33,150 nt of DNA from Oscillospiraceae bacterium (lineage in GTDB: Bacteria; Bacillota; Clostridia; Oscillospirales; Acutalibacteraceae): contig SVPB01000014.1 of NCBI GenBank assembly GCA_015066065.1, positions 1 through 33,150 of the forward strand. The letters are read 5' to 3'. Below, piece by piece: positions 1 to 33,150 of this stretch (position 1 is the stretch's first letter; each line of letters starts with the position of its first letter). The position numbers were made by a program, and so were the translations under genes. The notes below the pieces were generated by a model. The model was not told the origin of the DNA, did not search any database, and worked only from the letters and a program-made list of their open reading frames with translations.

Positions 1-42
1 GACTGACGGTGGCTCACCACCACACACTAAATTAGAAAGCTC

Positions 43-98
43 AAGATATTTTGTGAGAGTTCGAAGTCATACGCAAAACGGCCGAAAATATCTTTTTT
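43..98 (+). terminator. Possible terminator of a gene left of the window
   Basis: Inverted repeat AAGATATTTT (43-52) / AAAATATCTT (85-94) followed by a T run; long loop makes it weak. Confidence 0.3.
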
Positions 99-117
99 AT
101 AGTCCTTACACAAGTAA

Positions 118-147
118 AGAGGAGTACCGTTCATCGGTACTCCTCTT
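118..147. terminator. Hairpin terminator
   Basis: Perfect stem GAGGAGTACCG-TTCAT-CGGTACTCCTC flanked by AAA and TTT. Confidence 0.6.
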
Positions 148-149
148 TG

Positions 150-345
150 CTTTGTGCTGGTGACAGGGTTTAAGGCGGCCTCTTGACCCCCGGGTCAGGC
201 TTTGCCTGCGAGCGCCGCCGGTGGCGGATACAGCGAGCAAGGCAAAGGCGCCGCGGTCGAAATTCGCCGAGCGATAGCGAGGGAAGCGAATTTCGGGCAC
301 CGCAAGAGGTAGCCGTGAGTTCAAGTCTCGCCACACCTCGCAAAA
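150..345 (+). other. GC-rich structured element ending in a tRNA-like T-arm
   Basis: Outer arms CGGCCTCTTG (176-185) / CAAGAGgtaGCCG (303-315); palindrome TGACCCCCGGGTCA (184-197); stem GAAATTCGC (259-267)/GCGAATTTC (286-294) closed by GCGGT/ACCGC; then GTGAG-TTCAAGT-CTCGC (315-331) matching a T-stem/T-loop. Confidence 0.5.
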
Positions 346-502
346 CCGCTTAACGAAAAGCTTTACAGCAATTTTGTAAATGGGATGCGTTTCATTGTGG
401 GAGAAAAGTTTCATCGTGAGTGAGAATAGTTTTATTGTGTTGAAAAAGCGGTTTTTGGGTGATATAATATATAAATAACACATAATTGAAGGGACATTAA
501 AT

Positions 503-961
503 ATGAAAATAATTGACCTATTAGAATATGTATACTCAAAATTGCGTACCGAACGCATTTTCCGCTGCTTTATAATTACATACTTGCTACTATGGTGTAT
601 CACCAGTTTCCTTATGCTTTTAGATTATGATGACAAAAGATTAGCGATGAGTATATTTGCTCTACTACCGGCAACGATTGGTGTACCTATATACTTTGGA
701 CACTATTTCCCCTTGTTTCGTTCCACACAATGGCTACGCAAAAAAGGTGTTGACTTTACACAAGAAATCCGTTTGAAGAAGGCTGTGATATCATTAAAAC
801 CTTGTGTGGTAGTCCCTTTTTCCCAAATAGCCTGGATATTTCTCGATCCGTTTTACGGAGAAGACAGTGAACCAATATACTATGGCTTTGCTGAAGACAG
901 CCGATCGCTTATAACAACGCCCCCACAGAAAAAAGCGGAAGCATTGAAAATGAGAAAATAA
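503..961 (+). CDS. Hypothetical membrane protein
   Basis: ORF of 152 aa with SD-like GAAGGG upstream and hydrophobic N-terminal segments. Confidence 0.6.
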   Translation: MKIIDLLEYVYSKLRTERIFRCFIITYLLLWCITSFLMLLDYDDKRLAMSIFALLPATIGVPIYFGHYFPLFRSTQWLRKKGVDFTQEIRLKKAVISLKPCVVVPFSQIAWIFLDPFYGEDSEPIYYGFAEDSRSLITTPPQKKAEALKMRK

Positions 962-973
962 GGAGATACGGTT

Positions 974-1342
974 ATGAAGATCCCGGACGATAAAATGGCG
1001 CAGCTCCAACAGATCCTTGTAAAAGACAATGCGTGTGTCGTTGGATTGAAAATTTCTCATGGCTATCAAGGGGTTGGCGGCTCCAACAGCTCGGGGTTTC
1101 AGAGCGAAAGCTGTCAGGAATATACCGTGGAACAGCTTGAGGGAATGGCACCCATTCGGGTGCTGGGAACCGAAATCTGCGCCTTAGTCAACGACGTGCT
1201 GTATTTCCGACGCGAAGCCGCCGGGCAAATGCAGGTGCACACGATAGCATGCAACGAGGGCGGGTACACTGTTATGGGTGACAGTATCGGCTATGACACC
1301 GTCATTGCCGTAAGGGTAGACTTACTGCTGAAGAAAGACTGA
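974..1342 (+). CDS. Hypothetical protein
   Basis: 122 aa ORF 12 nt after the preceding ORF with AAGGAG SD. Confidence 0.6.
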   Translation: MKIPDDKMAQLQQILVKDNACVVGLKISHGYQGVGGSNSSGFQSESCQEYTVEQLEGMAPIRVLGTEICALVNDVLYFRREAAGQMQVHTIACNEGGYTVMGDSIGYDTVIAVRVDLLLKKD

Positions 1343-1511
1343 AAGGCGCAAAAAACCATCAAAGCCGCGCCGATGTCAGCTCCGTTTTCGGTTGCTTTTC
1401 GATGCCGCTTGCAACCCGTCGCAACCATTGCGTTAAGGAGATCATTATGCTGTCTTTCCATGGTGTCGCTTTACAGCACCATCACAAGCCATGCGTAAAC
1501 CGTCGCACAAA

Positions 1512-1548
1512 AAAGGTGTGCCGTTCACATGAACGGCACACCTTTATC
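1512..1548. terminator. Hairpin terminator downstream of the AraC gene
   Basis: AAAGGTGTGCCGTTC-ACAT-GAACGGCACACCTTT perfect stem. Confidence 0.75.
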
Positions 1549-2343
1549 TTATACACTATGGCGGCGGTACTCGGTCGGGCTGCGGCCGGTATGCTTCTTA
1601 AACAGTCGGGAAAAGTAGGCGTAATTGTCAAACCCCAGCTCCCGGGCAATATCCTGGGCACGGCGGTCGGTATCCTCCAACCGGCGGCAGGCTTCCTCCA
1701 ACCGCCGGCGGGTAACGTACTCTCCCACCGTACAGCCGCAGAAGGTGTGAAACCCCTCGTACAGGGTGTTCTTGGAGACGAACATGGCTTTACACAAGCC
1801 CTCCACCGTGAGCTTTTCCCCCAAATGGGCATCCACATACCGGATCACCCGGGTCATCAGCTCGTCATGCCGGATACGGATGGCGTTGTCAAAGAAGACA
1901 AGGGGCAGCAGCTCCAGCAGCGCATCCAGCCGGTCTCGGGTCAGGTAGCTGAGCCTGGCATATTCCCGGCGAATATCCTCCGGCAGCCCGTCCAGGTGCC
2001 GGTTATCCCGGGCGTGAAAGGTGGGGCGGATGCGACCGATAAAGATGTACGCCACCACCGCCCCTTCCTTGATGATGGGTACGACGGTGTCCAGAATGCC
2101 GGCGTGGCAGAGGTGCGATACCGGAGCACGGCTTTGCACACACTTATCCATCAGCTCGTGATCCGAACAGACGCAGGCCATGGGCTGTTCCCGGTGGATG
2201 CGCTCACAGAAGGCATCCCGCTCCTTGGTATGGGAGTACAAAACCTGCCGTTCGTGATCCGCCACAGCCATGCTCAGTCCGGTCAGGACACACAGACTGT
2301 CCACAATAGCCTTGAGCCGCCCCACGTCGTAGTCAATGTGCAT
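1549..2343 (-). CDS. AraC family regulator with PocR-like sensory domain
   Basis: N-terminal Cys-containing PocR-like region (CSDHELMDKC...HLCHAGILDTVVPI) and C-terminal AraC HTH (VSKNTLYEGF...ARELGFDNYAYFSRLFKKHTGRSPTEYRR). Confidence 0.85.
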   Translation of the reverse strand: MHIDYDVGRLKAIVDSLCVLTGLSMAVADHERQVLYSHTKERDAFCERIHREQPMACVCSDHELMDKCVQSRAPVSHLCHAGILDTVVPIIKEGAVVAYIFIGRIRPTFHARDNRHLDGLPEDIRREYARLSYLTRDRLDALLELLPLVFFDNAIRIRHDELMTRVIRYVDAHLGEKLTVEGLCKAMFVSKNTLYEGFHTFCGCTVGEYVTRRRLEEACRRLEDTDRRAQDIARELGFDNYAYFSRLFKKHTGRSPTEYRRHSV

Positions 2344-2446
2344 ACCGCCACCCCCTTTTCCCTCATCATAAACACCCGTTAGGGTTTTGTCAATACGTTT
2401 TTTCTTCTTTAGGGAAGATAAGATAAGTTTTAGGAAGGTAGTGCTA

Positions 2447-2476
2447 TTGACTTGCGGATACCCCTCGCCGTATAAT
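2447..2476 (+). promoter_or_regulatory. Putative sigma-A promoter for the EamA gene
   Basis: TTGACT-N18-TATAAT. Confidence 0.55.
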
Positions 2477-2501
2477 AAAGCGAAAAGGGGGCTTTGGGCC
2501 T

Positions 2502-3371
2502 ATGAACGGGTTTTTTCTTATCGTTATCGTCGCCATGATGGTGCTGCAAAACATCGTGCGCAAGCAATACAACCTCAAGCTGGCACAGCCGGGGGTATTC
2601 GTCTTTAACGGCACCTCCTGCCTGGCGGCCATGGCGGTGTTTCTGGTCTATTCCAAGGGGGACCTGCATTTTACATGGGCGTTTATCCCCTATGCGGTGC
2701 TGTTTGCGGTGTTCTTTGGCATGGCGACCCTGTTTGCCCTGCTGGCCATCCGGACGGGGCCGCTGTCCTTCACCTCCCTCATCATCTCCTACTCCTTAGT
2801 CATCCCCACCTTCCTGCTGATGCTGTTGCCCCAGCCGGACGGCGCCAGGGCACCGTCGGTGGGCGCCTTGTTCTACGTGGGCTTTGCCCTACTGCTACTG
2901 AGCCTGCTCCTCATCAACAACTACAGCGGCAACAACCGGTTTTCCTTTAAGTGGGTGCTGTTTGCGGTGCTGGCATTCCTGGGCAACGGTCTGTGCTCCA
3001 CGGTGCAGACCTACCAACAGCGGGTGTTTGCCGGGGCATACAAAAGCGAGCTGATGATCGTTGCTCTGACGCTGCTGGCCGTGCTGTTCTTCCTCCTGGC
3101 GGCGTTTGCCGAGCGCACCACGGTGGTGCCCTCTCTCAAGGGCGGTGCGGTGCTGATGGTGATGTACGGCGTGGCGGTGGGGCTGGTCAACCTGCTGGTG
3201 ATGGTACTGTCCAACAGGATGAACCCCTCCCTCCTATTCCCCCTCATCTCCGGCGGCAATCTGGTGCTGACCAGCGGGGTATCCCTCTTCTTCTATAAGG
3301 AGAAACTGACAAAGCTGCAGCTGACCGGCCTATGTCTGGGCATCGGTGCGGTGGTACTGCTGAATATGTAA
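2502..3371 (+). CDS. EamA/DMT-superfamily membrane transporter
   Basis: 289 aa, about 10 hydrophobic helices, DMT-like ending (SLFFYKEKLTKLQLTGLCLGIGAVVLLN). Confidence 0.8.
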   Translation: MNGFFLIVIVAMMVLQNIVRKQYNLKLAQPGVFVFNGTSCLAAMAVFLVYSKGDLHFTWAFIPYAVLFAVFFGMATLFALLAIRTGPLSFTSLIISYSLVIPTFLLMLLPQPDGARAPSVGALFYVGFALLLLSLLLINNYSGNNRFSFKWVLFAVLAFLGNGLCSTVQTYQQRVFAGAYKSELMIVALTLLAVLFFLLAAFAERTTVVPSLKGGAVLMVMYGVAVGLVNLLVMVLSNRMNPSLLFPLISGGNLVLTSGVSLFFYKEKLTKLQLTGLCLGIGAVVLLNM

Positions 3372-3376
3372 CAGCC

Positions 3377-3410
3377 GGCGGTGTGTTGTCACAAGCACAC
3401 CGCCTTTTTT
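3377..3410 (+). terminator. Rho-independent terminator
   Basis: GGCGGTGTG/CACACCGCC stem followed by TTTTTT. Confidence 0.75.
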
Positions 3411-3434
3411 GTTTTGCTCCGGCGGCCTCGATGG

Positions 3435-3463
3435 TTGACAAATCGACGCTTTTCCTGTAAAAT
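3435..3463 (+). promoter_or_regulatory. Putative sigma-A promoter
   Basis: TTGACA-N17-TAAAAT. Confidence 0.5.
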
Positions 3464-3535
3464 AATGCTGTTAGCATCCAATAGATTGACCGTCTTTCCT
3501 CCGAAACAGAAAGACCGTCACGAGGAGGAATCCCC

Positions 3536-4666
3536 ATGCCCGTCACCATAACCGAGGTGTTGACCAACAGGGACATCCGCATTTTTATCAACTTTTCCCG
3601 TAAGATGTACAAGGACGTTGAAGCCTACGTGCCCAGCTTTATCGGGGACGACAAGGACGACTGGGATCCCCGTAAAAACCCGGCCTTCACCTACTGCGAG
3701 GCCAAGCGCTGGCTGGCGTGGAAGGACGGCAAGCCGGTGGGGCGCATCGGTGCCATCCTCAGCCACAAGGCCAACGATAAGTGGGGCACCAACCGGATGC
3801 GGTTCTCTCAGATGGACTTTATCGACGACCCGGAGGTGTCCGCCGCTTTGTTTGGGGCGGTGGAGCAGTGGGCCGCCGAAAAGGGCTGTGACCAGATCCA
3901 CGGTCCTCTGGGCTTCACCGACATGGACCGGGAAGGCATGCTGGTGGACGGCTTTGATAAGCGCAACATGTTTATCACCTACTACAACCACCCCTACTAC
4001 AACGAGCACATGGAGCGTCTGGGCTACCGCAAGGACGTAGACTGGGTGGAATACAAGATATACACCCCCTCTCCCGACAGCCCCGAGGCGGTCAAGCTGC
4101 ACCGCATTGCGGAGCACGTCAAGCGCAGCCGGGGACTGCACGTGGCAGATATCAAGACCCGGTTTCATATGAAATCCCTGGTGGGGCAGGTGTTTGCTCT
4201 GGCCAACGAAGCCTATTCCCCTCTGTACGGCATGGTGGAGCTGACCGACGAGCAGATAAAGCGCTACGCCAGCAACTTTATCCCCCTGCTGGATCCCCGG
4301 TACACCTGCTTTGTACTCAATCAGCAGGAGGAGCTGGTAGCCTTTGGCATCAGCGCCCCCTCTCTGGCCAGTGCTATGAAAAAAGCCAAGGGACACATGC
4401 TGCCCTTCGGCTGGGTGCATCTGCTCAAGAACCTGATCAAAAACGATGCGCTGGATATGTTCCTCATTGCGGTCAAGCCGGAGCTGCAGGGTGCCGCCAT
4501 CAACGCCATCATCCTCGACAAGCTGATCCAGAGCGCCGCCAAGGGCGGTATCCGGTACGCCGAGACCGGCCCTCAGCTGGAGACCAACGCCAAGATCCTG
4601 GCGCAATGGAAGCTGTTTGATAAGGAGCTGCACAAGCGCCGCCGGTGTTACATAAAAGATATCTGA
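3536..4666 (+). CDS. GNAT-like N-acetyltransferase family protein
   Basis: 376 aa, AWKDGKPVGRIGAILS acetyltransferase-like core, HGPLGFTDMDREGMLVDGF; SD GAGGAGG. Confidence 0.75.
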   Translation: MPVTITEVLTNRDIRIFINFSRKMYKDVEAYVPSFIGDDKDDWDPRKNPAFTYCEAKRWLAWKDGKPVGRIGAILSHKANDKWGTNRMRFSQMDFIDDPEVSAALFGAVEQWAAEKGCDQIHGPLGFTDMDREGMLVDGFDKRNMFITYYNHPYYNEHMERLGYRKDVDWVEYKIYTPSPDSPEAVKLHRIAEHVKRSRGLHVADIKTRFHMKSLVGQVFALANEAYSPLYGMVELTDEQIKRYASNFIPLLDPRYTCFVLNQQEELVAFGISAPSLASAMKKAKGHMLPFGWVHLLKNLIKNDALDMFLIAVKPELQGAAINAIILDKLIQSAAKGGIRYAETGPQLETNAKILAQWKLFDKELHKRRRCYIKDI

Positions 4667-4667
4667 T

Positions 4668-4702
4668 CAAAAAAACGGGGTGCCGCCGGCACCTCGTTTT
4701 TA
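4668..4702 (+). terminator. Terminator
   Basis: ACGGGGTGCCG/CCGGCACCTCGT stem with TTTTT. Confidence 0.65.
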
Positions 4703-4761
4703 CTTGCATATTTTGGAAGAATGGTATATACTAAAGATAATTAACAGAAAGGGGTGAGTGC

Positions 4762-6228
4762 ATGAGCCGTATCGGTATACTGGGCGCCGGCACCTTTGGT
4801 GTGGCGCTGGCACGGATGCTCTGCCGCAACGGTCACGACGTGACCCTGTGGTCGGCGGTTGCATCCGAGATCGAGCATCTGCGGCGTACACACGCCCACC
4901 CCCATCTCCCGGAGGCGGTCATCCCGGAGGCCATCCGGCTGACCACCGACGACGCCACCGTCTGTCAGGAGCAGGATATCCTGCTGTTTGCAGTATCCTC
5001 CCCCTACGTGCGGTCAACGGCGGCGCGGATGCGCCCCCACATCCCTGACGGCCAGATCATCGTGGACGTGGCCAAGGGCATGGAAGCGGACACCCTCCTG
5101 ACCATGTCCCAGGTGATCAGCAAGGAGATCCGGCAGGACGGCCGGCACCCTCACCTGCATCTGGTGGCGCTGTCCGGCCCCACCCATGCTGAGGAGGTGG
5201 CCCGGGACCTTCCCACCACCATTGTGTCCGCCTGCGACGACCTTACGGTGGCCCAGCAGGTGCAGGAGATATTCTCCAACACCTGTATGCGTGTATACAC
5301 CAACGAGGATATGCACGGGGTGGAGCTGTGCGGTGCCATGAAGAACATCATTGCCTTAGCCGCCGGCATTTCCGCCGGGCTGGGGTACGGGGACAACGCC
5401 AAGGCGGCGCTGATCACCCGAGGCATGGCGGAGATCACCCGGCTGGGCACCGCCATGGGCTGTGCCGAATCCACCTTCCGGGGCCTGGCCGGTATCGGTG
5501 ACCTGATCGTCACCGCCACCAGTGTCCACAGCCGCAACAACCGTGCCGGTACGCTTATCGGGCAGGGCTACACCCCTGCCCAGGCCACCCAGGAGGTGGG
5601 GATGGTGGTGGAAGGCATCCACGCCCTCCCGGCCGCCATCAAGCTGGCCCAGCAGTACGGGGTGGATATGCCCCTGATCAGCGCCGTTGACCGGGTGGTC
5701 AACCAGGGTGCGGATCCGGCGGCCACCGTCCACCAGCTCATGAGCCGCCAGCGCACCTCCGAAAACGAACCGGCGCCGGCCGGTCTGCAGTACGAGCGCT
5801 CCTTACTGGACAGCAAGAAGGGCCACGGCATGAAGCGTGTCATCACCTACGGCTCCTTTGACCTGCTCCATTACGGGCACATCGACCTCCTGCGCCGTGC
5901 CAAGGCCATGGGCGATTATCTGGTGGTGGCCCTGTCCACCGATGCGTATCATCAGCAAAAGGAGGGGCGCCCCTCCCACATCCCCTATGCGCAACGCAAA
6001 GCCCTGCTGGAAAGCATCCGGTACGTGGACCTGGTCATCCCGGAACAGGGAGAGGACCAAAAGCCCCAGGACTTCCGGGAACACCGTATCCACGCCCTTG
6101 TCATGGGAGACGACCGGACAGGGCAATTTGACCACCTACAGCAGTACGGGGTAGAGGTAGTGTACCTGCCCCCTGCCCCTGCGATCGCCACCACCCCAGT
6201 CAAAAACAATCAGAACAGCGAGGGATAA
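4762..6228 (+). CDS. Fusion: NAD(P)H-dependent glycerol-3-phosphate dehydrogenase (GpsA) + glycerol-3-phosphate cytidylyltransferase-like (TagD) domain
   Basis: N-term GILGAGTFGVALARML Rossmann and GpsA motifs (HVEL-like MHGVELCGAMKNIIALAAG); C-term ITYGSFDLLHYGHIDLLRRAKAMGDYLVVALSTD HxGH nucleotidyltransferase; one continuous frame. Confidence 0.9.
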   Translation: MSRIGILGAGTFGVALARMLCRNGHDVTLWSAVASEIEHLRRTHAHPHLPEAVIPEAIRLTTDDATVCQEQDILLFAVSSPYVRSTAARMRPHIPDGQIIVDVAKGMEADTLLTMSQVISKEIRQDGRHPHLHLVALSGPTHAEEVARDLPTTIVSACDDLTVAQQVQEIFSNTCMRVYTNEDMHGVELCGAMKNIIALAAGISAGLGYGDNAKAALITRGMAEITRLGTAMGCAESTFRGLAGIGDLIVTATSVHSRNNRAGTLIGQGYTPAQATQEVGMVVEGIHALPAAIKLAQQYGVDMPLISAVDRVVNQGADPAATVHQLMSRQRTSENEPAPAGLQYERSLLDSKKGHGMKRVITYGSFDLLHYGHIDLLRRAKAMGDYLVVALSTDAYHQQKEGRPSHIPYAQRKALLESIRYVDLVIPEQGEDQKPQDFREHRIHALVMGDDRTGQFDHLQQYGVEVVYLPPAPAIATTPVKNNQNSEG

Positions 6229-6231
6229 GCT

Positions 6232-7347
6232 ATGAAGTACGATTATCTAGTGGTCGGTGCCGGCCTGTATGGCGCCGTCTTTGCCCATGAAGCCAAGAAA
6301 GCCGGCAAGCAGGTGCTGGTCATTGACAAGCGCCCCCATGTGGCCGGCAACGTGTACACCGAGCCGGTGGAGGGCATTCAGGTGCACCGGTACGGCGCCC
6401 ACATCTTCCACACCAACCTCAAGCGTGTGTGGGACTACGTGGGGCAGTTTGCCACCTTCAACCGGTTCACCAACGCCCCGGTGGCCAACTACCACGGGGA
6501 GCTGTTCTCCCTGCCCTTTAATATGTATACCTTTAATAAGATGTGGGGGGTGGTGACCCCGGAGGAGGCCGCCGCCAAGATCGAGGAGCAGCGCCAGGCC
6601 GCCGGTATCACCGATCCGCAGAACTTAGAGGAGCAGGCCATCTCGCTGGTGGGCACCGACATCTACGAGAAGCTCATCAAGGGCTACACCGAGAAGCAGT
6701 GGGGCCGCCCCTGCACCGAGCTGCCCCCCTTCATCATCAAGCGGCTGCCGGTGCGGCTGACCTTTGATAACAACTACTTTAACGCCCTGTACCAAGGCAT
6801 CCCGGTGGGTGGCTACACCCGGATGGTGGAAAACATGCTGGAGGGCATCGAGGTGCGGCTGAACACCGACTATCTGGCCGACAAGGAGGCGCTGGATGCG
6901 CTGGCGGATAAGGTGGTATACACCGGCCCCATCGATGCGTACTTTAACTTCGCTCTGGGCACCTTGGAGTACCGTTCGGTGCGGTTTGAAAACGAGACGC
7001 TGGATATCCCCAACTACCAGGGCAACGCCGCCGTCAACTACACCGACCGGGAGAGCCCCTACACCCGCATTATCGAGCACAAGTGGTTCGAGTTCGGTAA
7101 GGATGCCGAGGGCAACGACCTGCCCAAGACGGTCATTTCCATGGAGTACAGCTCCGAGTGGAAGCCGGGTGACGAGCCCTATTACCCGGTCAACGACGAG
7201 AAGAACGGGGCGCTGTACCATCGGTACAAGGAGCTGGCCGACCGGGAAGAAAAGGTCATCTTCGGCGGCCGCTTAGGCGAGTACAAGTACTACGACATGG
7301 ATGCGGTCATCGCCTCCGCCCTGTCCCTGTGTGACCGGGAGCTGTAA
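6232..7347 (+). CDS. glf: UDP-galactopyranose mutase
   Basis: YLVVGAGLYGAVFAHEAKKAGKQVLVIDKRPHVAGN FAD motif, IQVHRYGAHIFHT, 371 aa. Confidence 0.93.
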   Translation: MKYDYLVVGAGLYGAVFAHEAKKAGKQVLVIDKRPHVAGNVYTEPVEGIQVHRYGAHIFHTNLKRVWDYVGQFATFNRFTNAPVANYHGELFSLPFNMYTFNKMWGVVTPEEAAAKIEEQRQAAGITDPQNLEEQAISLVGTDIYEKLIKGYTEKQWGRPCTELPPFIIKRLPVRLTFDNNYFNALYQGIPVGGYTRMVENMLEGIEVRLNTDYLADKEALDALADKVVYTGPIDAYFNFALGTLEYRSVRFENETLDIPNYQGNAAVNYTDRESPYTRIIEHKWFEFGKDAEGNDLPKTVISMEYSSEWKPGDEPYYPVNDEKNGALYHRYKELADREEKVIFGGRLGEYKYYDMDAVIASALSLCDREL

Positions 7348-7355
7348 GAGAATCA

Positions 7356-7404
7356 TAAAAAAGAGGACGAAGCGTGCGCTTCGTCCTCTTTTGTTTATTC
7401 TTCC
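7356..7404. repeat. Direct repeat copy 1 containing bidirectional terminator
   Basis: TAAAAAAGAGGACGAAGCGTGCGCTTCGTCCTCTTTTGTTTATTCTTCC; near-identical to 8225-8272. Confidence 0.9.
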
Positions 7405-7634
7405 CCATCCAGCAAAGCATCGTAAGTGGTTTCCAACACATCCCGGATAGCACGAAGCTGACTGGCTTGTACGTGCTGGGTACACCGTTCGATCTTGACC
7501 AGACATTCCCGGGTCATATCACAGCCACCGATCTGCAGCAGCCGCACCAGATCGGTCTGTCCCAACCCTTTCTGCCGTCGTATCCGACGAATATTGTCAC
7601 CGATCCGCACGTCCTGCTTCACCTTTTGTTCCAT
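7395..7634 (-). CDS. XRE-family HTH regulator
   Basis: 79 aa, IGDNIRRIRRQKGLGQTDLVRLLQIGGCDMTRECLVKIE. Confidence 0.8.
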   Translation of the reverse strand: MEQKVKQDVRIGDNIRRIRRQKGLGQTDLVRLLQIGGCDMTRECLVKIERCTQHVQASQLRAIRDVLETTYDALLDGEE

Positions 7635-7650
7635 TTTATCGCCCCCATAT

Positions 7651-7719
7651 GGACCAAAATTAGTCCTTATGGGTTTATTTTATGTCTTTTTTATGATATA
7701 ATGGGACTCATACTAGTCC
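7651..7719. promoter_or_regulatory. Two 16-bp dyads (candidate XRE operator) around a promoter
   Basis: GGACcaaaattaGTCC at 7651-7666 and GGACtcatactaGTCC at 7704-7719; TATAAT at 7697-7702 just left of the second dyad. Confidence 0.6.
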
Positions 7720-7737
7720 ACTTTAGGAGAGGATACT

Positions 7738-8178
7738 ATGTTTACCTGTTTTTGTTGCGGTCACCGTGACACACCCGAAGCAATCTACCCACTGCTTTTC
7801 AAAGCTGTTTGTACACTGATGGAGCAACACAAGGTCATCGACTTTCTGGTAGGCCACCGGGGAAATTTTGATCAGTTAGCCGCCAGAGCCGTTAAGGAGG
7901 CAAAAAAGAGGTATCCGCAGGCACGTCTTACCCTGCTCCTCAGCCATCTGCCGCCAACGCCTCTGTCACCCGGCTTTGACGACTCCCTTTATCCCGAGGG
8001 GCTGGAAACCGTACCAAAACGGCTGGCTATCTGTCGGGCCAATCAATTAGCCGTTGTCACCAGTGATTGCTTGTTGTGCTACATATGTCACAGCCCCTCC
8101 AACACGGGAAAGCTGTTGCCCTATGCGCAGGGACGAGGGATACCCGTTTATAATCTGGCTCATGAGGAAGGTCTGTAA
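7738..8178 (+). CDS. SLOG/DUF1273-like protein
   Basis: FCCGHRDTPEAIYPLLFKAV...FLVGHRGNFDQLAARAVKEAKKRYP pattern. Confidence 0.7.
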   Translation: MFTCFCCGHRDTPEAIYPLLFKAVCTLMEQHKVIDFLVGHRGNFDQLAARAVKEAKKRYPQARLTLLLSHLPPTPLSPGFDDSLYPEGLETVPKRLAICRANQLAVVTSDCLLCYICHSPSNTGKLLPYAQGRGIPVYNLAHEEGL

Positions 8179-8224
8179 GAGCGTTTCCATCGGTAGCGAA
8201 AAACACAGACTGGTTTGAGGGAAG

Positions 8225-8272
8225 TAAAAAAGAGGACGAAGCGTGCGCTTCGTCCTCTTTTGTTATTCTTCC
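8225..8272. repeat. Direct repeat copy 2 containing terminator
   Basis: Same sequence as 7356-7404 with one T deleted. Confidence 0.9.
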
Positions 8273-8649
8273 GGCAAACAGGCGGTCTGTTCCTCTTGCT
8301 CCTCCGCCGGCGGCTGGGGGTTAAACCGGTAGGCACGCAGGGGCTTGCCCACCGCCTGGCACCGGTCGATGACATACTTGGTGCCCCGGGAGATGCCGTC
8401 CCACAGAGCGATGACCAGGTCGGCGTAGTCGATGATCTGGTCGTTGCGGCGGATGGGTGCCGCCCGGCCGTACCGGTCGTATTCCGGCAGGAACTCGGTG
8501 TATAAAAGGCCACTTTCCTCCGCAAACTTCCGGGCGCAGGTATCCACGCCCAGAGCGCCGCCGGATACGATCTCGGTGGTCTCCTCCGGGACAAAAGCGT
8601 CTATGTCGGTGATCTTCAGGGTTCGGGAACCAATGATGGCTACTTTCAT
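8263..8649 (-). CDS. SLOG-family (YspA/DprA-like) protein
   Basis: MKVAIIGSRTL...EIVSGGALGVDTCARKFAEE...DLVIALWDGISRGTKYVIDRC; ATG overlaps the TGA of the upstream clp gene (TGATG). Confidence 0.75.
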   Translation of the reverse strand: MKVAIIGSRTLKITDIDAFVPEETTEIVSGGALGVDTCARKFAEESGLLYTEFLPEYDRYGRAAPIRRNDQIIDYADLVIALWDGISRGTKYVIDRCQAVGKPLRAYRFNPQPPAEEQEEQTACLPEE

Positions 8650-10940
8650 CACAAGTCCTCCTTCAGCACGATCTTACCGGTCTCATCCACCCGGAGAGAC
8701 ACGGCAGTAAGCGGATCGTCGTGGCGACGAACAATGGCTTCTGCCACGGGGTTTTCCACCTGACGGCGGATGGCGTTGCGCAGGTCACGGGCCCCTCGCT
8801 TGCCGCCATGGGACTGCTCAGCCAGCACCCGGGGCACCGCCTCCTCCCACGTGAGGGTGATCCCCCGTTCCTTCAGAGGCTCGACCAGCTCGGTTAACAT
8901 GAGCACCGCAATCGAGGCGTAGGTGTCCACGCTCAGGGGCTGGAAGAACACCACCTCGTCCACACGGCCGATAAACTCGGGGCGCAAAAAGTCGCTGAGC
9001 GCCTTGACCGCCCGTTCCCGGGCGGCTTCACCGGCGGTCTGGCCGAAGCCCATAAGGCTGTCCCGGCGCTCGCTGCCGGCGTTGGAGGTCATCACGATCA
9101 CGGTGTTCTCAAAGTTGACGGTGCGGCCGTGGGCGTCGGTGACCCGGCCTTCGTCCAGGATCTGCAGCAGGATGTTGAGCACGTCCGGGTGCGCCTTTTC
9201 GATCTCGTCAAACAGAATGACCGAGTAGGGCTTGCGCCGCACCTTTTCGGTGAGCTGGCCGGCCTCGTCGTACCCCACGTAGCCGGGGGGCGAGCCGATG
9301 AGCCGGGAAACGGCGTGCTTCTCCATAAACTCCGACATATCCAGCCGGATCAGGGTCTCGGGGGTGTCAAACAGCTGGGCGGCCAGCACCTTGACCAGCT
9401 CGGTCTTGCCCACACCGGTAGAACCCACAAAGATGAAAGAGGCTGGACGGCGGCGAGGGCTTATCTGCACCCGACTGCGGCGGATGGCGGCGGCCACCGC
9501 CTGTACCGCTTCCTCCTGCCCGATGACCCGGGCACGCAGGTGCTCCTCCAACTGTGCCAGCTTGCCCAGCTCACTCTCCTGCACCTTGGAGGCCGGGATG
9601 CCGGTCCACAGCTCGATGACCTTGGCCAAAGCCTCCTCGGTGACCGGGGCGGCGGTGGCTTCCTCCTTGATGGACGCCAGCTGCTCCTCCACCTGCATGA
9701 GCTGTGCCCGGGTGTTGGCCAGGGCTTCATAATCCTTCTCCTCGGCGGCCATCACAGACTCCTCCTGCTCCTGCAGGGTGGCCTGCTGGCGCAGCAGCGC
9801 CGCATAGGTGTCCGCCGCCTTGTTGGCCAATGCCGTGGCGGCACAGGCCTCGTCCAGCAGGTCGATGGCCTTATCCGGCAGATACCGGTCGGTGATATAG
9901 CGCTCGGACAGCGCCACCGCCCGGCGCAGCACCGTGTCGGTGACCCGGACGCCGTGGTAGCCCTCATAGTATTCCCGTACCCCTTGCAGGATGGCAAAGG
10001 CGTCCTCCACCGAGGGCTCCTCCACCGTCACCGGCTGGAACCGGCGCTCCAAGGCGGCATCCTTCTCAATGTGCTTGCGGTATTCGTTAAAGGTGGTGGC
10101 ACCGATGACCTGCACCTCGCCCCGGGACAAGGCCGGCTTGAGAATGTTGGCGGCGGAGAGGCTTCCCTCCGCATCCCCGGTACCCACCAAGGTGTGCACC
10201 TCGTCAATAAACAGGATAATGTTGCCGGCCGCCTTGACCTCCTGGATCAGCCCCTTGATGCGGCTCTCAAACTGGCCGCGGAACTGGGTGCCAGCCACCA
10301 AAGCGGTCATATCCAGCAGTAACAGCTCCTTGCCCTGCAAACGGGGCGGCACCTCGCCGGCGGCCATGCGCAGCGCCAGACCTTCCGCAATGGCGGTCTT
10401 GCCCACACCGGGTTCACCAATGAGGCAGGGGTTATTCTTGGTGCGGCGGGAGAGAATCTGGGTGACCCGGTAGATCTCCCGTTCCCGGCCTACGGTACGG
10501 TCGATCTTACCCTCTCTGGCCCGGGCGGTCAGATCGGTGCAATACTGGGAGATGTGCTTGCGGCTCGGCTCCTTGGGGGCACGCTTTTTCTTATCCGCAG
10601 GGGCGTCATCCACCGGTTCCCCCTCCAAGGGAGGCTCCTTTGCCGGCTGGGGGCCGTTGCCAAACAAGCTCTGCAGGAAGGGGAACACCGGCGCACCGCC
10701 GGGGGTGAAATCCTCCTCGCCCTCCTCCCCGGAAACGGCCATCATCTCCTCCATCTGCTGGTTCATCTGCTCCATATCCTCGTCGCTGATGCCAAACTTC
10801 TCCAGCATATCGTTGACCGGCTTGATGCCCAGCTCCTTGGCGCAGGACAGACAGTAGCCCTCGTTGGCGCTTTCGCCGCCCTCTACCCGGGTGACAAACA
10901 CCACGGCCGGTCGTTTTTTACATCGGGTGCAAATGATCAT
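8649..10940 (-). CDS. ClpE-like AAA+ unfoldase with N-terminal C4 zinc finger
   Basis: CTRCKK...CLSC zinc finger; two Walker A (GEPGVGKTA, GSTGVGKTE); SLMGFGQ at the position of the ClpP-contacting VGF/IGL loop. Confidence 0.92.
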   Translation of the reverse strand: MIICTRCKKRPAVVFVTRVEGGESANEGYCLSCAKELGIKPVNDMLEKFGISDEDMEQMNQQMEEMMAVSGEEGEEDFTPGGAPVFPFLQSLFGNGPQPAKEPPLEGEPVDDAPADKKKRAPKEPSRKHISQYCTDLTARAREGKIDRTVGREREIYRVTQILSRRTKNNPCLIGEPGVGKTAIAEGLALRMAAGEVPPRLQGKELLLLDMTALVAGTQFRGQFESRIKGLIQEVKAAGNIILFIDEVHTLVGTGDAEGSLSAANILKPALSRGEVQVIGATTFNEYRKHIEKDAALERRFQPVTVEEPSVEDAFAILQGVREYYEGYHGVRVTDTVLRRAVALSERYITDRYLPDKAIDLLDEACAATALANKAADTYAALLRQQATLQEQEESVMAAEEKDYEALANTRAQLMQVEEQLASIKEEATAAPVTEEALAKVIELWTGIPASKVQESELGKLAQLEEHLRARVIGQEEAVQAVAAAIRRSRVQISPRRRPASFIFVGSTGVGKTELVKVLAAQLFDTPETLIRLDMSEFMEKHAVSRLIGSPPGYVGYDEAGQLTEKVRRKPYSVILFDEIEKAHPDVLNILLQILDEGRVTDAHGRTVNFENTVIVMTSNAGSERRDSLMGFGQTAGEAARERAVKALSDFLRPEFIGRVDEVVFFQPLSVDTYASIAVLMLTELVEPLKERGITLTWEEAVPRVLAEQSHGGKRGARDLRNAIRRQVENPVAEAIVRRHDDPLTAVSLRVDETGKIVLKEDL

Positions 10941-11557
10941 ATGGTTTCACCTTTCTCGTCAACGGGGGATTCCTGACCGTAGCGGTCCGGCCGCCACAGG
11001 CGCAGGAAGATACGCAGATAGCCTATGAACGCAAACACCGTCAGGCCAATGACCACCGCAATCAAAGCGGTAGGCAGCCACGGCGCATGGACCGCCATCC
11101 AGTCGTGCCACAGCACCAGGCTGGCCATAATGGTGTAAAAGGCGATGGTGTAGAGCTTGCCAAACCACTTGGCGCCACGCACCTCGTTGCGGTGGCGCAG
11201 CAGCAATAAGCCGCCGATGGCCTGACACAGCTCCTTGGCAAAGCACAGCACCGCCACCGGAATGATGACCCGGTACCGGGTGGACAGACAGATGACCACC
11301 ATCACCTGCGTCAGCTTATCCGCCACCGGATCAAGGAGCTTGCCCATCTCGGTGATCTGGTTAAAGTGCCGGGCAATAAACCCGTCCAGACAATCGGTCA
11401 AGCCGGACAGCGCCAGCACGCCGAAGGCCCAGTAATCCCATCGCTCCCCCTGCAGATACAGCACCGCAAACAGCGGCACCAATCCCAGACGTACCAGGGA
11501 CAGGATGTTGGGTATGCTCCACTTCCACGGAATATTAAACAACTGCATTGAAAACAC
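10937..11557 (-). CDS. pgsA: CDP-diacylglycerol--glycerol-3-phosphate 3-phosphatidyltransferase
   Basis: CDP-alcohol phosphotransferase motif DCLDGFIARHFNQITEMGKLLDPVADK. Confidence 0.93.
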   Translation of the reverse strand: MFSMQLFNIPWKWSIPNILSLVRLGLVPLFAVLYLQGERWDYWAFGVLALSGLTDCLDGFIARHFNQITEMGKLLDPVADKLTQVMVVICLSTRYRVIIPVAVLCFAKELCQAIGGLLLLRHRNEVRGAKWFGKLYTIAFYTIMASLVLWHDWMAVHAPWLPTALIAVVIGLTVFAFIGYLRIFLRLWRPDRYGQESPVDEKGETI

Positions 11558-11581
11558 CTTCTTTAAACGTTGCAGGCTTTT

Positions 11582-12328
11582 TTATTGCGGCATGACGCCA
11601 AGGATGCTGGTCACCACATCGCCAAAGGGGTTGATGCTGACCAGCCACTCCAGCAGGGTCGTGTCCGCCAACACGGTGGGGGTGATCAAGCTCTCGGACG
11701 TGCCGGTCACCGCCAGCACCTGCGCCACGCAAGCGAGGATGAGCGCCCACAGCACGCCGTTGATGGCGCCGGGGATCAACCCGAGACCCCGGTTCAGGCT
11801 GCGCAGCAGGGGGAGACGGCAGACCTTATCCAACAGCCGCACCAGCAGGGAGCCGAGCAGGCTGGTGACCGAAAACAGCACAAAGCCCAGAAGCATCTCC
11901 ATCATGGGCAACACCAGCGGCCGTACCACGGTGGTCTGCACCTCGTGGGCGATGGCCGCCGCCGGGGCGGTGGGATCCACCTGCTCCATGAGAGAGGCGC
12001 CGTCGGTCACGCCGCCGTTACCCAGCAGGTTGCGGATGTAGCCCGGCAGGGCATCCAGGGCGGTATCCGCCTTGGCGGTCATGTCCCGGGTGCTGTCATC
12101 CACCAGATGGGTGGTGAGGGTCTCCTCCACCTCCGGCGCTACCGTGCCGTCGTACAGCGATTCGGCCAGAGGGCCGCTGAGAAGCAACGCCACCAGCAAC
12201 GCCAGCACGAAGGCCAGCAGGCGGCCCAAGGTCTTGACAAAGCCCTTGCGCCAGCCACTCCAGATACAGAACGCTACCACTAAAATAACCAACAGATCAA
12301 GTACATATGCCATCATGGTTCCCTCCAT
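11582..12328 (-). CDS. CvpA family membrane protein
   Basis: LDLLVILVVAFCIWSGWRKGFVKTLGRLLAFVLALLVA N-term, GAINGVLWALILA. Confidence 0.8.
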   Translation of the reverse strand: MEGTMMAYVLDLLVILVVAFCIWSGWRKGFVKTLGRLLAFVLALLVALLLSGPLAESLYDGTVAPEVEETLTTHLVDDSTRDMTAKADTALDALPGYIRNLLGNGGVTDGASLMEQVDPTAPAAAIAHEVQTTVVRPLVLPMMEMLLGFVLFSVTSLLGSLLVRLLDKVCRLPLLRSLNRGLGLIPGAINGVLWALILACVAQVLAVTGTSESLITPTVLADTTLLEWLVSINPFGDVVTSILGVMPQ

Positions 12329-13527
12329 TACTGTAAATCATACGACTGAATCAAATTAAGCCCCAATACCACGGCCGCATCCCCGGTGAGGACACACCGC
12401 TGGCCGTCCGCTTCAATAGAGGCGGTGCCCCCGGCACCGGCGGCAGATATCGCCTGCACCCGGTTGTCGGTAAGCACCAGGAACCGGTCGCCGTCGGTGG
12501 ACACATGCCGGAACTCCCCTTCAAAAGCCACCTCGGCATGGGGGGCAGCGGCGGTATCCAGCACCACCACCGAGCCGGAGGCGGTATCTCCATAATCCCG
12601 CAGCACCAGGGCGACCCCCTTGCTGCCGACCACGCCGCCCAACACCCGGCGATCGCCGGCCATGTAGGTGGTAGGGGTGCCGGTAGCGGTATCCACCAGC
12701 AGGACACCCGTCTCGCCTATGGCGGCCAGATGCCCGTCGTCCATATATTCCAGCCGGTACAGCAGGGTGTCCGGCAGGGTGTGGGTAAACACCGCTTCAC
12801 TGCTGGTGCCCACCGTAGGGAAAATCGCCACCGTGCTGTGGATCACCCCGGCAGAGGCTTCCACGCTGAGCATGGCCAGCCGGTCGCCCTCGGAGGACAG
12901 CGCCACGCCGGTCGCCAGCTTGGTGCGGCTGCGCGCGTATACCTGCTCCCCCGTCTTGTCGTACACCGTCACCTGCACCGCATAGTTCTGCAGGCCACGG
13001 GTCATCACCGCAAAGCGGCCCTCCTCATTGAGCGCCACCGAGAGTATCCGTTCCTTGGCGGTCAGCTCGGTCTCCAGACCGGAACGGGTGTACAGCTGTA
13101 CCCGTTTCCCGTTCTGCTCGGCCAGGAGCACGTACTCCCCGGCGGTGCGCACCAGAGGGTTGCTGTAGGTGCAGGCGTGACGGTTGACCTCCGCCCCGTC
13201 CTCGTTGTAAAACACCAGATAGCTGTCGCTGACCGCTACCACATATTCCTCCGCCCGGTCCAGGGTCACCACGTTGGTGCCGGACACGTCCACCGGGAAG
13301 GTGCCGGCGGAGGTGGTGAAGGAATCACGCAGCCGGGCAATCAGCTTATCCGGTGCCAGGGTATCCCAATGGCGCCACAGCACCACCGCCAGCACCACCA
13401 CTACGGTGAGGATGAGCAGCCGGCGCAGCATGATGAACCGGGACCGGCGGCGACGACGGCGCCGCTTATCCTGCGTGCTGGGCGCGCGCTCCGGGGCGGT
13501 CGTTTGCTTATCACCCACGCCGGTCAA
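12328..13527 (-). CDS. DUF5711-like membrane-anchored beta-propeller protein
   Basis: Arg-rich N-terminus, one TM helix, repeated beta-propeller-like blades; lies between cvpA and truA. Confidence 0.65.
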   Translation of the reverse strand: MTGVGDKQTTAPERAPSTQDKRRRRRRRSRFIMLRRLLILTVVVVLAVVLWRHWDTLAPDKLIARLRDSFTTSAGTFPVDVSGTNVVTLDRAEEYVVAVSDSYLVFYNEDGAEVNRHACTYSNPLVRTAGEYVLLAEQNGKRVQLYTRSGLETELTAKERILSVALNEEGRFAVMTRGLQNYAVQVTVYDKTGEQVYARSRTKLATGVALSSEGDRLAMLSVEASAGVIHSTVAIFPTVGTSSEAVFTHTLPDTLLYRLEYMDDGHLAAIGETGVLLVDTATGTPTTYMAGDRRVLGGVVGSKGVALVLRDYGDTASGSVVVLDTAAAPHAEVAFEGEFRHVSTDGDRFLVLTDNRVQAISAAGAGGTASIEADGQRCVLTGDAAVVLGLNLIQSYDLQ

Positions 13528-14267
13528 CTCCTTTCATCATAGAATACTTCCTGCAGGCACAGACCGTGAGCCGGTGCGGTCGCTCCAGCACGGGCACGAT
13601 CGGCGCTGGCCAGGATAGCCGGAAGATCGGCGGCGGCAAGACGGCCGTCGGCGATGTCCAGCAAGGTGCCTACCATAATGCGCACCATATTATACAGGAA
13701 GCCGTCGGCTTCCACCGTAAACAGAACCATATCCCCTTGTCGGGTCACGGTGCACCGGGTGACGGTGCGTACCGTCCCCTGCACGTCGCTACCCGCCGAG
13801 CAGAAGCCGGCAAAGTCGTGGGTGCCCACGTAGGCTGCCGCCGCTGCATGGAGAGCATCCACATCCAGCGGGCGGTTGCGGTGCAGAGCGTACCGGGCGT
13901 AGATGGGATGGCGCTGAGCGCCGTTCCAGATGCGGTAGACATACCGCTTGCCCAAGGCCTGGTACCGGGGATGGAAATCCGCCGGCCGTTCGATCGCTTC
14001 GGTCACCGCCATGTCCTCGGGGAGATGAAAGTTGAGGGCACTGCACAGCTTGTTGCCACGCAAGGGACTATCGGTATCGAAGGTACAGCAGAATCGGTCT
14101 GCATGTACCCCGGCATCGGTACGGCTGCAGCCAATGACCCCGGAGCGTACCCCGGTAACCGCTTCAATAGCGTCCTGCAGGGTCTCCTGCACCGTACGCA
14201 CGCCCGGCTGTACCTGCCAACCGTGGAAGGCGGTACCGTCGTACCGCAGGGTAAGCTGTAGTCGCAT
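13524..14267 (-). CDS. truA: tRNA pseudouridine synthase A
   Basis: LTLRYDGTAFHGWQVQP, GCSRTDAGVHADRF motifs. Confidence 0.95.
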   Translation of the reverse strand: MRLQLTLRYDGTAFHGWQVQPGVRTVQETLQDAIEAVTGVRSGVIGCSRTDAGVHADRFCCTFDTDSPLRGNKLCSALNFHLPEDMAVTEAIERPADFHPRYQALGKRYVYRIWNGAQRHPIYARYALHRNRPLDVDALHAAAAAYVGTHDFAGFCSAGSDVQGTVRTVTRCTVTRQGDMVLFTVEADGFLYNMVRIMVGTLLDIADGRLAAADLPAILASADRARAGATAPAHGLCLQEVFYDERS

Positions 14268-14300
14268 GGGAACCGCCTCCTTTGTCGTCGTTACCGGTGC

Positions 14301-15116
14301 TTAGGCCAGCACCGAACCCAGTTGATTGAGCAGGAACAGCCCGATCATCAGCGCCAGCATCACGGTCAGGGTCAGCCAATCCCGGCCGGCGGTGCGTAAC
14401 CGCTTCATCCGGGTGCGGCCTTCTCCTCCCCGGTAGCACCGGCATTCCATGGCCATGGCCAGGTCGTATGCCCGGCGGAAGGAGGAGATAAACAGAGGGA
14501 TGATCACCGGGATCAGCGCCTTGATGCGGCGCAAAAGACCGCCGCTTTCCATGTCGGCGCCCCGGGCCTTCTGGGCGGACATGATCTTGTGGGTCTCCTC
14601 CATAAGAGTGGGAATAAAACGCAGAGCGATGGTCATCATCATGGCCAGCTCGTGGGCGTTGATGCGGATGATCTTAAGGGGGCGCAGTACCGCCTCGATG
14701 GCATCGGTCAACGCCGTGGGGGTGGTGGTATAGGTCAGCAGAGAGCTGCCAATGATCAGGCAGATGATACGGGCGGACAGGAATGCCGCCGTGATCAGGC
14801 CTTGGGTGGTCACACGCAAGAAGCCCCAGTGCACCAGGGTGGTGCCGCCGGTGACATAGAAGATGTTGAGCACCGAGGTGAACAGCACCAGGAACAGAAT
14901 GGGCTTGACGCTGCGCCAGATCAGCCGCAGGGGCAGCCGGGACAGTAGGACCGCCGCCAGCAGGAAGCCTGCCGCTGCCGCCAGACCGTACCAGTTACGG
15001 GGCAGAAACACCGCCACCATATAGAGTAAGGTCAGCAAAAGCTTCATCCGGGGGTCCAGACGATGCAGGAGAGAACGGCCGGGAAAATACTGGCCGATGG
15101 TGATATCCGTCAGCAT
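14301..15116 (-). CDS. ecfT: ECF transporter transmembrane subunit EcfT
   Basis: SLLHRLDPRMKLLLTL; QKARGAD, AMECRCYRGGEGRTRMK coupling motifs. Confidence 0.92.
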   Translation of the reverse strand: MLTDITIGQYFPGRSLLHRLDPRMKLLLTLLYMVAVFLPRNWYGLAAAAGFLLAAVLLSRLPLRLIWRSVKPILFLVLFTSVLNIFYVTGGTTLVHWGFLRVTTQGLITAAFLSARIICLIIGSSLLTYTTTPTALTDAIEAVLRPLKIIRINAHELAMMMTIALRFIPTLMEETHKIMSAQKARGADMESGGLLRRIKALIPVIIPLFISSFRRAYDLAMAMECRCYRGGEGRTRMKRLRTAGRDWLTLTVMLALMIGLFLLNQLGSVLA

Positions 15117-15979
15117 CCGGCGTCACCCCCTAACAGCGGCAACAGCCGTTCCACCGCTTGGGAAACGGTGTACACATCGGTGCCCACGTCCACGCCCTGC
15201 TCACGCAGGTACAGCATGATCTGGGTCACCGCCGGCACGGTCAGCCCCATCGCCTGCAGCTGATCGGCCCGGGAAAACACCCCTTGCACCGTGTCCAGCA
15301 TGGCCACGGTACCTTGGTCCATCACCAGCACCCGATCAGCGACCCGGGCAATATCCTCCATGCTGTGGGAAACCAACAGCACGGTGGCGCCGCTGCGGGC
15401 ACGATAATCTTCGATAAGAGACAGCACCCGTTCCCGACCCCGGGGGTCAAGACCGGCGGTGGGTTCATCCAGCACCAGAATGTCCGGCTCCATGGCCATC
15501 ACGCCGGCAATAGCCGCCCGGCGCTTTTCGCCTCCGGACAGGTCGAAGGGCGATTTATCCAACAGCTCCTCCGGCAAACCCACGTATCCGGCGGCCAGCC
15601 GTACCCGGCGGTCGATCTCTGCCTCGTCCAGCCCCATATTGCGAGGGCCAAAGGCAATGTCCTTATAGATGGTGTCCTCAAACAGCTGGTACTCGGGATA
15701 CTGGAATACCATGCCCACCCGGAACCGCACCCGGCGGATCTCCTTGGGCTTCTCCCAGATATCCTCCCCGTCCAGCAGGACCTTGCCCTCGGTGGGGCGC
15801 AGAAGGCCGTTGAGATGCTGCACCAAGGTGGATTTGCCCGAGCCGGTGTGGCCGATGATACCCAGCAGCTCCCCCGGTCGGGTGCAAAAAGACACCGCAT
15901 GCACCGCCTGCTTCTCAAAGGGAGAGCCGGCGGCGTAGGTGTAGGTTAAGTTTTGTACCTCCAGTACAGCCATGGTCAA
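15110..15979 (-). CDS. ecfA2: ECF transporter ATPase EcfA2
   Basis: Walker A GHTGSGKST, signature LSGGEKRR, Walker B ILVLDEPTAGLD. Confidence 0.92.
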   Translation of the reverse strand: MTMAVLEVQNLTYTYAAGSPFEKQAVHAVSFCTRPGELLGIIGHTGSGKSTLVQHLNGLLRPTEGKVLLDGEDIWEKPKEIRRVRFRVGMVFQYPEYQLFEDTIYKDIAFGPRNMGLDEAEIDRRVRLAAGYVGLPEELLDKSPFDLSGGEKRRAAIAGVMAMEPDILVLDEPTAGLDPRGRERVLSLIEDYRARSGATVLLVSHSMEDIARVADRVLVMDQGTVAMLDTVQGVFSRADQLQAMGLTVPAVTQIMLYLREQGVDVGTDVYTVSQAVERLLPLLGGDAGC

Positions 15980-16839
15980 ACGCCTTTCTTCTTAGCAATC
16001 AATGGGATAAGGGCCGCCGCACATTCCTCCGGCGTGAGTATATCCTGGGGCAGCGCCACGCCAGCCTGCCGCAAGGCGGCGCACAGCGCCGTGGGCTGGG
16101 GCACGTCCAGACCCACCTGCCGCAGGCGGTCACCGTCCGCAAACACCTCACGGGGGGTGCCGTCCGCCAGCACCAAGCCGTCGTCCACCACCACCACGCG
16201 GTCAGCCAAGGCCGCTTCTTCCATATAGTGGGTGATCAGCACCACCGTCATCCCTTGTTCCCGGTTCAGCCGGCAGACGGTGTCCAGCACCTCCCGGCGC
16301 CCGGCCGGGTCCAGCATGGCGGTGGGTTCGTCCAGCACCAGACAGGAGGGGTGCATGGCCAGCACCCCGGCAATGGCGATGCGCTGTTTCTGGCCACCGG
16401 ACAGTTTATGCGGCGAATGGGTGCGGTAGTCCAGCATATCCACCGTGCGCAGGGCTTCTTCCACCCGTTCCACGATCTCCGCCGGAGGGACACCCAAGTT
16501 TTCCGGTCCGAAGGCCACGTCCTCCTCCACCACGGTGGAGACCAGCTGGTTGTCCGGGTTCTGCAATACCATCCCCACCAGCCGGCGTACCGGATAGGTG
16601 TTGTCCGGGTCGGTGGTATCCATCCCGTCCACCAGCACCTTGCCGCCGGTGGGCAGAAGGATGGCGTTAAAATGCTTGGCCAAGGTGGATTTACCCGAAC
16701 CGTTGTGGCCTAACAGCGCCACGAACGATCCCTTCTCAATGGTCAGGTCGATGCCGCGCAGTACCGCCGGAGGCACCAGATCGTGTTCCCCGTCAGCTTC
16801 GTATTGAAAATGTACGTCCTGCACCTCGATCATCGGCAC
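15976..16839 (-). CDS. ecfA1: ECF transporter ATPase EcfA1
   Basis: Walker A GHNGSGKST, LSGGQKQR, LVLDEPTAMLD. Confidence 0.92.
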   Translation of the reverse strand: MPMIEVQDVHFQYEADGEHDLVPPAVLRGIDLTIEKGSFVALLGHNGSGKSTLAKHFNAILLPTGGKVLVDGMDTTDPDNTYPVRRLVGMVLQNPDNQLVSTVVEEDVAFGPENLGVPPAEIVERVEEALRTVDMLDYRTHSPHKLSGGQKQRIAIAGVLAMHPSCLVLDEPTAMLDPAGRREVLDTVCRLNREQGMTVVLITHYMEEAALADRVVVVDDGLVLADGTPREVFADGDRLRQVGLDVPQPTALCAALRQAGVALPQDILTPEECAAALIPLIAKKKGV

Positions 16840-16860
16840 AGACCTCCTTCTGTATCGCTG

Positions 16861-17727
16861 TCAGTCAGCCCGCCACAGCGCCGTGGCGCCGCAGGGCAGG
16901 GTCATCCCGGTGGCGGTCACCGGCAGACCGATCTCGTCCGCCTCCAGACGACCGCCCACCTTCCGGGGCATCAAAGAGCCCAGCACATACTGCATCACCG
17001 AGGGGCTCAGCCCGGTGGTGTAGGAATTGATGAGGAAAAAGAGGGGGGTATCCGACAACAGCCGTACACAGTCTGCCACCAGAGGGTAGATCTGCTCCTC
17101 CAGCTTCCACACCTCACCCCCGGGGCCGCGCCCGTAGGAGGGAGGATCCATGAGAATGCCGTCGTAGGTATTGCCCCGGCGCAGCTCACGCTGCACAAAC
17201 TTGCCGCAGTCATCCACCAGCCAACGCATGGGGCGGTCGGCCAGGCCGGAGGCCACGGCGTTCTCCCGTCCCCAGGCCACCATGCCCTTGGAGGCATCCA
17301 CATGGGTCACGTGGGCACCTGCCTGCAGACACGCTAAGGTGGCGCCGCCGGTGTAGCCAAACAGGTTGAGTACCCGGATGGGGCGGCCGGCATCCCGGAT
17401 GAGGGATGCCATCAGATCCCAGTTGACCGCCTGCTCGGGAAACAGGCCGGTGTGCTTAAAGCCCATGGGCTTGAGGGCAAACCGCAGGTCACCGTAGGTG
17501 ATCTGCCAGCTGTCCGGCAAAGGACGCAGACGTTCCCATTGTCCGCCGCCGGTGTTGGAGCGATGGTACCGGGCATGGGCCTGCTGCCACCGGGGATCCC
17601 GACGGGGGGTGTCCCACAGGATCTGGGGATCCGGGCGGATGAGCAGGATGTCCCCCCACCGTTCCAGCCGTTCCCCTCGGGAGGCATCCAGCAGTTCATA
17701 GTCTTTCCATTGTGAAGCGGTTCTCAT
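16861..17727 (-). CDS. Class I SAM-dependent methyltransferase (RlmI/RlmK-like)
   Basis: VLNLFGYTGGATLACLQAGAHVTHVDASKG, DGILMDPPSYGRG. Confidence 0.85.
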   Translation of the reverse strand: MRTASQWKDYELLDASRGERLERWGDILLIRPDPQILWDTPRRDPRWQQAHARYHRSNTGGGQWERLRPLPDSWQITYGDLRFALKPMGFKHTGLFPEQAVNWDLMASLIRDAGRPIRVLNLFGYTGGATLACLQAGAHVTHVDASKGMVAWGRENAVASGLADRPMRWLVDDCGKFVQRELRRGNTYDGILMDPPSYGRGPGGEVWKLEEQIYPLVADCVRLLSDTPLFFLINSYTTGLSPSVMQYVLGSLMPRKVGGRLEADEIGLPVTATGMTLPCGATALWRAD

Positions 17728-17739
17728 ACCACAACATCC

Positions 17740-18768
<1,029 letters not shown>

Positions 18769-18909
18769 GGCAAAGCCCTCCTTTGGGGGGATAGTGACAT
18801 TACGCCACTATGCTATTATAGTAGTATATCATACTTCCTTATAAAAAGAAAGGGTCAGAACCAAAAAAGTCCGGCAAAGATGTAAAATATTTGTGTATAA
18901 AACAAAGCA

Positions 18910-18937
18910 GACGGAGCGATGTCACTCCGTCTGCTGA
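18910..18937 (-). terminator. Terminator overlapping the SGNH hydrolase stop codon
   Basis: GCAGACGGAG/CTCCGTCTGC stem, T-rich on the minus strand downstream. Confidence 0.6.
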
Positions 18938-19557
18938 TCCATGACTTGCAGCACCCGGTCGGCGATCTGCCGCATGCCGGCCGCCGTGGGATGCCCGTTC
19001 TGCTTGTCAATGTGGCTGAAAACCACCGGGATGGCTCCGTTGTGCCGGGCAGCCACCTCCAGCGTGGTGGTAATTTCCGGCTTGAGATCGGTGTTTATCA
19101 GGCAGTACACCGCCGCCCGGGGCGCCGCCTGCCGCAAAGCGGCAAAAAAGTGCCCAATGGCCGGCAACACCGCGTAAAGATCCTTTTCTTCTGCTCCCTC
19201 CAGCAGGGGTTCCCCCAAAGGGCCGCCCGTCCAGCTGTCGTTGGTGCCGCCGAACACCAGCACGGTGTCGATGGCGTTCTTCTCAAAGAAGCCCTCCTCC
19301 ACCAGACAGCGCAGGCGGTAGATAAAGGAGGAGGAGCGAGACCGATCCACCCCGTTGTAACCGGTATAGCAGATGGTGGAGCCAGACCAGCTGTCGTTAC
19401 GCACCAAGGTCAGGGGCGCCTCGGCCGCCACCAGATGCCACCAGGTCTTGTCCGCTGTCTCCACGTCCAGACCGGGATAATACGGCTCGTACCCCTCCGG
19501 AATACACCCGGCAAAGGTGGAATAGCTGTCTCCGAAAATAAGTGCCCGTTTCATCAC
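18922..19557 (-). CDS. SGNH/GDSL hydrolase family protein
   Basis: LIFGDSYSTFAG block I, VLVFGGTNDSW block III, HPTAAGMRQIAD block V. Confidence 0.85.
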   Translation of the reverse strand: MMKRALIFGDSYSTFAGCIPEGYEPYYPGLDVETADKTWWHLVAAEAPLTLVRNDSWSGSTICYTGYNGVDRSRSSSFIYRLRCLVEEGFFEKNAIDTVLVFGGTNDSWTGGPLGEPLLEGAEEKDLYAVLPAIGHFFAALRQAAPRAAVYCLINTDLKPEITTTLEVAARHNGAIPVVFSHIDKQNGHPTAAGMRQIADRVLQVMDQQTE

Positions 19558-19588
19558 GATACCTCCCCATGTCGTAGCCTACATACAA

Positions 19589-19620
19589 GAAAGGCTCTGT
19601 CCCGGTGGGACAGAGCCTTA
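19589..19620. terminator. Terminator after rpsT
   Basis: AAGGCTCTGTCCCggtgGGACAGAGCCTT. Confidence 0.75.
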
Positions 19621-19641
19621 ATGTTGTCTGTACAGACGGGA

Positions 19642-19893
19642 TCAGGCGTTGGCCTTCTTGGCGAGGGCGGACTTTTTACGAGCCGCAGTATTCTTGTGCA
19701 GCAGTCCCTTCGCGACAGCCTGGTCGATCTTCTTGGTAGCGACGCGCAGCGCCTCTTCCTTATTCTCACCCGTAGCGATCGCGGCATTGGCCTTCTTGAT
19801 CTCGGTCTTCAGAGCAGAGCGGTTGGCCTTGTTGCGAGCCGTCTTGACTGCGATGACCTTTACACGCTTTTTAGCGGATTTGATGTTAGGCAT
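19642..19893 (-). CDS. rpsT: 30S ribosomal protein S20
   Basis: [14 protein letters not shown]...ALKTEIKKA...[16 protein letters not shown]; start set at MPN with AGGAGG SD. Confidence 0.95.
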
Positions 19894-20064
19894 AGTCACA
19901 CCTCCTAGATTAAAGTAAATCACGCACATGATATATTACCACCTTTGTTGCGAAAATGCAACTAAAATTTTTTCAAAACGGGAAATTTATGTGATTTGGT
20001 GGGAAAATCTCGCTTTTTACGGGGTATGATAGGGTAGAATAAACAACAAACAGGAGGCGCTGTT

Positions 20065-20928
20065 ATGCAAGCACGCACCGATCTGGCCATTGAAGCCACC
20101 CCCGGACGGGTGACCGCCAACGGAGAGGAGGTCTCTCTGAGCGAGGCGATCTACGGCCGTCTGCGCATCTCCCGGCTGCAGGTGCGCTCCGAGCGTGCCG
20201 CCCGGCAGATGGGCAAGCCCCGGGGGCGGTACGTTACCGCCCAGTTTCCTCCCCTGTCGGATGACGAAAAGGGACTGGCCAACTACGCCGAACACATCGG
20301 TAACGAGCTGCAAAGTCTGTTGCCCACCACCGGCACGGTGCTGGTCGTGGGGTTGGGGAACCGGACGGTGACCCCGGATACACTGGGGCCGGCCACCGCC
20401 GATATGGTGCTGGCGACCCGGCATATCCGGGGGGAATTTGCCCGGACGGTGGGTCTGCAGGACCTGCGGCCCACGGCGGTGCTCACCCCGGGGGTGCTGG
20501 GGCAGACCGGCACCGAGAGTGGCGAGATCGTCCGGGGTGTCTGCCGGGAGGTACAGCCGGCGGCGGTGATCGTAGTGGATGCGCTGGCCGCCCGCAGCCC
20601 GGACAGACTGGGCTGTACCGTCCAGCTGTGTGACAACGGCATTGCGCCCGGCTCCGGGGTGGGCAATGACCGGCAGCCCCTCAACCGGGAGCTGCTGGGG
20701 GTACCGGTCATCGGTCTGGGGGTTCCCACGGTGGTGGATGCCGCCGCATTGGTGGAGGCGTATCTCCCCGGCACCCGTCCCACCGCCGATTTTCCGCCGA
20801 TGATGGTCACCCCCCGGGAGATCGACCTGACGGTCAGCCGTGCCGCCCGGCTGTTGGCCATGAGCATCCACCGGGCACTGCAGCCGGGGTATTCCCCCAC
20901 CGATCTCATCAGCGTAGCCAGTCGCTGA
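20065..20928 (+). CDS. gpr: GPR endopeptidase (spore germination protease)
   Basis: ARTDLAIEA propeptide start, VLVVGLGNRTVTPDTLGP, NDRQPLNRELLGVPVIGLGVPTVVDA; divergent from rpsT as in Bacillus. Confidence 0.95.
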   Translation: MQARTDLAIEATPGRVTANGEEVSLSEAIYGRLRISRLQVRSERAARQMGKPRGRYVTAQFPPLSDDEKGLANYAEHIGNELQSLLPTTGTVLVVGLGNRTVTPDTLGPATADMVLATRHIRGEFARTVGLQDLRPTAVLTPGVLGQTGTESGEIVRGVCREVQPAAVIVVDALAARSPDRLGCTVQLCDNGIAPGSGVGNDRQPLNRELLGVPVIGLGVPTVVDAAALVEAYLPGTRPTADFPPMMVTPREIDLTVSRAARLLAMSIHRALQPGYSPTDLISVASR

Positions 20929-21003
20929 AAATAGCGGGAAATAGCGCTCTCCGACCCATCCGCCCCGGAACCGGCACAAACCGGGGCGTTTTGCGCCCTT
21001 CCT

Positions 21004-21036
21004 TTGACAGGTTTTACACACCGCTTGTCCTATACT
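21004..21036 (+). promoter_or_regulatory. Putative Spo0A-type spoIIE promoter with 21-bp spacer
   Basis: TTGACA (21004-21009) N21 TATACT (21031-21036); TTTGACA differs from reverse 0A box TTCGACA by one base. Confidence 0.6.
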
Positions 21037-21061
21037 AACCGTAGGAAAGGAAGGGACTTCT

Positions 21062-23374
21062 ATGAAACGAACCGACACCGCCATCTTACGCCGGCAGGCG
21101 CACACCGTACCGGCCTCCTTGAGCCTTCTGTGGTGCTTATACGGTCTGCTGGCGCCCCGGGCACTGCTATACGGAGAGGTAGCCCCCTTTGGGGTGGCGC
21201 TGGCCGCGGCGGCCCCCTACGGTGCCGGGCCGATCACCGCCGCCACCCTGCTGGGATACCTGCTGGCCGGGCAAATCACCGGCCCTCTGCGGTATCTGGC
21301 CGCCGTCCTGCTGACGGTGGGCGGCCGCTGGGTGCTGGCCGCCATCCCGGAATGGAAGGGTCACCGGGCGGTGGGGGCCGGGCTGGCCTTTGCCGCCACC
21401 CTTGTGACCGGTCTGCTGCTTATCTGGCCGTTGGGGCCGGACGGCTATACCGTCCTGCTCATCGTGGCAGAAAGCGCCGTGGCCGGGGGCGGTGCCTTCT
21501 TTTTTGCCACCGCTATGGACTGGCTGTACGGGGCGGTGACCTCTCCGCCGGAGGAGGTGCCCCTGCTGACCCATCCCCGGCAGGCCTCCCTCATCCTCAC
21601 CGGTGCCATCGGGGTGATGGCCATCGCCACCCTAACGGTGGGGGACTTTTCCCCCGGCCGGGCAGTGGCCATTCTGCTGACCTTGGTGCTGGCGCGCACA
21701 GGCCGGGAGGCAGGTGGCTGTATGGCCGGCGTTATTCTGGGAACGGCGGTGGCGTTGGCCACCCCCGATCAGGCGGTCCCGGCCATGGCCATGGCCGCCG
21801 GCGGACTGTGTGCCGGGGTGTTTTCCCGGTTTGGCAAGGCCTTGGGGGCAGGGGCGTTTCTGGTAGCCGCCGGGGTGGTGGCGTTGCCGGAGACCGATCC
21901 CGGCATCCTGCTGTTTCTGTATGAGATCTTTGCCGCCGGGGTGCTGTTTGTTCTGCTGCCCCGGCGATGGGATCACGCCCTGGCGCATCTGTTCATCCGG
22001 GGACGGGAGGCACCGGCGGTGGACGGGTATCGCACCGCCGTGACCTTGCGGCTGGGAGCCGCCGCCCATGCCATCACCGAGGTGGCCGACACGGTGGAGG
22101 AGGTCTCCCGTCGGCTCAGCCGTCGGGGGGATGCCGACGTAGGTTCCGTGCTGGAACAAAGCTGTCACACCGTCTGCGCCACCTGCCCCCTGCAGGCGGT
22201 ATGCGACGGAGAAAACCGGGAGGAACGGTTGGGAGCCCTGGATGCCCTGCGGCCGTTGCTGGCCGCCGAGGGGCAGGTCACCGGCCGGGATCTGCCGGGA
22301 TTCCTGGCACGGCAATGCCGCCGCAAGGATCGGCTGGCCGAGGAGATCACCGGGCGGTACCGCCGCTATCAACAGCAGGCGGCCGCCTGGCAGCGGCTGG
22401 GGGAGCTGCGGGACGCCCTGCGGAATCAATGGGGCGCCACCGGCGAGCTGCTGGATGCCTTATCGCATCAGCTGAGCCGCCCGGAGGAGGCGGACACCGT
22501 GCTGGCTGCCCGGGTGCAGGCGGTATGCGCCGACCACGGTATGCCGGTCAAAACGGTGCTGTGCACCCGGGACACCACCAACCGGCTGACGGTGGAGATC
22601 CTCACCGCCGAGGTGGGGGTGCGCACCGAAGCCGGCCGCTGGCGCCGACAGATGCAGCAGGTGTGCGGCCGCACCTTTGCCCCGGCGACGCTGGTGCAGG
22701 ATGGAGAGGACGTGCGCATCACCCTCACCGAAAAGCCACGGTACCGGCTGGAGATCGGGCTGTACCAGCATTGCTGTGACGGGGAAAGGCTGTGTGGCGA
22801 TGCGGTGGATCGGTTCACCCAACAGGGGGAAACGGTGCTCCTGCTCAGCGACGGCATGGGCAGCGGCGGCCGGGCGGCGGTGGACGGTGCCATGACGGTG
22901 GGCTTGTGCGCCCGGCTGTGGCAGGCCGGGTTTTCCCCCGACTGTATCCTTAAGACGGTCAATGCCGCCCTGATGGTCAAGAGCCGGGAGGAAAGCCTGG
23001 CCACCCTGGACGTAGCGGTCATCGACCGGCATTCCGGTCGGCTGGACAGCTTCAAGGCCGGGGCGGCCGCCACCCTGCTGCGCAGTCACGGCCGGGTCTC
23101 CCGGCTGGAACGCTCCTCCCTACCGGTGGGGATTCTGCCGGAGGTCACCTTCTCCCATAGCCGGGATTGGCTGGCAGAGGGGGACATCCTGCTGATGGGC
23201 AGTGACGGCGCTTACCCCACCGGGGTAGCGGCGGTGGAGGAGCTGCTGGCGGCCTTCCCGGAGGAGGAGGGGATGCAGGTGCTGGCCGACCGGGTAGGCG
23301 ATGCCGCCCGGCAGGCCGGGCAGGAACATCCGGACGATGTGACCGTTCTGGCGGTGCGGCTGTTAAAAGAATAA
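21062..23374 (+). CDS. spoIIE: Stage II sporulation protein E (PP2C phosphatase)
   Basis: Multi-TM N-terminus; PP2C motifs LLSDGMGSGGRAAVDGAMTV, LMGSDGAYPTG, HPDDVTVLAVRL. Confidence 0.94.
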   Translation: MKRTDTAILRRQAHTVPASLSLLWCLYGLLAPRALLYGEVAPFGVALAAAAPYGAGPITAATLLGYLLAGQITGPLRYLAAVLLTVGGRWVLAAIPEWKGHRAVGAGLAFAATLVTGLLLIWPLGPDGYTVLLIVAESAVAGGGAFFFATAMDWLYGAVTSPPEEVPLLTHPRQASLILTGAIGVMAIATLTVGDFSPGRAVAILLTLVLARTGREAGGCMAGVILGTAVALATPDQAVPAMAMAAGGLCAGVFSRFGKALGAGAFLVAAGVVALPETDPGILLFLYEIFAAGVLFVLLPRRWDHALAHLFIRGREAPAVDGYRTAVTLRLGAAAHAITEVADTVEEVSRRLSRRGDADVGSVLEQSCHTVCATCPLQAVCDGENREERLGALDALRPLLAAEGQVTGRDLPGFLARQCRRKDRLAEEITGRYRRYQQQAAAWQRLGELRDALRNQWGATGELLDALSHQLSRPEEADTVLAARVQAVCADHGMPVKTVLCTRDTTNRLTVEILTAEVGVRTEAGRWRRQMQQVCGRTFAPATLVQDGEDVRITLTEKPRYRLEIGLYQHCCDGERLCGDAVDRFTQQGETVLLLSDGMGSGGRAAVDGAMTVGLCARLWQAGFSPDCILKTVNAALMVKSREESLATLDVAVIDRHSGRLDSFKAGAAATLLRSHGRVSRLERSSLPVGILPEVTFSHSRDWLAEGDILLMGSDGAYPTGVAAVEELLAAFPEEEGMQVLADRVGDAARQAGQEHPDDVTVLAVRLLKE

Positions 23375-23386
23375 GAAAAAAAGCGG

Positions 23387-23411
23387 TGTGAACAGTCACA
23401 TCGCTTTTTTA
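23387..23411 (+). terminator. Terminator
   Basis: AAAAAGCGGTGTGAacagTCACATCGCTTTTTT. Confidence 0.65.
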
Positions 23412-23472
23412 CTATAGATTTTTTTGAAAATAGGGTGTATAATGAAAAAAACAGCCGAAAGGAGGCGCACGC

Positions 23473-24495
23473 ATGACCGAAGCAGAGCTTAAGCAGCACA
23501 TCAAGGACGGCCCCCGGGGGCTTTACCTGCTCTATGGCGAGGAAAGCTATCTGGTGGAGCAGTATGCGCGCCTCCTTGCCCGTCAAGCGGTGGAGGAAGG
23601 GTTTGACGCCTTTAATCTCCAGCGGTTTGACGGCCAGGATATGACGGTGGAGGCGCTGGAGGAGGCGGTGGAAGCCCTCCCCCTCATGGCAGAGCGCAAG
23701 TGCGTCACCGTCCGCGACCTGGACGCCGCCGGTCCGGACGCCGCCCGACTGCTTACCCTCATCGATAACCTGCCGGACACCTGCGTGCTGGTGGTGTGGC
23801 AGATGACCCTCCAGCCGGACAAAAAAGCCGCCTGGAAAACCTTTCTGGAGCATGCCAACAAGGTGGGTACGGTAGTGTGCTTTGAGCGTAAGGAGGCCGC
23901 CGATATCGCCAAGATGCTGGTATCCGGTGCCAAGCGCCGGGGATGTGTCCTCAGCGGAGAGGACGCCCGGTATCTCATCCGGCAGGCAGGCAACGACCTG
24001 TACCTGCTGTTGGGCGAGCTGGACAAGCTCTGTGCGCTGGCGGAGGACGGCGTGGTGACCCGGGCGGTGATCGACCGAGCCGCCACTCGTAGTCTGGAGG
24101 CCAAGGTGTACGATCTGTCCAAGGCCATCCTGGCACAGCGCACCGGCGATGCCTTCCGGCTGCTTCACCAGCTGTTTGCTCTGCGGGAACAGCCCTTGGT
24201 GGTGCTGGGGGCGCTGTCCAACGCCTATGCGGATCTGTACCGTGCCAAGGTGGCGCAGGCAGACGGGCAGGATGCCGCCGCCCTTGCCAAGGTGTTCAAG
24301 ACCTACCGGGGCAAGGAGTGGAAGCTCACCAACGCCCTGCGGGATGCCCGACGGCTGAGCGTGGAGACCCTCCGGGAATCGCTGGAGATCTTAGCCGCCA
24401 CCGACACCGCCCTCAAGAGCAGTGCCGCCGATGACCGGGTCATGCTGGAGCAAACGGTAGCCCGTCTGTGCGAGCTGACCCGGAGGCAAGCATGA
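23473..24495 (+). CDS. holA: DNA polymerase III subunit delta
   Basis: LYLLYGEESYLVEQYARLL, GNDLYLLLGELDKL, 340 aa. Confidence 0.9.
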   Translation: MTEAELKQHIKDGPRGLYLLYGEESYLVEQYARLLARQAVEEGFDAFNLQRFDGQDMTVEALEEAVEALPLMAERKCVTVRDLDAAGPDAARLLTLIDNLPDTCVLVVWQMTLQPDKKAAWKTFLEHANKVGTVVCFERKEAADIAKMLVSGAKRRGCVLSGEDARYLIRQAGNDLYLLLGELDKLCALAEDGVVTRAVIDRAATRSLEAKVYDLSKAILAQRTGDAFRLLHQLFALREQPLVVLGALSNAYADLYRAKVAQADGQDAAALAKVFKTYRGKEWKLTNALRDARRLSVETLRESLEILAATDTALKSSAADDRVMLEQTVARLCELTRRQA

Positions 24496-25070
24496 AGCCC
24501 CGGGTAGCCTCCGTCATCGTGGTGGAGGGGAAATACGACGCACAGCGTGTCCGGGACGCCGTGGATGCCACCGTGGTGGAGACCGGCGGATTCCGGCTGT
24601 TCCGTGACCCGGAAAAACGGGAGATGATCCGCCGTCTGGCCGCCGCCAGAGGGGTCATCGTGCTCACCGACAGCGATGCCGCCGGCGCGGTCATCCGCAA
24701 TCATCTGCTGAGCTTTCTGCCGCCGGAGCAGGTACGGCTCGCCTACGTGCCCCCTCGGCCGGGCAAGGAGCGCCGCAAGGCCGTCCCCTCTAAGGAAGGC
24801 CTGCTGGGGGTGGAGGCCATGGACGACGCCACCCTTGTTGAGGCGCTGGAAAAGGCCGGTGCTTTCACCGGGGAGCCGCCTGCCCCACCGCTGACCAAGG
24901 GGGAGATGGTGGAGCTGGGTTTGTCCGGACAGCCGGACAGCGCCGCCCGACGACAGGCATTGCTGCACCGGTTAGGGCTACCCTCCCATCTCTCCGCCAA
25001 CCGTTTGGCGCAGGTGCTTCCTTGCCTGCTGACCCCCCAAGAGCTGGAAGAGACCGTCTCTCAACTGTAA
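24492..25070 (+). CDS. rnmV: Toprim-domain ribonuclease M5-like protein
   Basis: VIVVEGKYDAQRV, VIVLTDSDAAGAVIRNHL, PGKERRKAVPSKEGLLGVE; ATGA overlap with holA. Confidence 0.85.
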   Translation: MKPRVASVIVVEGKYDAQRVRDAVDATVVETGGFRLFRDPEKREMIRRLAAARGVIVLTDSDAAGAVIRNHLLSFLPPEQVRLAYVPPRPGKERRKAVPSKEGLLGVEAMDDATLVEALEKAGAFTGEPPAPPLTKGEMVELGLSGQPDSAARRQALLHRLGLPSHLSANRLAQVLPCLLTPQELEETVSQL

Positions 25071-25072
25071 AT

Positions 25073-25114
25073 AAAGCCAAGAGCCATCCTTGCCGGATGG
25101 CTCTTGGCTTTTGT
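25073..25114. terminator. Strong bidirectional terminator
   Basis: AAAGCCAAGAGCCATCC-TTGCC-GGATGGCTCTTGGCTTT. Confidence 0.85.
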
Positions 25115-25129
25115 ATTGTCCCGGATACG

Positions 25130-25372
25130 TCAGCCGACCCCTTCCGGGCGGTTGGCCAGCCACTCGTCCACCGCCACCGAGCGCGCCACCCACAGGTGAC
25201 TCCCCCGGGCGTGGCACAGCTCGTGCTCCAAGGCACGGCGGCGGCCCTCCTCCCCCAGCTGGCTGTTGATGTAGATGTCCAGCGTCCCATCGCTGTTGGT
25301 CACCGTCGCTCCGTTGACCCCCGGCGGCAAGGACAAAAACCGGACATAGATGCCGTCAGATTCCAATCCCAC
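25130..25372 (-). CDS. Minimal ImmA/IrrE-type metallopeptidase
   Basis: HELCH zinc motif followed by DEWLANR (candidate third ligand); directly follows an XRE repressor. Confidence 0.7.
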   Translation of the reverse strand: MGLESDGIYVRFLSLPPGVNGATVTNSDGTLDIYINSQLGEEGRRRALEHELCHARGSHLWVARSVAVDEWLANRPEGVG

Positions 25373-25375
25373 TTG

Positions 25376-25750
25376 TTACTCCTGCTTTCTCAATACCTCA
25401 ATGATGCGCACCGCCTGCTCCACCTGCTCCCGGGTACAGCCCCGGGCCAGCGAGAACAGCATCCGCATCTCATCACGACTCTTCAGTTCATCCAGATACG
25501 CGGTCAATTCCTCATCCCCGTTGACCGCCGGCCGGGTCTCCTCCCAGCCCAACAGCCGGGCGGTGGTCATGCCCAGCCCGGCGGCGATGCTCTCCACCCG
25601 GTCGGTGGGCACCTTGGCCGTCTCCCCCGTGGCGTAACGCTGTAACGCCGACTTGGGGATACCGGTCACCCGGCTCAGCTCCCCGTAGGATATCCCCCTC
25701 TCCGCCATCGCTTGGGTCATGCGCTCTCCGATACTGCCGCTGTCTGTCAT
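25376..25750 (-). CDS. XRE-family phage-type repressor
   Basis: IGERMTQAMAERGISYGELSRVTGIPKSALQRYATGETAKVPTDRVESIAAGLG; start placed at MTDSGS with GAGGAG SD. Confidence 0.85.
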   Translation of the reverse strand: MTDSGSIGERMTQAMAERGISYGELSRVTGIPKSALQRYATGETAKVPTDRVESIAAGLGMTTARLLGWEETRPAVNGDEELTAYLDELKSRDEMRMLFSLARGCTREQVEQAVRIIEVLRKQE

Positions 25751-25775
25751 GTCCTCATCTCCTCTTTGTACCGTC

Positions 25776-25804
25776 ATTGTATCACACTCGTCCCGAAATT
25801 GCAA
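25776..25804 (-). promoter_or_regulatory. Putative promoter for repressor-immA unit
   Basis: Minus strand TTGCAA-N17-TACAAT with a GGGAC motif in the spacer. Confidence 0.55.
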
Positions 25805-25832
25805 CAGTTTTTTAAAATTCGTCCCAAAAATG

Positions 25833-25861
25833 TTGACAATCCGTCCCGCCCGTGGTATGCT
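25833..25861 (+). promoter_or_regulatory. Putative early promoter of the rightward module
   Basis: TTGACA-N17-TATGCT with a CGTCCC motif in the spacer. Confidence 0.6.
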
Positions 25862-25939
25862 AAAGCCGTCCCAAAAACGGAACGAAAAGGAGACCACTCC
25901 GCCTTTTTGTCCTGCATTGGCATTTTAAATAACAAATTT

Positions 25940-25955
25940 GTCCCATTTGTGGGAC
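25940..25955. promoter_or_regulatory. Perfect 16-bp dyad, candidate repressor operator
   Basis: GTCCC-ATTTGT-GGGAC; further GTCCC motifs at 25790, 25821, 25843 and 25868. Confidence 0.6.
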
Positions 25956-25970
25956 GGCGAGGAGGCGCGT

Positions 25971-26156
25971 ATGGCGTTATCATGTGCCCTGATGAGCCGG
26001 GAATGTACCGGCTGTGGCGGATGTCGGGACGGGATAGCCGGACGGCTGTTCTGTCATTATTGCGGCCGTGTCCTGCTCACAGGCGAGGACTATCTCGATC
26101 TGGAGGGGGAGGCCATGTGTGAAGATTGTCAGCTACAACACCAACGGGAGGCGTAA
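25971..26156 (+). CDS. Small zinc-ribbon protein
   Basis: CTGCGGC...CHYCGR...CEDC; SD GGAGG. Confidence 0.6.
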   Translation: MALSCALMSRECTGCGGCRDGIAGRLFCHYCGRVLLTGEDYLDLEGEAMCEDCQLQHQREA

Positions 26157-26159
26157 GCG

Positions 26160-26420
26160 ATGCAACGATACTGTAAGATGTGTGAATTATCCTTTGAGCC
26201 GCGCAATCACCGGCAGATCTACTGCAGTCCGGGATGCGCCCAGCTGGCCCGGCGGCTGAACAACCGGCGGTATGAGGAAAACAAAAAGAATAAGCGCTCC
26301 GCCCCGGCGGTGACGGTGGACCAGGTGCTGGCCTTTGCCCAGCGGTATGCCGCCGCCACCGGGCGGTATCCCCATTACGGGGAGGCGGTGCGGCTGATGG
26401 AAAAGGGGGTCACGGTATGA
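26160..26420 (+). CDS. Small zinc-finger protein
   Basis: YCKMCELSFEPRNHRQIYCSPGCAQLARRLNNRRYEE. Confidence 0.65.
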   Translation: MQRYCKMCELSFEPRNHRQIYCSPGCAQLARRLNNRRYEENKKNKRSAPAVTVDQVLAFAQRYAAATGRYPHYGEAVRLMEKGVTV

Positions 26421-26854
26421 AGGAACAGGCCATACGGGAGCTTAAGCTTTTGGAGGTACGGCGCATGGCGGCCGACAGCCTGCGGCTGCGCCGTCGGGTA
26501 CTGGAGGCGGACGCCCTGGGGCTGGCCGACCGGGACGAGCGCACGGCGGCAACAAGTCAGGCATGGCTTTGCGGCCGGTGCGACCGTCTGCAGCAGCAGG
26601 AAGCGCTGCTCCGGGAGCAGGTGACCCAAACCGAACGGGTATTGGCGTCCATGCCGTCACGACAGCGCACGGTGCTGGAGGCGTTGTATGTCCACCCCCG
26701 GCAGAACCCCATCCGTTGGCTGCAGGACACCCTGTACGTGTCCCGTACGCAGGTGTATCGTATCCGGGAGGAGGCGCTGACACGGTTTTCCCTGCTGCTG
26801 GGGCTGGATCTGGTGCCCGGCGAGGCTGTACAAGAGGATAAAAGTGCGGTATAG
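26417..26854 (+). CDS. Phage-type sigma-like/ArpU-DUF1492-like regulator
   Basis: C-terminal sigma-region-4-like MPSRQRTVLEALYV...WLQDTLYVSRTQVYRIREEALTRF. Confidence 0.6.
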   Translation: MKEQAIRELKLLEVRRMAADSLRLRRRVLEADALGLADRDERTAATSQAWLCGRCDRLQQQEALLREQVTQTERVLASMPSRQRTVLEALYVHPRQNPIRWLQDTLYVSRTQVYRIREEALTRFSLLLGLDLVPGEAVQEDKSAV

Positions 26855-26858
26855 CAGG

Positions 26859-26888
26859 AAAAGGGGACGGTGATACACCGTCCCCTTT
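26859..26888. terminator. Bidirectional terminator
   Basis: AAAGGGGACGGTG-ATA-CACCGTCCCCTTT. Confidence 0.75.
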
Positions 26889-26892
26889 GGCG

Positions 26893-27435
26893 TTATTCCT
26901 CCATCTGCTTACCGAGGAAAGCGGCGGCCACCTGCGCCAGCCGCACGTCCCCTTCCCCGGGGACGGCGCCGCTTTCCGGCTGCAGCAGACACACCGCCCC
27001 GGTCACGTCACCGGAGGCCAGGATGGGCGCCGCCACCCCTGCCGTGCGGTTGATGGCTTCCACCGGCTGCAGAGGATCGGGAGCGCCGGCCTTGGCCACG
27101 TACACCTGCCGCCCCTCCATAACCTCGTCCAGCTGGGCGGATACCCGGCGGTCAATGAACTCCTTGCGGCTGTTGCCGGCGGCGGCGATCACGTGGTCCC
27201 GGTCGCACACCAGCACGGTCATGTTGCAGGCCCGGGCCAGCACGTCCGCATACTGCACCGCAAAAGGGGACAGTTCCCCCACCGGCGAGTATTTTTTAAA
27301 CACCACTTCCCCATCCTTTTCGGTAAAGATCTCCAGCGGATCCCCCTCACGAATCCGCATCGTCCGGCGGATTTCTTTCGGGATAACCACACGCCCAAGG
27401 TCGTCTATTCTACGAACTATTCCTGTTGCTTTCAT
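26893..27435 (-). CDS. spoVT: Stage V sporulation protein T (AbrB + GAF-like)
   Basis: MKATGIVRRIDDLGRVVIPKEIRRTMRIREGDPLEIFTEKDGEVVFKKYSP, GAF-like C-terminus. Confidence 0.94.
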   Translation of the reverse strand: MKATGIVRRIDDLGRVVIPKEIRRTMRIREGDPLEIFTEKDGEVVFKKYSPVGELSPFAVQYADVLARACNMTVLVCDRDHVIAAAGNSRKEFIDRRVSAQLDEVMEGRQVYVAKAGAPDPLQPVEAINRTAGVAAPILASGDVTGAVCLLQPESGAVPGEGDVRLAQVAAAFLGKQMEE

Positions 27436-27446
27436 AATATATAATA

Positions 27447-27504
27447 ATCTCCTTGCTTTACAAATTTGTACTGTTAGTATCTGTAAAACAAGGAGATTTA
27501 TACT
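27447..27504 (-). promoter_or_regulatory. spoVT 5' leader copy 1: hairpin sequestering the SD, preceded by AGTATAAA
   Basis: Minus strand ATCTCCTTGTTTTACA...TGTAAAGCAAGGAGAT (16 pairs, one U-G); SD AAGGAG lies in the 3' arm; TTTATACT (plus) at 27497-27504. Confidence 0.7.
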
Positions 27505-27514
27505 TGTGTTATTT

Positions 27515-28024
27515 CTATTTCAAATTTTCAACACAATTATATTTGTCGTCATAATCTTTCACATTATCAATAATATTAGAATAATCCCAAATATAATTTT
27601 TGATGGAATAATCCTCTAATAAATCCTTCTTCGGAACTTTCATATCACCATTATTATAAACAATAACGGAATTTGATACTCTATAATTGGAATGATAAGG
27701 TGCAGAACCAAAATAATCCGTATACAAAACAAATTCAATTATGTATTTAACATCTTTAAATTCTTCAATGTCAGTTTTCTTTATTTTTATAACCCTGGTA
27801 TTTTTTATTTCAAAATATCTATCTGTTTCCAATTTCATCTTATCATAAATATCTTCCCATTCGGATTTCAATTCTTTTATGGCATCTTCAATCAATTCAT
27901 CTTTAACGCTTTCGCCATTTATGACATCTTCATTCTTTTTGTTTTGAAGACTTTTATCATTATTGCAAGAAGTCAAGCAAAACATAAAAGCAAGTGACAA
28001 AAATACTGCTAAACCTTTTTTCAT
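27515..28024 (-). CDS. Putative lipoprotein
   Basis: MKKGLAVFLSLAFMFCLTSCNN signal peptide with lipobox LTSC. Confidence 0.75.
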   Translation of the reverse strand: MKKGLAVFLSLAFMFCLTSCNNDKSLQNKKNEDVINGESVKDELIEDAIKELKSEWEDIYDKMKLETDRYFEIKNTRVIKIKKTDIEEFKDVKYIIEFVLYTDYFGSAPYHSNYRVSNSVIVYNNGDMKVPKKDLLEDYSIKNYIWDYSNIIDNVKDYDDKYNCVENLK

Positions 28025-28091
28025 TCTATTTTCCCCAATCATAATGGATTTATGATTGTATTATACAACAAATGGCAAATTATTGCAATAT

Positions 28092-28262
28092 CTATTTAGA
28101 TCTCTCCACCACACTATGTATTGCTATACAAAACCTGTTGAAAGGTGTCGATGTTGTCTGTGAGGGGTCCCCCTCCCGAATCCGCATCGTCCGGCGGATT
28201 TCTTTCGGGATAACCACACGCCCAAGGTCGTCAATTCTTCTCACAATACCAGTTGCTTTCAT
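28092..28262 (-). pseudogene. Truncated SpoVT/AbrB N-terminal fragment (56 codons)
   Basis: Translates as MKATGIVRRIDDLGRVVIPKEIRRTMRIREGDP then unrelated SQTTSTPFNRFCIAIHSVVERSK*; 56-nt exact match to spoVT. Confidence 0.8.
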
Positions 28263-28272
28263 ATATAAATCA

Positions 28273-28329
28273 ATCTCCTTGTTTTAGTAATAGTGATACT
28301 ATTATCTGTAAAACAAGGAGGTTTATACT
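28273..28329 (-). repeat. spoVT 5' leader copy 2
   Basis: Arms ATCTCCTTGTTTTA (28273-28286) / TAAAACAAGGAGGT (28309-28322), inner stem TAATAGT-GAT-ACTATTA, TTTATACT at 28322-28329. Confidence 0.8.
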
Positions 28330-28392
28330 TGCCAACTTGCTTTTAGTTTCGCAAACCACAGACCTTAATAGTCAACTTAAAGCACACCGGGG

Positions 28393-29217
28393 TTATATTG
28401 AAATAAATCCTGTATTTCGATACTGGCGTGGTGTTTTTTGTGCGTGGCGCTTAAAAAACACTCTCATTTCAGCGGTGGATGAAAAATTCATCATATCTGC
28501 TATTTCTGCTTCACTGCGGTGTGTGGTGAGAAAATAGCAAAGTCGTTCAAACCGCTTGTCGCTTATATATTTTCTCGGAGTTATTCCGGTTTCTTTGAAA
28601 TATTGCCGCTGGAGGTGTTCCCTTGAAATTTTCATCTCTGCAGCAATTGCAAAAATAGTTGGATTTTTGAGTAAATCTCTTTCTACTATGTTTTGAAAGA
28701 CTGAACTTATTTTTGCAGTTGGTTCATGTGCGTTATCAAGCATTGACACAAGTTTCGGGAAAATGTTTATGCTGGTATCACTATTGTGACACTCTAACAG
28801 CTTTTTACACATCAAATAGATTCCCTCTGGGTTCACACGATATTTTACATCGCTTTCAAGCAGTTCTTTTACCACTTCTCTAACATTGCCGTCTTTAAAA
28901 CAGATTACGACGAACTCCCATGGTTCACTCCCAAGCAAAGGATATCCGTAGCCCGAATTCGACTCGTTGATTATGTTGAAAAACCCCTCTTCCTCATTTG
29001 TGATATATGGCATCCCTTTATATATCACTTCGCCATGTCCTTTGATGGTATAATGAAAAATACAGTGTGTCTCGCTTTTTCGCAATTCTCCCGTCGAGCG
29101 ATAGGATACATCGGTTACTGTCGAATGAAACAGTTGAAACGCCTTTGTCATAGAGCAGGGCGCCCGCTTCGCTTCAATATTCGTTAGCGGAGGGATTTTT
29201 GCAAACATATAGATCAC
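28393..29217 (-). CDS. AraC family transcriptional regulator
   Basis: C-terminal HTH FAIAAEMKISREHLQRQYFKETGITPRKYISDKRF...FKRHAQKTPRQYRN. Confidence 0.85.
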   Translation of the reverse strand: MIYMFAKIPPLTNIEAKRAPCSMTKAFQLFHSTVTDVSYRSTGELRKSETHCIFHYTIKGHGEVIYKGMPYITNEEEGFFNIINESNSGYGYPLLGSEPWEFVVICFKDGNVREVVKELLESDVKYRVNPEGIYLMCKKLLECHNSDTSINIFPKLVSMLDNAHEPTAKISSVFQNIVERDLLKNPTIFAIAAEMKISREHLQRQYFKETGITPRKYISDKRFERLCYFLTTHRSEAEIADMMNFSSTAEMRVFFKRHAQKTPRQYRNTGFISI

Positions 29218-29252
29218 ATCACAAATCGCATAATTATATCACAACCAAGCTC

Positions 29253-29311
29253 TTGATACTGCTATAATTCAGAGTTATACTGAAGTTGTGATATGCAGTA
29301 TTATATCACAA
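29253..29311 (+). promoter_or_regulatory. Promoter plus dyad for the cupin operon
   Basis: TTGATA-N17-TATACT (29253-29281) followed by TTGTGATAT-N8-ATATCACAA (29286-29311). Confidence 0.55.
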
Positions 29312-29343
29312 AAAAACACATATTTCAAGAAGGAGTTTTTATT

Positions 29344-29682
29344 ATGGACATTATGAAAAGCAAAAATATCATTCCTCAACCGTTTGCCAGTTGCCACGAC
29401 GGAGAGGGTACGCTTCTATGCAAATCGCTTCTTGACAACCTTGAAAGCGAAAAATTCAATTTTATGCATTCTGATGATATGCCGGCAGGCGTTTCCATTG
29501 GATTGCACAAACACTTCACCAACGAGGAAATCTATTATCTTGTTTCCGGAAAAGGCATCCTTACATACGACGACAACAAATATGAAATGAAAAAGGGTGA
29601 CATATCACTGTGTAAAATGGGTCATTCCCATGCCTTCGAGGCTGTTGATGATTGTGTTCTTATCGTTGTAGGAAGCAAATGA
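29344..29682 (+). CDS. Cupin-domain protein
   Basis: IGLHKHFTNEEIYYLVSGKGILTYDDNKYEMKKGDISLCKMGHSHAF; SD AAGGAG. Confidence 0.85.
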   Translation: MDIMKSKNIIPQPFASCHDGEGTLLCKSLLDNLESEKFNFMHSDDMPAGVSIGLHKHFTNEEIYYLVSGKGILTYDDNKYEMKKGDISLCKMGHSHAFEAVDDCVLIVVGSK

Positions 29683-29697
29683 TTGGAGGCGTAGCAG

Positions 29698-30684
29698 ATG
29701 ATCAATTTAGGAATCATTGGTTTGGGGGGCATAACCAAGAGCTTGCACATCCCCGAGGTCAACCACAGTGGAAAATTCTACATTAAAGCTGCTGCAGATG
29801 TTTACACGGACAATTCTGTGGCAGAGAAATTTAATATTCCGGATTATTACACCGATTACAGAGAGCTTTTGAAAGATCCTTCTATCGATGCGGTATTGGT
29901 GGCAACACCTCACGACCTTCACGAAGAACACTGTGTTGCCGCTTTTGAAGCCGGTAAACACGTCATTATTGAGAAGCCCATCTCCCGCAATTTGCAGGAA
30001 GCCGAAAAAATTATTGCTGCAGCCCAAAAAGCCGGGACGGTAGGAATGATTGGTTTCTGCGAACGCTTTTATGATGAACACGCATATATCAAAACCTTAC
30101 TTGACAATAAATCACTTGGAAGGCTCCTTAGTGCAAGGATTGACCATTATCAGAATTTCAATCCTCCCCAAAACTCATGGTGGAGAGATGAACAAAGCGT
30201 CGGCGGCGGTGCTGTTATAGGAAGTGGCGTTCACAGACTGGATCTTTTGAGATGGTATTTTGGAGAAGCCGTTTCTGTATATGCCAAAGCGGTGAAGATG
30301 CCCCAGCGACTGAATGCAGAAGCATGTGTCCATGCCGTAATAGAATTTGACTCGGGTGTAATCGCTGATTTTTCTATAAACTGGGCTTCATATAACTATC
30401 TGTACTGTGAAGGACTTTCTATTTCAGGAGAAAACGGACTTGTCGTTACAGTTACAGGACTCACAAACAAGCTTGGACTTGCAGACGTTGACAACGGTAT
30501 GCTGAAAGATTTTACTGCACCACGCAGTCTGACTATGTATGAGCATTTTGCTGAATGTATCGAAACCGGCACGCAACCCCTTACCAGTTTGGAGGAAGGA
30601 TATAAATCCTTGCAGCTTGTTCGCGCTATTTATAAATCTCTCGAAACAGGAACAAGTGTTATTCCCCAAACCGTAACATTCTAA
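29698..30684 (+). CDS. Gfo/Idh/MocA family oxidoreductase
   Basis: LGIIGLGGITKSLHIPEV, DAVLVATPHDLHEEHCVAAFEAGKHVIIEKPIS. Confidence 0.92.
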   Translation: MINLGIIGLGGITKSLHIPEVNHSGKFYIKAAADVYTDNSVAEKFNIPDYYTDYRELLKDPSIDAVLVATPHDLHEEHCVAAFEAGKHVIIEKPISRNLQEAEKIIAAAQKAGTVGMIGFCERFYDEHAYIKTLLDNKSLGRLLSARIDHYQNFNPPQNSWWRDEQSVGGGAVIGSGVHRLDLLRWYFGEAVSVYAKAVKMPQRLNAEACVHAVIEFDSGVIADFSINWASYNYLYCEGLSISGENGLVVTVTGLTNKLGLADVDNGMLKDFTAPRSLTMYEHFAECIETGTQPLTSLEEGYKSLQLVRAIYKSLETGTSVIPQTVTF

Positions 30685-30701
30685 ACACAAAAACGTATAC
30701 A

Positions 30702-30736
30702 AAAAACCGAGGTTGATTACATCTTCCTCGGTTTTT
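30702..30736 (+). terminator. Terminator
   Basis: AAAAACCGAGG...CCTCGGTTTTT. Confidence 0.75.
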
Positions 30737-30793
30737 GCATATAATCGATTTGTGCAAATCGAGTCTAATCAAAAACTGCAAAAGCACTGGTAT

Positions 30794-30868
30794 TTATGCG
30801 GCTTTAAAAGACTTTTGCCCTATTATAACACAAGCCTCTATTCTTCTCACAATACCCGTTGCTTTCAT
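30794..30868 (-). pseudogene. Truncated SpoVT N-terminal fragment (24 codons)
   Basis: Translates as MKATGIVRRIEACVIIGQKSFKAA*; first 10 residues identical to SpoVT. Confidence 0.7.
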
Positions 30869-30933
30869 ATATACATTTCTCCTTAAATTACAAATTGTGA
30901 TGTTTGTATTTGTAATTGGAGGGGATTTATACT
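30869..30933 (-). repeat. spoVT 5' leader copy 3
   Basis: AATTACAAAT (30886-30895)/ATTTGTAATT (30908-30917) stem, AAGGAGA SD on minus strand, TTTATACT at 30926-30933. Confidence 0.7.
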
Positions 30934-30957
30934 GGTAAGAAAACAGGTTTTCAAAAT

Positions 30958-31863
30958 TTAAATTGCAAGCCTTTTACTGTATTTGCTTCTGAAAGCGGAT
31001 GGTGTCATATCGGTTTCGGAAAGAAACTTTCGATTAAACCAAGATATATCACCAAAACCGGCTTCAATACATATTTCCGAAATGCTTTTATCTGTTGTTA
31101 AAAGAAGTTGCTGCGCCTTGTTGATAAAACATTTCATGATATACCTTTTAGGAGAAAGTCCGGTAACCTCGAAAAAGACCTTGCGAAAATTTGAAACGCT
31201 CATATTGCAAGAAGAAGCAAGCGTTTCTACAGACGGTGTATTCGCTTTTTGTACAGCATGCGAAATAATATCAAGAGCAGGGGATATGGTCTGTAATTTT
31301 ACATTTTGCCTAACTTTTAATTTTGGCAGAGGTTCGGAAACACGCGCAAGACAGATAAAAAGCTGATATACATATAGGGCACAAAGTTCCGAATGGTACA
31401 ATGAAGCATGATCCTTTTCCAAAAGTTCCCCAAAAAACTGTTCAACCAAAGCAACAATCTCAGGATACTGCTCCGGAGAAAAGATACCGCAGAGTCCCAT
31501 TTCGTTGTAAATCGCTTGTTCTAACTTAGTCTCGGCCAAAAACCCACCTTTTTTCATAAGTGAGTGCGGATGAAAGGTGAGCCAATACCAGATGCTAGAC
31601 TCTTTTTCACTATTTCTGGATAAATGCTTTTGAAAAGGAAAAATAATCTCAACATCGCCCTTCTTAAAGGCGTATTGCTTATCTTCTACCAGACAGATCC
31701 CTTTTCCGCTGACGCAATAACCAATTTCAAGGCAATCATGATAGTGAAGATATGAAAAATCATTTATTTCAAGGGAAGCAATAATTGGTTTGCCGGAGCC
31801 CATAATCATATCATTGTGGCGTGTATAAAATACCGGCAAGTCATCATTTGAGCGATTTAGCAT
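30958..31863 (-). CDS. AraC family transcriptional regulator with N-terminal cupin-like domain
   Basis: HYHDCLEIGYCVSGKG...; HTH LASSCNMSVSNFRKVFFEVTGLSPKRYI...AGFGDISWFNRKF; start at MLNRS with AAAGGGG SD. Confidence 0.87.
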   Translation of the reverse strand: MLNRSNDDLPVFYTRHNDMIMGSGKPIIASLEINDFSYLHYHDCLEIGYCVSGKGICLVEDKQYAFKKGDVEIIFPFQKHLSRNSEKESSIWYWLTFHPHSLMKKGGFLAETKLEQAIYNEMGLCGIFSPEQYPEIVALVEQFFGELLEKDHASLYHSELCALYVYQLFICLARVSEPLPKLKVRQNVKLQTISPALDIISHAVQKANTPSVETLASSCNMSVSNFRKVFFEVTGLSPKRYIMKCFINKAQQLLLTTDKSISEICIEAGFGDISWFNRKFLSETDMTPSAFRSKYSKRLAI

Positions 31864-31967
31864 ACTTTTTGCCCCTTTACACAAAGAAAAACACAATACT
31901 TTTATGATACAATACTACTATAAACTTATAAATCATACAAGAGTTTTTCTTTTGGAGGGATTAGAAT

Positions 31968-33080
31968 ATGAAAAAAATTGATATCGCCGCATATGTGTGG
32001 CCGGCTTATACCGGTGATGAACCGAGAAGTCGAATTTTTTGGCCGGAGGGGATCGGGGAGTGGCAAACTGTAAAAAACTCCTCTGCAAAATCAAACGGTT
32101 ATCATTGGAACAGAAAACCATTGTGGGGATATGTAAACGAAGCGGATCCATATGTGATGTGCGGACAAATTGAGGCGGCTGTTTCACACGGAGTCAATGT
32201 GTTTATTTATGATTGGTATTGGTATGATAACCGCCCTTTTCTTGAAAACTGCCTGAATGACGGCTTTTTGAAAGCGCCTAATAACAACAAGATGAAATTC
32301 TATATTATGTGGGCAAATCATGATGCAACACATCTGTGGGATATTCGTAATTCCGATTCGGATTCGGTGAGATCTACCATTTGGCAGGGTACTGTAACTC
32401 GCGAGCAGTTTGAGATTATCGGTAAGCGGTGGATAGAACAATACTTTAAGCGTGAGAACTATTACCGAATAGACGGAAAACCCGTTATAAGTATTTATGA
32501 TATTAACAATTTGATAAACGGTTTAGGCGGGATTGCCGAAACTGTCGATGCTTTGCAGTGGCTTAACAAGGAAGCCCAAAAGGGAGGCTTGGACGGTGTA
32601 CATCTGCAATTTATCCGTTGGAACGGGGAAATCAAAAACCATTCCGGCGTTGACGGTAAGCCTGTTGAAAATGAAAGCGCACTTGTAAATACCCTCGGGT
32701 TTAGCTCGGTGACGAATTATCAGTTTGTTCATATGACCGATGTTAACAGAGATTATCTTGATGTGCTTGAAGATGTAAAGAAGCTTTGGAGAGAAATTAA
32801 AGACGAATATTCGGTTTCCTATTTTCCAAACGTATCGGTTGGTTGGGATAATAACCCCCGTCTCAAAAAATATATCACCCCGATAATCACCAATAATACG
32901 CCTGAAAACTTTAAAAAATGCCTGGAATATGCCAAAGAATACTGCGAGCAGGCAGGCGTTCATTTAATCACGGTAAACAGTTGGAACGAGTGGACAGAAA
33001 CAAGTTACTTGGAGCCTGACGATTTTTACGGCTACGGTTACCTTGAGGCAATTAAAGAAGTATTCGGGAAAAATAACTAA
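31968..33080 (+). CDS. GH99-like / WbsX-type glycan-active protein
   Basis: AAYVWPAYTGDEPRSRIFWPEGIGEWQ...FIYDWYWYD...NSWNEWTETSYLEPD. Confidence 0.8.
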   Translation: MKKIDIAAYVWPAYTGDEPRSRIFWPEGIGEWQTVKNSSAKSNGYHWNRKPLWGYVNEADPYVMCGQIEAAVSHGVNVFIYDWYWYDNRPFLENCLNDGFLKAPNNNKMKFYIMWANHDATHLWDIRNSDSDSVRSTIWQGTVTREQFEIIGKRWIEQYFKRENYYRIDGKPVISIYDINNLINGLGGIAETVDALQWLNKEAQKGGLDGVHLQFIRWNGEIKNHSGVDGKPVENESALVNTLGFSSVTNYQFVHMTDVNRDYLDVLEDVKKLWREIKDEYSVSYFPNVSVGWDNNPRLKKYITPIITNNTPENFKKCLEYAKEYCEQAGVHLITVNSWNEWTETSYLEPDDFYGYGYLEAIKEVFGKNN

Positions 33081-33103
33081 AAAGTTTTTATAGCATGCAC
33101 GGC

Positions 33104-33136
33104 AAAAAGCGAGGGGAAATTCCCCTCGCTTTTGCT
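33104..33136 (+). terminator. Terminator
   Basis: AAAAAGCGAGGGGAAATTCCCCTCGCTTTT. Confidence 0.75.
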
Positions 33137-33150
33137 ATGTATCGGTCAAA

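What the first reader, a model, noticed from the sequence alone, without database searches (positions are those of the whole stretch)
27447..27497. Leader hairpin fully sequesters the spoVT Shine-Dalgarno; pairing largely kept in copy 2
In the minus-strand RNA, AUCUCCUUGUUUUACA pairs with UGUAAAGCAAGGAGAU (16 pairs, one U-G), burying AAGGAG. In copy 2 the U-G becomes U-A and an extra inner stem (TAATAGT/ACTATTA) appears, with one mismatch in the outer arm. In copy 3 a different 10-bp stem forms and the SD is only weakly paired. This suggests a selected translational switch (structure-, temperature-, protein- or antisense-controlled) on spoVT.
Basis: partly seen in the sequence, partly recalled or inferred. 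Interest (0 to 1): 0.6.

Follow-up and report, generated by a model that had tools for sequence, protein, structure and literature searches.

The report
Read-through-proof start of spoVT, in cassettes
The hairpin in front of this sporulation gene is real, but the gene's own spore-specific promoter seems to sit inside it, so it most likely silences stray transcripts from neighbouring genes rather than acting as a switch, and it belongs to a series of mobile gene cassettes that keep inserting at the start of spoVT in gut bacteria.

Summary
The 16-pair hairpin at 27447-27497 (minus strand) is far beyond chance (z = -7.9) and buries the spoVT Shine-Dalgarno (SD); copies 2 and 3 are as described. 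The 'translational switch' reading is only partly supported. The 5' arm coincides with the spacer of a conserved forespore-type (sigma-F/G) promoter, GTATA-N17-GATACTA, so mRNA from spoVT's own promoter should start in the loop and lack that arm. Predicted SD pairing is 1.00 in read-through RNA and 0.31 from the predicted start; stems are strongest where a co-oriented gene ends just upstream. Best explanation: a read-through insulator, possibly also a terminator, laid out like the one described for B. subtilis spoIIIG/sigG. The larger find is why it occurs three times: the 5' end of spoVT is the junction of tandem, mostly single-gene, AT-rich cassettes in this genus and about 15 other genera of the family. 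Each cassette gives spoVT a new promoter, leader and first ~10 codons; closely similar cassettes occur in different genera; cargo includes phage-defence genes. No recombinase was found beside the arrays, and no report of them in the papers searched. Promoter use, insulation and mobility are inferred, not measured.

The parts
26893..27435 (-). spoVT, 180 aa; functional copy 1
   Evidence: ORF; Pfam SpoVT_C 2.7e-39 and MazE/AbrB-type N-terminus 1.6e-11
27447..27462 (-). 3' arm of the hairpin, copy 1; contains the SD AAGGAG at 27449-27454
   Evidence: sequence, fold
27482..27497 (-). 5' arm of the hairpin, copy 1; equals the promoter spacer
27499..27503 (-). -35-like element GTATA of the inferred forespore promoter
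   Evidence: motif conserved in 66 of 100 leaders against 1.35 in shuffles; placed at 27475-27503
27475..27481 (-). -10-like element GATACTA; start site inferred a few nt downstream, in the loop (about 27467-27470)
   Evidence: start site is inference
27515..28042 (-). lipoprotein-like ORF (175 aa), sole cargo of the proximal cassette; co-oriented with spoVT and ending 11 bp before the -35 element
   Evidence: no Pfam match
28092..28262 (-). copy 2: truncated spoVT 5' end (33 codons plus tail, 56 aa), class B junction
28274..28286 (-). 3' arm of the copy 2 hairpin
28309..28321 (-). 5' arm of the copy 2 hairpin; the promoter motif spans 28300-28328
28393..29217 (-). AraC-type regulator, cargo of the second cassette, co-oriented with spoVT
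29344..30684 (+). cupin protein (29344-29682) and GFO/IDH/MocA oxidoreductase (29698-30684), cargo of the second cassette
30839..30868 (-). copy 3: first 10 codons of spoVT
30821..30844 (-). class A junction AGAATAGAGGCTTGTGTTATAATA
30886..30895 (-). 3' arm of the weaker copy 3 hairpin
30908..30917 (-). 5' arm of the weaker copy 3 hairpin
30958..33080 (.). distal AT-rich segment running to the contig end: AraC-type regulator (-) and a WbsX-family protein (+)

Best explanation
The inverted repeat is a read-through insulator wrapped around spoVT's own forespore promoter. RNA polymerase with a sigma-F/G type factor starts in the loop, so that mRNA has only the 3' arm and a free SD. RNA running in from the neighbouring cassette gene carries both arms, folds, hides the SD and so does not make SpoVT outside the forespore; the stem followed by a T-rich tail may also terminate that RNA. 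The feature is repeated because it lies in the end of a mobile cassette: tandem AT-rich cassettes insert at about codon 10 of spoVT, and each leaves spoVT with a new promoter, leader and start. Shown by sequence: the repeat, the conserved motif, coupled change of the two arms, the association with gene orientation, and the cassettes in many genera. Inferred: promoter use, start site, effect on translation or termination, and mobility.
For: Strong fold burying the SD. Conserved motif G[T/A/C]ATA-N17-RAYAMTA in 66 of 100 leaders against 1.35 in shuffles, with the 5' arm as its spacer. SD occlusion 0.73 read-through, 0.27 from the predicted start, 0.58 with the promoter segment shuffled. Arm swapping lowers pairing in 2000 of 2000 trials. 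Stems strongest next to co-oriented genes ending within 40 bp (p = 1e-4; 0.008 after removing duplicate arms). Same layout described for B. subtilis sigG (PMC5942855); C. difficile spoVT is transcribed by SigF and SigG (PMC7438776). Cassettes.
Against: No RNA data; the start site is inferred. The orientation test was devised after seeing the ranking and the sequences are related, so its p-values are guides. Some strong stems lie next to a gene read as divergent (L028, L174, L169), some weak ones next to co-oriented genes (L173 copy, L019 first copy). Many leaders have only partial occlusion, including copy 3 (0.66, p = 0.48).
Confidence: 0.6

Rival explanations
1. The hairpin is mainly the intrinsic terminator of the upstream cassette gene, with the SD overlap a by-product of compactness.
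For: Co-oriented genes end 3-36 nt before the -35 element in the strongest cases, and these leaders have more T after the SD (mean 6.0 against 4.1 in 10 nt).
Against: The loop is long (about 18 nt) and the tail is an imperfect T-run; the simple terminator scan did not list it, though that scan only allows loops of 3-8. The swap and occlusion tests concern exactly the SD region.
Confidence: 0.2
2. The inverted repeat is a DNA operator, most simply for SpoVT itself, which is an AbrB-type DNA-binding protein; the RNA pairing is incidental.
For: The dyad straddles the promoter; a repressor site there would be natural. No consensus SpoVT binding site is known (PMC5061766), so it cannot be excluded.
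Against: Arm sequences differ widely between lineages while complementarity is kept, unlike a fixed operator; stem strength tracks the neighbouring gene's orientation.
Confidence: 0.1
3. One reading: a switch (thermosensor, ligand, protein or antisense controlled) on the spoVT mRNA.
For: Strong fold burying the SD.
Against: The inferred start site lies in the loop, so the gene's own mRNA lacks the 5' arm. No credible Rfam match in the region.
Confidence: 0.05
4. The repeat is an arm of the cassette recombination site and has no regulatory role.
For: It lies in every cassette end and travels with the cassettes.
Against: Shared-cassette identity continues past it to codon 10, where the junction falls, about 45 bp away. 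Cassette ends with weak repeats are also widespread. Loci without detected upstream copies also show it (L079 duplex).
Confidence: 0.05

Closest known systems
B. subtilis spoIIIG (sigG) read-through hairpin (PMC5942855)
   Same: Long hairpin covering the ribosome-binding site; the gene's own forespore promoter lies so that its transcript cannot form the hairpin; meant to block read-through from an upstream gene.
   Different: Different gene (spoVT); here the upstream neighbour changes with each cassette, and arms vary while staying complementary.
CIME / ICE-IME tandem accretion (PMC5704250)
   Same: Tandem elements without their own recombinase at the end of a host gene, with the gene end restored at each insertion.
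   Different: Units are mostly single-gene cassettes of about 1-3 kb; no related ICE or IME with an integrase was found; family-wide rather than in one species.
Integron cassette arrays
   Same: Tandem arrays of small, mostly single-gene cassettes at one site, with varied cargo including defence genes.
   Different: No integron integrase nearby; many cargo genes have their own promoter-like sequence; the junction is in the 5' end of a host gene.

Membership tests
spoIIIG-type read-through-blocking hairpin | Hairpin pairs with the ribosome-binding site | tested here: met
spoIIIG-type read-through-blocking hairpin | Own promoter placed so that its transcript lacks the 5' arm | tested here: met
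   At sequence level only: conserved promoter motif whose spacer is the 5' arm
spoIIIG-type read-through-blocking hairpin | Co-oriented upstream gene that can read through | tested here: met
   Window lipoprotein ORF ends 11 bp before the -35; general association
spoIIIG-type read-through-blocking hairpin | Read-through RNA is made and not translated | not testable with these tools
   Needs RNA mapping and reporters
RNA thermometer or riboswitch | The SD-covering structure is in the gene's main mRNA | tested here: not met
   Inferred start site in the loop; not mapped
Intrinsic terminator | GC-rich stem followed at once by a T-run | tested here: inconclusive
Integron | IntI integrase beside the array | tested here: not met
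   No tyrosine recombinase beside the arrays
Integron | attC sites between cassettes | not tested
   Junctions are spoVT 5' copies; attC models were not run
CIME arrays | Tandem elements that restore the end of a target gene and lack a recombinase | tested here: met
CIME arrays | Related ICE or IME with an integrase at the same site | tested here: inconclusive
   None found in 80 related spoVT loci or viral contigs
IS110 elements with bridge RNA | DEDD transposase in the genome | tested here: not met
   0 of 10 genus genomes

The most novel reading that the evidence does not exclude
The spoVT 5' end is the landing site of an integron-like cassette system of gut Oscillospiraceae-type bacteria, moved by a recombinase acting in trans. 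It collects defence and accessory genes, replaces the promoter, leader and first ~10 codons of a sporulation regulator at every insertion, and carries its own read-through insulator so that sporulation control survives each new neighbour.
Probability: 0.3. Interest if true: 0.82.

Novelty: new variant of a known kind. Interest (0 to 1): 0.6.

Why it matters
It turns an apparent mRNA switch into a testable insulation design, in which a sporulation gene stays forespore-specific while its upstream neighbourhood keeps changing. It also points to a recurrent cassette-insertion site across many uncultured gut genera that I did not find described. Finding the recombinase would show how these bacteria share single genes, phage defence included.

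Tried and rejected
Rfam: no credible match in the window's island (best a mir-590 hit far below its threshold) and no match in the cassettes of six other loci. Recombinase beside the arrays: tyrosine and serine recombinases of the genus used as queries found nothing near spoVT in the arrays; one weak hit lay 17 kb away in L019 and one serine recombinase lay 4.4 kb upstream in L035, a locus without detected copies. Some of the serine queries were wrong reading frames, so the serine test is weaker. IS110/bridge RNA: no transposase in the genus. Phage or plasmid carriers: exact junction patterns absent from viral contigs; three of four human-faecal 'phage' hits opened are ordinary complete spoVT genes and the fourth gave no readable start. 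Class A junctions outside the family: two 2-mismatch hits in a 399-genome phylum sample do not adjoin spoVT. RNAalifold of class A ends crashed, a first pattern was wrong, and inspection replaced it. Literature searches on spoVT with integration site, integron, hotspot or cassette gave no description of these arrays. Chimeric assembly: considered unlikely, because the same kind of island with GC-rich DNA on both sides occurs in other assemblies, e.g. G009.

Full report
Check of the finding. On the minus strand, 27482-27497 (AUCUCCUUGUUUUACA) pairs with 27447-27462 (UGUAAAGCAAGGAGAU), 16 pairs with one U-G, covering the SD AAGGAG of spoVT. The leader folds at -26.6 kcal/mol against -7.9 for shuffles (z = -7.9); copy 2 gives -20.1 (z = -5.0) and copy 3 -13.2 (z = -3.8). 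The protein is SpoVT. All three copies lie on this contig, which is the whole of contig 72 of a 1.7-Mb draft genome; there is no further copy.

A promoter lies inside the hairpin. Across 100 leaders of spoVT genes and copies from relatives, a motif G[T/A/C]ATA, 17 nt, RAYAMTA-like -10 reaches the score threshold in 66 against 1.35 in shuffles, nearly always with a spacer of exactly 17. In the window it is GTATA (27499-27503) and GATACTA (27475-27481), so the 5' arm is the spacer. In the whole genome the exact pattern occurs 6 times (the reversed control also 6), and two of the six are spoVT copies 1 and 2. C. difficile spoVT is transcribed by SigF and SigG (PMC7438776), and this genome has a strong sigG homologue, though below the strict curated cut-off. 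The start site should fall in the loop, so the gene's own mRNA cannot form the hairpin. This is inference from conserved sequence; no start site is mapped.

What the hairpin does. Predicted SD pairing averages 0.73 in read-through RNA, 0.27 in RNA from the predicted start and 0.58 when the promoter segment is shuffled; 23 of 65 leaders have p <= 0.05. The window copy 1 gives 1.00, 0.31 and 0.56. Swapping arms among 67 unique leaders lowers pairing in 2000 of 2000 trials (11.21 against 10.18 +/- 0.17). The arms differ between lineages but stay complementary, e.g. CTCCTTATCTTA/TAAGATAAGGAG in L028 and ACTCCTTTGT/ACAAAGGAGT in L033. Stems are strongest where a co-oriented gene ends within 40 bp of the -35 (median -17.8 against -10.4 kcal/mol, p = 1e-4; p = 0.008 after removing duplicate arms), and these have more T after the SD (6.0 against 4.1 in 10 nt). 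The distance grouping was made after the ranking was seen, and the sequences are related, so these p-values are guides; orientation alone gives p = 0.03. In the window the lipoprotein ORF ends 11 bp before the -35, so read-through is expected.

Precedent. In B. subtilis sigG a hairpin of 20+ pairs is proposed to block translation of read-through transcripts from PspoIIG and cannot form in the transcript from PsigG (PMC5942855). The spoVT arrangement has the same layout. I therefore favour a read-through insulator, with termination as a possible second effect.

Why there are three copies. In each of the eight genus genomes where spoVT was found, the DNA upstream is AT-rich (mostly 30-45% GC) while the other side is GC-rich (mostly 55-67%), and in the window and five of its relatives the 5' end of spoVT is repeated one to three times upstream of the real gene. 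The truncated copies stop at one of two points: class A after about codon 10 (AGAATNGA, then GGCTTGTGTTATAATA or a close variant), and class B after codon 33 (GACCC, then a conserved sequence containing TTGACA). The same pattern occurs beyond the genus (L033, L054, L082, L089). The class A junction, with up to 2 mismatches, is in 23 of 300 family genomes and 16 of 135 genera, with no hit for the reversed pattern; one of those hits (L142) looks like chance. Of 27 such places, 23 directly follow a recognisable spoVT 5' copy and two more follow a decayed or interrupted one. A 399-genome phylum sample gave no true junction outside the family.

Cassettes. Thirty-three units between consecutive copies are 0.66-11 kb long, median about 1.5 kb; most hold one gene, usually pointing away from spoVT. 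Cargo includes Abi_alpha, N6-methylase restriction-modification, TIR proteins (one Thoeris ThsB-like), lipoproteins, sugar and oxidoreductase genes and unknowns. Cassettes are shared between genera: L170 and L179 are 95.5% identical over 1,154 bp; L077 and L176 are 82% identical over 1,791 bp while the rest of their spoVT genes is only 58% identical. The L077/L176 identity runs through leader and start codon and stops at about codon 10. So the unit that moves includes the promoter, hairpin and first ~10 codons, and each insertion re-heads spoVT.

What is not known. No recombinase was found beside the arrays, IS110 is absent from the genus, and exact junctions are absent from viral contigs. Candidates are a recombinase acting in trans, including the genus's conserved Xer-like protein, decay of an unseen ICE/IME, or homologous recombination between the ~130-bp repeats. 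I cannot choose among these. Class A ends carry an extended -10-like TGTTATAAT, a conserved stem-loop with loop C(G/T)(C/T)ATAAA(C/T)ACT and often a terminator-like AAAAGCGAGGTGAATTTCACCTCGCTTTT; whether this is a small RNA or a recombination site is open.

Verdict. The hairpin is real and its pairing looks selected; it works most like the spoIIIG read-through hairpin. Its setting, a family-wide series of cassette arrays at the 5' end of spoVT, is the more surprising result.

Noticed in passing
window 27436-33150 and L013-L019, L033, L054, L082, L089, L169-L188: Tandem AT-rich gene cassettes at the 5' end of spoVT in at least 16 genera of the family, with phage-defence genes among the cargo; the recombinase is unknown.
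   Followed up: yes
window 30740-30844; L089, L016, L017 and others: Class A cassette ends carry TGTTATAAT, a conserved stem-loop with loop C(G/T)(C/T)ATAAA(C/T)ACT and often a terminator-like hairpin: a possible small RNA or recombination site with no Rfam match.
   Followed up: partly
window 28092-28262; L054 7943 and 9049, L082 7602, L186 1068: Class B truncated copies keep an intact AbrB-type DNA-binding domain (56-60 aa) with their own promoter, SD and a tail that looks conserved as protein (LTxxxxFxxAIHSxxxRYK); could compete with SpoVT if expressed.
   Followed up: no
L013 ~1880-1960, L016 ~17430-17510; also L033, L069, L074 leaders: A GC-rich REP-like palindrome (GTAGGGCAGGGG...CCCCGCCCTAC) is inserted between the promoter and SD of several spoVT leaders.
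   Followed up: no
window 7356-7395 and 8225-8264: An exact 40-nt terminator-like repeat (AAAGAGGACGAAGCGTGCGCTTCGTCCTCTTTT) brackets an 869-bp segment with a helix-turn-helix ORF and another small ORF; possibly another inserted unit.
   Followed up: no
L015 and L018, within about 100 bp upstream of spoVT: In G004 and G007 the functional spoVT leader lacks the usual promoter motif and contains the class A type stem-loop (AACCC.CATAAATACTGGG) instead.
   Followed up: no
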